Made by a program: the position numbers and the translations under genes. A stretch of 58,943 bases of DNA, from the NCBI GenBank assembly GCA_019456225.1, contig VRUI01000001.1, positions 120,678-179,620 of the forward strand, read 5' to 3'. The stretch is from Planctomycetota bacterium (GTDB lineage Bacteria > Planctomycetota > Phycisphaerae > Sedimentisphaerales > Anaerohalosphaeraceae). Within the stretch, counting starts at the first letter, position 1; the number at the start of each line of letters is the position of its first letter. Under the pieces are notes generated by a model that had not been told where the DNA came from, did no database searches, and was given only the letters and a program-made list of their open reading frames with translations. Shown piece by piece: positions 1 through 58,943 of the stretch.

Positions 1-876
1 GGTGCGTCATTGACCACAGTAACTGTAATCGAGGCGGTATCGGTTGCCGTACTGTATGGAGTTGTAGTGCCATTGGTAGTTGTATCAACATAACTGCCAG
101 CAGAACCGGCTGATTTATCCCATGCTCTAAAGGTTATCGTTGGTGCTCCGTTCCAATCGGCGTCGGGGACGAAACGAATGCTGTCGGTTGAATCTAACAA
201 CAATGCATGGCCAACTGCGAGTGAAGTATCATCAATAGCACCCCAGGAACCTGCGCCTATCTTATACTGCCAGGTGCCGTTGGTATCATCGACGGCGGTG
301 ACCGCGATCGCTTCGACAGCGCCGTCAATATCAGTAATAGAACCATCAACTACAATCCTTGCAACCGTATCACCGGCTGATGTGGTATCATCTTCGTTGA
401 TTCCGGTTAATGTCGGGCTTTGACCGTCATCAAGAACTGGTGCGTCATTGACCACAGTAACTGTAATCGAGGCGGTATCGGTTGCCGTACTGTATGGAGT
501 TGTAGTGCCATTGGTGGTGGTATCAACATAAGTATCGGCGGCGCCTGCTGATTTATCCCATGCTCTAAAGGTGATTGTCGGGGCTCCGTTATAATCAGCA
601 TCAGGCACAAAGCGAATACTATCCGTTGAATCTAACAATAACGCATGATCAGCTGCCAGCGAGCCGTCTTCAATGGCCCCCCAGGCGCCGGCGCCGATCT
701 TATATTGCCAGGTACCGTTAGTATCATCGGCCGCCGTAACAGCGATCGCTTCAACAGCACCGTCAATATCAGTAATAGAACCATCAACGACTATACTAGC
801 AACCGTATCACCCGCCGATGTCGTATCATCTTCATTGATGCCCGTTAAGGCCGGGCTTTGGCCATCATCCAATACC
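1..876 (-). repeat. Two 438-bp in-frame tandem units in the surface protein gene
   Basis: Positions 1-438 and 439-876 are near-identical direct repeats (unit start GGTGCGTCATTGACC), each exactly 146 codons. On the coding strand each unit encodes a module running from DDGQSP through INEDDTTSA and FVPDADYNG to VTVVNDAP. The similarity at the DNA level implies recent duplication or gene conversion. More units probably continue to the left of the window. Confidence 0.9.
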
Positions 877-2093
877 GGGGCATTATTATTTTTGGCTACA
901 GTTATAGTAACATCGTTGGCGACACTGGTTTTTGCTCCGTCATTTAAGGTAATTCTGGCAGTGCGGCTGGTGGTGTCGGGCGGTGCGGCGGAGTTGTTGA
1001 ACTGGATCGCCTGTATCAAGGCGCCAACGGCAATCTCATCAGCGGCAACAGAATCAAAATCTATGCGCAGGTCATTAGTTCCGGTACCATCGATTGTAAT
1101 ATCACCTATAGCTACATTGTCATAGAGAACCTCACCTGCGTTAACATAAATGCCGGTGGCGTTATTTGCATCGCTGTCGGAATTAGTGTCGATACTGAGT
1201 GTATCGTTAGCAGTAAAGTTCGCCAGGCGGTTTATAAGCAGATAGCCAGCGTCATAGTCCGTGCTTGTGACACTGGCGTTACTGCCGTTATCGATATCGA
1301 TAGCCCCACCACCTTCAGTGAATGCGACAGTATCACCATCAACATTGGAAATTACCGGGGCCGGTCCTAACGAACCTTCGTACTGCTCTGCTAATGACAT
1401 AACTATCGGTATATCGATACCGGCAGCAAGTTCATCAGCTGCATTATCGGATGCCGCTTCCAACTCCCAGTCGCCGCCTGCACCGGTAATATCATCCGAT
1501 GCAAAAATATCGCCGCCGGTCAATTTGGCAATACCGTTTAACAGAGCGGCGCCTTCAGTTGTATCTGCCGCGACATTACATCCATACAAGTAGATATTAG
1601 CATCTTCAGCGAGGTTTTCGGCAAGGCCGGACCAGTCGCCGGCTTGTGATGATAAGTTCTCTACAGAGACTGTATCGGCACCAAGTTCAAATTGCCCCAC
1701 AGAACCGTGAGATACAATTGTCAAAGACGCGATATCAGTCTTTAAATAATTGCTTAGTGTGCTGGCCTTATCTAAAATATCAGCCAGGCTTTCCTGCTTT
1801 CCATTATACTCGATGATAAATGCATCAGATTCAAAACTGGAAATGAGGTGCAGGGAATCTTTCAGGGTAACATCGATCACAGCGATATTGATACCTGTAG
1901 ACAGATCAGCTTTCGACTGAATATTAACATCGATATTGGCGTCAATGTCGATTGCGTAATGGTTCTGTATTTCGGCAACGGGGATGTCCATCGGGACAAC
2001 CGGCAGTCCAGCCGAAAATAGCACTCGCGGCTCAAGCGGTTCAAACATTGCAGTCACTTGAGCTTCAGTTTCAGTTTTTCGCGAATTTCCCAT
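1..2093 (-). CDS. LEPR-XLL / DUF4347 giant surface protein, N-terminal part (runs off left edge)
   Basis: This frame is open from the ATG at 2093 to the left edge, so about 697 residues of a longer protein are visible. Residues 18-29 read FEPLEPRVLFSA, the LEPR-XLL signature found near the N-terminus of large secreted planctomycete proteins. Residues of roughly 60-225 match the DUF4347 pattern (IVSHGSVGQFELG, then LYGCNVA, then LTGGDIFAS and GGDWELEA). After about residue 245 come beta-rich, Asp/Thr-rich modules with VTV/NDAPV signatures, of the cadherin- or Calx-beta-like type, ending in near-identical 146-residue repeats. The role is inferred to be cell-surface adhesion or envelope structure; no enzyme motif is visible. 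There is no clear ribosome-binding site. The C-terminus and any anchoring signal are outside the window. Confidence 0.88.
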   Translation of the reverse strand, partial: MGNSRKTETEAQVTAMFEPLEPRVLFSAGLPVVPMDIPVAEIQNHYAIDIDANIDVNIQSKADLSTGINIAVIDVTLKDSLHLISSFESDAFIIEYNGKQESLADILDKASTLSNYLKTDIASLTIVSHGSVGQFELGADTVSVENLSSQAGDWSGLAENLAEDANIYLYGCNVAADTTEGAALLNGIAKLTGGDIFASDDITGAGGDWELEAASDNAADELAAGIDIPIVMSLAEQYEGSLGPAPVISNVDGDTVAFTEGGGAIDIDNGSNASVTSTDYDAGYLLINRLANFTANDTLSIDTNSDSDANNATGIYVNAGEVLYDNVAIGDITIDGTGTNDLRIDFDSVAADEIAVGALIQAIQFNNSAAPPDTTSRTARITLNDGAKTSVANDVTITVAKNNNAPVLDDGQSPALTGINEDDTTSAGDTVASIVVDGSITDIDGAVEAIAVTAADDTNGTWQYKIGAGAWGAIEDGSLAADHALLLDSTDSIRFVPDADYNGAPTITFRAWDKSAGAADTYVDTTTNGTTTPYSTATDTASITVTVVNDAPVLDDGQSPTLTGINEDDTTSAGDTVARIVVDGSITDIDGAVEAIAVTAVDDTNGTWQYKIGAGSWGAIDDTSLAVGHALLLDSTDSIRFVPDADWNGAPTITFRAWDKSAGSAGSYVDTTTNGTTTPYSTATDTASITVTVVNDA

Positions 2094-2552
2094 CACTTTT
2101 TTTAAGAATGAACTTTTAATAAATATCTCGCCTTTAACACAAAATAAAAAATGAGCCTAAACCGCTACCTCAGGTTAGCCGCATACCTGTTTGTAATCGG
2201 ATTTTTAAAATAATCTATTAATATAAAACTCAAAATTATTTACAACCAACTGGCGTTATAGGACGAATGCCAGGTCAACCAAAAAAAGTCCGTATCACTT
2301 TATATAAGTCTAAAATATAATATTTGGGTTTTCGCTATGATAATTAAGGTTTGTTCCTTGTTGCCATGTTAATGTGATTAAACTTATATTAAAATATAAC
2401 AAAGCATTGTAATTGCATAATTAAGATGCTCCGTTAAAATCCCGATATTTGTCCATAGTAGATATCGGAAGCTGGCAAGATGTTAATTATAATTGCATAG
2501 TCCGGTAACCTTTCATGTTTAAGGCAGAGTAATCAGTTGCTGGAGTAAAAGA
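2094..2552. other. AT-rich divergent intergenic region
   Basis: This 459-bp spacer separates the leftward surface-protein gene from the rightward kinase gene, so it must hold promoters for both. I see no gene, no RNA family I recognise and no convincing -35/-10 pair. The kinase is preceded by GGAG at 2542-2545, eight bases before its TTG start. Confidence 0.6.
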
Positions 2553-4358
2553 TTGAAAAAATTTACGACAACAGTACATATTAATTTTACACTAACGTGT
2601 TTGTTGGTAACGATGCTTTTCATGGCGATTGGAATCGGTCTGGTTCCGAGCAAAGTCAGGATGAACATAGAGAACCGGCAAAAACTCTGTGAAAATCTGG
2701 CTATTCAATTTCTCGGGGTAGCTCACGACAATATCATCTATACCCTTGAAAGCCTTGGCCCACATATTATCGAACGAAATCCAGATATTATCTCGATGGG
2801 TTTTCGCGATGCTGAAGGAAAAGTGGTATCCGGAACCGACAATCACGAAGCTAATTGGCAGCCCCTTGCCGATGGTGAATCAACACCTACACAAATCCAG
2901 ATACCTGTCAACAAAGGCGATGAGATATTCGGAACGATAGAGATATTTTTTGCTCCAGTTTATCCCAAAACTCTGGCAGGATTTCTTCATATTCATTATA
3001 TTTACTTTGTCCTGTTCATGGCCGCGGCAATGTTTGCAGTTAACTGGATATATTTCAAGAAAGTACTTCGTCATCTGGATCCTTCATCTGTAATTCCAAG
3101 CCGCGTCAAAGCGGTACTTGACAATTTAACCGAAAGCGTAGTTATACTGGATAAAGACGAACAGATCATTTTCGGCAACGAAGCTTTCGGAAAAACGGTC
3201 GATGAAACCGAAAAAACTTTTGTTGGCCGCAAACTTTCGATATTCCCCTGGATCCAGCCCCGTCAAAAACAGGAGCTTTGCGATTTGCCATGGATTCAGA
3301 CGCTTGAGAAAGGTACCACAGAAGCAAATGTCCCGATAATACTAAAAACTAAAGACGGTAATAAACGCACCTCGGTTGTAAATTCTGTGCCTATTCTTTC
3401 AGCTGCCGGAGAACATCGCGGGATCATGACAAGTTTTACGGACGTAACAGAACTGGAAGAAAAAAATAACGAACTGGTTAAAATGTCACGCGATGCAGGC
3501 ATGGCAGAGATCGCAACTAATGTGCTGCATAATATTGGCAACATGTTGAATAATGTCAATGTTTCAGCAACAGTGATCGGCGATACACTCTCTCAATCAA
3601 AATTATTAAAGCTCCAGGACGTTTCCATGATGATTCAGGATCATAGTGAAAACATAGGAGCATTTCTATCGGAAGATGAACGTGGAAAACACATTCCTCC
3701 TTATCTTGTCAAAACAATTGCGATCCTCCTGGATGAACACAAGGATATTACAAAAACAATTAAAAGCCTGCGAAATAATATCGAACACATCAAGACAGTT
3801 ATCAGGTCACAACAAAGCTATGCAAAAGTTCAAACCTGTGAGGAAATAGCTTCGATACGGGAAATAATGGAAGACGCGATTAAAATGAACCAAACGGTTT
3901 TGACTAATCGCAAGATAGATATAGTACAGGAGTACGATGAAATTGATTATATCAACATTGACAGGTCACGGATAATGCAGATAACTGTTAATTTGATAAA
4001 GAATGCGGCCGAAGCACTAAACGAAAGCGACGTTAAAAACAAACGCATTGCTATCAAGTGCAATAAGACTAATGAAGACCAGTTAAAAGTAGAAGTTATT
4101 GATAATGGAATAGGAATCGCACCGGAAAACATTGCAAAAATATTTGCTTATGGGTATACGACAAAGCCTACGGGCCACGGTTTTGGATTGCATGCCTGTG
4201 TACTCAGTGCTAAGGAAATAGGCGGCGACTTAATAGCTCACAGCCAGGGACCAGGGCTTGGAGCCAGTTTTATACTTACTTTACCTCTCAACTCGGAGAA
4301 AGTGAACAATGGAAAACCAAAAGAATCGATTCATGAAACGGAAAATATTAGTCATTGA
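2553..4358 (+). CDS. Membrane-bound PAS sensor histidine kinase
   Basis: A 601-residue two-component sensor. A transmembrane helix lies near residues 10-28 and a second near 149-168, flanking an extracytoplasmic sensor region of about 120 residues. A PAS domain follows (about 185-300; [19 protein letters not shown]). The phosphoacceptor region is of the [12 protein letters not shown] type, with His about residue 326, and the ATPase domain shows N ([10 protein letters not shown]), G1 (DNGIGI, about 517) and G2 (GHGFGLH, about 541) boxes. There is no receiver domain. The start is a TTG at 2553 with GGAG upstream; no in-frame ATG fits better. Its 3' end overlaps the next gene by 50 bp, so the two are translationally coupled and probably form one phosphorelay. 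The stimulus is unknown. Confidence 0.9.
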
Positions 4359-6069
4359 TGACAACGAGAATATCCACGAGGATTTTAAAGTTGTACTTAA
4401 GTCTAAGGACAACAATCGAGTGGATGTTTCCAAAGAGGAAGAAGCCATTTTTGGCGCATCGCATGCATCTTCTAAACATCCTGACTTTGAAATTCATTCG
4501 GCTTTTCAGGGGAAAGAAGGCGTGGAAATGGTTTCGCAGGCTTTGAAAGAGGGCGAACCATTCGCGGTAGCCTTTGTCGACATGCGTATGCCGCCGGGAC
4601 TCGATGGCGTCGAAACGATCAGGCAGTTGTGGAATGTTGATCCCGATATCCAAATCGTCATCTGCACGGCTCATTCGGATTATACATGGCAGGACATTTA
4701 CGATGAATTCGGATATACACACCAATTACTAATACTGAAAAAACCGTATGATAACGTCGAGGTTTTACAGTTGTCAACCGCGTTAACTTCCAAATGGACC
4801 TTTCTCAAAGAATCACGCCATTTAAAAGAGACTCTGGAACAACAAGTTCAGGATCGAACCGCCGATTTGCAAAAGGAAACAAACCGGTCAAATACTCTGG
4901 CCGAAGAAGCAAAAACGGCTAGTGAGGCAAAAAGTCAGTTTCTGGCAAATATGAGCCATGAGATCCGAACACCTATGAATGGGATTCTGGGCTTTGGAGA
5001 ACTACTGGCCGAAGAAGAACTTACCCCGGAGCAAATGAGCTATGTGGAAATGATTTGCGATAGCGGTAAAAGCCTTCTGAGTCTGATAAATGACATTCTG
5101 GATTTCTCTAAAATTGAGGCTGGCCAACTAGTCATAGAAAACATTGATTGTTCAATTGAGCATACGCTAAGTTTCATCGAATCACTGATGAAATCAAAGG
5201 CAGAGGAAAAGGGTATTGACTTTAGAATAGATATAGACGAAAACGTCCCTGCCAATTTTATTACAGACCCTACCAGGCTGAGACAGTGCCTGATTAACCT
5301 TGTCAGTAATGCCATTAAATTTACAGATTCAGGGCATGTGAGCATAGACGTTTCATTAATAGATGAAAATGGTGGCGAATATATTTGTTTAGCGGTAGAA
5401 GATACAGGCATTGGTATTCCCCTTGATAAACAACAAAGCATTTTTGAATCCTTCACACAGGCCGATGGCAGTACTTCACGAAAATACGGTGGTACAGGTT
5501 TGGGACTCGCAATAACCAGACAATTGATGAAATTACTCGGGGGGAATATTAAAGTGACCAGCGAACCGGATAATGGCTCAAGGTTTTCAATAACTATACC
5601 TGTAAATACTGTTACAGGAAAGATCGATCAGGCCACAAGGCAAAGCCCATCTGTCCAGCAAACTATGGCATCTAACATCAATGATATGCAACTATCCGGC
5701 AATGTATTAGTCGTTGAAGATAGCCACGTAAACCAAATGCTCATAAAACTGCTACTGGAAAAAATTGGTTTTGATGTGACCCTTGCTGAAGATGGGTCAG
5801 AAGGTATTGAAAAAGCAATGGCAACACCATTTGATATTATATTCATGGATATCCAAATGCCTGGCATGAACGGATACGAAGCCACCAGAACTCTAAGGGA
5901 TAACGGGCAGAAAACGCCTATTATAGCACTTACCGCCAATGTAATGAAAGGCGACGATGAAAAGTGCCTTGCCGCAGGATGTGACTACTATCTCTCAAAG
6001 CCAATCGATTCGGCATCATTAGCGGAAATAGTAAGCAAGTGCATACAGACCGTTGAGATTAGTGTTTAG
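4309..6069 (+). CDS. Hybrid histidine kinase (REC-HisKA-HATPase-REC)
   Basis: A soluble 586-residue hybrid kinase. The N-terminal receiver (about 9-155, phosphoacceptor Asp about residue 91 in FVDMRMP) is enlarged by an insertion after its first helix. A coiled coil (about 165-205) leads into a classical HisKA domain ([13 protein letters not shown], His about 217), a HATPase_c domain ([14 protein letters not shown]) and a second receiver (Asp about 514 in [11 protein letters not shown]). No transmembrane helix is present, so input probably comes from the overlapping upstream membrane kinase through the first receiver. The start at 4309 has GGAG about 10 bases upstream; an internal ATG at 4333 is possible but has a poorer site. 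No DNA-binding output domain is present; the final phosphate acceptor must lie elsewhere. Confidence 0.92.
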
Positions 6070-6479
6070 TACCGAATTAAGCAGTACCTATTCTCCACCC
6101 CAAGCCTCAGTACCGCACTGCATCACGACGGCAGAGTCGCCGAGTTCCCCTAGGTTCTATCCTCCACACCCGCTCGCAGTCGCTATGCTCCACGGGTTCG
6201 CTAGTCAATCTCTCGTCTCCGTTCGCCTCGAAGCCTTGCGGCTCATCGGCTCTCTGCGCTCGTGTAAGTCACTCTTAGTCGCAGTCAATGCGCATCGTAC
6301 CGCTCCCGTCATGCCGTTTGCTATACAGCAAGCAAACAGCCCGCCGTCGCTAGTCATTAGCCCGTGGTAGCGGGCGAAGTAGTCGCTCTAAGTCGTCAAG
6401 TCCATACATCTGTAAGTCTTGCTTGTTTTCCAACGTCCTCAACTTCCAAAGTCTTCTCGTAGTTGTACGTCGGTGAGAT
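6070..6479. other. Non-coding region with scattered AGTCGC motifs
   Basis: No ORF here looks real. The plus strand is strongly pyrimidine-rich, and AGTCGC-type words recur at about 6178, 6276, 6346 (GTCGCT) and 6381. Short hairpins include TTGCT-ATAC-AGCAA near 6318-6331 and AGCC-TTGC-GGCT near 6233-6244. It could be the 5' part of the structured region that follows, an iteron-like replication remnant, or degenerate sequence. I cannot decide between these. Confidence 0.35.
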
Positions 6480-7680
6480 TCCAGAGCGGGCTATGCGCGC
6501 GTAAGGCTCGAAAAAAACAAGTTTTTTCTCGCAGCCCCGGCGCGTTTGACGACCATCTTGTTTCGTTAGCGTTACCACGCCGGGGCTAAAAACAAACCCA
6601 ACCGCGGGCAACAGCAGCCCGCTAGTCTTCTTTGTTGAAGAACCCCCCATTGTGTCGTTAAGTTTGTGGGGAACTCTTTTCTGATTTCCAAAGATCCCTT
6701 TAACTAAAGTTTGCCATGGATTCCTTTCGGGTGGCAAGCACCCGATTGGCCTGACGGCCACCGCGGGACAAGCCCGCGTGAGAGTTGAAGGCCGCCTATC
6801 GGCTGAAAGTAATGGGCAGAAAGCCCCTAAGTACTGGGGTTACAAAGCACCCCAGCTTTTAACAGCAAGGACTCTCATCCTGCACAGCAGACCTCAATCA
6901 AACCAGTCTTATCGTCCGCTATTAACGCGGACTTGACCACCATAAGGAACCACCATCCACGGCAACGATCACGCCAGCAAACATCGCTATCATGCAGTTG
7001 CTTATTCGTGAAAGGCGAACCATTTTTACTTACTTTCGGCGGCATTTGCTTATCCGGCTTTGCCACAACGCAAAACAGTTACCGATCTAATGCTTACCCA
7101 GGTAAGAGACACTCTTATAAAATCCACCCAGCTCCCTTCCGATCCCTCGTGTTGACACGCCTATGGCTTGAAAATTTCCTGTGACTAACTATTTTTATCA
7201 CTGTAGGAACAGGGACGGTTTATCGAGACGGAAAAGAATCGCCTCTGCACACCTCTGATACGCAACATACGTTGCTCTACGCTTGTATAAATACCTAAAG
7301 TAGCTCACCTGCGACTATCAGCCAAACTACGCTCATGTTAGCAATCGCTTGTTTCCACAGGAAAGTTTTCTTACGCCACCCGCAAGCGGGCCATTCCGCA
7401 GGGGGATTTTCAGAGTGTCCACCACAAAGAAGATATACGCATTAGATCGATAACTACTGTGTAACTACGGGCAAAGGCATGCCTGAATAAAAAACCGCAG
7501 GCACTCGCGTTTGCTATACCGTAGTTCCACACCGCCGAAAAGCAGGAGCAAAAGCATTATCAATACTTTGTCCCCCTGAATTTAATCATCCATCAAAAAA
7601 CCGACTATCGCAATTTTATTGATGGAATCATAGACAAAAACAACTGACACACGCCGGTTCGTTGTGTCAGCCGTTTTTTT
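6480..7680 (+). ncRNA. Candidate large structured non-coding RNA
   Basis: About 1.2 kb without a credible gene but dense in perfect inverted repeats, ending in a strong intrinsic terminator. Stems seen: 6533-6542 with 6578-6587 (10 bp), 6604-6609/6617-6622, then three hairpins in a row at 6728-6744, 6747-6760 and 6762-6778. Next is a multibranch unit closed by 6779-6785/6871-6877 that encloses hairpins GCCG-CGGC, GGGC-GCCC and a 7-bp stem 6834-6840/6849-6855. Further stems are 6914-6919/6927-6932 and a long-range 8-bp pairing 7463-7470/7519-7526. Several loops are A/G-rich on the plus strand (AGAAA, ACAAG), which with the terminator argues for plus-strand transcription. In size and context it recalls the large ornate phage/plasmid RNAs (GOLLD, ROOL), but I do not recognise it as either. 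The 5' end is a guess. Confidence 0.45.
7644..7680 (+). terminator. Strong intrinsic terminator
   Basis: CTGACACA (7644-7651) pairs perfectly with TGTGTCAG (7663-7670), followed by CCG and a run of seven T. It ends whatever is transcribed through the structured non-coding region and lies 60 bp before the small-gene cassette. Confidence 0.85.
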
Positions 7681-7739
7681 CTTTAAGGCGGCAGGCCGCT
7701 AAAAGCATTTTTTTAAAAACCTAAAAGAAAGGATTTACC

Positions 7740-8024
7740 ATGGAAGAAAAGAAAGAAATCACAGCGGAAGTAAAAGCGAAGGTTGCAGAGCTAATCGAAT
7801 TTTGCAAAAAAAACCATTTTGTTGCAGAGCTTGTTGGCTGCTGGGTTTGGGTTTCGTTCGACGAAAAACCAGATGAGGACACACGCAAGCTTTTAAAAGG
7901 CGTAGGTTTCCGCTGGGTACGCAAACGCAGCAAATGGGCACATAATTGCGGAAGGCCTTGCAGGTCAAGCAAAGGCAACCCGTGGGAAAAATACGAACAC
8001 CAGTACGTATCAATCGCCAGCTAA
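7740..8024 (+). CDS. Small hypothetical protein of a plasmid/phage-like cassette
   Basis: 94 residues, highly basic and lysine-rich, preceded by AAGAAAGGA a few bases before the ATG. The middle reads LVGCWVWVSFDEKP and then GVGFRWVRKRSKWAHN, a pattern I associate with small plasmid and conjugative-element proteins in which a helix is followed by a Trp/Arg-rich beta unit (family memory only). No catalytic motif is visible. It is the first gene of a same-strand cassette that continues to 9407 and is separated from the next gene by a 12-bp hairpin. Function unknown. Confidence 0.75.
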   Translation: MEEKKEITAEVKAKVAELIEFCKKNHFVAELVGCWVWVSFDEKPDEDTRKLLKGVGFRWVRKRSKWAHNCGRPCRSSKGNPWEKYEHQYVSIAS

Positions 8025-8034
8025 CCAGTTAATC

Positions 8035-8062
8035 GGCTAGGGAGGAACTTTCCTCCCTGGCC
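8035..8062 (+). other. Intercistronic hairpin, copy 1
   Basis: GGCTAGGGAGGA (8035-8046) pairs with TCCTCCCTGGCC (8051-8062), a 12-bp stem with one T-G wobble and a four-base loop. There is no T-run after it, so it looks like an mRNA processing or stability element, not a terminator. A related hairpin follows the next gene. Confidence 0.7.
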
Positions 8063-8082
8063 TAACTTGAGAGGATAGAAAA

Positions 8083-8463
8083 ATGAGTTTAGATTGGGAT
8101 TTACGAAGCATTGAAAACCGGGAAGCTAAGAAAGAAAGCAATCCATACCTTGACGGCCATATATACGCAACTATGTATATCGGCCTCCCGACGATCACCG
8201 AAAAGAACGTCTTGAAGTTTTACGCAAGAATGAAGCTTTACGACGAAACCGTCGGCGAGATTTGGAGCAGAACCAAGGACGAACACGGCGAACTTCAAAA
8301 GAACTTCCCCACGTTCGAGCAAACCAAAGACTGGATCGGAATAAAAACCAACGCGTCACCATACACGCCGACGCAGTTTTTAAACCAGATCAAAAAGATT
8401 CTTTCCAACAAGTATGACGAAATCGTCAGGGATATAAAACGCAAGATCAGGGAAGCAAACTAG
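8083..8463 (+). CDS. Hypothetical phage/plasmid-type protein
   Basis: 126 residues with a good ribosome-binding site (GAGAGGA) before the ATG. It opens MSLDWDLRSIENRE, and contains a central segment TEKNVLKFYARMKLYDE and the tail segment DWIGIKTNASPYTPTQFL. I recall similar MSLDWDL-type proteins, with a conserved GLxTN-like motif, from phages, plasmids and integrated elements, all without a known function. No membrane segment or catalytic motif is seen. Flanked on both sides by related hairpins, it belongs to the same transcription unit as its neighbours. Confidence 0.8.
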   Translation: MSLDWDLRSIENREAKKESNPYLDGHIYATMYIGLPTITEKNVLKFYARMKLYDETVGEIWSRTKDEHGELQKNFPTFEQTKDWIGIKTNASPYTPTQFLNQIKKILSNKYDEIVRDIKRKIREAN

Positions 8464-8472
8464 AACCCCACC

Positions 8473-8507
8473 GCCTAGGGGAGAGGAAAGCACTCTCTTC
8501 CCTGGGC
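8473..8507 (+). other. Intercistronic hairpin, copy 2
   Basis: GCCTAGGGGAGAG (8473-8485) pairs with CTCTC and CCCTGGGC (8493-8507) across a two-base bulge. The GCCTAGGG/CCCTGGGC core is shared with the hairpin at 8035-8062. No T-run follows. Confidence 0.65.
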
Positions 8508-8529
8508 TAGACTTAAAGGACACGAACCA

Positions 8530-8757
8530 ATGAACAGATTGAAACTTTTAGCCCAGTATTTAGAAATCAGGTTTCCAGACTCCCCGCAATATTATCACGA
8601 CAAATGGAGAAAACGCTTCGAGCGAGGCGAGGAATGGGCTTTCAGCGACTACGCCGGACGGCACCTGCTGCAAAAGCTCGATCCTGATTATTACCCCAAG
8701 GATATAGACGCTTTTTTCCCAAACTACAATCCAAACCAAAAGGAAAGCAAATCATGA
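8530..8757 (+). CDS. Small hypothetical protein
   Basis: 75 residues, charged and rich in aromatic residues (SPQYYHDKWRKRFERGEEW), with AAAGGACACG before the ATG. No family is recognised. Its stop overlaps the next start as ATGA (8754-8757), which indicates translational coupling and supports both being real. The position inside the mobile-type cassette suggests an accessory plasmid or phage function, not identified. Confidence 0.7.
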   Translation: MNRLKLLAQYLEIRFPDSPQYYHDKWRKRFERGEEWAFSDYAGRHLLQKLDPDYYPKDIDAFFPNYNPNQKESKS

Positions 8758-8942
8758 AACGATTTTTAGTACAGGACACAGACAGCCAGCGAACCGGCGG
8801 AGACGGCCATATTATACGGGCTAAGTCCATGAAACAAGCCAAAGCGATACACTGGGAATATTACGGAGTCAGAGCTTTAAACGTGATCCAGCTTGAACCG
8901 CACGAATTTGCAGGAATTAAAGGAATGACTTTTAACGACTAA
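8754..8942 (+). CDS. Small hypothetical protein, coupled to the gene before it
   Basis: 62 residues starting MKRFLVQDTDSQRTGGDGHI and ending IKGMTFND. The start codon shares four bases with the stop of the upstream gene, and AAAGGAAAGC just before it serves as ribosome-binding site. The sequence has the look of a short alpha/beta fold with a SMKQAKAIHWEYYG helix. No known domain is recognised and no function can be given. Confidence 0.7.
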   Translation: MKRFLVQDTDSQRTGGDGHIIRAKSMKQAKAIHWEYYGVRALNVIQLEPHEFAGIKGMTFND

Positions 8943-8957
8943 CCGAAAGGGGAAACC

Positions 8958-9407
8958 ATGACCGAATTAATGACACTACACGCAAGACTTGAGGCAGCAA
9001 CCTATAAAATATCTGATAACTTCTGTTACGGCTGTTATAAGGTGGTCGAAGGCGACTATTGCCCCCAATGCCACAGCGACGACTTTATGCGGCATGTCGA
9101 AGGCGTAGGCGTTGAATATGGAACAGAATGGGTAATCGATCACATTATACAGAACCGCTGCGAGTCGGTAGACGACGAAGCACTATTTGACGAAATGTTG
9201 GATGAATGTTATCCAGAAATAGAACTCGGTTGCTGCAGCTGGACGCCGTCCCATGTAATGAGCGAGCTTGATCCGACCGCCTACCGAATCGGAGTCCAGG
9301 AGCACATCGACAGCCTAGTCGAGGACTGCCAGCTATACGAATCAGACGGCGAATATTATCAGGTTTTCGACATAGAGGAAATGCTGATCGACATCGAAGC
9401 AGAATAA
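8958..9407 (+). CDS. Acidic zinc-ribbon hypothetical protein
   Basis: 149 residues, strongly acidic. A zinc ribbon lies near the N-terminus (CYGC at about 22-25, CPQC at about 35-38), followed by a long acidic helical part (EYGTEWVIDHIIQN, ESVDDEALFDEMLDECYPE, then SELDPTAYRIGVQEHIDSL). The ribosome-binding site is AAAGGGGAA. The acidic surface together with a zinc ribbon could suit a nucleic-acid mimic or anti-host-defence protein carried by a mobile element, but that is only a guess. It is the last gene of the cassette; a terminator follows directly. Confidence 0.78.
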   Translation: MTELMTLHARLEAATYKISDNFCYGCYKVVEGDYCPQCHSDDFMRHVEGVGVEYGTEWVIDHIIQNRCESVDDEALFDEMLDECYPEIELGCCSWTPSHVMSELDPTAYRIGVQEHIDSLVEDCQLYESDGEYYQVFDIEEMLIDIEAE

Positions 9408-9413
9408 ACATAA

Positions 9414-9456
9414 GGGGGAAAGGGAAAACGTCACAAGCCCTTTTCCCCGCTTTTCT
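9414..9456 (+). terminator. Intrinsic terminator of the small-gene cassette
   Basis: GGGGGAAAGGG (9414-9424) pairs with CCCTTTTCCCC (9438-9448), followed by GCTTTTCT. It lies seven bases after the stop of the zinc-ribbon gene and closes the 7740-9407 unit. Confidence 0.75.
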
Positions 9457-9595
9457 AATGCCCGCCCCGATCCCTCTGGAAAAGAATCCAGACCAAAAAC
9501 ACAAAAATCCCTATTTTTTCTGTAACGTTCCCTATATAATCGCGTCTATATTGGTAGTAGAATGAAATTATTCAATTAAAGTGAAGGGTTATACT

Positions 9596-9835
9596 ATGAG
9601 TAAAGATGACGAAAAGATGATGCTTTACATTAACGTCACGTGGGTGAAAGCTTTTTTGAAGTTATTTGTCACCGTGATAATTCCCTACAATCTTGCTATA
9701 CTTCTATTATATAAACTCTCCGTGCTCTCCGATCCCCGTGTAGCATTTAACGGCTTTTCTATGTTTGGCACATTTGCGATAGCCTTTGCTTGGAACATTA
9801 TCCGCGGACGCAAAGCAGCTAATAAAGAAAAATAG
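9596..9835 (+). CDS. Small membrane protein
   Basis: 79 residues from the ATG at 9596, which has GAAGGG eight bases upstream; an in-frame GTG at 9581 is a less likely start. Two transmembrane helices are visible, about residues 16-40 and 48-68, with a charged N-terminus (MSKDDEKMM) and a basic C-terminal tail (RGRKAANKEK), so both ends probably face the cytoplasm. No family is recognised. A TATAAT-like hexamer at 9536-9541 may be its -10 element. It sits alone between the cassette terminator and the leftward zinc-ribbon gene. Confidence 0.65.
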   Translation: MSKDDEKMMLYINVTWVKAFLKLFVTVIIPYNLAILLLYKLSVLSDPRVAFNGFSMFGTFAIAFAWNIIRGRKAANKEK

Positions 9836-9852
9836 AGCATAGCATAGGAGCC

Positions 9853-10377
9853 TTACAATCCCCCCAACCGCAAAGCCTGAGTTACAGAAAGAGAATCAAT
9901 GTCCACATTGTCAATATGCCCGAAAACCCGATCATATTTATGGCTCTCCTGGCATGACTGATATGTCAGATCGTAACATTGACGACACCCAAACACAGAA
10001 CCACCAGGAGGCAAAAACAATTTAGTAACCCGATTACCACAATAAACCCCATCCTTAACAGCCGGACACAAGAACCAATACCGAACCCCGCCATAGTTAC
10101 AAGCCGCGGAAAATAATTCTATCTTTTGTCTACTGGTAACAAAACCCCCGATTTCAAGCTCCAAATGGGTTGTGTTACCGTTACCACCTATAACAGTTTG
10201 AATTTTTATCTCGCCAACCTTCTCCCCAAACGCATTAGTCCAGATGATCACACCAGATTTATCACCCGCAAAGAAACCATAATCGTTGAGACTCTTGGCG
10301 CTGATTGACATGCATTGCTCAACAGAAGTCTTACGCAGATACAGATCAGCCCAATCTCCACTACCAAAGCCACCCAT
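9853..10377 (-). CDS. Zinc-ribbon protein of the MGGFGSG family (unknown function)
   Basis: 174 residues starting MGGFGSGDWADLYLRKT, with AGGAG eight bases before the ATG. It has a beta-rich middle and a C-terminal zinc ribbon made of LCPAV, then VYCGNRV and VFGCRQCYDLTYQS, ending in a SCQESHKYDR segment. From family memory, proteins opening MGGFGSG and carrying CRxCxDLTYxSxQES are common on plasmids, phages and islands but uncharacterised. The zinc ribbon suggests nucleic-acid or partner binding. It supports the view that 6070-11702 is an acquired island. Confidence 0.85.
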   Translation of the reverse strand: MGGFGSGDWADLYLRKTSVEQCMSISAKSLNDYGFFAGDKSGVIIWTNAFGEKVGEIKIQTVIGGNGNTTHLELEIGGFVTSRQKIELFSAACNYGGVRYWFLCPAVKDGVYCGNRVTKLFLPPGGSVFGCRQCYDLTYQSCQESHKYDRVFGHIDNVDIDSLSVTQALRLGGL

Positions 10378-10409
10378 GATATTTCTCCTAAATAATTAAC
10401 TCAGATACC

Positions 10410-10679
10410 TTATTCTCCACTTCTTGCTGTAACAGATCCCACCAAAGTTTGAATAGTCTGCTTAATATGTTCCGGAAGTTTATCCCATGAGTTTATAATT
10501 TCAATCAATTCTGACGGCAGGGCGGTAGTGGAGTTTTCTTCAATTTTGCAGTCTTTGTAAGCTGGTTTGTAAGCATCTATAGCACCTTGCTCTAAGTCTT
10601 TATCTGTGCAGTCTTTATGTTTTCTGCGCTGCGGTTGCTGTAACCGTGTCCACCCGGTGTCGGGTATTTTTATTTTCAC
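10410..10679 (-). CDS. Possible hypothetical protein; resembles a recombinase C-terminal tail
   Basis: A low-confidence ORF of about 89 residues from a GTG at 10679 (a longer version starts at 10709, inside the divergent gene). Neither start has a ribosome-binding site. The tail ELIEIINSWDKLPEHIKQTI resembles the SWxxLPxHIK segment I associate with the extreme C-termini of planctomycete site-specific recombinases. It may therefore be a leftover of an integrase whose catalytic part is gone, or an unrelated small protein. No catalytic Arg-His-Arg-Tyr set is present. Confidence 0.4.
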   Translation of the reverse strand: MKIKIPDTGWTRLQQPQRRKHKDCTDKDLEQGAIDAYKPAYKDCKIEENSTTALPSELIEIINSWDKLPEHIKQTIQTLVGSVTARSGE

Positions 10680-10691
10680 GGAGAGACAATC

Positions 10692-11702
10692 ATGAAGATA
10701 AGAGGGCAAAACAGCAATGGTGTACGGCAGGCAGCTAACCGGGTTAATTTTATCACTAAGGGTAAATACTCAGCGGCTTTATGGGCGATGGGCCTTTATG
10801 AGCGGTTGGGGCTAAGGCGTAATATTCACATTCGCAGGCTTCATTACCATGCTCTTTTGCAGGATGGTTTAAAGCTCCCTTCGGGAAAGGCGTACCGAAA
10901 TACTGTCTGTGATTATGAATATCTAAAAAGGGCGTTTGACCAGGCCAGGCTTTTCGGTTTTGTCCCTTACGATATTTTTTCCGATACCCGCGGATTTTCG
11001 GATTTTCGTTTTTCTGTCGGTAAAGGTTTGGGCGGTTGTAATAAAGCACGGAACCAATTACTAAAACAAATGATCGAGCAGACGTGCAGACGTCACATGT
11101 CAAATATGCTGGCTCGCATTGCTCCCGTTCATGTTGAAGTATGGCTGGAACAAACCACCGCCGCCGATATAGTGGCCCCGCTCGCCGAAAAGTACCATTT
11201 GAACATTGTCGCAAGCCATCAAGATATTTCGCTTACAAATATCTGGCGGTTTGTCCGGCGAGTCGGCAATACTTCAAGGCCCGTGCGAATTTTGTACATC
11301 TGCGATTTCGATCCCCGGGCCATATCCGCCGCCACCGACAATCTAAAAGCAGTAATGTCTCAATACGGTCTATTGCGATCGGTCGATGTGAAAATCATAA
11401 AACTGGCATTGGGCCGCCGCGAGTGCAGGAAATACGATCTGCCTTCTGTGCCCCAGCCCGGCACGTCAACAAACCTTCCTACAGAATTGCATGCTCTGGA
11501 AGTTGCAGTGCCTGGATTTCTGTCCGCGTTGGTCGACAGGCATATTAATCAGTATTACGATTACAGGCTTTTAACAGACGCCGCAAAGCAAACAAATGAC
11601 TCAATCAGCAGGCTAATGGTGCAAATAAACAGCATGATAGATGAAAATTCAAATATCTACGAAATAATTGACCGAATTAAGTCCAGAGTTCCCGGAAATT
11701 AG
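10692..11702 (+). CDS. Toprim-like (topoisomerase VI A / Spo11-like) protein
   Basis: 336 residues; the ATG at 10692 has GGAG eight bases upstream. The N-terminal half holds a winged-helix-like region (IRRLHYHAL, YRNTVCDYEYLKRAFDQARL). The second half matches a Toprim fold: VEVWLEQ with the conserved Glu (about residue 155), then ILYICDFDP with the Asp-x-Asp pair (about 206-208) that binds Mg2+, and a closing LHALEVAVPGFLSALVD like the ExDAL region of related proteins. The strand-breaking Tyr of true Spo11 is not evident. Related stand-alone proteins occur on mobile elements with unknown roles (family memory). It is the last gene of the island before asd. Confidence 0.75.
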   Translation: MKIRGQNSNGVRQAANRVNFITKGKYSAALWAMGLYERLGLRRNIHIRRLHYHALLQDGLKLPSGKAYRNTVCDYEYLKRAFDQARLFGFVPYDIFSDTRGFSDFRFSVGKGLGGCNKARNQLLKQMIEQTCRRHMSNMLARIAPVHVEVWLEQTTAADIVAPLAEKYHLNIVASHQDISLTNIWRFVRRVGNTSRPVRILYICDFDPRAISAATDNLKAVMSQYGLLRSVDVKIIKLALGRRECRKYDLPSVPQPGTSTNLPTELHALEVAVPGFLSALVDRHINQYYDYRLLTDAAKQTNDSISRLMVQINSMIDENSNIYEIIDRIKSRVPGN

Positions 11703-11716
11703 CATCTGGAAATATA

Positions 11717-11745
11717 TTGCATTTTGCCGAATGATTTGGTATATT
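11717..11745 (+). promoter_or_regulatory. Putative sigma-70 promoter for asd-truA
   Basis: TTGCAT (11717-11722), a 17-base spacer and TATATT (11740-11745) lie 55 bp upstream of the asd start, directly after the island's last stop codon. Confidence 0.5.
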
Positions 11746-11800
11746 GATTCGTTCGTAAAAAAGTAAAAAATTGACTTTAATTATGGAGTTTTAACTCAAA

Positions 11801-12802
11801 ATGGGCAAGAACATTGCAATTGCAGGCGTAACCGGTGCTGTTGGTCAGGAATTTTTGCGGATTCTTGAGCAGCGAGATTTTCCTTTTGATTCACTCAAGA
11901 TGCTGGCGTCAAGCCGTTCAGCCGGCAAGAAGATCATGTTTAAGGGCGCAGAGTATACAGTCGAGGAAATGACAAAGGATAGCTTCGCCGGTGTCGATAT
12001 CGCATTGTTCTCAGCTGGCGGCGGCAGGAGTAAAGAGTTCGCCCCGGCCGCAGTAGAGGCAGGCGCCATCGTCGTCGATAACTCGTCGGCATTCCGCATG
12101 GACCCGGAAGTTCCTCTTGTCGTCCCAGAGGTCAACCCCGAGGCCATCGCAGAAAATAAGGGCATTATCGCCAATCCGAACTGCTCGACGATCATCGCAA
12201 ACGTTCCGGTTTGGCCATTGCACAAAGCCAACCCCGTCAAGCGTATGATAATCAGCACATACCAGGCAGCATCGGGTGCCGGACAAGCCGCTATGGATGA
12301 GCTTGCCCTCCAGGCCCGCGAAATACTTGACGGCAAAGAGCCTACCATCAGTGCGTTGGGTTACCAGCTTGCGTTTAATGTCTACAACCACGATTCGCCG
12401 CTTTGCGACAACGGGTATAACGAAGAAGAGATGAAGATGGTCAATGAGACCCGCAAGATCTTCAGCTGTCCCGATATCGCTATTACATGTACATGTGTTC
12501 GGGTTTGCGTTTTCCGCGCACATTGCGAAAGCATAAACCTGGAATTCGAAAATCCGATCACCCCCGAGCAGGTTCGTGAGCTTCTTTCGACCGCTCCGGG
12601 CGTTACCGTTATGGATGACCGCGAAAACAACCGCCATCCGATGCCTATCGACGCCAGCGACAAAGACGACGTTTACGTCGGCAGAATCCGACAGGATGAG
12701 TCCATCGGCGACAACCGCGGAATTAACCTATGGGTAGCAGGCGACCAGATCAGAAAAGGCGCCGCCCTGAACGCGGTCCAGATCGCAGAGAAGCTCCTGT
12801 AA
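11801..12802 (+). CDS. asd: Aspartate-semialdehyde dehydrogenase
   Basis: 333 residues, the normal family length. It reduces aspartyl-4-phosphate to aspartate semialdehyde with NADPH, the branch point to lysine/diaminopimelate, threonine and methionine, in the cytoplasm. The N-terminal nucleotide-binding motif GVTGAVGQEFL is at about residues 9-19, the active-site Cys lies in NPNCSTI (about residue 129) and the catalytic His in FRAHCESI. The usual CVRVPV segment reads CVRVCV here, adding Cys residues near the active site, which is unusual but leaves the core intact. GGAG lies 13 bases upstream of the ATG. truA follows after 21 bp, so they are probably cotranscribed. Confidence 0.96.
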   Translation: MGKNIAIAGVTGAVGQEFLRILEQRDFPFDSLKMLASSRSAGKKIMFKGAEYTVEEMTKDSFAGVDIALFSAGGGRSKEFAPAAVEAGAIVVDNSSAFRMDPEVPLVVPEVNPEAIAENKGIIANPNCSTIIANVPVWPLHKANPVKRMIISTYQAASGAGQAAMDELALQAREILDGKEPTISALGYQLAFNVYNHDSPLCDNGYNEEEMKMVNETRKIFSCPDIAITCTCVRVCVFRAHCESINLEFENPITPEQVRELLSTAPGVTVMDDRENNRHPMPIDASDKDDVYVGRIRQDESIGDNRGINLWVAGDQIRKGAALNAVQIAEKLL

Positions 12803-12823
12803 CTAATCAATAATCAATTGAAA

Positions 12824-13564
12824 ATGTCGTTACGAAATATCAAAATGACTATCTGCTATGACGGCAGCGGCTACCACGGCTGGCAGGTACAGCCAAATGG
12901 CGATACTGTCCAGCAGCAGGTCGAACAAGCACTGCATAGTCTTACAGGACAAGATATAAAGGTCACCGGGTCCTCTCGCACTGATGCCGGAGTCAGCGCG
13001 TTAGGCCAGGTGGCTTCTTTTTTTATAGACTCTCCCATCCCGACAGCAAATCTCGCAAAGGCACTCAACTCCTGGCTGCCCCGCGATATAGCCATCGCCG
13101 AAGCGATCGAAGTAGACAAGACGTTCAACGCCATCGCAAGCACAAAGAGCAAGCATTACCGATATACCCTATGCACATCAAAAACCCCGCCGGTACTAAA
13201 GATAAAACAATGCTGGCATTACGGTTACGATCTTGATACTGAGTTGATGAACGCCGCCGCTAAATTGCTGATAGGCGAAAAAGATTTTAAATCCTTCGCC
13301 TCGGCATCCGACGAACGCAAGTCATCGACAAGAACAGTAACCCGCTGCGAAGTAACACAAGCCTCCGACGAAATATACCTTGACATAGAAGGCAACGGGT
13401 TCCTCTACAACATGGTAAGAAACATAATGGGAACCCTCGTAGAGGTAGGCAGGGCGAGATGGCAACCCGAAAATATCACAGAGATCCTAAAAGCAAAAGA
13501 CAGAACAAAAGCAGCAAAACTAGCCCCAGCAGCAGGCCTATGCCTAATGCGGATCGATTATTAG
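12824..13564 (+). CDS. truA: tRNA pseudouridine synthase A
   Basis: 246 residues from the ATG at 12824 (an in-frame TTG lies at 12818). It isomerises uridine to pseudouridine at positions 38-40 of the tRNA anticodon arm. The opening RNIKMTICYDGSGYHGWQVQ and the catalytic-Asp motif SSRTDAGVSALGQ (Asp about residue 55) are diagnostic, and the C-terminal FLYNMVRNIMGTLVEVG segment is intact. The gene follows asd closely and has no promoter of its own that I can see. The 3' end becomes A-rich and codon use drifts slightly, but the frame is intact to the TAG at 13562. Confidence 0.95.
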   Translation: MSLRNIKMTICYDGSGYHGWQVQPNGDTVQQQVEQALHSLTGQDIKVTGSSRTDAGVSALGQVASFFIDSPIPTANLAKALNSWLPRDIAIAEAIEVDKTFNAIASTKSKHYRYTLCTSKTPPVLKIKQCWHYGYDLDTELMNAAAKLLIGEKDFKSFASASDERKSSTRTVTRCEVTQASDEIYLDIEGNGFLYNMVRNIMGTLVEVGRARWQPENITEILKAKDRTKAAKLAPAAGLCLMRIDY

Positions 13565-14044
13565 ATTTCTTTTTGAAACAAAAGCGCGAGAGCGCAAGCT
13601 CTCCGAATAGGGATTTTGTGTTGTATCGTCAATCTAAGCCGCAATTCGGGCAGTTCACGCTGTCTCGCTCCTGTTGGCGTCCGAGGAGGCAAGCAAAAAC
13701 CGTGGATTTCACTTTCCAATCGACTCGAAAAATGATCATATTAAGGTGTCCAATAACCAATGATATGAAATTTATTCCTGCGTATATCATATTTCATTCT
13801 TAAACCAAGTATTTCTTTTTGTTTTGTCGAGTAGATAATGCAGACGTCAGCTTTTCGGTCTCCAATAGGCCATATAGGATAAGCGCAAGGCGGTTTTTCG
13901 TATAGAAAATTTCAGATTTTTGTGAAAATATTGTGTATGATGCAAAAAAGGGGCCGGCCTTTATTGGATATTGGGTGTTCCTTGTTCATTATTGGATATT
14001 CAAAGGAACTGTCCAGGATGAACGAAATGTTCCGACTGGCGTGC
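13565..14044. other. Non-coding spacer after truA
   Basis: This 480-bp convergent spacer (truA on plus, a kinase operon on minus) contains one copy of a short stem-loop repeat at 13584-13609 and no convincing gene. Two possible frames cross it without start signals or domain content. I see no clear T-run terminator for either side. Confidence 0.5.
13584..13609. repeat. REP-like stem-loop, shared with 53276-53301
   Basis: The 26 bases begin GCGCGAGAGCGCAAG and differ from 53276-53301 at three positions. Inside, GAGAGC and GCTCTC close a GCAA tetraloop perfectly. The second site lies within the 3' end of a coding sequence, so this is a dispersed repeat family and not a terminator specific to truA. 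Confidence 0.65.
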
Positions 14045-16264
14045 TTACTTGCTTGCCCCGACAGGCTCTTCTTCTGCCTTTTGTTTTTCCGCAGTGACCT
14101 TCGGAAGTACAAAATTGAAGCAGCATCCATGACCCGGTACGGAATCTACCCACAGGCTGCCTTCGTGCATATCTATCAGTTCCCTGGTGATTGCAAGTCC
14201 GAGGCCTGTTCCGTGTTCCTGTGTTTCCCTGGGTTTGTTTACCTGGACAAATCGGTCGAAAACCTTTTCGATCTCATCTTTGCTCAGCCCCGGTCCATCG
14301 TCGTCGACACTGAATTTGATCTGGTCGTCTTCGTCGGTCACAGAAACTTCGATATGCCCGTTGACCAGCACAAATTTTATCGCGTTTCCGACAAGGTTGG
14401 TCAGTACCTGGGCGATCCTGTCACGGTCGGCGTTTATGATCGCATCGTTGGCGCAGGTGTTGATCGTCAGTTCGATCCCTTTGTTATCAGCAAGGGCGGT
14501 CATCGGGGTTACGATCTCATCGACAAGTTCGTTAAGCGAAAACTCGGTCAAGTCAAGTTTCATCGCCCCGGCTTCGATCTTTGAAATATCGAGAAAATCG
14601 TTTATGATTCTGGCAAGACGATCGATACTGTCATCGGCCATCTTGAGCGACTGGTAGAGTTTCTTGCTTACCTTGCCCAGTGCACCGGCCATCGCGTTAG
14701 AGACGATGTTCTTAAAAATGCAAAGCGGCGTTCGCAGTTCGTGCGAGACGGTGGTTACGAACTGATTTTTCATTCTGTCGTGTTCCTGAAGAGTCTGGTT
14801 TGTGGCTGTCAGCTCTCTTTCGACATTTTTTATTGCGGTAATGTCGGACGCATAGAGATTGACATAGTCGGCGTCTTCGGTGGATGCGAGGGTGACCGAA
14901 TAAATTTTCTTTCCGCATTCAATTTCGATGGTCTCGTGTGTTCCGGTTCCTTTGATCTCGGCGATCTTGTCTGTGATCACTTTCGGTGCGGTATCTCCTA
15001 CCTTGATCTCCCATTGGAGCAAAAGCTGCTTGGCAGTCTTGTTAGCGTATAGAACCTTGCCATCTGAACTGACTCTCAGAACCGGGTTGGGGTCTTCTGC
15101 GGGAAATTTCGCCAGGCTGCGAACCTGTTCTTCTATCTTGCGATACTCCGTCATATCCATCAGCAGGGCGTCAAAAAGCACATCTCCGTTTTCGAGTTTT
15201 TCAGGTCTGCCTACCCCCTGAAAGAGTCTTTCGTCGTCGCTTACATTTACCGAACCCCACCATTCCCATGGAGTCATCTGCCGGGCTGAAAGTACAAGTG
15301 CTTCGTGAAATGCGCGGCGATCGGATTCGCTTAACAGATCAAGCAGCATGGCGGAATCTTTGCAAAGGTTCTGCGGGTCGATCCCGAATAATTCCCTGCT
15401 GGACTCGCTGACAAAAGGAAACTCGACGGTGCCGTCATCATGCATGAGAAGCTGAAAAACCAGACCGGGCACATTTGCGACCATCTTCTGGTATTTTGAC
15501 TCGCTGATTTTTAAAGCCTCCTCGACTTCTTTGCGTTCGGTTATGTCCTCTACAAGCCCTTCGAAACCGATGACTTTGCCGTCTATGTCATGTCTGGGGA
15601 TTATCGTATCGCGAATCCACCTAAGTGATCCGTCGCGTTTTTTGATCTTCAACTCAATGGGCCCGGATTCATCGCCTGCGATAATCCTCTCGATCGCTGT
15701 TTTTGCTATTGGCCTGTGCTCCGATACAACCATCGTCAGCCACAAACTCCTGTCGGTGATTATATCTTCATGGCTATAACCGGTAACGGATACGCACCCG
15801 TGGCTGTGATGTTTCCAGACGATCTGACCGTCGATAATATCTGCCGAATATGTGTAGCTTGTTATAGATGCAAGACGCCTGTATTGTTCGAGGCCTTCGA
15901 TGAGAGTTTCTACAAGAACTTCATTTTCGCAGGGTTTTGAAAGAAATCGAAATATCCCTCCCTCGTTGACGGCCTTGACCGCTACGTCCATGTCCCCGTA
16001 ACCTGTGAGCATTACGCAAACAGTATCAGGGCTGATTGACCCGACTTGCCTTAAAAACTCAAGGCCGTCCATTTCTTCCATGCGAAGGTCCGAAACGACA
16101 ACTGCATAAGGGCCCGATAGAACCATCAGTTCCAGACCTTGACGGCCTGTCAGTGCAGTATCGATTTCAAACTGTCCGCGAAGTTGTCTTCGGATACCGT
16201 CAAGTATTGCCTGTTCGTCGTCGACAAACAGGATCTTTCTGCTGATATCATCAGGCATATTCAT
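14045..16264 (-). CDS. Response regulator-PAS-histidine kinase
   Basis: 739 residues. Order: receiver (about 10-125, Asp 59 in VVSDLRM), a PAS domain with PAC-type tail (about 135-255; IELKIKKRDGSLRWIRD), a second PAS (about 260-375), a third shorter PAS (about 380-480), HisKA (VSHELRTPLCIF, His about 508) and HATPase_c ([14 protein letters not shown]). No transmembrane helix is present, so it is cytoplasmic. It is the last gene of a minus-strand operon and its start overlaps the stop of the REC-HDOD gene by 14 bp. With a receiver at the front it probably takes phosphate from the first kinase of the operon (17467-18348). The final output is not in the window. Confidence 0.92.
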   Translation of the reverse strand: MNMPDDISRKILFVDDEQAILDGIRRQLRGQFEIDTALTGRQGLELMVLSGPYAVVVSDLRMEEMDGLEFLRQVGSISPDTVCVMLTGYGDMDVAVKAVNEGGIFRFLSKPCENEVLVETLIEGLEQYRRLASITSYTYSADIIDGQIVWKHHSHGCVSVTGYSHEDIITDRSLWLTMVVSEHRPIAKTAIERIIAGDESGPIELKIKKRDGSLRWIRDTIIPRHDIDGKVIGFEGLVEDITERKEVEEALKISESKYQKMVANVPGLVFQLLMHDDGTVEFPFVSESSRELFGIDPQNLCKDSAMLLDLLSESDRRAFHEALVLSARQMTPWEWWGSVNVSDDERLFQGVGRPEKLENGDVLFDALLMDMTEYRKIEEQVRSLAKFPAEDPNPVLRVSSDGKVLYANKTAKQLLLQWEIKVGDTAPKVITDKIAEIKGTGTHETIEIECGKKIYSVTLASTEDADYVNLYASDITAIKNVERELTATNQTLQEHDRMKNQFVTTVSHELRTPLCIFKNIVSNAMAGALGKVSKKLYQSLKMADDSIDRLARIINDFLDISKIEAGAMKLDLTEFSLNELVDEIVTPMTALADNKGIELTINTCANDAIINADRDRIAQVLTNLVGNAIKFVLVNGHIEVSVTDEDDQIKFSVDDDGPGLSKDEIEKVFDRFVQVNKPRETQEHGTGLGLAITRELIDMHEGSLWVDSVPGHGCCFNFVLPKVTAEKQKAEEEPVGASK

Positions 16265-17474
16265 GTTCCTCTGCCTCGGTGGGGATGAGTACTCTTTGCC
16301 ATTCGGGTAATTGCTCGGTTAATTCAAGCGTTTCGAGAATACTCATATCTATTTCTTCGGACCATCCGGTGCTAAGATAGCTGCAGAACTGATGGTCGAT
16401 GGCGTTTGCCAGGTAAACCGCCGTCGCAATTGAAAAACCATCCTTGATGCACTCGGCCGGTTCGTGGTGGAACGTCGCTGCTTCAATAATATCGTTGCCA
16501 AGTCCCCAGAGATTGAGGAGGCAACCTCCGAGTTCGGCGTGGGTGAGGTCAATCGTTTCGCGTTCTATTTCGTGACAGGGTCTTTTTTCCACGCGGGAGA
16601 GCCTTATAATTTCAGCTAGCTCGTAATCAAACTCAGAGATAAGGATCATCTTGCCGGTATCATGGAGAATTCCAGCCATCATTGCGGTTTCCTGCTGTTG
16701 GTCGGTCATTTTTTGAGTTTTGCATATTGACCTGGCCAGCGCACCAACCCTGACGCAATGCTCCTGCAGGCCTGAAACACAAAACTCCTCGACTTTTTCT
16801 TCAGGTAGCGTCGAAAAGACACCATCTGTAAGCGCCAGCGCTTTAATCGCTTTTATACCAAGATAAACTGAAGCTCGCACGGGGTCGGATATTTTTGTGG
16901 AAGGTCCGTAAAATGCGGAATTTACGATTTGCAGAATTTTTGCCGACATTCCGATGTCGCGCGAGATTACCTGTCCTACATCCCTGCTTGTGCACCGCGG
17001 GTCTTCGATCATATCCAGGACCTTCTTGTAAGCTGCCGGCATTGCAGGCAGCGATCTTAGTGAAGGCAGGACCTTTGCGACTTTCTGCGAACGTATTCGA
17101 TCGCGGATGGCGAAAGACCTTGACAGCTGAGTCATAAGCTGTTCCGAGTCGCAAGGTTTTGCAATAAACTGATGTGCGCATGAAACAGCTTTTCCGTACA
17201 TAGGCTGCTCGCTGCATCCGCTGAGCATGAGCCTGGTAGCGTCGGGGTGACGGGTGCGAACGATCTCGAGCAGTTCAACGCCGCCCATATCTGCCATACG
17301 CAGGTCCGAAACGATAATGTCAAATGTTTTTTTATCCATAGCCGAAAGTGCGGAAGATCCATTTTGATGAAAATCCATTTCCCACTCGCCGTTCATCTTA
17401 TGCAGCAGACGCCTTAAGCCATCAAGAACTTCTTCGTCATCGTCGACAAAAATAATACGTTTAACCTCACTCAT
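16251..17474 (-). CDS. Response regulator with HDOD output domain
   Basis: 407 residues from the ATG at 17474, which follows GAAGGGAAAAC; a longer frame to 17555 lacks a start signal and would run into the kinase gene. A receiver domain (Asp 57 in IIVSDLRM) is followed by an HDOD domain (about 135-340; LPSLRSLPAMPAAYKKVL, ISRDIGMSAKILQIVNSAFYG, GILHDTGKMIL). HDOD domains resemble HD phosphohydrolases but often lack full metal-binding sets; here an HD pair (LHDTGK) remains. They commonly link two-component input to cyclic-di-GMP, motility or stress signalling. Overlaps with both neighbours (8 bp upstream, 14 bp downstream) show a tightly coupled operon. Confidence 0.9.
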   Translation of the reverse strand: MSEVKRIIFVDDDEEVLDGLRRLLHKMNGEWEMDFHQNGSSALSAMDKKTFDIIVSDLRMADMGGVELLEIVRTRHPDATRLMLSGCSEQPMYGKAVSCAHQFIAKPCDSEQLMTQLSRSFAIRDRIRSQKVAKVLPSLRSLPAMPAAYKKVLDMIEDPRCTSRDVGQVISRDIGMSAKILQIVNSAFYGPSTKISDPVRASVYLGIKAIKALALTDGVFSTLPEEKVEEFCVSGLQEHCVRVGALARSICKTQKMTDQQQETAMMAGILHDTGKMILISEFDYELAEIIRLSRVEKRPCHEIERETIDLTHAELGGCLLNLWGLGNDIIEAATFHHEPAECIKDGFSIATAVYLANAIDHQFCSYLSTGWSEEIDMSILETLELTEQLPEWQRVLIPTEAEEHEYA

Positions 17475-18348
17475 TTTTTGTTTTCCCTTCAATAGGAATA
17501 TATACGGTAAATGTTGTTCCAACGCCCTCGGCGCTTTCAAGTTCCAATCTGCCATTATGTCTTTCAGTGACAGCTTTTTGTACTATAGATAATCCCTGGC
17601 CTGTACCTTTACCTGGTCCTTTGGTTGTAAAGAACTGTTCAAATATTTTTTCGCGTATTTCGGGACTGATACCTTTTCCCGAATCGCTTATCGTAAATAC
17701 CGCGTCATCTCCTTCGATGCGCGATGAAATCTTTATTAATCCTCTATCTCCACCTTCCTCATGGCAATCGCCGATACTGTGGGCGGCGTTGATTACAAGA
17801 TTAAGAAAAACCTGCTGAATCTCGTCAATGCAGCACATCACTGCCGGAAGGTTATCGTCGAGGTTGGTTTCGACATCGGCCACATACTTGATTTCGTTGC
17901 GAAGAATAACGATAGTGCTTTCGATCGCCTTGTTAAGGTTAGCCGGAGCAAAACGTCTTTCGTCGATATGTGAAAAATCCCGCATAGCCGATATCATACT
18001 GGAGACACGCTTTATCCCGTCAATGCTCTGGGCTATAGCTTTGGGTATCTCTTTAGCGATAAAATCTACATCGGTTTTTACTTTCGCGGCAAGAACACGT
18101 TCATGCTGGTCATTTGAGACGGCCGCTTCGGTAGCTTCGGTTCTGAATTTTTCGTATTCACAGAGCAAAGATAAAATATCTTCAAATCCGTTTGAAAGAA
18201 ATTGAAGGTTGTCGCCGATAAACTGGATCGGCGTATTAATCTCGTGAGCGATACCGGCAGTGAGTTTGCCGAGATTCTGCAGCATCTGCGTACGCTCAAG
18301 CTCACGCCTGGCCTCAGTGCTCTGATCTGTTAAAGTTTCAGTTTCCAT
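17467..18348 (-). CDS. Cytoplasmic sensor histidine kinase
   Basis: 293 residues without transmembrane helices or a sensor domain. It opens with a short coiled coil and goes straight into HisKA (LGKLTAGIAHEINTPIQFI, His 35), then HATPase_c with N (FLNLVINAAHSIGD), G1 (DSGKGI) and G2 (GTGQGLSIV) boxes. The short N-terminus suggests that a partner protein or its own coiled coil provides the signal. It is the first gene of a three-gene overlapping minus-strand operon with a REC-HDOD protein and a REC-PAS kinase, and is the obvious phosphodonor for their receivers. No promoter is obvious in the 284-bp spacer upstream. Confidence 0.92.
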   Translation of the reverse strand: METETLTDQSTEARRELERTQMLQNLGKLTAGIAHEINTPIQFIGDNLQFLSNGFEDILSLLCEYEKFRTEATEAAVSNDQHERVLAAKVKTDVDFIAKEIPKAIAQSIDGIKRVSSMISAMRDFSHIDERRFAPANLNKAIESTIVILRNEIKYVADVETNLDDNLPAVMCCIDEIQQVFLNLVINAAHSIGDCHEEGGDRGLIKISSRIEGDDAVFTISDSGKGISPEIREKIFEQFFTTKGPGKGTGQGLSIVQKAVTERHNGRLELESAEGVGTTFTVYIPIEGKTKNE

Positions 18349-18607
18349 TCTCGATGTATTTCTGTTTTATCTGCTGCCGCAAAAGTTTAGTCTAGCTCGA
18401 CATAATAGTTTCGACTTTATGCAGGCAAATATTAACCCCTAAAATGAGGAAAGTGCTGTAAAGTGGCTGTTAGGGCAATTATAATTGAGAAAATACAGGT
18501 AAGAGGGAGTTAGTTCCGATAACAAAGCCTAGTTTGTGATAGACAGCGGGCAACAAATTCATGGAGCGGGGGGAGCAGTATCCAACATTAGACATTAGAC
18601 ATTTTCA

Positions 18608-18627
18608 AACCAGCCGTGAGGCCGGTT
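18608..18627 (-). terminator. Hairpin after the aminotransferase gene
   Basis: AACCAGCC (18608-18615) pairs with GGCCGGTT (18620-18627) with one G-T wobble, a few bases beyond the aminotransferase stop on the minus strand. The T-run after it is weak, so termination is plausible but unproven. Confidence 0.5.
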
Positions 18628-18632
18628 AGAAC

Positions 18633-19934
18633 TTAGGCAGATGCCAGGTAGGCCTTGATGCTTTCGGCAATCGAGATCCAGGTGCTTTTTCTTTTTTTGT
18701 CGTCTGTCTCGAGTAATGTTATTCTAAAACCTTTTTTATTGCAGCAGAAACCTGTAAGCGGCACCACACAAATACCTTTTGCCGCGAGCAGATTGTAGAC
18801 AAATCGCTTGTCGTCTGGGACTGACTCTGTGATCGTATCGAGGTATTGCCCGGCCTTGGCATTTTCAATTTCCAGGAACTGCTTTTTATTGAGCACCCCG
18901 TCATCAAACAGCACAGACATGTAGAATGCCCCCTGCGGCTTGCTGACAAAGACTCCATCTACCGGCGAAAGTATTTCCCAGGCCTCAATGGATCTTTGCT
19001 CGAACAATTTTTTTCTGGCATTTAGATGTTCGATATATTTTTTGTTGCCCATCACCAGCGGGATCGAATACTGCGGCAATGAAGTCGAGCAGACCTCGAG
19101 CATTTTTGAGTGTATCAGGCTTGTCACGAAGTTCTTGAAAGCAGGGTGCCTGTCCTGGTTGTAAACTTCGATCCAGCCGCAGCGTGAGCCCGGCCAGGGG
19201 TATTCTTTGGAGATTCCGCGAAGTGCGATACCGGCGACATCGCCGACGATCTCGCTTAGGTGAACGGTCTCGGCCCCGTTGTAGACTATATGCGTGTATA
19301 TCTCATCGAACATGACGAACAGGTCATATCGGCGTGCGATATCGATGATCTTTTCCAGAACATCGCGAGGATAGACGGCACCGGTGGGGTTGTCGGGATT
19401 GATGATCAAAAGCCCGGCGATCGAGTCGTTGTACTTTACCTTGTTTTCGATGTCTTCCAGATCCGGCATCCAGCCGTTCTTCGGGAGCAGCTCGTACGTC
19501 AGGTGGTCGTATCCGGAGTGAGCCGCTTCTGCCGATGAGTGCGTAGAGTATGCCGGCGACGGACCCATGACACGTGCTTCGCGTTTAAGGCCGCCGAATA
19601 TTCGTGCGACAGCGTCGCCAAGACCGTTAAAGAACAGGATGTCATCGGGGGTTATTTTGGCACCTTCTCTTTCGTTGACCTTGCCGGCAAGGAACTGGCG
19701 GGTCTGAAGGATGCCCTGGGTTGCGACATAGCCGTAGGTCTTGTCCTGTTTGGTCAGATCGACGATAATATCCTTGATCCAGGCGGGGATGGCCTCGCCT
19801 TTTTCGATAGGGTCGCCGATATTTTCCCAGGTAATGTCAACGCCGAGTTCTTTAAACCGATGAGCGACAGCTACGATCTCGCGGATCTCGTATGTCAGTT
19901 GCCCCGAACCTTCATGTAATATATTTCTTCGCAT
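18633..19934 (-). CDS. PLP-dependent class I/II aminotransferase
   Basis: 433 residues, a fold-type I aminotransferase acting on amino acids in the cytoplasm. Motifs: YGYVATQGILQTR, the cofactor-binding NPDNPTGAVYP with Asn, FDEIYTHIVY with Asp and Tyr, and the Schiff-base Lys in RGISKEYPWPGSRCGW (about residue 243). The final FRITLLE supplies the carboxylate-binding Arg. The overall pattern is closest to AlaA- or aspartate-type enzymes, but substrate cannot be read from sequence. A TATACT hexamer only eight bases upstream of the ATG suggests a leaderless transcript; no ribosome-binding site precedes the start. An HPxxxFxxF-like tail is absent. A hairpin follows the stop. Confidence 0.92.
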   Translation of the reverse strand: MRRNILHEGSGQLTYEIREIVAVAHRFKELGVDITWENIGDPIEKGEAIPAWIKDIIVDLTKQDKTYGYVATQGILQTRQFLAGKVNEREGAKITPDDILFFNGLGDAVARIFGGLKREARVMGPSPAYSTHSSAEAAHSGYDHLTYELLPKNGWMPDLEDIENKVKYNDSIAGLLIINPDNPTGAVYPRDVLEKIIDIARRYDLFVMFDEIYTHIVYNGAETVHLSEIVGDVAGIALRGISKEYPWPGSRCGWIEVYNQDRHPAFKNFVTSLIHSKMLEVCSTSLPQYSIPLVMGNKKYIEHLNARKKLFEQRSIEAWEILSPVDGVFVSKPQGAFYMSVLFDDGVLNKKQFLEIENAKAGQYLDTITESVPDDKRFVYNLLAAKGICVVPLTGFCCNKKGFRITLLETDDKKRKSTWISIAESIKAYLASA

Positions 19935-19942
19935 ATAAGGAT

Positions 19943-19969
19943 AGTATAAAACCGGCCAATAAAAGTCAA
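19943..19969 (-). promoter_or_regulatory. Putative promoter for a leaderless aminotransferase mRNA
   Basis: On the minus strand TTGACT (19964-19969), a 15-base spacer and TATACT (19943-19948) point to a transcription start at about 19936, within two or three bases of the ATG at 19934. Confidence 0.5.
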
Positions 19970-20279
19970 GCTGTTTTGTATTTTAGCGCCGGTTTATCTG
20001 AAATGAACCTGAAAACAGGTGACATGGCATTTTGGTCCAAAAATGCGGTTCCGAGCAAAATGCTTGAAATTGAGGCAGTTATTACCGTGAAAAATGACAC
20101 TATTTGACACCTTTTTGACACACTTTTCCAATCGGCTGATTTTAAATACCCAGAATATCCACCGAATTGCAAGTATTTAAGCAGAATGTTTTGTAGTTTT
20201 TAGATATTTTCCTTTTGTATTCAGTAAATGTTCGTTAATATTTGAGTTGCTGTTTTGAAGCAGTTTCAAAAAAAATAAC

Positions 20280-20307
20280 TTGACTCAGAGGCAAGTTGTG
20301 GTATAAT
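20280..20307 (+). promoter_or_regulatory. Strong sigma-70-type promoter
   Basis: TTGACT (20280-20285), a 16-base spacer and a perfect TATAAT (20302-20307) lie 51 bp upstream of the gene at 20359. It is the clearest housekeeping promoter in the window. Confidence 0.75.
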
Positions 20308-20358
20308 TAAAATAGACGAGGCTTTTGAATAATAAGGCAGGAAGATACGAGGAGCAGA

Positions 20359-20640
20359 ATGAGTTTTTCACTGGATACGACTAAATGGACAAAACGCGAT
20401 TTTTTGGTGTTTGCCGAAGAGATAAATGCGAACCTTAGTCAGCAGATATTTTTTGGCCTATCAAGCGAAAAAAAGATATTGGCAAGAGTAGTCATGGATG
20501 ATGTGCGGGCAATTTCAGGAGTAATAAAAACGAGCAGGCTGACAAAGGATGTCAGACAGCAATTGCAGGATCTTGTCGATGATTGTTTGTATAAAGCAAT
20601 GGCGATAGCCAGTCCGGAGGATTTTCGGGGAGGAAAGTAA
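20359..20640 (+). CDS. Hypothetical protein upstream of an HTH regulator
   Basis: 93 residues; ACGAGGAG precedes the ATG by a good distance. The sequence is helical and charged (TKRDFLVFAEEINANLSQQIFF, then TKDVRQQLQDLVDDCLYKAM) with no recognised domain and no membrane segment. It is transcribed from a near-consensus promoter 51 bp upstream and followed after 32 bp by an XRE-type regulator, so it may be a co-regulator or partner of that protein. A toxin-antitoxin pair was considered, but the first protein shows no toxin-family motif. Confidence 0.75.
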   Translation: MSFSLDTTKWTKRDFLVFAEEINANLSQQIFFGLSSEKKILARVVMDDVRAISGVIKTSRLTKDVRQQLQDLVDDCLYKAMAIASPEDFRGGK

Positions 20641-20672
20641 AAAGTACAGTCAAATAATTTGGAGATAGAAAA

Positions 20673-21065
20673 ATGAAAACACAAGGGAAAAAACAGGGTT
20701 CCAAATCGGCCGAGGACAGTCATATTAAAGCCGACAGGATTGTTTCGAGGAATATTGTCCGTGCTATTCGACGCGGCGCCGATAAGATGACGTACAAGAA
20801 GATTGGGGAGATGATCGGCTGCAGCGAATCTTATATAAGCAGGGTGGCCAACGGTGAAAGGGCGTTTACGCTTGAGCATTTAACACTTCTTGAAAAGAAA
20901 CTCAACAAGCCCCTGCCATTGCTGCTGCTGGAAGCGACCGACATTAAGGATGTACCCCAGGAAGTAAAACCATTGTATAATTATTTGTCGGACCTGATGA
21001 GCGGAGCAACGCCAACAGAAATCAAAAAACGCGCCAAGAAAAAAACTGCAAAAAAAGCCGGCTAG
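20673..21065 (+). CDS. XRE-family helix-turn-helix regulator
   Basis: 130 residues. The helix-turn-helix is at about 32-90: KMTYKKIGEMIGCSESYISRV followed by the typical NGERAFTLEHLTLLEKKL. The C-terminal third is highly basic (EIKKRAKKKTAKKAG), which may add non-specific DNA contacts. GGAGA lies upstream of the ATG. It shares the promoter of the upstream gene and probably represses or activates locally. Its target is unknown; I see no inverted repeat at the promoter that would argue for autoregulation. Confidence 0.85.
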   Translation: MKTQGKKQGSKSAEDSHIKADRIVSRNIVRAIRRGADKMTYKKIGEMIGCSESYISRVANGERAFTLEHLTLLEKKLNKPLPLLLLEATDIKDVPQEVKPLYNYLSDLMSGATPTEIKKRAKKKTAKKAG

Positions 21066-21170
21066 GCAAGTCTCAACAAAGAAAGATACGCTGTATTTTG
21101 ATTTTTGTGATAGATGACTTTCCTGCTTTTCATCTCATTTTTTTCAATTTTCTTGAGAATATCTGTAACA

Positions 21171-21198
21171 TTGCCTTATTTTTCCCGTCTGATATAGT
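21171..21198 (+). promoter_or_regulatory. Possible promoter for the lipoprotein gene
   Basis: TTGCCT (21171-21176), a 16-base spacer and TATAGT (21193-21198) lie about 50 bp before the lipoprotein start. Confidence 0.4.
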
Positions 21199-21246
21199 AA
21201 TTGTGCGAAAAAATGAAATGTTTGGTATTTGAAAGGATGGATGTTT

Positions 21247-21825
21247 ATGCGTTTATTGGTTATTTCTGTAATGTGCGTTGCCGGGATGTTTTTTTTGACG
21301 TCATGTAAAGAAAAGCCCGGAACGGGAATAACTGTTGAAGATTACAGTGTTACAAAGGTCACTGGCGACCTGACTGACCGTGAGATCAAAAGATTATTCG
21401 GTAAGGCAGGGCTGACATTTGATCGTTTTGAAATAAAGCTCCCTGAAAGAACCGGGATAACGTTTTCCTCAGAAAAGTTTAAAAACGGAGTCTCTCTCGC
21501 CAGCGATTTGATTGGGACGATGTATGCAGACAAGGGGCTGCAAAAGTTTATGTTATGCAAGCGGCGGGAAGATAGAGAACTGTCATTTTCAATTTATAAT
21601 TCTGGCGGCAGCATAGGATTTGGCTCCGGGGATATCGAAGGCAAAGCGTCGACATCGGGATTGATTCCTGTTGAAAAGTTAAGCAAGACCGAGAAACAAC
21701 CATTATATTTCTTTGCCGCGAATCCCAGGGGTATTGAAGGCTTTCCGGTTGAAAATTTTGACATTGAGACTTTCGTCAACAAATATGATTTTGCAATGGT
21801 GATCTATATTTCTGTTAAAGAATGA
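21247..21825 (+). CDS. Putative lipoprotein of unknown function
   Basis: 192 residues from the ATG at 21247, with AAAGGA about nine bases upstream; upstream starts at 21229 (TTG) and 21241 are less likely. The signal peptide is MRLLVISVMCVAGMFFLTSC, with a lipobox ending LTSC and the Cys at residue 20. The mature part is alpha/beta, with no Cys and no recognised domain (DLTDREIKRLFGKAGLTFDRFE, SGGSIGFGSGDIEGK). It stands alone with its own probable promoter and is convergent with the anti-sigma gene. Membrane-anchored location is well supported; function is not known. Confidence 0.78.
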   Translation: MRLLVISVMCVAGMFFLTSCKEKPGTGITVEDYSVTKVTGDLTDREIKRLFGKAGLTFDRFEIKLPERTGITFSSEKFKNGVSLASDLIGTMYADKGLQKFMLCKRREDRELSFSIYNSGGSIGFGSGDIEGKASTSGLIPVEKLSKTEKQPLYFFAANPRGIEGFPVENFDIETFVNKYDFAMVIYISVKE

Positions 21826-21878
21826 ATTAATGGGACCTGGTCTGATTTATTTGCCAGGTCCATTTAACCATGCTAAAT

Positions 21879-22688
21879 TCATGACGGTTGGGTATCTGAC
21901 AAGAGTCGATTTAGCAGGTCTCTAAGATATTCGTGTGAGATTTTTGAGATTTCACCGACCCCGCAATAAGTGTAATCACCAAGGCGGACTGCGACCATGT
22001 TACAGTGCGCATAGGAACTTTTCCAGAAAGTCTGACCATAGCCTTTCTTCGCCGGCATACGATCCATGGCTATATCTTTGGGAGTATCCGGGACAACAAT
22101 GATGGAGATTATCCCGCTTGGAGTACTTACCACATAGCTTCCGGTAATCTGCTCTTTGAAATGAGCAATACAGCATCCGCGAATAGCCAGCCCATGGCCT
22201 TCCGCCGGCATTGCAGGGGTAAAGCCTAATGTGTCTTTAAGGTAGGCTGCAAGTTTCTCGGGGTCGGAATCGCTGAAAAACTCCGTATGGGGCGACATAT
22301 TGTGCTCATGGATTCTCACCAGTTCAGCCTGTCCCGCAATTGCCGACGATGAGGCCGACAAGTAGATAGCTAACGGGATCGCTACCGCAAACAAAACGGC
22401 TGCCGCTGCCAGGGTTGACCACATTTTATCGTTTAGACGAGTTTTCCAGGGGCGACCGCCTGACACGACAAGCCCCAATTGACGGCGTTTTTCGTTGATC
22501 CGGCCGCGAATTGTCTCTTCAAGACTTGCATCTGGTTTGACTGACTTAAAAGCCATCTGCAGCCGCTTAGCTACTGCTCGCTTTTCAGCAAGGGCGTTTT
22601 GACAGTCTTTGCATTCGCTTAAATGCCTAAGGTCTGCGTCTTTGCCCTGCATTATATCTTCAAATTGTTCATCTGTAAGGTGATTCAT
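21879..22688 (-). CDS. Transmembrane anti-sigma factor with Cys/His-rich periplasmic domain
   Basis: 269 residues. The N-terminal cytoplasmic part has the zinc anti-sigma pattern HLSECKDC (His-x3-Cys-x2-Cys, about residues 22-29), a membrane helix at about 88-112 (LAAAAVLFAVAIPLAIYL), and a periplasmic domain containing IRGCCIAHF, SSYAHCNMV and YTYCGVGEI. The start overlaps the stop of the sigma gene as ATGA, the usual arrangement for a sigma/anti-sigma pair. It should hold the ECF sigma factor at the membrane until released. The periplasmic Cys and His residues make it a good candidate metal or redox sensor, which fits the neighbouring metal-efflux genes; this last point is inference. Confidence 0.85.
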   Translation of the reverse strand: MNHLTDEQFEDIMQGKDADLRHLSECKDCQNALAEKRAVAKRLQMAFKSVKPDASLEETIRGRINEKRRQLGLVVSGGRPWKTRLNDKMWSTLAAAAVLFAVAIPLAIYLSASSSAIAGQAELVRIHEHNMSPHTEFFSDSDPEKLAAYLKDTLGFTPAMPAEGHGLAIRGCCIAHFKEQITGSYVVSTPSGIISIIVVPDTPKDIAMDRMPAKKGYGQTFWKSSYAHCNMVAVRLGDYTYCGVGEISKISHEYLRDLLNRLLSDTQPS

Positions 22689-23239
22689 TTTTCACCTCCC
22701 GTTAATCCCATTTCTTTAGCATAAGATTCTAATCTCGTTTTTAATTCCATACGTCCCCGGCTTACGCGGCTTTTAACAGTCCCAACGGCTACGCCGATTA
22801 TCTCAGCTACATCGTTCTGACTTAGTTGTTCTACGTCGATCAGCAGTAATGTGAGCCGCTGCTCATGCGGCAGGCGCTTTAAAGCTTTGATGATCTGCTC
22901 ATCCGAAAATCGTTCCAGCAACTCGCTGCTGTTTAATTTGACATCCTCATCAACTTCGCCGGCTTGATCGATTATATCATCTTCCAGCGACACTACATTG
23001 CCGACAACTTTCTGATGCCTGAGGCGGTCGATCCATGTATTACGCAGGATTGTTAGCAGCCAGGATTTACAATTTGTTCCCTGCTCAAACATTCCAAATC
23101 TCTCAAACGCCTTTAGAAACGTATCCTGTACTAAATCGTCCGCATCGACGCTTTTTCCGCACAACCCTACGGCAACACGATATACCACATCGATATACCC
23201 AAGAGCAATCTCTTCAAAGCTTCCTGTATCTGCACTCAA
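22685..23239 (-). CDS. ECF-type RNA polymerase sigma factor
   Basis: 184 residues, sigma-70 family, ECF group. Region 2 is seen as DADDLVQDTFLKAFERF and WLLTILRNTWIDRLR (-10 recognition), region 4 as LKRLPHEQRLTLLLIDVEQLS and AEIIGVAVGTVKSRVSRGR (-35 recognition). The only in-frame start is TTG at 23239; the ribosome-binding site is weak. It is coupled to its anti-sigma factor by an ATGA overlap. The GGAAC-N17-CGTT motif just upstream suggests autoregulation, and similar motifs precede three metal-resistance genes to the right, so it probably drives the metal-efflux cluster. Confidence 0.93.
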   Translation of the reverse strand: MSADTGSFEEIALGYIDVVYRVAVGLCGKSVDADDLVQDTFLKAFERFGMFEQGTNCKSWLLTILRNTWIDRLRHQKVVGNVVSLEDDIIDQAGEVDEDVKLNSSELLERFSDEQIIKALKRLPHEQRLTLLLIDVEQLSQNDVAEIIGVAVGTVKSRVSRGRMELKTRLESYAKEMGLTGGEK

Positions 23240-23261
23240 ATTATGTATCCGTTCACTCTAA

Positions 23262-23289
23262 TAAACGTTTTAAATGTCAAAATCGTTCC
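23262..23289 (-). promoter_or_regulatory. Putative ECF autoregulatory promoter
   Basis: On the minus strand GGAAC (23285-23289), 17 bases, then CGTTTA (23262-23267), 23 bp before the sigma start codon. The form is that of an ECF promoter (GGAAC -35, CGT-type -10) and it resembles sites at 33049-33077, 32207-32231 and 31786-31811. Confidence 0.6.
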
Positions 23290-23315
23290 CGAATAATCGA
23301 GTATACCAGAAAACT

Positions 23316-26300
23316 TTATTTTTCGATATCAATTATTTTTTTGCCTGAGCCGGCTTTTAGTTTCAGTTCCTGCACTGAGCAATACAATACCGGTACAACG
23401 AGCATTGTTAATACTTCGATCGTCATTCCGCCGAAGGATGGTATCGCCATCGGCACCATCACATCCGAGCCGCGTCCTGTTGAGGTAAGGATCGGCAGAA
23501 GTGCCAATATTGTTGTTGCCGTGGTCATCAGGCATGCCCGCACACGTCTTTTCCCTGCCAAAATCGTAGCTTCACGAATCTGCTCGACTGTATCATGCTT
23601 ATTATTCCTGAATGACTGCTCAAGATAGGTTGCCATGACAACACCGTCATCGGAGGCGATCCCAAACAGAGCCAAAAAGCCCACCCATACCGCGACACTA
23701 AGATTGATCGACTGTATCTGGAAAAGGTCCTGCATGTTTACTCCGAAGATGCTGAAGTCCAGAAACCATGGCTGGCCATAGAACCATATCATAAGGAAAC
23801 CGCCCGACCATGCAACAAGGATACCGCTAAAGACCAGCAATGTTGTAATTGTCGATTTGAACTGGAAATACAAAATCAAAAAGATGACAAACAACGCCAG
23901 CGGCAATACCATTGCAAGCGTCTTTTGCGAGCGTATCTGGTTTTCGTAGTTACCCGCGAATTTATAGCTTACACCGGCAGGCAGTACTAACTCGCCTGAG
24001 TCGATCTTTTCCAAGAGATATGCCTGACACTGCTCGACGACATCAACTTCGGCATTACCGGTTTTCATATCAAAAAGAACATACCCGGTCAGGAAGGTGT
24101 CTTCACTTTTAATGACCTGCGGGCCGCGGACATAACTTATCTCGGCTACCTCTGTGAGTGGTATTTGCGCACCGTCGGATGCGGGAACAAGAATCCTTTC
24201 AATGGCTTCTATACTGTCTCTTAGTTCTCTCTGATACCTTACACGAACAGGGAAACGCTGGCGTCCTTCGACTGTCGTTGTGACTTTTCTGCCTCCGATG
24301 GCAATCTCGACAACATCCTGGAATGCACGCATTCTTACGCCGTAGCGGGCGAGCGCCTTTCTATCCGGAATGATTTCCAGATAGGGCTTACCTACGATAC
24401 GGTCGGCAAATACGGCAGCAGGTTCGACGGTTGGAACCTGCTTAAGAAATCCTTCAATTTCCAGTCCGACCTTTTCGATTGTTTCCAGGCTCGGGCCTTT
24501 GATCTTAACGCCCATCGGCGCGCGCATTCCGCTTTGAAGCATAACTATTCTTGCGGCAATTGGCTGCAATTTCGGAGCAGAGGTTGTTCCCTGTATCTGT
24601 GCGGCTTTTACGATCTCCTTCCAGATGTCATCAGGCGTTTTGATCTCATCTCGCCATTGCCTGAACGGTCTTCCATGATTATCCGGGATAAGTTCACCAA
24701 AATCATCACGCGGAAAACTGGCTTTCTTTTTGTCGTAGCGGAATTTAACACGATTTCCATTTTTATCGGAAATATATTCGGATTTATAGTTGATGACAGT
24801 TTCGACCATTGACACAGGTGCAGGGTCCAGGGGTGTTTCGGCTCTTCCGATCTTGCCTACTACCGACTCAATTTCCGGGATAGATTTCAGGGCCATGTCC
24901 TGCTTGGACAAGACGTCCATAGCCTCTCCGATAGAAGCGTGTACCATTGTCGTGGGCATATAGAGAAAAGACCCTTCGTCCAGCGGAGGCATAAACTCTT
25001 TACCAAGCCCGGGGAAAGTTTTTTCTGCCTTGACCCAAAGTGTCATGTCCTTGACCCTTTCTGCAGGTATACCTATCTTCTCAGCAGTTTTTGGAATACC
25101 TGAAAATACTGTACCGAAACCAAGCCAAATGCAGGCCCCCGTGATGAGCAGCAGTGTCGGAATCGACAGGAATATGAGCTTATGACGCAAACACCACCCC
25201 AGAATAGCCGGGTAAAAATGCTGGAAGACCCTGAAAGCACTCAAAAGCGAACCTATCACTAACGCGACAAAGATAAAGTTCTTGAGAAACCCCAGTTGTG
25301 GGCCGATAGGCTCCCAGTGTTCGGTTATCAACACTCCTACAAAAAGCACTGCCAATATAGTTGCTGCCCATGGAGCAAAGCGTTTGAACTTTTCCGGGAT
25401 ATAATCGCTTGCCAGATAATATGCTCCAAAGAGGATCAGGACGGTACCTGCCCACCAGCTTAGCAGGAAACCGGCGATCACCCCGACAATAACCAATGCC
25501 GTATGCAATGCGATTTTAATCTTTCTGCCTGCGATAGCCGAATGACTGCAGAACATTATATGTGCAGCAGGAGGGATTATCGTAAGTGCAACGATGACCG
25601 CTGAGATCAACGCAAAAGTTTTTGTAAAGGCAAGCGGCTTAAACAGTTTACCTTCTGCGCCGATCATTGTAAAGACCGGCAAAAAACTGATTATTGTCGT
25701 CGAGACGGCTGTAAGGATTGCACTGCCAACCTCGCTAGCTGCCCTGTGAATAACTTCCAGCCGGTTTTCATCCGGATGCGCCTCGTCCAGGTGCCGCAAA
25801 ATATTTTCGCATATAACGATCCCCATATCCACCATTGTCCCTATCGCGATGGCTATACCTGAAAGAGCAACAATGTTGGCATCGACGCCGAAAATCTTCA
25901 TTGCGATAAAGCACATAAGAACCGCAAGCGGGAGAAGACTGCCGATAAGGATCGAACTTCGCAAATGCATTACCATCAGGATTACGACGATAATAGTAAT
26001 CAGAATTTCTTCACTCAGAGCATTATAAAGTGTTCCAAGAGTCTCATAGATAAGTCCCGTACGGTCGTAGAATGGAACGATCTCAACCTTGCTTATCGTT
26101 GCCCACTCGGGCCAGTTTTCTACAGGGGTTTGGCGAAGGTGTTCAAGCCACGCATCCTGATTGACCTTCGAGCCGGTGTAAGCCTCGAAATCATTTTCAT
26201 CAGCATATTGCCTAAGCTGTTGCGGGCTGGCCTTTGTGAAATCGAAGTGCACCTTTGACGGCAGACCTGGTGTTATTTCTTTGATCTTGGCTTTAACATT

Positions 26301-27308
26301 CTTAATCACAGCCAGCGGATTGTCACCATAACGAGCAACTACAACTCCGCCAACTGACTCTGCACCGCCTTTATCCAGTGCTCCGCGTCTAAGAGCAGGC
26401 CCCAGTGAAACAGAAGCAACGTCTTTTACGAGAACAGGGACATTATCGGCTACTTTTACTACGCTTTCTTCAATGTCGGAGACTTCCTTTATAAAGCCAA
26501 TTCCGCGTATGAAATATTCCACCCGGTTTAATTCGATGGTTTTCGCACCCACATCGATATTGGATGACTTCACCGCACTATAAACATCGGCAAAGCTAAC
26601 ACCATATGCCCTCATAGCATCCGGATCTACATCGATCTGGTATTCGCGGACAAAACCTCCGACAGAGGCGACCTCGCTAACCCCGTCAGCTGCAAGCAGC
26701 CCGTACCGGACATACCAGTCCTGTATCGTACGAAGCTCTTCCAGATCCCATCCGCCGCATGGCTTACCATCCGGGTCTCTCCCTTCCAGTGTGTACCAGT
26801 ATATCTGCCCCAATGCCGTCGCATCAGGGCCAAGAGCAGGGCGAACATTGCTCGGCAGCGTACCAGGCGGCAGGGAGTTGAGCTTTTCGAGAATACGGGT
26901 TCTTGACCAGTAGAAATCTATATTTTCCTTGAAGATAATATAGATTGATGAGAAGCCGAAAAACGAATAGCTCCTGATAGTCTTAACGCCGGGAACCCCC
27001 AGCAATGACACCGTAAGGGGATAGGAAATTTGGTCCTCGACATCCTGCGGCGAACGCCCCATCCATTCGGTGAAAACGATCTGCTGGTTTTCGCCTATAT
27101 CAGGTATTGCATCGACAGGAACTGGTTTGCGTATGATTGGGCCGCCTTCCCAGTCAAACGGTGCCGTCATTATACCGCATACAATCGTAAACAACACCAG
27201 CAACCCAACAACAAGTTTATTAGTAAGGCAAAAACGCAGCAGCTTGCCCATAAGAGATTTTTGCTCTGCCGTTTGTTCAGGAAATTGTTTATCGTTGATA
27301 TTATTCAT
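23316..27308 (-). CDS. CusA/CzcA-type RND heavy-metal efflux pump, enlarged
   Basis: 1330 residues, inner-membrane proton-driven pump of the heavy-metal RND family, which exports Cu(I)/Ag(I) or divalent metals through the adaptor and outer-membrane channel encoded upstream. Recognisable: PVDAIPDIGENQQIVFTEW near the N-terminus, the central VALSGIAIAIGTMVDMGIVICEN helix with charged residues for proton relay, the periplasmic GPDATALGQIYWYT and RAPMGVKIKGPSLETIEK, and the C-terminal GIASDDGVVMATYLEQ. Family members are usually about 1030-1050 residues. Here extra hydrophobic helices are inserted after LTIIPPAAHIMF (about 570-720), plus extra periplasmic sequence. Its start overlaps the adaptor stop by 8 bp. 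Confidence 0.93.
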   Translation of the reverse strand: MNNINDKQFPEQTAEQKSLMGKLLRFCLTNKLVVGLLVLFTIVCGIMTAPFDWEGGPIIRKPVPVDAIPDIGENQQIVFTEWMGRSPQDVEDQISYPLTVSLLGVPGVKTIRSYSFFGFSSIYIIFKENIDFYWSRTRILEKLNSLPPGTLPSNVRPALGPDATALGQIYWYTLEGRDPDGKPCGGWDLEELRTIQDWYVRYGLLAADGVSEVASVGGFVREYQIDVDPDAMRAYGVSFADVYSAVKSSNIDVGAKTIELNRVEYFIRGIGFIKEVSDIEESVVKVADNVPVLVKDVASVSLGPALRRGALDKGGAESVGGVVVARYGDNPLAVIKNVKAKIKEITPGLPSKVHFDFTKASPQQLRQYADENDFEAYTGSKVNQDAWLEHLRQTPVENWPEWATISKVEIVPFYDRTGLIYETLGTLYNALSEEILITIIVVILMVMHLRSSILIGSLLPLAVLMCFIAMKIFGVDANIVALSGIAIAIGTMVDMGIVICENILRHLDEAHPDENRLEVIHRAASEVGSAILTAVSTTIISFLPVFTMIGAEGKLFKPLAFTKTFALISAVIVALTIIPPAAHIMFCSHSAIAGRKIKIALHTALVIVGVIAGFLLSWWAGTVLILFGAYYLASDYIPEKFKRFAPWAATILAVLFVGVLITEHWEPIGPQLGFLKNFIFVALVIGSLLSAFRVFQHFYPAILGWCLRHKLIFLSIPTLLLITGACIWLGFGTVFSGIPKTAEKIGIPAERVKDMTLWVKAEKTFPGLGKEFMPPLDEGSFLYMPTTMVHASIGEAMDVLSKQDMALKSIPEIESVVGKIGRAETPLDPAPVSMVETVINYKSEYISDKNGNRVKFRYDKKKASFPRDDFGELIPDNHGRPFRQWRDEIKTPDDIWKEIVKAAQIQGTTSAPKLQPIAARIVMLQSGMRAPMGVKIKGPSLETIEKVGLEIEGFLKQVPTVEPAAVFADRIVGKPYLEIIPDRKALARYGVRMRAFQDVVEIAIGGRKVTTTVEGRQRFPVRVRYQRELRDSIEAIERILVPASDGAQIPLTEVAEISYVRGPQVIKSEDTFLTGYVLFDMKTGNAEVDVVEQCQAYLLEKIDSGELVLPAGVSYKFAGNYENQIRSQKTLAMVLPLALFVIFLILYFQFKSTITTLLVFSGILVAWSGGFLMIWFYGQPWFLDFSIFGVNMQDLFQIQSINLSVAVWVGFLALFGIASDDGVVMATYLEQSFRNNKHDTVEQIREATILAGKRRVRACLMTTATTILALLPILTSTGRGSDVMVPMAIPSFGGMTIEVLTMLVVPVLYCSVQELKLKAGSGKKIIDIEK

Positions 27309-29676
27309 CAGTCTTTTCCCATATATTCTTAACGTCTACGACATCTTCCACCGAACCGCACTTGAGCATCTCAGCTCCGAAGTATGGATTCAGTTTATCC
27401 TTGCTGGCCTGAAGCCAATCGGCTCCAGTATTGTCAAAAGCCATAGAACAATGAGTAATAAAAACGGGCTTTCCAATAACAGAACCGAAGTGCCTGGCGA
27501 TATTTATAACTTGCTGTGATATAGGGACAAAGTTTTTACGGAGGGTATCAATGTCCTTTGTTTCGGCTGACTTGCTTAGCGGCTGTTTCAATTCCGAAAC
27601 GTTTTTCATCCATACATTATGGTCTGAGCCTGTCAGTAATTTCATGTCAACTGCTTTGAGTGCACTTGTTATATCCTTTGCAGACTTGGCTGCAAGATCA
27701 GCATTATCACCTGCAAGAGCCTTTTGCATTGCAAAATAACTTTCAAAAACATCTGCCAGCTGACTGCGGAAATCATCGCTAATTTTCGCCCGCTTAGATG
27801 CGGCATGCTTATCTTTATGAGCTAAACCGAATTTTGTCACGAATGATTTGATATTTTCTGCCAAAGATTTTGCCGCATCCTCTGCGTCTTTGAGCGTCTG
27901 AGCCTCTGACCCTTCAATAGCATCATTGCCGAGTCTCATTTGAAACTCCATCCAAAGCATCTGCATGCTACTTGTTAACTGCTCTGTGTCAACATCCATA
28001 AGGGCCTTTTCAAGCTGCTTAAAAGCTGTGCGAACCTGACTTATGTCCTGGCTTTTAACTGCCTTTGCCGCTTCTTTGGCTTTGGCAATAACAGTTTGCA
28101 TCTGGTGATTTGTAAGGGCACTTAGACCGTTATCGATCTTTCCGCTTTCTTCACCTTTCTTTTCTTCTTTCGGACCGTGGTCATGCATACCGCCTCCGCC
28201 CGCTCCTTCAGGGGTCATCATGCTTGGCTTGGCCATGATCTGAAGGCTGCTGTCTATCTTGAAGCTGCCTTTTACGACTACATGTTCACCTTCTTTGAGT
28301 CCGCTGCGAACAAGATAATAATCACCGGCTCTTGGACCGAGAACGATCTCCCTTCCTTCAAATGTCGGTTTTTCGGTATCGGGCAACTGGACATAAACGA
28401 TTGCACGAGTGCCCGTTATAAGCGCGGCGGTAACCGGGATGACCAGCGGTTTTTCAACTGTAGCCGGATCGTCACTTACATAGCCTAACGTCTCTGTCTG
28501 AACAAGGGGCATTTCACAAATATCACATTTGCCCGGATCATCCTTGATGATTTCTGTATGCATGGGACAAATCCATTTGCCGGTCAAGCTGACGTCCATT
28601 ATTTTCCCACTGCCTGCTACCGTAGAGTGGACAACTGCTTTTACAAACATTCCGGGTTTGAGTTTTCCTTCCGGATTGGCAACATTTACACGAACCTTGA
28701 CCGTTCTGGTTTTTTCATTCAAAATCGGATCAATGAAGCTGATAGTTCCTTTAAAAGTCTCTCCGGGATTTGAGACTGTCGTAAATTCTACCGCCTGACC
28801 GTAACGCAGCCACTGAAGGTCCGACTCGTAAGCATCGAGTACAACCCATATTTTTGTAAGATCGGCAATTGTATAAATCTTTGTGCCGGTCTGTACATAC
28901 ATTCCTTCGCGTGCATTTTTATGAATGACTATTCCGCCCGTTGGCGAATAGATAGTCATATGATCGGTAACCTTTCCGGTTTTTTCGATTTCAGCAATTT
29001 GTTTGGCTTTCAAACCCCATAGCCTGAGTTTTTCGCGAGCTGCAACAACAGTTGCCTTGCTCATCTCCTGCATGACTCCAAGCTCCGTGTCCTTCATGTC
29101 CTTAACAGCCTCGATAGCACCAAGCAGTTCTTCCTGGGCGCTGATAAGCTCCGGGCTGTAGAGGTAAACCATATGGTCTCCCTTGTTGACATGTACACCC
29201 GTGTAGTCAACATAGAGTTTGTCAAGTCTTCCAGGAACCCATGCGGTAATGTATGCAAGATTTGTTTCATCGAAATCAATCTTGCCGACCATCCGAATAG
29301 CAGCGTCGACGAACTTGCGCTCAACAGAGGCAACTTCAATATCCATGAGCTTTTTCGCTTCTTCACTGACCACCAGCTGACGCAGACTCCCGCCCGACGA
29401 ATCGTCTATAACAAGCGGTATTAGTTTCATACTACATTTTGGACACAGGCCTGGCTTTTCCATCTTGACCTCAGGATGCATTGAGCAGGTCCACAGTGTG
29501 GGTTTTGTTTCAGTTGAACCATTAGTTTGATCTGTATGGTCTGCATGCCGATCAACAGACCGTCCAACCCTTCCAAGCTTAAAACCAATTACAAGTAAAA
29601 CAATAATCAGCAGTATTATCTTTGGCCTGGTGCCGATTTTACCGTAAATTTCCACAAGTTTATCTTTTAAAGCCAT
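27301..29676 (-). CDS. RND periplasmic adaptor (CusB-type) with two metal-binding motifs and DUF3347-like tail
   Basis: 791 residues, anchored by a helix at about 18-38. A heavy-metal-binding motif (WTCSMHPEVKMEKPGLCPKC) follows at about 62-85, then the adaptor proper with lipoyl/barrel segments (LAYITAWVPGRLDKLYVDYTG, TIYSPTGGIVIHKNAREGMY, GTISFIDPILNEKTRTVKVR). A second binding motif (WICPMHTEIIKDDPGKC) interrupts the membrane-proximal part near 365-390. The last 280 residues form helical DUF3347-like sequence ending HCSMAFDNTGADWLQ and LNPYFGAEMLKCG. Adaptors usually have 400-500 residues, so this is a fusion that concentrates metal ligands beside the pump. It overlaps the pump gene by 8 bp. 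Confidence 0.92.
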   Translation of the reverse strand: MALKDKLVEIYGKIGTRPKIILLIIVLLVIGFKLGRVGRSVDRHADHTDQTNGSTETKPTLWTCSMHPEVKMEKPGLCPKCSMKLIPLVIDDSSGGSLRQLVVSEEAKKLMDIEVASVERKFVDAAIRMVGKIDFDETNLAYITAWVPGRLDKLYVDYTGVHVNKGDHMVYLYSPELISAQEELLGAIEAVKDMKDTELGVMQEMSKATVVAAREKLRLWGLKAKQIAEIEKTGKVTDHMTIYSPTGGIVIHKNAREGMYVQTGTKIYTIADLTKIWVVLDAYESDLQWLRYGQAVEFTTVSNPGETFKGTISFIDPILNEKTRTVKVRVNVANPEGKLKPGMFVKAVVHSTVAGSGKIMDVSLTGKWICPMHTEIIKDDPGKCDICEMPLVQTETLGYVSDDPATVEKPLVIPVTAALITGTRAIVYVQLPDTEKPTFEGREIVLGPRAGDYYLVRSGLKEGEHVVVKGSFKIDSSLQIMAKPSMMTPEGAGGGGMHDHGPKEEKKGEESGKIDNGLSALTNHQMQTVIAKAKEAAKAVKSQDISQVRTAFKQLEKALMDVDTEQLTSSMQMLWMEFQMRLGNDAIEGSEAQTLKDAEDAAKSLAENIKSFVTKFGLAHKDKHAASKRAKISDDFRSQLADVFESYFAMQKALAGDNADLAAKSAKDITSALKAVDMKLLTGSDHNVWMKNVSELKQPLSKSAETKDIDTLRKNFVPISQQVINIARHFGSVIGKPVFITHCSMAFDNTGADWLQASKDKLNPYFGAEMLKCGSVEDVVDVKNIWEKTDE

Positions 29677-29694
29677 CGTATCTTTCCCTATAGA

Positions 29695-30201
29695 TTAATG
29701 AAATATCAGAACGAGAGTCGCATGCAGTAAAGCAAAGGCAATAGTAATAATGCCAAATCGTTTGTGGCACTTAACCAGCGGCCTCGGCAGTTTACGGCGG
29801 AATAAGCCGGTTACACCTGTAAATACGAGCAATGACAGTGTTGTTATCCCCAAAGGCTTGATAAGCCTTCCTGGTGAAAAATGTCTTCCGCGGTTTTTGT
29901 GTTCATGACCGTCCGGGCGGTTGGTTGATCCAAACTGCGGAAGACTATGGAGATATTTTGTCGGGTCTGCTTCAAAGGAAGTTCTGCATTTAAGACAGCA
30001 GAGGTAAACCCTTTTGCCTTTATAATCGGTAAACACCTGAGTATCTACCTTCATGTCCGGCATAAGAGGGCAATAAGTATTAGCCTGCGTCATAGCAGAG
30101 TTTGTTTCCTTGCTGTGGTCATGATCGTCAGTGGCATAACCAAAAGACGTCAAGCCTGTCGCTAAGAGCAGCACAATATAAATATGGTATTTATTTCTCA
30201 T
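29695..30201 (-). CDS. YHS-like periplasmic metal-binding membrane protein
   Basis: 168 residues. A signal sequence or N-terminal helix (about 6-23) is followed by a His-rich stretch (DDHDHSKE), a YHS-like motif (YCPLMPDMKVD, then DYKGKRVYLCCLKC and FEADPTKYL) that should bind a soft metal through Cys and Met, a second His-rich linker, and two C-terminal hydrophobic segments (about 113-132 and 147-167). It lies 18 bp upstream of the adaptor gene and is probably cotranscribed. Likely role: hand-over of copper to the efflux complex at the membrane. Function is inferred from motif and position. Confidence 0.82.
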   Translation of the reverse strand: MRNKYHIYIVLLLATGLTSFGYATDDHDHSKETNSAMTQANTYCPLMPDMKVDTQVFTDYKGKRVYLCCLKCRTSFEADPTKYLHSLPQFGSTNRPDGHEHKNRGRHFSPGRLIKPLGITTLSLLVFTGVTGLFRRKLPRPLVKCHKRFGIITIAFALLHATLVLIFH

Positions 30202-30227
30202 TTTTAGCCCCTGTATTTATATTATTT

Positions 30228-30298
30228 GTAACCGTTCACGGTTTTTCATAATCTTTTTTTTATCCTGTAATCCTGTCAAAAAAACTGTGAACGGTTAC
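30228..30298. repeat. 71-bp inverted-repeat element (short form of the 53409 element)
   Basis: GTAACCGTTCAC (30228-30239) is perfectly inverted at 30287-30298. Internal TATCCTGTAATCCTGTC is shared with the 230-bp element at 53409-53638, which has the same ends. This looks like a non-autonomous mobile element (MITE-like), in shortened form. It separates the channel gene from the YHS gene and could also form a large hairpin in the transcript. Confidence 0.75.
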
Positions 30299-30306
30299 TA
30301 TTATTT

Positions 30307-31728
30307 TTACGGTTTGTTTTGAGCTTTTCGCGGGATTTCACTACCTACGATCATCTCGATCTCGGCAAGAGATTGCGATCTGTTTGCCAGGGCCCGCTCG
30401 TACGAAAGAGCAAACTCCAGCAGGATACGCTGGGCATCTATAAGATCGGTAAAACTACTCTGTCCGGATCGAAACCCGGACTCGGTAACTTTCAAAGATT
30501 CCTTAGCCTTTGGCAAAAGTGCATCGCCATACAGATCAATTTTGCGTTCGGCATTTCTGAAGCGATACATTACCATTTTGAGCTTAGAACTGAGAGAGTT
30601 GGTTTGCTCGGTGCGGAGGCGTTTTGCTGCATGATATTTATGTCTCGCCTGTCTTTTGGCGGCGGCATATTTGTCACGCCATAGAGGTATATTGATCGAG
30701 ATCAAAGCAACAACCGGGTCTTTGCCGTTGTCTCTCGGGTCGCCCACTATCGAATCGCCCGTGTCGATGACATTTACACCAAAAGTGAAATCCGGATAAT
30801 AATCTTTTTTGGCAAGGGCGATTCTCTTTTCGTTTTGGATTATCTCATGGCCCAAAGCCTTAAGTTCAGGGTTGGTCTGCAAAAGCATGGCAAGCTGCTC
30901 TTGATCGACAACTTCAACCTCGTTAAATTCAATTTGAGAAGGGGCGGGGACTTCAGCACCAACCGGCCGATTCAAAGCGGCATTTAAACGAGCAATGACA
31001 GGTGCCTTAAGATCAAGCTGTGTCTGGTAGCGGTCCTGGAGCTTGCCCATTTCTACCTGAGCGCGAATGACATCGGGATGACCTCCGGCGGCAGCTTTAT
31101 AGCGGCTTCTTGCGACGCTTTCAAGATGCTTTATCAGATTGACGTTTTCCTGTGTTATGGCAATACTTTTCGATAGATAGTAGTATTCATAGTAAACATC
31201 TTTGACATCGAAGAAAAGCTTAAGCTTTGCGGACTCATAACGCTGCTTTGCGGCATTAGCGGCCTCGGCGGCAATATCCCCGCGAAGAGAAAGTTTACCA
31301 AACCATGGAAAAGCCTGCGATATACCGAAACTCTGTTTCTGCGGACCGACCCTTGTCTCTACTTCCTCAATAAAATACTTGTAGTTAAATTTAGGGTCTT
31401 GCAATGCCTTGACCTGCGGAATCTGTTCAAGGGCAGCTTTCCATCTATTGAATGCAGCTTCGAGGCCGGGATTATTCAGGGCGGCATAGGCAAGGTAATC
31501 TGATAACCCGGAAGTACTTGTAAGTTCCGGCCGACTCGCCGTCGCTGTGTCATTATCGGACTGGGCAGTAGTGCCGGCGTAAGAAATGGTCCGAGCGACC
31601 GTATCGCCATAGGCAGAAGTCATCTGCCTTTGCCAGGCATTATAAGCTTGATCTTCTCTTGAAACACAACCCGAAATAAACACGAATGACAAAATCCCAG
31701 GTATCGCTATTATTTTAAATAATTTCAT
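30307..31728 (-). CDS. TolC/CusC-type outer-membrane efflux lipoprotein
   Basis: 473 residues. The signal peptide ends with a lipobox (FVFISGC, Cys about residue 21), so the protein is a lipoprotein of the outer membrane. Two outer-membrane-efflux repeats follow (ALNNPGLEAAFNRWKAALEQI, then TNPELKALGHEIIQNEKRIAL and a FRSGQSSFTDLIDAQRILLEF near the end). It should form the trimeric exit channel for the adaptor and pump encoded downstream on the same strand. A putative ECF promoter lies 58 bp before the start and a tandem-hairpin terminator precedes that. Confidence 0.92.
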   Translation of the reverse strand: MKLFKIIAIPGILSFVFISGCVSREDQAYNAWQRQMTSAYGDTVARTISYAGTTAQSDNDTATASRPELTSTSGLSDYLAYAALNNPGLEAAFNRWKAALEQIPQVKALQDPKFNYKYFIEEVETRVGPQKQSFGISQAFPWFGKLSLRGDIAAEAANAAKQRYESAKLKLFFDVKDVYYEYYYLSKSIAITQENVNLIKHLESVARSRYKAAAGGHPDVIRAQVEMGKLQDRYQTQLDLKAPVIARLNAALNRPVGAEVPAPSQIEFNEVEVVDQEQLAMLLQTNPELKALGHEIIQNEKRIALAKKDYYPDFTFGVNVIDTGDSIVGDPRDNGKDPVVALISINIPLWRDKYAAAKRQARHKYHAAKRLRTEQTNSLSSKLKMVMYRFRNAERKIDLYGDALLPKAKESLKVTESGFRSGQSSFTDLIDAQRILLEFALSYERALANRSQSLAEIEMIVGSEIPRKAQNKP

Positions 31729-31785
31729 TTACTTAGCCTCAACTAAACTCTAACTGTTTATAAAGTCTGAATTGCCGTTAATAAT

Positions 31786-31811
31786 GATCGGCGCAATCGT
31801 CAACAAGTTTC
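31786..31811 (-). promoter_or_regulatory. Putative ECF promoter of the efflux channel gene
   Basis: On the minus strand GAAAC (31807-31811), 16 bases, then CGATC (31786-31790), 58 bp before the start at 31728. It differs from the other three sites by one base in the -35 core. Confidence 0.5.
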
Positions 31812-31814
31812 AAT

Positions 31815-31886
31815 AAAAGAGAACCGGGAGGTTTGTTGACTGTTGTCCCGGCTCTCTTTTTAGAAAAAGGTTTATATGCAAACCTT
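31815..31886 (-). terminator. Tandem hairpin terminators, copy 1
   Basis: Reading the minus strand, AAGGTTT/AAACCTT (31867-31886) followed by TTTCT comes first, then a 14-of-15-bp stem (31846-31860 with 31815-31829) ending in TTTTATTG. They lie just after the small lipoprotein gene and directly before the putative ECF promoter. The same module recurs at 32239-32305. Confidence 0.75.
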
Positions 31887-31903
31887 GGCATTTTACAGGA
31901 CAT

Positions 31904-32134
31904 TTATTTTGCAGCTTTTATCAGTTTCATACTACATTTCGAGCATGAACCAGGCTCAGATTCCCTGATTTCAGGGTGCATTGAACAGGTCCAGACCGTA
32001 TCGGCAGAACTTTCAGATACAGTTGTACCGCGATCGTCCTCAGATTCACCATTTTGATCATCCTTCGAAGAACAACCCGAAACAAGCAGAAGTCCGATAA
32101 TTACAAGTACCGCTAACAATTTGATAGTTTTCAT
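31904..32134 (-). CDS. Small heavy-metal-binding lipoprotein
   Basis: 76 residues: a signal peptide with lipobox LLLVSGC (Cys 21), an acidic linker (DDQNGESEDDRG), and one heavy-metal-binding motif TVWTCSMHPEIRESEPGSCSKC, where the Cys, Met and His residues are the presumed ligands. The last residues MKLIKAAK match the end of the motif in its neighbours, so the whole mature protein is essentially a tethered metal-binding peptide. It probably buffers copper or a similar metal in the periplasm. A putative ECF promoter lies about 73 bp upstream. Confidence 0.85.
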   Translation of the reverse strand: MKTIKLLAVLVIIGLLLVSGCSSKDDQNGESEDDRGTTVSESSADTVWTCSMHPEIRESEPGSCSKCSMKLIKAAK

Positions 32135-32206
32135 TTTCTAATCCTTATTTAAACAATATTAACAGGTTACCAAATACCTTAACAATTAGTTTTTGCACTA
32201 TAATAA

Positions 32207-32231
32207 ATCGGCACAATCCAAAATAAGTTCC
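32207..32231 (-). promoter_or_regulatory. Putative ECF promoter of the small lipoprotein gene
   Basis: On the minus strand GGAAC (32227-32231), 16 bases, then CGAT (32207-32210), about 73 bp before the start at 32134. The surrounding TTTTATTGGAACTT closely matches the site at 31786-31811. Confidence 0.55.
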
Positions 32232-32238
32232 AATAAAA

Positions 32239-32305
32239 GAGAGTCGAGGGTTGAAAAACCGTTATCCCGGCTCTCTCCCTGGCGAAAGGTTTACGCGTAA
32301 ACCTT
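32239..32305 (-). terminator. Tandem hairpins, copy 2
   Basis: A perfect 20-bp palindrome AAGGTTTACGCGTAAACCTT (32286-32305) starts five bases after the stop at 32311 on the minus strand. It is followed by a weaker stem GAGAGCCGGG (32266-32275) with 32239-32250 that ends in CTCTTTTATTG. Order and sequence repeat the module at 31815-31886. Confidence 0.7.
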
Positions 32306-32310
32306 GATTT

Positions 32311-32979
32311 TCAACCTGAAACTTGCTTTTTTAATGGTTTCAGCCTCATATTACATTTTGGACATGGTCCAGGCTTGGGTGACTTGATTTCCGGGTGCAT
32401 TGGACAGGTCCAGATAGTTTTAGATGCCGGTTTCACCTTGGCTAATTTCGCTTCCTTTTTGGCACTTGAAAGTTTGTCCCAGCTTTCAGGACATCCGCCG
32501 CAGCAGAATGCAACTTTTTGCCCCTTATAGTCACGAATAAGGTTTTTGGCGACCTTATCGGCGTTAATAGGCGAACCCATAATGGGGCACTTAACATTAA
32601 CAAACTCGGGTTTCGTAAGTTTGGCAATCATCTTGTTGATTATTGCCATCATCATCTTTGCTTTCTTCAATTCAACCAACGCTGTTTTCTTATCACCTGT
32701 CGCTATGGAATTTAGAGCCTTATCAATAGATTTAGATACCATTGTTAAATGCCCGGAATGCAGTTTGTCGAGCAATGCGGCTTTATCCAATGCCGGGCAC
32801 TTTTGCGACTTCTCTGTGTGTCCGTGATGGTCTTTTCCAGTTTCAGCCTTTGACATAGCCATTGAATGCTTTGGGCTTTCGCCAGAACAGCATGAATTGG
32901 CTTGTGCCGCAGGGATCATTACAGCGACAATAACGGCGATTCCAACATAACCAATAATTCTCAATTGTCTTTTTTTCAT
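32311..32979 (-). CDS. Periplasmic protein with YHS-like and heavy-metal-binding motifs
   Basis: 222 residues. A signal peptide (about 1-27, ending AAQANS) leads into a Cys/His/Met-rich start (SCCSGESPKHSMAMS, KDHHGHTEK). A helical middle (about 60-120) is followed by a YHS-like motif (VKCPIMGSPIN, then DYKGQKVAFCCGGC, about 128-165) and, at the C-terminus, a heavy-metal-binding motif (WTCPMHPEIKSPKPGPCPKC). It is the first gene of the metal cluster and has a probable ECF promoter about 70 bp upstream. Likely job: periplasmic capture of copper or silver before export. Metal identity is inferred from the family. Confidence 0.85.
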   Translation of the reverse strand: MKKRQLRIIGYVGIAVIVAVMIPAAQANSCCSGESPKHSMAMSKAETGKDHHGHTEKSQKCPALDKAALLDKLHSGHLTMVSKSIDKALNSIATGDKKTALVELKKAKMMMAIINKMIAKLTKPEFVNVKCPIMGSPINADKVAKNLIRDYKGQKVAFCCGGCPESWDKLSSAKKEAKLAKVKPASKTIWTCPMHPEIKSPKPGPCPKCNMRLKPLKKQVSG

Positions 32980-33048
32980 TTTCTGTGCTCCAAATAAAGT
33001 TAGTTTTTAAGATGACAATTTCAAGCGGTACGTCCCGCCTTTGCTTAC

Positions 33049-33077
33049 TAAACGAGCCAGTCCCCCAAAAACGTTCC
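33049..33077 (-). promoter_or_regulatory. Putative ECF promoter at the head of the metal cluster
   Basis: On the minus strand GGAAC (33073-33077), 18 bases, then CGTTTA (33049-33054). Together with the following bases, GGAACG(A/T)TTTTG...CGTTTA is shared with the sigma-gene promoter at 23262-23289. It lies about 70 bp before the start at 32979. The rest of the 411-bp spacer to 33390 holds only the chemoreceptor terminator. Confidence 0.6.
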
Positions 33078-33326
33078 ACAAAAGATGTTATTTTTTGAAA
33101 ATTTTGACCTGCCCCCAATTCCTCTCCATTTTTTATGCGAATTTCGTCATTCACATGCCTTTGCTGTATTGCTGGAGATCAACCGTAGGCTGGCCGTAAG
33201 CAATTCATCACGCATCCTGATATTAAACTACTCAGCATAATCGTTCTCCCAGGGACTTGCAGGCTTTACAAACACCAGGAGATAAACAAACACGCAACAT
33301 TGCCAATCAAATCGAATATAAAAATA

Positions 33327-33357
33327 CCCGGGGCAGAAAGAAGATTCCTGCCCCGGG
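33327..33357 (-). terminator. Intrinsic terminator of the chemoreceptor operon
   Basis: CCCGGGGCAG (33327-33336) and CTGCCCCGGG (33348-33357) form a perfect 10-bp stem. On the minus strand it is followed by TATTTTTATA. It lies about 35 bp after the chemoreceptor stop. Confidence 0.85.
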
Positions 33358-33390
33358 AAAAGATAATGAAACTACAATTTTCTATAAGAC

Positions 33391-35973
33391 TTAACTATTG
33401 AAGCCTTTGAAATCGTCACTGTCTCCAAGTGGAATTACCTTTTCAGCAGACTCTTGATTTGTTTGAGCTTTTGCTGCACCACCGGCTATCTGATGGAATG
33501 TATGGTCAGAAGTCTTGAGCGTTCTGCTGTGGGAATTTGTATTGACCTGCGAGGAACCGCCTACCAGTGCAGACAGTTCATCGACAATACTGTTCATCTG
33601 TTCGGCCTGAGCACTTAGTTCTTCTGAAGCACTTGCCGATTCTTCAGCGTTTGCCGCGTTAGCCTGGGTGACCTTATCCATCTGATTAACCGCCGTGTTA
33701 ACCTGATCGATGCCCTGTGACTGTTCCTGGCTAGCTGCAGCGATCTCACCGACCAGATCGGTTGTTTTGCCAATACCTTCAACGATCTCTTCGAGAATTT
33801 TGCTGACTTCACCTGCGATCTCGACACCGTTGTTTGCATTCTTAACTGACTCTTCGATCATCCCTGAAGTATCCTTAGCAGCTTCCGCACTTCTCATCGC
33901 AAGATTGCGAACTTCTTCTGCTACGACAGCAAAACCCTTACCGGCTTCACCGGCACGAGCAGCTTCAACTGCTGCGTTCAATGCAAGAAGATTTGTCTGG
34001 AAAGCGATCTCATCGATAACCTTGATGATCTTAGCAGTTTCATCAGAACTCTTCTGAATATCCTGGATTGCTGTGTTCATGCGGCCCATAGACTCGTTAC
34101 CGGTATCTGCGGCTTTGCGAGCGTCAGCAGCAAGAGTATTAGCCTGCTGAGCATTATCAGCATTCTGCTTAGTCATGCTAGCCATCTCTTCAAGCGAACT
34201 TGAAGTCTCTTCCAATCCTGCCGCCTGCTCGGTAGCACCTTCAGCAAGTGACTGAGAAGCACTCGATACCTGGGTTGCCGCAGAAGTAACCTGATCGGAA
34301 CCTTCGGTCAAGCCGGCAATAATCTTGTTAATAGGCTTGGTTATCGAACGGATATTTCGCCAGGCTATCAGAACACCTGCAACAAGGCCGACGAATGCAA
34401 CAATTATTACTATTCTAATAAGGGCGGCACTCTGGGCTGTTAATGTTTTTGTATCGTCACTCATAAGCTGTTGCTGGCTATCCGCCATAGCTTCGAGATT
34501 CTTTTTGATAGCAAACGCTGTCGGTGCTGCCTTGGTTCCCAGCCATGTGTTAGCAAAGTTCCACTCTTGACCGTTACGAATCTCAAACATCTTAGGCGGC
34601 AGCGGAGCGAACTTACTTCGAGTCTCGGAAAATATCTTGAAAGCCTTGCGTTGCTCTGGAATCAGAAGATCAACATTGGCAGTTAAATCTTCGAACCGCT
34701 GAGTGTTTTTAGTCCAGAGACTTTCAAACTGCGTCTCGAACTTAGTGTCTCCTGAAAGCAGAAAGCCGCGAATTGCTCCAAGCCCAAGTCCCAGTGTTCC
34801 GCGCACGTCGGCCATCATTCCTAAAAGTGACTTACGAACAATTATATCATCTGCCAGCTTTCGTACCGACTGTCCAATACCTTCTGCACTGTTGTCACTT
34901 TCAAGGTCAAGCAGAATCTTAGCTACGGATCTATCTTGTGTAACAGCGGATGTGACAACAAGAATACCCATCAGGTCGCCATGCTTGAAATCCTTCTTAG
35001 GGCTGTTCTGATGCTCGTTGTGACAGGAAACACAGCCCTTTGCATTGGCCAAATCCGCCGTCGCGTAACGGTATGCAACTCCCGAACCCGTGGAGATAAA
35101 TTCAGCGTAGGGCGTTTTGGGGTCACGAGATAAGCTTTCCCATGCATTATTTTCAAATGCGTCACTAAGCCCCTTATCCTTGTTGATATTCCACTTACTC
35201 AGTAGATCATAACTATACCCGGCATTTTCGCCGAGAGACTCTGATGTCTCGCGTACAAATGTCGCAGGCAGCGGTATTGATCCCGTAGTTTCATGATAAT
35301 TCGAACCAGCTTTGAAATTCTCACTCTCCTTCTTAAGTTTGCCAATGACGTTCTTGGTGTAAAATGCGCGATCTGTTGTAACTTGTTCGGCGACAACCTT
35401 GGCAAGTTCTATTGCACTGGATCCTACTTGTGAAGCTGTGATTATGCTAGAGGTATCGTACTGAGCCTCGGCGTCGATCATTATGGTGATATTCGCTGCA
35501 AGCACCTTAGCCTTGGGGGCGGCATCTTCAAGCAGGACCTTCATAGCCGGAGTGTTCTCTACCGCCTGGCAGATATCCTCTATCTCCTGCTGGAACCTCT
35601 TGAAATCACCTAGTTTCGACTCGATAGTTCTAAGCCGCTCGATATTCTGCGGATCGGTCCAATTGACCGCAAACTCATTCATACTGGCCAGTGCCGGCTC
35701 AATTTCCTTCGACCACGCATTGGCACGTTCATTCTTGAACTTATCTTTGCCAAGAATCATATAACCACGAAGTGCCGCAAGCGAATGGTTGATTCCATTG
35801 AGCATATCCTTGCCCGCCATAGCGGTCGGCTGACGAAGTTCTGTTACCCGATTCTGAACCTTATTGACTGTCTTAACTTTTACAAATACTGTTACTGCTA
35901 CCATGACTATTAAAGCCATCATAACACCAAAACCTAACGCTAGTTTTGCACTTAGTTTCAAATTCTTAAACAT
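33391..35973 (-). CDS. Methyl-accepting chemotaxis protein with c-type haem sensor (DUF3365-like)
   Basis: 860 residues, inner membrane. A helix at about 12-31 is followed by a very long extracytoplasmic region of almost 500 residues. Near residues 314-318 it has a CVSCH haem-attachment motif inside a segment ([17 protein letters not shown]) typical of DUF3365/Tll0287-like sensors of gases or redox state. A second helix (about 510-535; [18 protein letters not shown]) leads to HAMP and a full signalling hairpin ([36 protein letters not shown]). The C-terminus lacks an obvious CheR-tethering pentapeptide. cheW is 35 bp upstream; no cheA is present in the window. The start has AAGGA nearby. Confidence 0.93.
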
Positions 35974-36008
35974 TTTCTGGTTCCTTAAAAATATAGTTTC
36001 AAAATTAT

Positions 36009-36515
36009 TTACAAATTAATCCCACCAAAATCCTCACCTGCCAGCACTTTGTCGATATCCAGCAGGATCTTAACGGTGTCTGCGATCTTACCCATACCCA
36101 GAATGAAATCAGTATCTACAGATGATCCAAACTGAGGAGCGTCTTCAATGTCGCCGCCTGCGATATCGAGAACTTCCTGAACATGATCGACAACAATGCC
36201 GGTCTGGAAATTGCGGTCGCCGTGGGATATCTCAACAACGATGATACAAGTTTCCTCGGTTACATCTGTGGTATCCATACCAAATTTAGCCCGAAGATCG
36301 ACGACAGGAATAACCTGACCACGCAGATTGATCACTCCTTTCACATGCGAAGGAGTCTGCGGAACGGCTGTAATATCCATATAGCCGATGATCTCACGAA
36401 CCTTCAATATCTCCAGCCCATACTCCTCATGGGCCAAAGCGAAGGTAAGATACTTACCCTCCTTGTTAGCAACGGCCTGGTTAACTTCTTCAGTGTGACT
36501 AGCTGTTACTTCCAT
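36009..36515 (-). CDS. cheW: Chemotaxis coupling protein CheW
   Basis: 168 residues from the ATG at 36515, which has AGGAG eight bases upstream (a TTG at 36539 has none). CheW bridges chemoreceptors and the kinase CheA at the inner membrane. The fold is recognisable from [40 protein letters not shown] and [10 protein letters not shown], and [20 protein letters not shown] 10-residue N-terminal extension precedes it. It is the promoter-proximal gene of a two-gene operon with the haem chemoreceptor, which should be its partner. Confidence 0.94.
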
Positions 36516-37141
36516 AGTACTGTCTCCTAAATAATCCAATTAACACTTTCTTTGTCCATAAGCCTCTTCTAATTGTCCATTCCACTTAAAAAAGCAAGGA
36601 AATGGCTATAATTAAGCCGTGGTTATTACTTGCTGTATTACTTTCGTAAAAATCATTTAGTAAGATTAGAATAATCTTACATCTATTATTCTTCCACTAC
36701 CCACCTATAAACATGTGTCCGAAAATACCTTTGTCAGTTTACGAAAAATCGGCTTTCTGCAAAATCCATACTAAAAAATTCAAGTTAAAAAAAAATCCTG
36801 CTATGATAATTTTAGCCCCGCCTGAACCGTTATCGGACAAAAAAACACGCAAAGAATAGCATATTAATATTTGTATTCATTTAACATCTACGGAATTAAC
36901 CCTCTGCGTTTACTCCATATCGCCAAGTCTCAATATCCCCCGCTCGCCAGGTTAGTTCATCAGTCCGTAATGAAATGCGGCACAAAATGGTTAACATTTG
37001 GCACAAAATGGTGTTCTTTTTTGTTTTGTCCACTATAATAGAAGTTCTGATAATCGAAGAGTGCTCGTTTATTTTCAAAGGGCCTGCCAATGTATAATGA
37101 TCGACGAAAAAAAGGTTTAGTCTTATTGAAAGGTGTTTTTT
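36516..37141. other. Divergent intergenic region with a direct-repeat site
   Basis: 626 bp between cheW (minus) and the URO-D-like gene (plus). The part near cheW is AT-rich without a recognisable promoter. The part near 37000 holds two 13-bp direct repeats and a TATAAT hexamer. No gene is supported; an ORF on the minus strand across its right half is the antisense shadow of the downstream gene. Confidence 0.55.
36979..37039 (+). promoter_or_regulatory. Direct repeats and -10 element upstream of the URO-D-like gene
   Basis: GGCACAAAATGGT occurs at 36979-36991 and again at 37000-37012, exactly 21 bp apart (two helical turns). A TATAAT hexamer follows at 37034-37039, with no good -35. This is the layout expected for an activator binding as a dimer next to RNA polymerase. 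Confidence 0.55.
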
Positions 37142-38272
37142 ATGACTTCTAAAGAACGTGTTATGGGGGCTTTTAATCGGACCGGTTACGATCGTATTCC
37201 GATCAAGCATGAAGGGACGCCTGAGATCAACCACCTGATCATGGATCACTTTGGGCTTTCGAATATGGAGCAGCTTTTGCGGGTTGTCGGCGATGATTTT
37301 CGTTATGTTGAGCCTGTTTATATTGGACCGGAGCTTCGGACGTTTCCGGACGGCAGTGTCGAGGGGTATTTTGGCGAGCGATATACCTACGCCGAATTCG
37401 AAGGCGGCAAATATTTGGAGTCCAGCTATCAGCCTTTTGCCGGCGTTAGAAAACTCGAAGACCTCGACCGTTCGCATTTCCCCACAGCCGACTGGTTCGA
37501 TTACTCAACGATTAAACAGCAATGCGAAAAGATTAAAGATTATGCGGTATGCTGCGGTACTGCCGGAGACACCGATTTCATCAACGGGATCGCGCGGGCC
37601 CGCGGTATGGAGGAGGTGTTGATGGACCTGATAGATGACAATCCTGTGTATCTTGCAATAATGGATGCCCGGTTCGAGTTCTACTACGAACAACACAGGC
37701 GAACGCTTCAAGCCGCTGACGGTCTTGTCGATTTTGCTCATATCGGAGAAGATTACGGTACACAAAACGGTTTGATGATCAGCAGGGATATTTTCGAAAA
37801 GCATTTTGCCGAAAAGTATAAAAAATATGCCGACATGGTACACAGCTATGGGGCGAAGGTTATGCAGCATATTTGCGGCTGCTGTTACGAACTGCTTCCA
37901 CGGCTGATAGAGTTGGGCCTTGATGTTTATGATGTTGTTCAGCCGACGACGCCTGAGATGGATATCGCAAACCTGAAAAAGGAATTTGGCGGGGATCTGG
38001 TTTTTTGCGGATCAATGTGCGTTCAGACAACTATGGCATGGGGGACGCCGGAAGATGTTGAAAGAGAAGTGAAACGCCGGCTGGAACTGTTTGACAAAGG
38101 CGGGCTTTTTTTGGGGCCTACGCATGCGATACAGAGCGGCTCGCCGCTGGAGAATATTCTGGCTTTGTATAGAACGGCAGGGAGCCTTTGTGAAAATATT
38201 GGCGATTCTATCATCAATATTAAAGATAACGGTGGCGAAGTCGATAAAATCAATATGTCGAAACTGTTTTAA
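37142..38272 (+). CDS. URO-D / methyltransferase-type protein
   Basis: 376 residues from the ATG at 37142, eight bases after GAAAGG (a GTG at 37133 is less likely). It has the uroporphyrinogen-decarboxylase/cobalamin-methyltransferase TIM-barrel pattern: opening MTSKERVMGAFNRTGYDRIP, a middle DFAHIGEDYGTQNGLMIS, and the tail VMQHICGCCYELLPRLIELG with FCGSMCVQTTMAWGTPEDV. The ending GGLFLGPTHAIQSGSPLENI is usual for this group. These planctomycete paralogues are not haem-synthesis HemE enzymes; a methyl-transfer or sugar-related role has been suggested but not shown. The Cys/His-rich segment could bind zinc. A single-gene unit. Confidence 0.85.
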   Translation: MTSKERVMGAFNRTGYDRIPIKHEGTPEINHLIMDHFGLSNMEQLLRVVGDDFRYVEPVYIGPELRTFPDGSVEGYFGERYTYAEFEGGKYLESSYQPFAGVRKLEDLDRSHFPTADWFDYSTIKQQCEKIKDYAVCCGTAGDTDFINGIARARGMEEVLMDLIDDNPVYLAIMDARFEFYYEQHRRTLQAADGLVDFAHIGEDYGTQNGLMISRDIFEKHFAEKYKKYADMVHSYGAKVMQHICGCCYELLPRLIELGLDVYDVVQPTTPEMDIANLKKEFGGDLVFCGSMCVQTTMAWGTPEDVEREVKRRLELFDKGGLFLGPTHAIQSGSPLENILALYRTAGSLCENIGDSIINIKDNGGEVDKINMSKLF

Positions 38273-38540
38273 GTGTTGCGTTGTATTGAAAAGTTACTGA
38301 AAGACAGACGACGTACTGGACATAGTGGATATTGTCGACATTTCCCACCTATGGTTTTGGGCGTTTTTTTTGACTTTTTTTTGAAATTAATTGACAGAAA
38401 TCGCGAATAATTGCGATATTTTGCAATTAATGACGAAAAATGGCGCGCTTTTGAACGTTTTTTGACGGGCTATTCAGAGGACAACTAAATTCAACAAAGG
38501 TAGAATACCTGATTTCCGGGTATTCTGTGACAGGTTACAA

Positions 38541-39251
38541 GTGCGCAAGAAGAATATGTTTACATTCGATAACCGGGTTGTTCTGTACGGCCTTCAGGTA
38601 AAACCGGGGCCCCATACTGTTACCCTGTCCAAGAAAGGCAAGGGTGCGTTGTATTATTCGTGCTATCTTAGTTATTTCACCAAGGAAGAAGATGTCAAAG
38701 GTGCCGGCAACGAAATCTTCATCAAGCGTGAATATTTCAAGCTGGTTCCGTGGGCCGAAGAAGTGAAATTGGCCGATCCGGCAATAGCGGCAACACCGTC
38801 GGGCTTGCAGCAAAAACCACTCAATCAAACAGGACGAACGGAATTAAGGGCCGGTTATAAACGAGTGCCTTTGGTCTCCGGTGACACTGTAAACAGCGGC
38901 GACAAGATCGAAGTTGTTCTTAAGGTCACAGCTAAGAATACTTATGATTACCTTGCCTTTGAGGATATGAAACCGGCCGGTTGCGAACCTGTCGAAGTTC
39001 GCAGCGGAAGCCGCTGGGCCGGCGGAGTGTGTTCGCATATCGAATTCCGCGACGAAAAGGTTGTGTTCTTTGTCGGGCTGCTTGCCCAGGGCGAGCATGT
39101 CTTGCGATACAAGCTGCGCGCAGAAACACCGGGCGTATTCCATGCACTGCCGACTACCGGATTTGCTATGTATGCACCCGAGGTACGGGCAATAAGCGAT
39201 GAAATGAGGCTTGGCATTAAAGATACGGATGACACTGGAACCGACAAATAG
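38541..39251 (+). pseudogene. C-terminal fragment of an alpha-2-macroglobulin-like protein
   Basis: 236 residues matching only the last part of bacterial alpha-2-macroglobulins: ALYYSCYLSYFTKEEDVKGA, YFKLVPW, then SGDKIEVVLKVTAKNTYDYL, FEDMKPAGCEPVEVRSG and FHALPTTGFAMYAPEVRA. The full proteins are about 1500-2000 residues, with signal peptide, bait region and usually a thioester; all that is missing. The frame is open back to about 38465, where a stop occurs. CAGG before the GTG at 38541 could still allow translation of the fragment, without export. Most likely a deletion relic. The 268-bp spacer upstream holds only small AT-rich hairpins. Confidence 0.78.
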
Positions 39252-39314
39252 CCCTGAAATCGCAGAAAGTCACAAGTAGAATACATAAGTCCTTTTATCA
39301 TATATGCTTATCAA

Positions 39315-39344
39315 GGGAGCCTGCAAATATCATTGCAGGCTCCC
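39315..39344 (+). terminator. Strong hairpin, probable terminator
   Basis: GGGAGCCTGCAA (39315-39326) and TTGCAGGCTCCC (39333-39344) form a perfect 12-bp stem with a six-base loop, followed by TGTTGATTTGTT. It lies between the macroglobulin fragment and the transporter gene. The T-run is modest. Confidence 0.7.
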
Positions 39345-39519
39345 TGTTGATTTGTTAGTATATCCATGCCGCAATTCAATTGCAGATAAACTGCCAAAAC
39401 TTTCTCGACAGCAGTGCGGTATTGGTGTATAATACCCCAGCTTGTCGAATGAGCTTCAGGTTTTTATGTGAGACTGTCAATAATAATGTTTTCAAAGTTA
39501 AATTCGGAAATAAACATCG

Positions 39520-41373
39520 ATGACTAATAACAAGTACTTAACAGCACCGCTGCCAACAAAAAAAATGCCCGGCGGTATCCCGCACATCCTCACCCAGGAA
39601 ACGTTCGAGCGTTTCGGCTTTTATGGTATGAGATCTATCCTGGTGATATTTATGACTCAGTATCTTATGGGCGCATCAGGTGTGATGGAAGAAGCAAAAG
39701 CCAAAGAGTATTATCACTTGTTTGTGGCTATGACTTATTTAACACCAATCCTGGGAGCTATGATATCGGATGCGTTTTTGGGTAAATTCAAGACGATCAT
39801 GATATTTTCAATAATTAACATCCTTGGTTTGCTGGCTTTGGTTGTTGACCAAACACGTGTTGGACTTACGACGGGGCTTGTCTTGATCGCTATCGGGTCG
39901 GGATTTATAAAACCCAGTGTCTCTGCCAACGTTGGTGACCAGTTTGGTAAAGACAATAAACATTTGCTGGAAAAGGTCTATGGCTGGTTTTATTTTGTTG
40001 TCAACTTCGGTTCCTTCTTTTCATATATGCTGATCCCTTATCTTCTGGATAAATTCAGCCCGTCTATTCATAATGACTATGGCCCCCATACTGCAGCCCG
40101 TATCGCTTTCGGTATACCTGCCGCTTCAATGCTGCTGGCAACTCTGGTATTTTGGATGGGACGAAAAAGATTTGTCCATGCTCCACCTTCCGGTCTTGCA
40201 CATATCAAGAAGAGTCTAACTGGTGATGGGATCAAGATTCTCGGCAGACTTGCGGTTATCTATTCGTTCATTGCAATGTTCTGGGCATTGTTCACCCAGA
40301 TGGATTCGGCATTGATGCTGCTGGGAAAAGACTTGAATCTAAATTGGTTGGGTGTCAAGTGGCTGCCGCCACAGATAGGTGCTGCTAATCCATTGATAGT
40401 GATGGCTCTGATTCCAATATTCGCCTTCGGTGTCTATCCGATGATGAATAAAATATTTCGCTTAACACCACTCCGCAAGATATCAATAGGGCTCTTTATT
40501 GCAGCTTTGGCATTTGTTGTACCGGCATTGATCGAGATAAGGATCAGCGAGATTCGCCATGACAATCAACCAATAGGTGAAGTAGTATTCAACGGTAAAT
40601 CGATGACTGATCTTCGTATAGATTTTGATACTCCCGCAGCTAATGGCGATGCTGTCAAAGCCCTGATGGCTTCTCTACAGTTCGATAACTCCACCGAGGA
40701 TCCAAATACTATTGTTCGGACTGCACGGATAACACTTGCTGATGCTTCAGGTGCGGTGTATGAAAATGATGTTACAATAACAATTCTCCCAAAAGTTGAG
40801 CTGATTGACACTGAGATAGACACTGAGGTTGACAGCGGTATTGTGAAATTTACTACACAGGGCGATCCCGTTGATATTGCCTCAGTTGATTTTGACCTGC
40901 CCGATGATGCTAACTTCAATGGCGGGTATCTGCTAATTCATCGACAGAAGAATTTCAACTCAAAAGACAGATTCAGTATCAATATCAATTCCGATGTAGA
41001 TGCCGATATTAACACCGGGATAGGTAGAGATAAACCGAGTATTGCCTGGCTGGTCCTTGCGGTTTTGATATTGACAATAGCTGAAGTAATGGTTTCGATC
41101 ACCGTTCTTGAGTTCTCTTACACTCAGGCCCCAAAAGAAATGAAATCGCTTATAATGGCGGTTTCGTCGCTGGCGGTATTTGGCGGGAGTATGTTTGCGG
41201 CCCAGGTTAATCGTTTTATTTACGTTAAAGACGGGCCCAGTAAGCTCGAAGGGGCGAGCTATTTCTGGTTCTTTGCCGGAGCGATGCTGCTGACGGCTGT
41301 AGTGTTTATTCCGTTTGCGGCCCGCTATAAGGAACATACTTTTATCCAGGACGAAACTTCTGAGAGTGATTGA
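39520..41373 (+). CDS. POT/PTR-family peptide transporter with extracellular domain insertion
   Basis: 617 residues, inner-membrane proton-coupled di/tripeptide symporter. The family hallmark is clear: QETFERFGFYGMRSILVIFM with the proton-coupling ExxER-type motif (residues about 26-31), GSGFIKPSVSANVGDQFG, and YGWFYFVVNFGSF. Between the ninth helix (ISIGLFIAALAFVVPALIEI) and the tenth (SIAWLVLAVLILTIAEVMV), about residues 345-505 form a soluble beta-rich insertion. This is where animal PepT1/PepT2 carry their extracellular domain; most bacterial members lack one (established knowledge). The insertion contains DLRIDFDTPAANGDAVKALM and GYLLIHRQKNFN, matching the surface protein at 935-1250 in swapped order. 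The S9 peptidase gene follows after 19 bp. Confidence 0.93.
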   Translation: MTNNKYLTAPLPTKKMPGGIPHILTQETFERFGFYGMRSILVIFMTQYLMGASGVMEEAKAKEYYHLFVAMTYLTPILGAMISDAFLGKFKTIMIFSIINILGLLALVVDQTRVGLTTGLVLIAIGSGFIKPSVSANVGDQFGKDNKHLLEKVYGWFYFVVNFGSFFSYMLIPYLLDKFSPSIHNDYGPHTAARIAFGIPAASMLLATLVFWMGRKRFVHAPPSGLAHIKKSLTGDGIKILGRLAVIYSFIAMFWALFTQMDSALMLLGKDLNLNWLGVKWLPPQIGAANPLIVMALIPIFAFGVYPMMNKIFRLTPLRKISIGLFIAALAFVVPALIEIRISEIRHDNQPIGEVVFNGKSMTDLRIDFDTPAANGDAVKALMASLQFDNSTEDPNTIVRTARITLADASGAVYENDVTITILPKVELIDTEIDTEVDSGIVKFTTQGDPVDIASVDFDLPDDANFNGGYLLIHRQKNFNSKDRFSININSDVDADINTGIGRDKPSIAWLVLAVLILTIAEVMVSITVLEFSYTQAPKEMKSLIMAVSSLAVFGGSMFAAQVNRFIYVKDGPSKLEGASYFWFFAGAMLLTAVVFIPFAARYKEHTFIQDETSESD

Positions 41374-41392
41374 TTTTTAAAAGGAAAAGACT

Positions 41393-43441
41393 ATGCGAGT
41401 AATCAATTTGTTTCTGATCGTTTGTTTGACGACAGGTTGTGTAAGCGCCGAGAAAAATTCACAGAAGACGCATCCGTTTTCTGTTCATGATATGATGGCG
41501 ATGGATCGGATATCCGATCCGCAGGTTTCGCCTGATGGAAAGAAGATTGTTTTTACATTGCGAAAGACCGATCTGAAAGAAAATAAGGTCCGAACCGATC
41601 TCTGGCTTACAGGTGTCGACGGCAAAGGACTTCGCCAGCTGACATCGCATCCGGAAGGCGACTTTAATCCTCGCTGGTCAACTGACGGCAAGAGCATTTG
41701 GTTTCTCTCAGGCAGGAGCGAATCATCACAGGTTTACAAGATTCCTGTCGATGGAGGAGAAGCGCAGCAGGTAACCAGCCTGCCTCTTGATGTTTCTAAT
41801 CTGGTGGTATCTGCTGACGGTAAGCACATCGCTTTTACTATGCAGGTTTTTCCGGATGGCAGTTCCCCGGAGGCTACGAAGAAAAAACTCGATGCGATCG
41901 AAGAGAGCAAGTCCACCGGTGTGATCTATGACAAGGTGTTTATTCGCCACTGGGACACATGGAAGGACGGCAGGCGTTCGCATCTGTTCGTTTTACCGGT
42001 ATCCGGTGGGGAAGCTGTCGATGTGATGAGTGGTATGGATGCTGATGCTCCAACGATACCCTGGGGCGGGACCGAAGAGATCGCTTTTTCGCCCGACGGC
42101 AAAGAGATCGTTTTTTCTGCTCGCGATGTCGGCAGGGAGGAACCGTGGTCGACAGATGTTGATCTTTACCGTGTTCCTATCAACGGATCAACTGCGCCAA
42201 AGTGCATCACGGAGAAAAACAAGGCATGGGATACCGGTCCGCTTTTTTCTCCCGATGGTAAAATACTGGCATACCTGGCGATGACAAAGCCCGGTTACGA
42301 GTCGGATCGCTTACGCATAGTCCTGCACGACTGGGCAAGCGGCAAAAAACGTGTTCTTACAGAAAAATGGGACCGAAGCCCTTCGTCTATTTGCTGGTCG
42401 GCGGATGGCAAGACTATCTATGCAACTGCGACAAATGTTGGACAGAAGTCTTTGTTCGCTATTGATACGGCCAAAGGCAGGGTTCGCGTTGTCGTTAAAG
42501 ATGGGTCCGTAAGCTCGCCTTCTATTGCCGGAAAAAGAATTGTTTACGGCATGGACAATTTAAAGTCACCTGTTGAACTCTATTCGGTTAAGGCCGACGG
42601 GCGCGATATTCGTGCGATCACACAGATCAATAAAGTCAAGGTCGCAGCGGCTCGGATGGGCAGCTATGAGCAGTTTGTTTTTAAGGGGTGGAAAAACGAA
42701 AAAGTATATTGTTATGTGGTAAAGCCCGCCGATTTCGCTCCGGGCAGGACATACCCTGTCGCGTTTTTAATACACGGCGGCCCGCAGGGTTCTTTCGGCA
42801 ACCATTTTCATTATCGCTGGAATCCGCAGGTATACGCCGGGGCCGGATATGTATCAGTCATGATAGACTTCCACGGCTCTACAGGTTACGGGCAGGACTT
42901 CACTGATTCTATTGGCGGTGACTGGGGCGGCAAACCGCTGGTCGACCTTCAAAAAGGACTCGCTGCTTTCTTAAAGCGTTACCGCTGGGCAGACGCCAAC
43001 AGGGTAGGTGCTTTGGGTGCTTCTTTTGGCGGGTATATGATCAACTGGATCGAAGGCAATTGGCAGGGGGCTTTTAAATGCATGGTAAACCATGACGGCA
43101 ACCTGGATGAGCGGATGGCCTACTATGATACTGAAGAGCTTTGGTTTCCTGAATGGGATCATCGCGGAACGCCGTGGGACAACCCGAAAGGCTATGAAAA
43201 ACACAACCCCGTCAACTTTGTCAAAAACTGGAAAACTCCAATGCTCGTTATTCATGGCGCCCTGGATTACAGGGTAGTTGATACTCAGGGCATCGCGACA
43301 TTTAACGCCTTGCAGAGGCTTGGCATCGAAAGCAAATTTCTTTATTTCCCGGACGAAAATCATTGGGTGCTCAAGCCCCACAACTCCATTCTCTGGCACG
43401 ATACAGTAATCGGCTGGCTGGATCACTATCTTAAAAAATGA
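41393..43441 (+). CDS. S9 (prolyl-oligopeptidase/DPP-type) peptidase lipoprotein
   Basis: 682 residues. A short signal peptide with lipobox LTTGC (Cys 16) places it at a membrane, outside the cytoplasm. An N-terminal beta-propeller with repeated SPDGKKI/SADGKTI motifs is followed by the alpha/beta-hydrolase domain: oxyanion-region LIHGGPQGSFG, Ser 544 in GASFGGYM, Asp 625 in HGALDYRV and His 657 in DENHWVL. Such enzymes release dipeptides or short peptides from oligopeptides. AAAAGGAAAAG lies before the ATG. Immediately downstream of a peptide transporter gene, it probably supplies the transporter with substrates. Confidence 0.94.
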   Translation: MRVINLFLIVCLTTGCVSAEKNSQKTHPFSVHDMMAMDRISDPQVSPDGKKIVFTLRKTDLKENKVRTDLWLTGVDGKGLRQLTSHPEGDFNPRWSTDGKSIWFLSGRSESSQVYKIPVDGGEAQQVTSLPLDVSNLVVSADGKHIAFTMQVFPDGSSPEATKKKLDAIEESKSTGVIYDKVFIRHWDTWKDGRRSHLFVLPVSGGEAVDVMSGMDADAPTIPWGGTEEIAFSPDGKEIVFSARDVGREEPWSTDVDLYRVPINGSTAPKCITEKNKAWDTGPLFSPDGKILAYLAMTKPGYESDRLRIVLHDWASGKKRVLTEKWDRSPSSICWSADGKTIYATATNVGQKSLFAIDTAKGRVRVVVKDGSVSSPSIAGKRIVYGMDNLKSPVELYSVKADGRDIRAITQINKVKVAAARMGSYEQFVFKGWKNEKVYCYVVKPADFAPGRTYPVAFLIHGGPQGSFGNHFHYRWNPQVYAGAGYVSVMIDFHGSTGYGQDFTDSIGGDWGGKPLVDLQKGLAAFLKRYRWADANRVGALGASFGGYMINWIEGNWQGAFKCMVNHDGNLDERMAYYDTEELWFPEWDHRGTPWDNPKGYEKHNPVNFVKNWKTPMLVIHGALDYRVVDTQGIATFNALQRLGIESKFLYFPDENHWVLKPHNSILWHDTVIGWLDHYLKK

Positions 43442-43526
43442 ATCTGACGTGAGCGAGTTTTTTGTTGCTAAACAGAAGCCCTAAGCGCCAGCGCCGGGCT
43501 AATACGCTAAGAATACAGACCGTAGG

Positions 43527-43555
43527 ATGGGTGAAAATGCTTTTCTTTCACCCAT
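43527..43555 (+). terminator. Hairpin after the peptidase gene
   Basis: ATGGGTGAAA (43527-43536) and TTTCACCCAT (43546-43555) form a perfect 10-bp stem about 85 bp after the peptidase stop. No T-run follows. It could be a weak terminator or a dispersed repeat. Confidence 0.5.
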
Positions 43556-43594
43556 GCTGATAATCTAACGAGCGCAAACAATGAGCAAAATAAC

Positions 43595-43720
43595 CTGGTC
43601 AGACCCAAGAAAGAATTCCAGGATGTTTACGTACTGGCGTACCCGGCACTTAGTGAACTCGAAACACTGACCCTGGATAATGTCAACCTCATGAAAAAGT
43701 GGAAAGCTGAAGGGAAATAA
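43595..43720 (+). pseudogene. Possible 3' relic of a large glycoside-hydrolase-like gene
   Basis: A frame ending at the TAA of 43718-43720 reads LVRPKKEFQDVYVLAYPALS and then a charged tail MKKWKAEGK. An FxDVxVLAYP motif is something I associate with big planctomycete glycosidases, but the match is short and from memory only. There is no start codon or ribosome-binding site. Best seen as a remnant, in a spacer that also contains a peptidase relic at 44463. Confidence 0.3.
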
Positions 43721-43754
43721 TAACTCAAACTGACTGCCGGTCGGTTTGATAAAA

Positions 43755-43842
43755 CGGAGAAGGCGGGATTCGAACCCGCGGTACCCCAAAAGGGTACACT
43801 GATTTTCGAAACCAGCTCCTTAAGCCACTCGGACACCTCTCC
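43755..43842 (-). tRNA. tRNA-Ser (anticodon CGA)
   Basis: The 88-base cloverleaf on the minus strand has acceptor stem GGAGAGG/CTTCTCC, a D-arm beginning TCCGAGTGGCTTAAG, an anticodon stem CTGGT/ATCAG with loop TTCGAAA (anticodon CGA, reading UCG), a long variable arm (GTACCC/GGGTAC) as in serine tRNAs, and T-arm GCGGG-TTCGAAT-CCCGC. CCA is not encoded. A hairpin at 43726-43748 lies just past the 3' end and could terminate it. The tRNA sits between gene relics, a common place for element integration. Confidence 0.95.
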
Positions 43843-44462
43843 ATGAATTTCTTACAGGGCTTCTGTAAACCCTTTATTTTAAAAAGCGTAGATTCAGCAT
43901 TTAGCAAAATCCGCATTAACTTATAACTTTTGAGTTATAAGCAGTTTGCTTAGTACCAAACTCATGGAAATTTTGGTAAAAAACAGAGGCGGATTGTAGC
44001 ATGGCCAAGCCGGCAAAGCAAGCAGAATAACCGGTAAATATCTATAAGTGAACGAGTTTATTTTGGGGCAATGTACTGCCTGTGGTTGCAGCCATAAGGA
44101 TTTTGGATAAATCTCTCTTGCTCCTATTAGTTTAACGCGAGTATATTGCGTGGATTTCACTCAGTAAACTCCTCGAAAAACTGGTACGAAACTGGTACGT
44201 TTGTGGTACGTTTTTCATTTTGCGAGATTCTCAATATCCAGTATATCCTCTGACTTCGGCATTTAAAGCCCATTACACCACTTTTGCGACATACACAATA
44301 TATCCGGTACAATTAACCTATTTACCAGCTTTAATAAGGAAAAGCCTTGCTTAAGGCGGCCCAGTGAAAATCACCACGGTCTAGGCTGTACTGCCTACAG
44401 GATGGACATAGAATGATTAAGGAGAAATCGTCGTCACTGCTATTGGCCACTAAAAAATCTCA
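43843..44462. other. Non-coding spacer beside tRNA-Ser
   Basis: About 620 bp without a supported gene. It holds an AT-rich palindrome (ATAACTTTTGAGTTAT at 43922-43937) and three closely spaced TGGTACG words at about 44182-44210. No integrase or full attachment duplication of the tRNA 3' end is seen. Probably an eroded insertion zone. Confidence 0.45.
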
Positions 44463-44657
44463 TTGACATCAATAATTATTCAAACTGCGAAAGGCCATGG
44501 TCTGGGAAAACGCGTCAATAAGATCGACTATACCAAGCGTGTACTCCAATTCTTCGATCGTTATCTGATGGACAAACCGGCGGCTAAATGGATCACAAAA
44601 GGCGTGCCGTTTCTCGATAAGAACAAGCAGAAGGAAGTCGCGGAAAGTAACCGATGA
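44463..44657 (+). pseudogene. 3' fragment of an S9-family peptidase gene
   Basis: The 64-residue reading frame matches only the extreme C-terminus of S9 peptidases: AKGHGLGKRVNKIDYTKRV, which includes the catalytic-His region (GHGL), then LQFFDRYLMDKPAAKWITKG and VPFLDKNK. The catalytic Ser and Asp regions, propeller and signal peptide are absent, and no ribosome-binding site precedes it. It is not a copy of the peptidase at 41393, whose ending differs. A deletion relic. Confidence 0.72.
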
Positions 44658-44766
44658 TTTTCTTTGTTATCTTTAATTGAAATTCAGCGTAAAATAGCCA
44701 TAATGTTCGATTGTCTGGGGTTTATAGGTAATTTATGCACAAAATAGATAGTGAAAGGATTTGATT

Positions 44767-45783
44767 ATGTTGCGTATTGGAATAGTTGGGTTTGGGTTTA
44801 TGGGGCGGATGCACTATGCCAACTGGAGCAAGTGCGAAAATGCAGAGGTTACAGCTATCTGTGACAGTGATCCGGATATAATCGAAAATTCAAAAAAAGC
44901 CGGCGGTAATATCGAAGGAGCCGATTCTGCGATAGATTTTGATTCACTGGAGGTTTATTCGGACTTCGACAAAATGCTTGCCGGCGGCCTTGTCGACGCC
45001 ATTTCGATTACGCTTCCGACTTTTCTACATTGCTCATTCACTATTAAGGCCCTTGAGGCCGGTTTGCATGTGTTATGCGAAAAACCAATGGCTCTAAATG
45101 TAGATGAATGCAATAAGATGGCCGCCGCAGCCGTAAAAAGTGGTAAGGTCCTGCAGATAGGTCATTGCATACGCTTTTGGCCGGAATATGTCAAGGCAAA
45201 AGAGACCGTCGACAGCGGTGAATATGGTAAAGTTATCGCCGCTTCGTTCAGCCGGCTTGGCAGCGCTCCGACCTGGGGTGCCGATGACTGGTTTGCCAGC
45301 GACGATCACAGCGGCGGTGTCGCGATGGATCTGCATATACACGACTCGGATTATATCCAGTACCTGTTCGGTATGCCAAAGAGCGTCCAGGCCTTCGGTA
45401 GTCCAGCCTCCGGCAAGGGGCTAAAGTGCATCTCGGCGCGGTATGATTACGGCGACGACAAGCTTGTTACCGCCGAGGGCAGCTGGGCCATGACCCCGTC
45501 GTTCGGCTTTGAGATGAGCTTTAATATTGTCATGGAAAAGGCGACAATCGTCTATGACTGCTCGCGCGAAAAAGCCTTCAGGGTTTGCCCGGGTCAAGGC
45601 GATGAGTTCACGCCGGATGTTCTCGAAGGCGACGGGTATATGCTTGAGATTAATCATTTTGCAGGACTGATAAACGGCGAGAAACTGCCGGAAGTGATAA
45701 CTTTGGCCCAGTCGACCAAATCGATTGAGTTGGTCAGGGCCGAGATTGAATCGATACAGACCAGCCAGCCGGTTAGCTTGTAA
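44767..45783 (+). CDS. Gfo/Idh/MocA-family oxidoreductase (cytoplasmic)
   Basis: 338 residues from the ATG at 44767, with AAAGGA seven bases upstream (a TTG at 44761 is less likely). The Rossmann motif GIVGFGFMGRMHY is at the N-terminus and the family's EKPMA motif (LHVLCEKPMALN, catalytic Lys about residue 109) is intact. GGVAMDLHIHDSDYI carries the conserved Asp and His of the active site. These enzymes oxidise or reduce a sugar hydroxyl with NAD(P). No signal peptide, in contrast to the Tat-exported paralogue two genes on. First gene of a four-gene operon. Confidence 0.93.
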   Translation: MLRIGIVGFGFMGRMHYANWSKCENAEVTAICDSDPDIIENSKKAGGNIEGADSAIDFDSLEVYSDFDKMLAGGLVDAISITLPTFLHCSFTIKALEAGLHVLCEKPMALNVDECNKMAAAAVKSGKVLQIGHCIRFWPEYVKAKETVDSGEYGKVIAASFSRLGSAPTWGADDWFASDDHSGGVAMDLHIHDSDYIQYLFGMPKSVQAFGSPASGKGLKCISARYDYGDDKLVTAEGSWAMTPSFGFEMSFNIVMEKATIVYDCSREKAFRVCPGQGDEFTPDVLEGDGYMLEINHFAGLINGEKLPEVITLAQSTKSIELVRAEIESIQTSQPVSL

Positions 45784-45819
45784 ATGTATTTTGATATTTA
45801 AAATTCAGGGATTAGAATT

Positions 45820-46635
45820 ATGAGTAATAAATGGAATATTGGTGTTTGCAGCTGGTCTTTGCAGGCCGGCGTTATCGAAGTTGCCGAAGCTATGATGGAG
45901 ATCGGCATTAATAGCGTTCATCTTGCCGTTGGCCCGGCACTTGGAGATCGCGGCGATGGGTACCTCCAAGCTGTTAAAAAACAAAACTGGACTATCAGCT
46001 CTACGATGATCGGTTTTGACCAGGAAGATTATTCCTCGCTTGATACTATTAAGGTTACCGGCGGAGTAGTTCCTGACGATTGCTGGGAAAAGAACAAGGC
46101 TGCATTCGAAGGGGCGGCAAAGGTCACCAAGGAACTTGGAGTTAAATACCTCTCGACGCATGCCGGTTTTATCGACCATACCGACGTCGAAAAGTACAAG
46201 GTAATGTGCGACAGGATCCAGTGTCTTGCAGATATCGCCGCCGGAAACAGATTGATGCTGCTGATGGAAACCGGGCAGGAGACGGCCGAAGACCTTGCCG
46301 GGTTTATGAATGAGATCGCGCACCCGGCAGTCGGTATAAACTTCGACCCTGCAAACATGATCCTTTACGATAAGGGTGACCCCATCGAGGCGCTCAAGGT
46401 TCTTGCTCCGTGGATCAAGCATGTTCATATTAAAGACGCCGACAAAACCGAGACTACCGGCCAATGGGGCGCAGAAGTGCCCTGGGGCGACGGCCAGGTA
46501 GACAGCGACAAGTTCCTGGACGCACTGGAATCTATCGGATACGAAGGAACCATCGCCATCGAGCGTGAGGCCGGTGATCAGCGCAAGGCAGACATAGCAC
46601 TTGCAGTCGACAGGCTGAAGAAATATATGGGTTGA
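45820..46635 (+). CDS. Sugar-phosphate isomerase/epimerase (AP-endonuclease-2-type TIM barrel)
   Basis: 271 residues, the standard size. Metal-site motifs of the family are in place: the acidic residue in LLMETGQETAEDL, the NFDPANMIL Asp, HVHIKDADK with His and Asp, and the closing AIEREAGDQRKAD with Glu. It probably interconverts keto sugars or removes water from an oxidised sugar, using a divalent metal. The gene lies 36 bp after the first oxidoreductase and 41 bp before the exported one, an arrangement typical of keto-sugar pathways. No signal peptide, so it is cytoplasmic. Confidence 0.9.
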   Translation: MSNKWNIGVCSWSLQAGVIEVAEAMMEIGINSVHLAVGPALGDRGDGYLQAVKKQNWTISSTMIGFDQEDYSSLDTIKVTGGVVPDDCWEKNKAAFEGAAKVTKELGVKYLSTHAGFIDHTDVEKYKVMCDRIQCLADIAAGNRLMLLMETGQETAEDLAGFMNEIAHPAVGINFDPANMILYDKGDPIEALKVLAPWIKHVHIKDADKTETTGQWGAEVPWGDGQVDSDKFLDALESIGYEGTIAIEREAGDQRKADIALAVDRLKKYMG

Positions 46636-46676
46636 TCAATAATCGCGGAATTCGTTAAAAAGTATTGAGGTGAAAA

Positions 46677-47951
46677 ATGGAAAATAAGAAGATTAGCAGG
46701 CGTAGTTTCACTAAAGGCATCCTTGCAGCAGGCAGCGTTTTCAGCATTGTACCGCGTCACGTCCTTGGCGGACCCGGATATACCGCTCCCAGCGATGAGC
46801 TTACCAAAGCGGTTATCGGTGTAGGCGGCATGGGCCAGGGGCATCTCAGGTACAAGGGCGCAAAGCTGGTTGCTATTTGCGATGTTGACAAGAACCATCT
46901 GAGTAATACACTTAAGAAAGTTGGTCCCGAAGTCAAGGCTTATACAGACTATCGCGAAATTCTTGCCCGCCCCGACATCGACATTGTCCATCTCCCGGTA
47001 CCTCCGCACTGGCATGGTCAGATGGCTATCGCCGCCGCCGAAGCGGGCAAGGATATATGGTGCGAAAAGCCCATGACCCGTACGATCGGTGAGGGCATAA
47101 AACTCGTCGAAGCAGTACAGAGAAACTCGACGATCTTCCGGCTCAATACATGGTTCAGGTTCACAGGCAATTTTTACGGAATGAATACTACGGTTGCTCC
47201 GATCAAAAAGCTGGTAGAAAGCGGTTTGCTCGGCTGGCCTCTTAAGGCGACGGTAAGTGGTGTAACTGGTTTTAACTGGAAATTCAATTGGTGCGGCAAG
47301 GTAAATCTAACGCCTCAGCCCGTCCCTGCCGAGCTTGACTATGACATGTGGCTTGGACCTGCCCCGTTTAAACCGTATCATAAGCATCGCACACATCGGA
47401 CGTTCCGCGGGTATTGGGATTATGACGGCGGGGGGCTTGGCGATATGGGCCAGCATTATCTTGACCCGGTTCAGTACCTTATGGGCAAAGACGATACCAG
47501 CCCGGTCTACATAGAAGCCGATTCGCCTGTTCAGCACCCAGATGCTGTTGACGTTAAGCCCTGGAGACGTATTTACATGCGGTATGCAGACGGCTGCGAG
47601 CTCATACTCGATGGTGCAAACGCAGACAAGAGCGCAGCATTCCTTGAAGGCCCTAATGGTAAAGTGTTTAAAGGCTTTAAGTCAGATATCCCGAACCTGA
47701 TGGAAAAATTGGCCGAGTTCCCCGATCCCGCCCCACAGGTTACAGATTTTTCTGAGGCCGTCAGAACCCGCCAGAAATTTGCCCTGAACGAATCAAACGG
47801 TTTCCGTTCATCAACGATCATAAACCTTGGCAAGATCGCGATACGCACAAGAAGACCGCTGCATTTCGACCCGGTTAAGCTTGAGTTCAAAAACGACGAT
47901 CAGGCAAACCGCCTTATCAACCAGCCATCGCGGGCAAAGTGGTCCGTTTAA
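46677..47951 (+). CDS. Tat-exported Gfo/Idh/MocA-family oxidoreductase
   Basis: 424 residues. A twin-arginine signal (SRRSFTKGILAAGSVFSIVP) shows export of the folded protein with its nicotinamide cofactor tightly bound. The Rossmann motif reads GVGGMGQGHL, and the active-site Lys lies in DIWCEKPMTRTIGE. The C-terminal half carries LGDMGQHYLDPVQYLMGKDD with the conserved His. It has the size and ending usual for planctomycete secreted Gfo/Idh proteins. Probable role: periplasmic oxidation of a disaccharide to its 3-keto form, followed by cleavage by the DUF1080 protein encoded next. The ribosome-binding site GAGGTGAAA is good. Confidence 0.92.
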   Translation: MENKKISRRSFTKGILAAGSVFSIVPRHVLGGPGYTAPSDELTKAVIGVGGMGQGHLRYKGAKLVAICDVDKNHLSNTLKKVGPEVKAYTDYREILARPDIDIVHLPVPPHWHGQMAIAAAEAGKDIWCEKPMTRTIGEGIKLVEAVQRNSTIFRLNTWFRFTGNFYGMNTTVAPIKKLVESGLLGWPLKATVSGVTGFNWKFNWCGKVNLTPQPVPAELDYDMWLGPAPFKPYHKHRTHRTFRGYWDYDGGGLGDMGQHYLDPVQYLMGKDDTSPVYIEADSPVQHPDAVDVKPWRRIYMRYADGCELILDGANADKSAAFLEGPNGKVFKGFKSDIPNLMEKLAEFPDPAPQVTDFSEAVRTRQKFALNESNGFRSSTIINLGKIAIRTRRPLHFDPVKLEFKNDDQANRLINQPSRAKWSV

Positions 47952-47984
47952 TTTAATTTCTAATTACTATATGTGAGAAATACA

Positions 47985-50807
47985 ATGATTATCGATATTA
48001 AAAAGTTGACAGTAATAATTGTTTTAATGGCAACGGTTTTTCTTCCTTGTTCGTTTGCAGCAGAGAATCCCGTGGCAGCTATTCTCGATAAGATGCCTGC
48101 TGAGAATGCGGCACAGGAAAAAGAACTTGCCGCTGAACTGGTTAAATTTGCCCCTGGTGCGATGTCATGGATTTGCCGACAGATCGTTGCTCCCGGTACA
48201 GGGGATGATTCTAAGGCCAGGTATGCGGTTTCCAGCCTTGTTTCGTATGTTTCCAGGCCGGATGCTCAACCGAATATAAAGATGTTGTATTCGCTTGTCC
48301 TTGCCAAGGCTCTTGAAAAAGCTGCCGACAAGGAAGTTAAGTCTTTCTTCATCACCCAGCTTCAGTTTGTCGGCGATGATGATTCTGTTCCGGCAGTCAG
48401 CAAGTACCTTGGCGATAAGAGACTCTGCGAACCGGCCTCTTTTACCCTGCAGACGATCGGTACAGATACCGCAAAGAAAGCAGTACTAAAGGCATTGCCG
48501 ACCGCTACGAAAGATACCTTGCCGACGATAATCTACGCTCTCGGTCAGATGCGGGTTAAAGACGCGGTCAAAGAAATCACCTGGCACGCAACAATCAAGG
48601 ATCGTACTATTCGCCTGGTTTCACTGGATGCTCTTGCCGAGATCGGCGACCCTGCTTCTGTCAAGGTCATCGAAAAGGCACTGAAAGTCAAGGATCCTTA
48701 TGAAAGGGGAATCGTTGCTTCAAATTATGTCAATCTTGCCGAAAGGCTGCTTCAGATCAGACGTCGCGACGATGCCGTCAATATCTGCAAAAACATCCTC
48801 AACAGCGCCGATCCGGCTATTAAGAGCAGCGATAAAGCTTCAGCATTGAGCGTAATATTCGACGAACTCGGGAGAAGCGCCAGTCAATACCTCGAATACG
48901 CATTCGACAATGGCGATGCCCAGCTCCAGGATGCGGCCATGACTCTTACGAATAAAAGTGAAAGCCCATCGCTGACAAAAATGTGGTCCGAAAAGCTGGG
49001 CAAAGTCACACCCGAAAAGCAGGTCAGAATCCTTGAGATGCTGGGCAAACGTAAAAGCTTTAGTCAGTATTTGCACAATGCCTATAGTAATGGCGACAGC
49101 ACAGTTAAAATTGCTGCAATGAAAGCCCTGATAAGCCGTGGCCAGGCACTGCCTTCTATTTTCCGTTCCATAGGAAGTGATGACGACCAGGCCCAGGCAG
49201 CTAAAGCTATATTGCTGCAGATGCCTACAGATCGATTCGCATCTACTGCGGTCCAGAATCTTAGGAATATTAAAATGGGGATTAGTAAAATGCCGGCTAA
49301 AGGACAGATTGCCATCATAGAAGTCCTCGCAGAACGGCGTGTAAGTTCGTCCCTTGAAGCAGTCTTTTCGCTTACATCCAGCAAGGACAGTTCCGTTAGT
49401 GTTGCCGCGACAAAAGCACTTACTAACCTTGCCGGACCTGCTGACATTACACGAGTCATCGATCTGATGCTTAAAACTAAAAGCTCCGCACAAAGAGCTG
49501 AGGCGTCCAGGGTTGTAGTTCAACTGTCCAAGCAGGACCCCGGCAAAGCTGCCAAACCTCTACTTGGCGCAATGAAAGGGGCGACAATTGATCAGCAGAT
49601 ATCTTTGGTAAATCTTTTCTCCTCGGTGGGCACAAAGCAAGCTCTTAACATTGTTGTAAGTAAAACCAAAAGCACCAATGACAAATTGAGCGACGCCGCC
49701 ATCCGCAGCCTGACGAAATGGAAAAATGTCAATGCACTGGACGCTCTGCTGGATATCGCATCGGCTACAAAGCAATTGAACTATCACGTCATAACGCTTA
49801 AAGCATATATAACTCTTGCTGCTAAAAGCGAAATCCCCGCCGCGGACAAGGTTGTTAATTTCAAAAAGGCCATCGAAGCGGCAAGAAGACTCAACGAAAA
49901 ACGATTCGTAGTTTCAAGGCTTGGACAGGTCAAAACTGTCGAGACTCTTTCAATGGCAGTTGATCTGCTTGACGATAAAGAACTTGCAGCAGACGCTGGC
50001 CTTGCCGTTGCCAAGATAGCTCTGCCGGACGGTAGAAAGTCTAAAGGACTTAAAGGTCCCCAAGTCGCCGTCTTACTTCGACAGGCATACAATAAAATCG
50101 AAGATAAGAATCTCCGCAATAAACTCGAAGAGTACATTAAGCGACTTCCCGTAAAAAAAAACGTAAATAATAATCCGGCCGGCCAAATACAGCCCCCGGA
50201 AGGTTTTGTCGCTTTGTTTAACGGCAAGGACCTGACCGGCTGGAAGGGCCTGATGTCAAGACCGTACGATAACCCCATTAATCGGGGCAAGCTCGGCAAA
50301 AAAGAATATGCCGCCCAACAGGCAAAAGCCGACGAGTCGATGCGAAAGCACTGGCAAGTTGTCGATGGCGTACTCTACTTTGACGGCAAAAAGGGCGGCC
50401 ACAGCCTTGCCACCGCAAGCGATTACGGCGATTTCGAGATGCTTGTCGATTGGAAGCTAATGCACGCCAACGGCGACAGCGGTATCTATCTCCGTGGGTC
50501 GCCGCAGGTGCAGATATGGGACCCTGCCTTCACAAAAGTCGGTTCCGGCGGTCTATACAATAACAAGAAAAATCCGAGTAAACCATTAGTAACCGCCGAC
50601 AAGCCGATAGGGCAGTGGAACACGTTCCGCATCAAGATGGTCGGCGAAAAGGTTACCGTCCATCTAAACGGCAAACTCGTCGTCGATAATGTTACGATGG
50701 AAAACTACTGGAACAAAAAAAAGCCGATCTTCCCCAGCGGGCAGATCGAATTACAGTGCCACGGAAACCCCGTTTGCTTTAAGAATATTTTCACAGTCAT
50801 CCCATAA
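47985..50807 (+). CDS. HEAT-repeat protein fused to a DUF1080 (3-keto-disaccharide hydrolase) domain
   Basis: 940 residues from the ATG at 47985. An N-terminal signal peptide (about 5-27; VLMATVFLPCSFAAEN) indicates export. The long middle is built of HEAT-like alpha repeats with recurring AAxKAL/AxxALxxL patterns, probably a binding scaffold. From about residue 735 a jelly-roll DUF1080 domain follows (GFVALFNGKDLTGWKGL, YGDFEMLVDWKLMHANGDSG, YLRGSPQVQIWD, CHGNPVCFKNI). Members of this domain family hydrolyse 3-keto-disaccharides. The gene is last in the operon behind the Tat-exported oxidoreductase, so the pair could oxidise and then cleave a disaccharide outside the cytoplasmic membrane. 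No clear terminator follows. Confidence 0.9.
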   Translation: MIIDIKKLTVIIVLMATVFLPCSFAAENPVAAILDKMPAENAAQEKELAAELVKFAPGAMSWICRQIVAPGTGDDSKARYAVSSLVSYVSRPDAQPNIKMLYSLVLAKALEKAADKEVKSFFITQLQFVGDDDSVPAVSKYLGDKRLCEPASFTLQTIGTDTAKKAVLKALPTATKDTLPTIIYALGQMRVKDAVKEITWHATIKDRTIRLVSLDALAEIGDPASVKVIEKALKVKDPYERGIVASNYVNLAERLLQIRRRDDAVNICKNILNSADPAIKSSDKASALSVIFDELGRSASQYLEYAFDNGDAQLQDAAMTLTNKSESPSLTKMWSEKLGKVTPEKQVRILEMLGKRKSFSQYLHNAYSNGDSTVKIAAMKALISRGQALPSIFRSIGSDDDQAQAAKAILLQMPTDRFASTAVQNLRNIKMGISKMPAKGQIAIIEVLAERRVSSSLEAVFSLTSSKDSSVSVAATKALTNLAGPADITRVIDLMLKTKSSAQRAEASRVVVQLSKQDPGKAAKPLLGAMKGATIDQQISLVNLFSSVGTKQALNIVVSKTKSTNDKLSDAAIRSLTKWKNVNALDALLDIASATKQLNYHVITLKAYITLAAKSEIPAADKVVNFKKAIEAARRLNEKRFVVSRLGQVKTVETLSMAVDLLDDKELAADAGLAVAKIALPDGRKSKGLKGPQVAVLLRQAYNKIEDKNLRNKLEEYIKRLPVKKNVNNNPAGQIQPPEGFVALFNGKDLTGWKGLMSRPYDNPINRGKLGKKEYAAQQAKADESMRKHWQVVDGVLYFDGKKGGHSLATASDYGDFEMLVDWKLMHANGDSGIYLRGSPQVQIWDPAFTKVGSGGLYNNKKNPSKPLVTADKPIGQWNTFRIKMVGEKVTVHLNGKLVVDNVTMENYWNKKKPIFPSGQIELQCHGNPVCFKNIFTVIP

Positions 50808-50874
50808 GTCCGTAAACTTAGTATTGCAACCTGATTTATTGTAATAAAAAACGCCTTTTCGTCAAGCATTTCTA

Positions 50875-51594
50875 TTACCCCAGTTTGCGAATTTTATTGG
50901 CTATCCCAATCTTGCGGTTTTTGTGGGCGATACTGCCGAATTGCAAGCAATTCTTCTCCGCGTAAATCTTACGACAATCAAAAACGGCTATTTCGCCACT
51001 TTTGAGATTCAGACAGAGCCGATAGGCTTCGGTGGAATCATGCGTCGAAGCTTCTTTGACGATAGCAAATTCAGGCAAAAATGTTTGGAGATTCAGTTGC
51101 ATATGACACTTTGCAGCAGCTTTACGTCTTCGATGTTTTGCCCAGTCAATACAGTTGGCAACAAGCTGAATCGTTGTCGAGTCAACTGCATAGACCGTTC
51201 GCTTAAATTTCTTTGGCAGGCCGGAATACTTGTGGCCACGCCCGAAATTGGGATGGTTGTTTTGGATATGGGACAGCACATCCCAGAAGAGTGCTTGTGC
51301 CATATTGGGGTCTCTAACCCGGTTTGCATGCGACAAACCATTCCTGCTAGGCGGTGTTGCACCGCGAATGGTGGTTAAAACACCCGAATGATTACGCAAT
51401 GTATCAGCTACGTCATTGAGCGAGAGACTATGAGCGATCTGGACATGCAGCATAGAGACAATGTGTGACCAGGGCGAAAATGAGCGTGCTTTTTTGTCTA
51501 CGCCGAAAGATCGTGCAAGTTTTGGCACAAGATGAGTGGGAATGTGGTTGCATATTTGTTTGAGAATGGTATATTGATGTTTAGCGGGTTTCAT
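50875..51594 (-). CDS. IS4-family transposase, C-terminally truncated
   Basis: 239 residues of a protein usually of about 370-390. The DUF4372-like N-terminus (YTILKQICNHIPTHLVPKLA, FSPWSHIVSMLHVQIAHSLS) and the first part of the DDE domain (YAVDSTTIQLV with the first Asp, GEIAVFD with the second) are there. After FDCRKIYAEKN the sequence no longer matches and ends soon, so the third catalytic residue (Glu of the YREL region) is missing. Inactive. Terminal inverted repeats could not be identified with confidence, perhaps because one end was lost. Confidence 0.82.
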   Translation of the reverse strand: MKPAKHQYTILKQICNHIPTHLVPKLARSFGVDKKARSFSPWSHIVSMLHVQIAHSLSLNDVADTLRNHSGVLTTIRGATPPSRNGLSHANRVRDPNMAQALFWDVLSHIQNNHPNFGRGHKYSGLPKKFKRTVYAVDSTTIQLVANCIDWAKHRRRKAAAKCHMQLNLQTFLPEFAIVKEASTHDSTEAYRLCLNLKSGEIAVFDCRKIYAEKNCLQFGSIAHKNRKIGIANKIRKLG

Positions 51595-51714
51595 GGGTTA
51601 CTCCTAATTTTTAGACGATATTAGTGTAACTCATACCCCACTAATTTAAAAGAATCTTCTCATATTTTGATTTTCTATGGGATGGCTGTGTAATCAATTA
51701 TAAATTATAAATCT

Positions 51715-51738
51715 CAAACTGACCGATAGGTCAGTTTG
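51715..51738. promoter_or_regulatory. Inverted repeat directly upstream of the 51750 gene
   Basis: CAAACTGACC-GATA-GGTCAGTTTG has perfect 10-bp arms. Its ACTGACC/GGTCAGT core resembles operators of TetR-type repressors. A related repeat occurs at 43726-43748 next to tRNA-Ser. It could equally be a hairpin in the mRNA, which would leave only 11 bases before the ATG. Confidence 0.55.
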
Positions 51739-51749
51739 AAAATAATACT

Positions 51750-53324
51750 ATGGTAAACTCTACAATTAAACGGGTTATTGGGCTTTCCGAATTATTCTCG
51801 TTTGCCGGAACGTGGCTGACCAGGCGGGGTAAGCGGTTTACGTCATTGGCGACGATCATCGCTCTTGGTGCGGTACTTGCCGATATACTCGGCGATAATT
51901 TTTTCGCATATCAACTTCCCGTCAATAAATTTGAGATGGCTACCGCGCCCGTATTAGCTGCCGCAGTAACCTTTGGGCTTGGCGGGTCGATGCGCTATGC
52001 CGCGAAATTATTAAGCGGAGCCGACCGTGCCGCCGCCGAGGCGAATTCGGTTTGCGAAGTTCGCGAGATCAAGCAAACACCAAAGGCAACCAGAAAACAG
52101 GCAGAGGATTTGTGGGACAGGGTCGGCCGGTATGAATCAATGCTTGCCAATAATTCGGCAGCATCCCGGCAAGAGGAGGTCAAATTTCTGTCTAAATGCA
52201 GAAGCAAACTTACCTCGGCTCTCAACGGATTGTCAGACGAATGTTTAGTCAGGCATGGAGTAGATTTGCTTAATCGGCAGAAGGGCGTTGACAGGTTAGT
52301 TCGCCACATCGAAGTCGCAAATCCGTTATCGTCGGGGATCGAATCGTCAAAGGAGGGTTTTGTAGAGAGCGTTGTGTTTGCGTTAAACGAAGCAATGCCC
52401 CAAATGGAGCAGGAAATTCGAATCGGATTTGATCTTTCTCAGATCGAGACGTATCGTAATTGGGAGATTTTCGAAAGTAAGCTTTCAAAGGAATATAACT
52501 CAAACAGATTTTTAAAGGCCGCAGCCAGGAAAGCAAATCTACCGCTTTTGCCTGACTTTAAGAGCACCTTTAAGGGGTTTTGCAACGAGATTTTAAAAAA
52601 CCTGACCAGGAATAAATTATACATGTTGGCCGGCAAAGGAATGAACTCCATCAACTCTAAGCTATCTACGCATGCTTTTGACGCACAGCCGTTTATTTGG
52701 CTGACCGATGACCTCGCCCGGCAGATCGGCGAAACCTATGGACAGGAAATTTTAGATCTGGTTCTCACAGACAGGGAAAATATCAGGACGCAGGTATTCT
52801 GGGATAGTGCCGGTCTCAGAAGTCATGTTTATAATTGCTTCGAAGCCGATTATTTGCGGGCTTTAAGGCTTAGGCTTGGATTTGATGTTGAATACGCCGC
52901 AGGGATCTTACATCAAAAACCAAAGGATGATATCGCTGAGATGAGCGATCTGGTTGGCAAGGAGATTTTGACTGATAAGATAATATCCCAATACCGCCAG
53001 CATGCCCGCAGGAGCTTGGAAGAGTCCGCCAAGCTGATATCCGGGCTTGATGATTTTGCAGCCAGGGCAGTAAAAATCGCATTCTATACCGGCAGAGACG
53101 GTGACTCAAAAGGCAATATCGCTCAAGGAGATGCTGCAAAGGTAAGCCAGTTCTCCGACGAGATCGTACAGACGAGGATACATGAATACCTCGCAAGAGA
53201 GCAGGTCAGGGCCCATTGCGAATTGATCGAGAGACTCACCAGCGTAAGCTCCCCAAATAAAACGCCGACACAGAAGCGCGTCAGCGCAAGCTCCCCGAAT
53301 AAAACGCTGACGAAACAAGACTGA
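51750..53324 (+). CDS. Unrecognised membrane-associated protein
   Basis: 524 residues with no family I recognise. Two hydrophobic segments near the N-terminus (about 33-50 and 62-82; LATIIALGAVLADILGDNFF, APVLAAAVTFGLGGSM) would anchor it, followed by about 430 mostly helical, charged residues in the cytoplasm or periplasm. Near residue 100 an SVCEVREIKQTPK segment starts the soluble part. The last 28 residues (SVSSPNKTPTQK, SASSPNKTLTKQ) come from two copies of a REP-like repeat at the gene's 3' end, so the original C-terminus may have been changed. No ribosome-binding site precedes the ATG. It converges on the chaperone operon. Confidence 0.7.
   Translation: MVNSTIKRVIGLSELFSFAGTWLTRRGKRFTSLATIIALGAVLADILGDNFFAYQLPVNKFEMATAPVLAAAVTFGLGGSMRYAAKLLSGADRAAAEANSVCEVREIKQTPKATRKQAEDLWDRVGRYESMLANNSAASRQEEVKFLSKCRSKLTSALNGLSDECLVRHGVDLLNRQKGVDRLVRHIEVANPLSSGIESSKEGFVESVVFALNEAMPQMEQEIRIGFDLSQIETYRNWEIFESKLSKEYNSNRFLKAAARKANLPLLPDFKSTFKGFCNEILKNLTRNKLYMLAGKGMNSINSKLSTHAFDAQPFIWLTDDLARQIGETYGQEILDLVLTDRENIRTQVFWDSAGLRSHVYNCFEADYLRALRLRLGFDVEYAAGILHQKPKDDIAEMSDLVGKEILTDKIISQYRQHARRSLEESAKLISGLDDFAARAVKIAFYTGRDGDSKGNIAQGDAAKVSQFSDEIVQTRIHEYLAREQVRAHCELIERLTSVSSPNKTPTQKRVSASSPNKTLTKQD
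53241..53311. repeat. Two 42-bp-spaced REP-like repeats inside a coding 3' end
   Basis: AGCGTAAGCTCCCCAAATAA (53241) and AGCGCAAGCTCCCCGAATAA (53283) are direct repeats 42 bp apart, in frame. The second is bounded by CGTCAGCG/CGCTGACG inverted ends and matches 13584-13609. Insertion in multiples of three has kept the frame open. Confidence 0.7.
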
Positions 53325-53408
53325 ATTTGCAATCTAAAACGGCTGGAATACCCCCAAAAATAACCTCAGCCGAAAGCCCTAAACCCTGAATAATCAATTA
53401 TAAATAAT

Positions 53409-53638
53409 GTAACCGTTCACGCTTTTTTCCTGTTAATCACTCTAAACTCTCATTTTTGACAGGATAACAGGATGATTATAAAATCTTTCTTCTTTTTTTT
53501 GCTCGTTTTTTTTAAAAAGCAAAACACCAAAACCAGCCATAAGTTGTATGCTTGTGACTACAAAACACCCAGTGGCGGATTTAATTATCATCTTTTTTTT
53601 ATCCTGTAATCCTGTCAAAAAACTCTGTGAACGGATAC
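53409..53638. repeat. 230-bp MITE-like inverted-repeat element
   Basis: GTAACCGTTCAC (53409-53420) is inverted at 53627-53638 with one mismatch. Subterminal TTTTTGACAGGATAACAGGA and its near-inverse around 53600-53620 nest inside. The interior has no ORF. The ends and the TATCCTGTAATCCTGTC core are shared with the 71-bp element at 30228-30298. Between the convergent genes at 53324 and 53652 this element is the main content of the spacer. Confidence 0.75.
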
Positions 53639-53651
53639 TAAATAATCAATC

Positions 53652-54857
53652 TCAAACGTCTAATTCTTCTTTTGTTTCCCCGATCAGTACGAGCATGTTT
53701 TCGGCTTCATCCCTGATGTCGGCGCTCGTATTTATGACCCTGGAATTCCATTTTCGGTATTCCGAGTTTAGCTGCCTGCGAACCTGCCTGTCGTCCATAT
53801 CCGAGGTGATCCCCAGGCAAATTTCCATATCCTCAACCTCATTCATCGCAAAGGGGCGAACGTCCTCTATCATTGCCCGCAGTCTTTCAGTGTTTATATC
53901 GAGCAGTCGTGCGGCATTTTTCAGCATTGCGATCTGTCTGGTGCAAATCGTCTCGCAAGTAGAAATAGCAGACATACAAAGCATCAGGATATTATACTTT
54001 ACGTCGAGAGGGGCGGTTTCGTTAATATGTTTGCAAATCTTCCTGACTCTAAAGTTTTCAATAAAATTGAAATGTCCCATAGCTCCGGCGAGAAACTGCC
54101 GTTGACATATCGCAAAATTTCCAGGCTGATGTTCACTGTCCAGATTGCCGTTTGCCCATTTCTTAATAAGGTTCAACTCGTCGGCGGAAACCTTCTTACC
54201 ACCGCAGGCGGCAAAGCTTAAGGCAAGTGTTACACCCAGCGCGTTTGCATGATAAATATCTTCCTCGATGTCCATGTACCCGTCATCGGGGTTATCGTAG
54301 ACAATTTCATAAGCTCCGTGGGCGATCTCTTCGGATGTATCATGAGAGAATATCGACGTTCTGAACTGCAGCAGTCTCCTTCCCTTTCTGGGCAGTATGA
54401 GACTGTCGCAGGGAATATCCGCGATCGACATCCAGTCGGATAAGACGGTTTCCGCTTTGGGCAGTCTCCCAAGATCGGCATTATAACAGAAGATAGGCGA
54501 GTTTTTCAGATGCCATACTTCAGTTGCGCCATGTACGGAACCGGCTTTGTAGACGCCTTCTGTGATATCGGATACAAATACCTTGGCTGTGGTTTCAAGG
54601 TGATCTTCATGGGGGGAATTTATTGTTCCGCAAATTTCCAGCTTGAAGGAATTTACATCCTCATCGCCGCTTTCGTCTGCTTCAAGGATCGTACGGCAAT
54701 TGAATCTTCCAATATCGGCAGGCCCGCCATTATTAGCGTTTGGAATGCGTTTTGATTTTCGCAGAAATGCGCCAAGACTGCTTTTGATCAGACTGAAAAA
54801 GATCACAGCCGACACTGCAAGAGTAAAACCTATAATAATGATCAAAAGCACATCCAT
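53652..54857 (-). CDS. Membrane-anchored protein with TerB/J-like C-terminal region
   Basis: 401 residues. One helix at the N-terminus (about 3-25; LLIIIIGFTLAVSAVIFFSL) anchors it. A middle of about 180 residues is unfamiliar. From about 210 the sequence is helical, with a TerB-like stretch (ALGVTLALSFAACGGKKVSADELNLIK, with acidic residues), and the last 60 residues (ICLGITSDMDDRQVRRQLNSEYRKWNSRVI) resemble the C-terminal J-type domain of DjlA-like proteins, but no HPD motif, needed to stimulate Hsp70 ATPase, is visible. It is 31 bp downstream of the Hsp70 gene, in the same operon, and is probably its membrane partner. Domain calls are from memory and should be tested by profile search. Confidence 0.72.
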   Translation of the reverse strand: MDVLLIIIIGFTLAVSAVIFFSLIKSSLGAFLRKSKRIPNANNGGPADIGRFNCRTILEADESGDEDVNSFKLEICGTINSPHEDHLETTAKVFVSDITEGVYKAGSVHGATEVWHLKNSPIFCYNADLGRLPKAETVLSDWMSIADIPCDSLILPRKGRRLLQFRTSIFSHDTSEEIAHGAYEIVYDNPDDGYMDIEEDIYHANALGVTLALSFAACGGKKVSADELNLIKKWANGNLDSEHQPGNFAICQRQFLAGAMGHFNFIENFRVRKICKHINETAPLDVKYNILMLCMSAISTCETICTRQIAMLKNAARLLDINTERLRAMIEDVRPFAMNEVEDMEICLGITSDMDDRQVRRQLNSEYRKWNSRVINTSADIRDEAENMLVLIGETKEELDV

Positions 54858-54888
54858 AAATATATCCGCACCAATAGAAATTATCGAA

Positions 54889-56454
54889 TTATTCTACCGT
54901 AAGAGCCTCTAGTTCTTTTGCATGCTCAAGGAGGTCTTCTTTAGAGGTGCCGGCGTCTTCTTCAATAGACAGATCGATCTCAAAAACCTCGTTCGATTGA
55001 ACATCTTCGAATTTGCAATGCATTCTCTGATTCAGGTCGTAACCGTAAGTTACCTTGATAGGACATTTAGCGGCCCTGTCAGGAGGCAGCTCAAGCGTGT
55101 GAGTCGCTATCTTATTGACGTACTCAGGGCTCTCGCCTTCGCCCTGTGTGACATTTATCAAAAGTTCGGTCTGTCCTTCGGTCATAGTGTAGAATGTCTC
55201 TGTGACCTCGCAGGGCAGGGGCGTATTCTTTTTCAGGATCAAATGATTCTTGATGACGTGCTTACCCGTTTCTTTGTCTATGGGAGCACATATCGTTCCA
55301 TAGCTGTGATTGCAAACGTCGGTAAGCTTGATATCTTTCAGCGAGTTTGTAATCGAAGCGTCGAGTTTGTCGGGGTTTTCTCGCTGCATTGTAAGGCCTG
55401 CGTGCAGTGCGGCGCCGAGCGCTACGCATTCGTCAACGTTAACGATCGATTCGGGAACATACCCGAATATTTCCTCAAGCCTTTTCTGGACAAGGGGAAT
55501 TCGGCTGGACCCGCCGGCTAGTATGACTTTGTCAATGTCTTCGGGTTTAAGCTTAGCTTCTCCAAGGGCCGTTTCGATCAGCATATCTGTTCTGCCAACG
55601 AGCGATGAGATAGCTTCCTCGAAATCCTCACGTTTAATCTCCAGACGCATGCTCCCGGCAGGGCCGTACAGCATTACCCTGGCTACCTTGCGACGTGAAA
55701 GTGTTTTCTTGATATCTTCGGCTTCGTCTTCGTATTTTGCTCTTTCTTCGTCGGTCTCGATCAATTCGCTGTCGAATTTCTCTTTGTAGGCGTTCTCCAT
55801 CATTTCCAGAATCTTTCTGTCGAAGTCAACGCCGCCAAGAGCATGTTCGCCCTGCGAACAGACTATGTCAATTTCCTGTCCGTTGGCGTTCATTATCGTA
55901 ACATCGAAGGTACCGCCGCCAAGGTCGTAGACGAGGATCTTTCCGGACACTTCGATGGTCGTTGCGTAATAAAGAGCAGCTGCTACAGGTTCGTTCACGA
56001 TGCCTATGACGTTTAGTCCGGCAAGGGCTCCGGCGTCCATAGTCGCTTTTCTGCGAACTTCATCAAAGTGTGCGGGAACCGAAATCACTACGTCGCTAAC
56101 ATTTCCATGTTCGCTTGAGCACTCCTGAGCGAGTTTTTTCAGTATCAGGCTCGAAAGCTCTACGGGCGACCAGTCTTTGCCGTCGATTTTCTTACTGTAA
56201 TCGGTATCGCCCATATGACGCTTGATCCAACGCACAGATCTGTCAACATTCATATGCCGGGAGTTCAGGGCTTCGATACCTACCCTTGCAAGGTTCGAGT
56301 CTTCTTCGTCAAAGAAGATTGCCGAAGGGGTAAGTCTTTCGCCTTCTGCGTTAGCTACGACTTCGGGTTTTCCGATCGCATTTAATATTGCCAATGCCGA
56401 AAATGTCGTTCCGAGGTCTACTCCTGCGATATTTCTTTTAGTCTTGTCAGCCAT
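54889..56454 (-). CDS. Hsp70-family chaperone with shortened C-terminus
   Basis: 521 residues. The nucleotide-binding domain is complete: phosphate loop 1 (GVDLGTTFSALAIL), INEPVAAALYY-type segment (VNEPVAAALYYAT), phosphate 2 (YDLGGGTFDVTIM), adenosine (ILAGGSSRIPLVQ). A beta substrate-binding domain follows (about 385-500; LILKKNTPLPCEVTETFYT, IKVTYGYDLNQRMHC). DnaK is about 640 residues; the helical lid is almost absent here (last 20 residues only), and the DnaK EEVD-like end is missing. Without a lid, binding to clients should be more dynamic. The gene is 23 bp downstream of a membrane-bound GrpE-like gene and upstream of a membrane-anchored J-like protein, so it serves a specialised, membrane-linked role and is not the housekeeping DnaK. 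Confidence 0.93.
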   Translation of the reverse strand: MADKTKRNIAGVDLGTTFSALAILNAIGKPEVVANAEGERLTPSAIFFDEEDSNLARVGIEALNSRHMNVDRSVRWIKRHMGDTDYSKKIDGKDWSPVELSSLILKKLAQECSSEHGNVSDVVISVPAHFDEVRRKATMDAGALAGLNVIGIVNEPVAAALYYATTIEVSGKILVYDLGGGTFDVTIMNANGQEIDIVCSQGEHALGGVDFDRKILEMMENAYKEKFDSELIETDEERAKYEDEAEDIKKTLSRRKVARVMLYGPAGSMRLEIKREDFEEAISSLVGRTDMLIETALGEAKLKPEDIDKVILAGGSSRIPLVQKRLEEIFGYVPESIVNVDECVALGAALHAGLTMQRENPDKLDASITNSLKDIKLTDVCNHSYGTICAPIDKETGKHVIKNHLILKKNTPLPCEVTETFYTMTEGQTELLINVTQGEGESPEYVNKIATHTLELPPDRAAKCPIKVTYGYDLNQRMHCKFEDVQSNEVFEIDLSIEEDAGTSKEDLLEHAKELEALTVE

Positions 56455-56477
56455 TTTGCACCTGTATTCTAATTAAC

Positions 56478-57761
56478 TTAGTCAAATAATTTAACTCTTG
56501 CACTGCGAACAACCCTGGTATTATCTTCGTCGATCATGTACTGATAACCGGGTTTGATCACTTCCGCTATTTTACCTTTAATGTTTTTGTCGTTCGAGGT
56601 GACTTTTTCTTTTGTAACTTCCGCATATTTTTCCTGACCGCTGTAATCGCTGTTGACGTCAGGACTAAACTGTTCAACTCCGCTCGATTCCAGCGAAAAG
56701 ATCAATTCGTCCCGGATCTCTTCAAGGTCGGAGGTGTCAATATCGTTATCTGCAAGCCGGTTGATACGGTTTTCAATGTTGTCGATGCACCGAATAATTC
56801 TCAGGCAGAAATTCTTGACTATGTTCCAGTCATAACCTTCCTGGAGCTTCTCGTTCCTGTTTTGCTGCTGACTGGCATAATCACGGATAGCCGAAATCTG
56901 CTGAGCAAGATCGGTCAGAACTGTATCGTCTGCGCCGGGTTTTTCCGTTGCCGCTTCTTTGACTGATTCGGCCATTTGCCGCAGTTCAATTACCTGTTTT
57001 TCAAGGTTTTCGCTCTGAGCCTTCAGTGATTTGTCAACTTTGTTGACTTGCTCGTTGTAGCCTGTAATGATCGTGTTTCGAATGTTTTCTTCAAGTTGAT
57101 CGAAAGTTTTTTCTTTGATGCCCATTTCGGCGGCATCTTCGCTTTCCCTGCCGCAGTTGGCCGTCTCCTCGTCGCAGTACATTACGTTGATATTTTCAAA
57201 GTCGTACACCGACCGGTTTGAGAGAATATCCGTTACGGGCTGATGTTTTATCCTGGCTATCCCTTTTGCGGATTTTTTAAACTTAGGCTTTTCTTCCTCG
57301 GCGTGTGCTTCTTCGGTAATCTGTTCGGGCTCGTTGATCACACCGCAATCCTGGTGGTGCATATTGTTAAATAACGAGCGTTCCTTACGAATAAAACTTG
57401 TCGCTTTCGATTTGTACACCCGCAATACCACCCAACCTGTTATAATTAATCCGCCCAGTGCAACACAACCGGTTGACACAGATGTAATAAGGGGCCTGAT
57501 CGTAGTGTTTCTTTTCTGGATTCTTTCGAGTTCGGCCTGCCAGTTATCGTTTCCCAGGGCTTCTGATAGTCTTCTGATATCCTCTTCACCGGCGATCATT
57601 TTGTCAAGTTTGCTTAGTTGGGCTTTCAGCATTTCATCGTGCTCGGCAATACGCACCTTTTCTACATTTCGGTCAAGAGCGACCCAGCAGAAACCGGCGA
57701 CGCCTAATAGCCAAAGAGCAAGGATAAAAGTGATATATTTTTTAATTTTCGCTGTAATCAT
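56478..57761 (-). CDS. Membrane-anchored GrpE-like nucleotide exchange factor
   Basis: 427 residues from the ATG at 57761 (an AAAGGA lies upstream; frames starting at 57803 or 57884 add a hydrophobic stretch of doubtful origin). Two membrane helices, at about 8-27 and 92-115, are separated by a coiled-coil linker. After a long variable region comes a coiled coil (about 230-300; EQVNKVDKSLKAQSENLEKQ) and then a GrpE-like C-terminal part: YDWNIVKNFCLRIIRCIDNIE as the helical bundle and a beta domain with SSGVEQFSPDVNSDYSG and GKIAEVIKPGYQYM. Ordinary GrpE is a soluble protein of about 190 residues. Followed at once by an Hsp70 gene, it is presumably that protein's exchange factor, fixed at the membrane. 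Confidence 0.82.
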   Translation of the reverse strand: MITAKIKKYITFILALWLLGVAGFCWVALDRNVEKVRIAEHDEMLKAQLSKLDKMIAGEEDIRRLSEALGNDNWQAELERIQKRNTTIRPLITSVSTGCVALGGLIITGWVVLRVYKSKATSFIRKERSLFNNMHHQDCGVINEPEQITEEAHAEEEKPKFKKSAKGIARIKHQPVTDILSNRSVYDFENINVMYCDEETANCGRESEDAAEMGIKEKTFDQLEENIRNTIITGYNEQVNKVDKSLKAQSENLEKQVIELRQMAESVKEAATEKPGADDTVLTDLAQQISAIRDYASQQQNRNEKLQEGYDWNIVKNFCLRIIRCIDNIENRINRLADNDIDTSDLEEIRDELIFSLESSGVEQFSPDVNSDYSGQEKYAEVTKEKVTSNDKNIKGKIAEVIKPGYQYMIDEDNTRVVRSARVKLFD

Positions 57762-58016
57762 GTTCGAATATTTTTCCTTTTTTAAACTACTTACATAAAA
57801 CATAAGAAACGAATCCCCTGCAATCAAATTACTGAATAAAAAAAAAGGAAAAAAAACGACGCCCGATAATACCCTTAATGCCAATTCCGATTAATCAATG
57901 CGCCCTTTTGTCATTCCCGCGAAAGGCGTCAATCCATAGTAAAATAGCTTCTCCCGAAGGCGGTTTCATATTTTTCTGCACATGCCTAAAATGTTACTAA
58001 TTTACGATTAACGCAG
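57762..58016. other. Upstream region of the chaperone operon
   Basis: 255 bp that must contain the promoter of the chaperone operon (minus strand). A hydrophobic open frame continues upstream of 57761 without a ribosome-binding site, and GTCATTCCCGCGAAAGGC at about 57911-57928 resembles widely dispersed bacterial repeat words. No clear promoter hexamers are seen. Confidence 0.4.
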
Positions 58017-58943
58017 GGTAACCCGAGAAAACCTGAAAGCCGACTAACCCGAGAAAACCCGAAAGATTACTAACATCCAAATAAACACGCGCTATGTCCC
58101 CGAGTGACATTCTGGGTCAACATATACTATTGGCCCCATAAACCCCATTATTCCGCATCAAATTGTATTAATAAACCCCATTTCCACAGTAAACCAATAA
58201 TAATCCGTGCAAAACTTGAAAAGCTGTCTAACCCGAGAAAACCCGAAAACCGGCTAACACGAGAAAACTTGAAAAGGTGGCTAACACGAGAAAACCCGAA
58301 AACCGGCTAACACGAGAAAACCCGAAAGATTACTAACATCCAAATAAACGCGCGCTATGTCCCCGAGTGATATTCTGGGTCAACATATACTATTGGCCCT
58401 ATAATACCCCTTATTCCGCATCAAATTGTAGTAATAAACCCCATTTCCACAGTAAACCAATAATAATCCGTGCAAAAACTTGAAAATCGGCTAACACGAA
58501 AAAACCAGAAAACCAGCTAACACGAGAAAACCCTAAAGATTACTAATATGCAAATAAACGCGCACTATGTCCCCGAGTGACATTCTGGGTCAACATATAC
58601 TATTGGCCCCATAAACCCCCTTATTCCGCATCAAATTGTATTAATAAAACCCATTTCCACAGTAAACCAATAACAATCCGTGCAAAAACTTGAAAAGCTG
58701 TCTAACCCGAGAAAACCCGAAAGATCAACTAACACGAGAAAACCCGAAAGATCACTAACATGCAAATAAACGCGCGCTATCATACTGGCCCCTGAAGAAG
58801 CGAGACACTTGTTAGCGTGTATGTTATGATGTGTAATGAGCCATAGACGAATGAAACCACGACAGAGTTTACCACCCTCGCTGCCGCTTAGAATTGTCTT
58901 GATTTTAGGGGAGCACACGGCCTATGTCCCCGAGTGACATTCT
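58017..58943. repeat. Nested tandem-repeat array running off the right edge
   Basis: Large units share TATGTCCCCGAGTGACATTC followed by an ATATACTATTGGCCC segment and CCGCATCAAATTGTA; unit starts are at 58093, 58356 and 58566 (spacings 263 and 210 bp), with a damaged unit near 58778 and another beginning at 58923. Between them lie 26-bp subrepeats of the type GGCTAACACGAGAAAACCCG in varying number (about two, four or five, two to three, two), which explains the unequal unit length. ATGTC-CCCGAGT-GACAT can form a small hairpin. 26 is not a multiple of three and no frame stays open, so it is non-coding. Confidence 0.9.

Follow-up and report, generated by a model that had tools for sequence, protein, structure and literature searches.

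A Putative Circularly Permuted Surface-protein Domain in the TM9-TM10 Loop of a Planctomycete Peptide Transporter

The gene at positions 39520-41373 (plus strand) of the window, that is, the whole 58,943-nucleotide stretch of Planctomycetota DNA analyzed here, raises the question of how a domain of surface proteins can be accommodated, with its halves in exchanged order, in a loop of a peptide transporter. A first-pass annotation of this DNA had placed the domain between the ninth and tenth helices, at the site of the mammalian ectodomain. The reading favored here, with fairly good confidence, is that a permuted copy of a surface domain was built into the periplasmic TM9-TM10 loop of this proton-coupled oligopeptide transporter (POT), that the swap aided its fit, and that the insert perhaps serves in peptidase docking.

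The transporter core and the position of the insert

The open reading frame at 39520-41373 is unbroken and encodes 617 aa. It was matched by PTR2 (PF00854) in three stretches (E 2.3e-61; 208.3 bits against a cut-off of 27) and by TIGR00924, the sole NCBIfam model over its own cut-off (135.5 bits; cut-off 130.2); the score of TIGR00926 was higher at 294.7, yet under that model's cut-off of 821.6. The top matches among solved structures were PepTSo (2xut; 2.9e-69), PepTXc (6ei3; 5.3e-57), and PepT2/PepT1, the first two being the nearest solved transporter cores. Hydropathy analysis placed nine membrane stretches N-terminal to residue 340 and three C-terminal to residue 510 (overlapping windows were merged by eye). 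The sequence ETFERFGFYG aligns with EACERFSFYG in TM1 of PepTSo, an ExxERF-type motif that we take to be the TM1 motif of POT/PTR2 transporters. Both the 12 TM helices and the TM1 motif that characterize the POT/PTR2 class are thus present, and proton-coupled uptake of di- and tripeptides is the predicted activity. No other PTR2 gene was detected in the source genome, a draft assembly of 152 contigs.

The TM1-TM9 part comprises residues 1-338 (39520-40533, plus strand), as judged from the PepTSo alignment and hydropathy, and the TM10-TM12 part comprises residues 505-617 (41032-41370, plus strand), as judged from structure alignment and hydropathy. Between them lies an insert of 164 residues, 341-504 (window positions 40540-41031). 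The N terminus of known POTs lies inside the cell. With nine membrane stretches before the insert and three after it, and the N terminus taken as inside, residues 341-504 should lie on the outer (periplasmic) side.

Residues 238-354 of the transporter aligned to residues 296-412 of human PepT2, and residues 489-566 aligned to residues 589-666. Because the alignment halts at PepT2 residue 412 and restarts at 589, the insert sits at the site of the human ectodomain, which is described as a region of ∼190 residues between a TM9 end near 409 and a TM10 start near 604; the placement made in the first-pass annotation was therefore correct. The transporter resembles mammalian PepT1/PepT2 (SLC15A1/2) in that an outside β-sandwich is inserted precisely between TM9 and TM10. 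Between TM6 and TM7, the HA-HB helices are missing (PepTSo residues 209-289 face only residues 225-232 of the query), and these helices are described as absent from the mammalian proteins too (PMC8565842). By contrast, PepTSo and PepTXc have ∼80 extra residues (HA-HB) between TM6 and TM7 and few residues between TM9 and TM10 (396 to 402 and 387 to 392, respectively).

The likeness seen between the insert and the PepT ectodomain is one of position. The human ectodomain is reported to consist of two tandem Ig-like folds (PMC4597091), whereas the insert is predicted to be one permuted domain of ∼160 residues; two such folds in tandem were not found in it, its 11 secondary structure elements making up one canonical domain. 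A profile comparison with the PepT ectodomain gave no sequence match up to an E value of 10. Because the closest POT relatives (L006 and L007) have a TM9-TM10 loop of 7-8 aa, an origin independent of the mammalian ectodomain is most likely. Bacterial POTs are stated to lack a TM9-TM10 ectodomain, which is described as known only in mammalian PepT1/2 (PMC4597091 and PMC8565842), a statement with which an ectodomain at the mammalian site of a bacterial POT contrasts. Among the titles and abstract openings of the open-licence literature, no prior report of a bacterial POT ectodomain or of such a permutation was found.

The exchanged halves of the insert and the surface domain family

The counterpart of the insert is found ∼39 kb from the transporter gene, in the N-terminal part of a giant surface protein (2096-1, minus strand). 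The surface ORF starts at 2096 and leaves the window at its left end; when continued, it runs to 2820 codons with two N stretches. Profile scans of the encoded protein revealed a LEPR-XLL motif (20.5 bits; cut-off 17) and DUF4347 (E 3.6e-31), and inspection by eye of the part beyond the window revealed a long series of cadherin-like repeats and, close to the C terminus, a hydrophobic stretch. The LEPR-XLL motif is associated with PVC-type bacteria and makes such a source likely. A canonical copy of the domain, in normal order, occupies surface residues 250-400 (897-1349, minus strand), as delimited by BLASTP, profile, and AlphaFold2 model.

In BLASTP, insert residues 340-422 (40537-40785, plus strand) matched surface residues 318-400, the C-terminal half of the canonical copy (897-1145, minus strand), with 47% over 83 aa (E 2e-21), and insert residues 435-501 (40822-41022, plus strand) matched surface residues 250-316, the N-terminal half (1149-1349, minus strand), with 40% over 67 aa (E 9e-12). 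The profile and the AlphaFold2 model give the same assignment of the two insert halves. They are joined by a linker, residues 423-434 (40786-40821, plus strand), which runs from the strand that ends the canonical domain to the half that begins it and has low confidence in the model. The matching surface segments had earlier been given as 905-1080 and 1140-1320; these numbers proved to be window nucleotides on the minus strand of the surface ORF. When the insert was aligned locally to the surface protein as one piece, the native order gave a score of 190 and the swapped halves gave 292; among 300 shuffles of each arrangement, the highest scores were 76 and 89, respectively.

A domain profile was built solely from other genomes, which contributed 32 distinct domain sequences; the loci of these sequences had been retrieved by using the surface copy as the query. 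On the transporter, this profile matched in two pieces, positions 67-138 first and positions 9-63 second (37.7 and 13.7 bits; 39.8 and 16.5 bits on the insert alone), and on the surface copy it matched in one piece (101.9 bits). By itself, the second piece on the transporter was non-significant at 13.7 bits (E 2.6 per million sequences); with the surface copy of the same genome included in the profile, the insert halves matched with E values of 2.2e-11 and 0.005. Both halves thus match the domain by profile, the second one weakly when source-genome sequences are left out. Of 30 domain copies, with the surface copy of the same genome among them, 26 gave a higher score to the swapped insert than to the native order, and the other 4 did not; the score was 307 against that surface copy and 135 against the next domain copy. 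All six invariant or nearly invariant canonical positions were seen by eye in the insert.

Since the pairwise and shuffle scores agree with the profile free of source-genome sequences, the order of the halves is, on this sequence evidence, reversed relative to the surface domain, as the first-pass annotation had it. The N-half-before-C-half order of the surface domain family is not kept, and by the same comparisons the insert is a circular permutant of an unnamed surface repeat domain. In its native order, the insert is colinear with seven inter-repeat segments of tandem arrays from other genomes, and the distance from profile position 138 to position 9 is 29 residues in the insert and about 25 in the arrays, the linker being ∼4 residues longer. 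The pairwise comparison, the profile, and the array junctions agree that one domain has been cut in a different phase, which had likewise been suggested. Because of the native alignment with the seven inter-repeat segments, the simplest path would be excision across a repeat boundary, or duplication of the domain with later loss of the two outer halves, and then insertion into the loop. The DNA identity between the insert and the surface copy is 57 and 53% for the two halves, from which it follows that the event was not recent. The GC content is 42.6% in the insert and 43.8 and 47.4% in its flanks, and GC3 is 37.3% and 47.0 and 51.8%, respectively; given the lower GC3, the insert may have originated outside the source genome.

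At an E value of 1e-4, 19 of the 392 genomes sampled from the phylum contained the domain, source genome included, and a profile search of 159 genomes of the order detected it in 4. The full-length matches in genomes of the phylum are in normal order. By profile, the same domain occurs in long surface-type proteins of the phylum, among them those of the LEPR/DUF4347 type, where it is single or in tandem, in contrast to the permuted domain inside a membrane protein described here. Within the stretches fetched, 5 of the 18 other genomes had tandem copies (L066/L082/L087, L069, L079, L062/L083, and L072), and the surface protein itself, where readable, has a single copy; the earlier term "repeat-type" is therefore apt for related proteins elsewhere but not for that readable part. 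The searchable part of the source genome yielded two copies, the insert and the surface copy, so that a normal and a permuted copy occur in one genome. In trees built with the swapped concatenation of the insert halves, these two copies were sisters (UFBoot 100), at a distance of 1.05 from each other; the next copies were at 1.92 and 1.87. Pfam scans gave nothing over the cut-off for the insert (best DUF7929, E 0.012) or for 29 canonical copies (best BACON, 0.0082), and PDB sequence searches with the canonical and insert profiles gave no match.

The canonical domain was modeled with AlphaFold2 from a 29-row alignment (pLDDT 88.9; pTM 0.85), and the insert was modeled from 66 rows, 58 of which were half-domains (pLDDT 80.7; pTM 0.75). 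The insert was treated apart from the rest of the transporter because the halves came out misaligned when whole POTs and half-domains were combined in MAFFT. The canonical model contains a first group of strands at 7-11, 36-43, and 49-53, followed by a second group with strands at 67-70, 73-76, 79-87, and 94-98, a helix at 105-113, and strands at 115-119, 129-136, and 145-152. The insert model contains strands at 5-8, 11-14, 17-25, and 32-35, a helix at 43-51, and strands at 53-57, 67-74, and 80-90, followed by strands at 108-112, 137-144, and 150-154. The 11 elements pair one to one between the models with the groups exchanged, and the permutation cut falls in the loop after canonical strand 49-53. 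In the insert model, confidence is low in the linker, around residues 91-107, and over the final 18 residues. Both halves of the insert are thus predicted to close into one permuted domain, the point for which the first-pass annotation had proposed structure prediction.

The models suggest an Ig/cohesin-like β-sandwich of an unnamed family. With VIA-align, the best match of the canonical model was B4GALNT1 (Z 9.4 over 113 residues; 2.6-2.7 Å), followed by pilus chaperones, cohesins, and Calx-beta (Z about 7). The insert model gave jelly-roll-like and other matches with a best Z of 6.4; a Z below 8 may reflect a common arrangement only. The fold matches of both models are weak, and Foldseek searches with the domain models gave no match at an E value of 0.001 or better. 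The PepT ectodomain was absent from the VIA-align lists of both models, an absence that excludes nothing.

The TM9-TM10 loop in other POTs

A POT match was present in 65 of 392 genomes of the phylum, 38 of 298 of the class, and 57 of 148 of the order. Fifty of these 57 order POTs were extracted; the TM9-TM10 loop is 6-13 aa long in 42, seven contain another insert of 260-349 aa, and the remaining one is the transporter described here. This distribution ruled out that the insert is an ordinary insert of bacterial POTs. The search for POTs with the same insertion, which had also been proposed, found none in other genomes of the order, the source genome being the 1 of 161.

A wider set of 110 POT rows was sorted by loop length, giving 90 at ≤14 aa, 5 at 33-59 aa, and 15 at 84-349 aa; these rows were partly picked for long frames, contain genome G004 twice, and include three Myxococcota, so that the counts are not frequencies. 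The three Myxococcota POTs, from a genome contig scan, each have a loop of 9 aa. The 15 long loops comprise the present insert, eight discoidin-like inserts, a Big_9 insert (L096), and five helical-looking inserts (L088, L105, L131, L132, and L145). Because relatives hold inserts of other origin, the TM9-TM10 loop seems to be a general acceptor site for outside domains.

The Big_9 insert of L096 (218 aa) starts mid-unit (profile positions 36-88; E 3.9e-6) and continues with a second Big_9 unit (positions 30-88; E 4.8e-7), the first part of which was recognized by eye. Its end corresponds to an N-terminal part, matching Cadherin_4 at positions 3-32 when scanned alone (E 0.0047) and at 2-32 in the whole insert. 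By these profile boundaries, L096 is a second TM9-TM10 insert cut out of phase. It thus resembles the present transporter in having surface-type Ig-like repeats with an out-of-phase cut in the same loop, but the domain family is a different one.

The discoidin-like inserts, assigned by pattern, span 200-349 aa (L019, L027, L030, L031, L034, L038, L039, and L123), and most hold a helical-looking stretch. The seven order POTs with inserts of 260-349 aa look alike by eye; three of them, aligned with L123, were 29-50% to the first. A four-row profile covering 4 of the 8 discoidin-like inserts gave no sequence match in the PDB, and Pfam gave a weak F5_F8_type_C_2 match for L031 (E 0.097) and none for L123.

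Helical-looking inserts of 52-180 aa were seen in the TM9-TM10 loop of L088, L131, L132, L105, L145, and L148-L150, some of them with repeated 'AAGWTDGQIAPYL'-like units; that of L132 matched PF01323 (DSBA) with 27.1 bits, slightly above the cut-off of 25.6. L088 (genome G535) had been a candidate for sharing the present insert, with a tblastn match over residues 14-613, but was rejected since its 152 aa insert is helical-looking and gave no BLAST match. In a further six POTs (L103, L106, L111, L113, L114, and L116), the TM9-TM10 loop is short and it is the TM11-TM12 loop that holds an extra ∼180-220 aa; of two such inserts scanned, that of L106 gave nothing and that of L111 gave a weak match to T2SS protein G (E 0.013, below the cut-off).

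Proposed origin and role of the insert

The most likely course of events is that a tandem-type surface domain contributed an out-of-register piece, which was inserted into the periplasmic TM9-TM10 loop. In its usual setting, the domain would be threaded head to tail in a chain. The ends of chain-type β-sandwiches usually lie at opposite poles. A cut across the repeat boundary, taking the C-half of one unit with the N-half of the next, would bring both new ends to one loop, and the permuted domain could then hang from two adjacent helix ends without forcing them apart. The domain probably fits the loop because the swap sets its ends side by side, as would be expected from the reported trend for inserted domains to have close ends (median 14.3 Å versus 29.8 Å; PMC13114784). 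In its normal register, a chain-type β-sandwich would not satisfy this demand, whereas a permuted one could. The locus would then be a clean, testable example of how a bead-on-a-string domain can be converted by permutation so as to sit in a loop.

The least certain step concerns function. The insert would stand outside the transport cycle and might act as a periplasmic docking platform, perhaps for the peptidase encoded downstream. Such docking is proposed by analogy with the mammalian ectodomain, which is reported to bind trypsin and to be removable without appreciable loss of transport (PMC4597091). The most plausible partner would be the DPP-like lipoprotein of the next gene, an S9 (prolyl oligopeptidase/DPP-IV-like) peptidase at 41393-43441 (plus strand; Peptidase_S9 2e-58, PD40 7e-25, and DPPIV_N 9.7e-7), so that fresh di- and tripeptides could be imported at once. 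Its start codon lies 19 bp past the transporter stop codon, and the protein has a lipoprotein-type signal (LTTGC, by eye) and a DPP-IV-type propeller. The products of this S9 peptidase would be POT substrates. The adjacency is the sole support for the role suggested in the first-pass annotation, the recruiting of peptides or peptidases, and it is a single case, since no S9 catalytic part was found near the POT in the other loci examined (flanks mostly 0.2-1.5 kb); the link is therefore suggestive only. Propeller-like sequences lie near the POT in L018, L020, L022, L023, L026, L027, and L031, with no match to the catalytic part; over the N-terminal 411 residues of the S9 peptidase, they match at 23-32%.

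It is rather unlikely that the insertion is functionless and merely tolerated, in a loop that takes any self-contained domain, with this one drifting. The reported dispensability of the mammalian ectodomain (PMC4597091) would agree with such tolerance, as would the several unrelated inserts in this loop and the restriction of the present one to a single genome of the order. However, the open frame and the six conserved positions have been kept while the DNA diverged to 53-57% identity, which suggests selection on the insert.

Binding of a glycan or wall polymer, which would place the transporter at the cell-surface matrix, is an unlikely role. It would suit the weak jelly-roll/CBM/F5-8C-like neighbors of the permuted model (Z 4.5-6.4), the presence of the sister copy in a giant surface protein, and the discoidin-resembling inserts in the same loop of relatives; on the other hand, these neighbors all have Z values below 8, possibly a common arrangement only, and no glycan-binding residues were identified in the insert.

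A probability somewhat lower than that of glycan binding is assigned to each of two further explanations. In one, the insert would be an inter-repeat fragment whose halves pair with a second transporter molecule, as a domain swap, or with the surface domain. The colinearity with the C-half/linker/N-half junctions of the arrays, where each half comes from a different domain, and the linker of nearly array length are consistent with this; the AlphaFold2 prediction speaks against it, all 11 canonical elements being contained in one model (pTM 0.75), residues 1-157 of which align to single-domain proteins. In the other, the domain would act on the transporter itself, for example through a contact with TM1 that eases transport, an effect that has been reported for PepT1. 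The insert does share the site of the human ectodomain, but the domain family is otherwise one of long surface-type proteins, and the great majority of the extracted order POTs manage with a short loop. Chance similarity or an assembly artefact, for which the draft state of the assembly and the N stretches in the surface gene could be invoked, is ruled out for practical purposes by the BLASTP E values, the profile free of source-genome sequences, the unbroken frame, and copies whose DNA identity of 53-57% is unlike that of a misassembly product.

With the permuted, loop-inserted surface domain as the preferred reading, a wider generalization may be raised, although it is doubtful: out-of-register excision from the chains of surface proteins might recurrently make loop-insertable domains, and bacteria might repeatedly, and independently of animals, have built TM9-TM10 ectodomains that hold peptidases or the cell-surface matrix at the mouth of the transporter, which would parallel the PepT-trypsin idea in bacteria.

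Two other features flank the transporter and peptidase genes. In the ORF at 38541-39251 (plus strand), only the C-terminal bMG10 of bacterial α2-macroglobulins was matched (E 1.1e-26), and this ORF looks like the remnant of a far longer gene. A tRNA-Ser (cga) gene lies at 43754-43843 on the minus strand, about 310 bp past the S9 peptidase gene.
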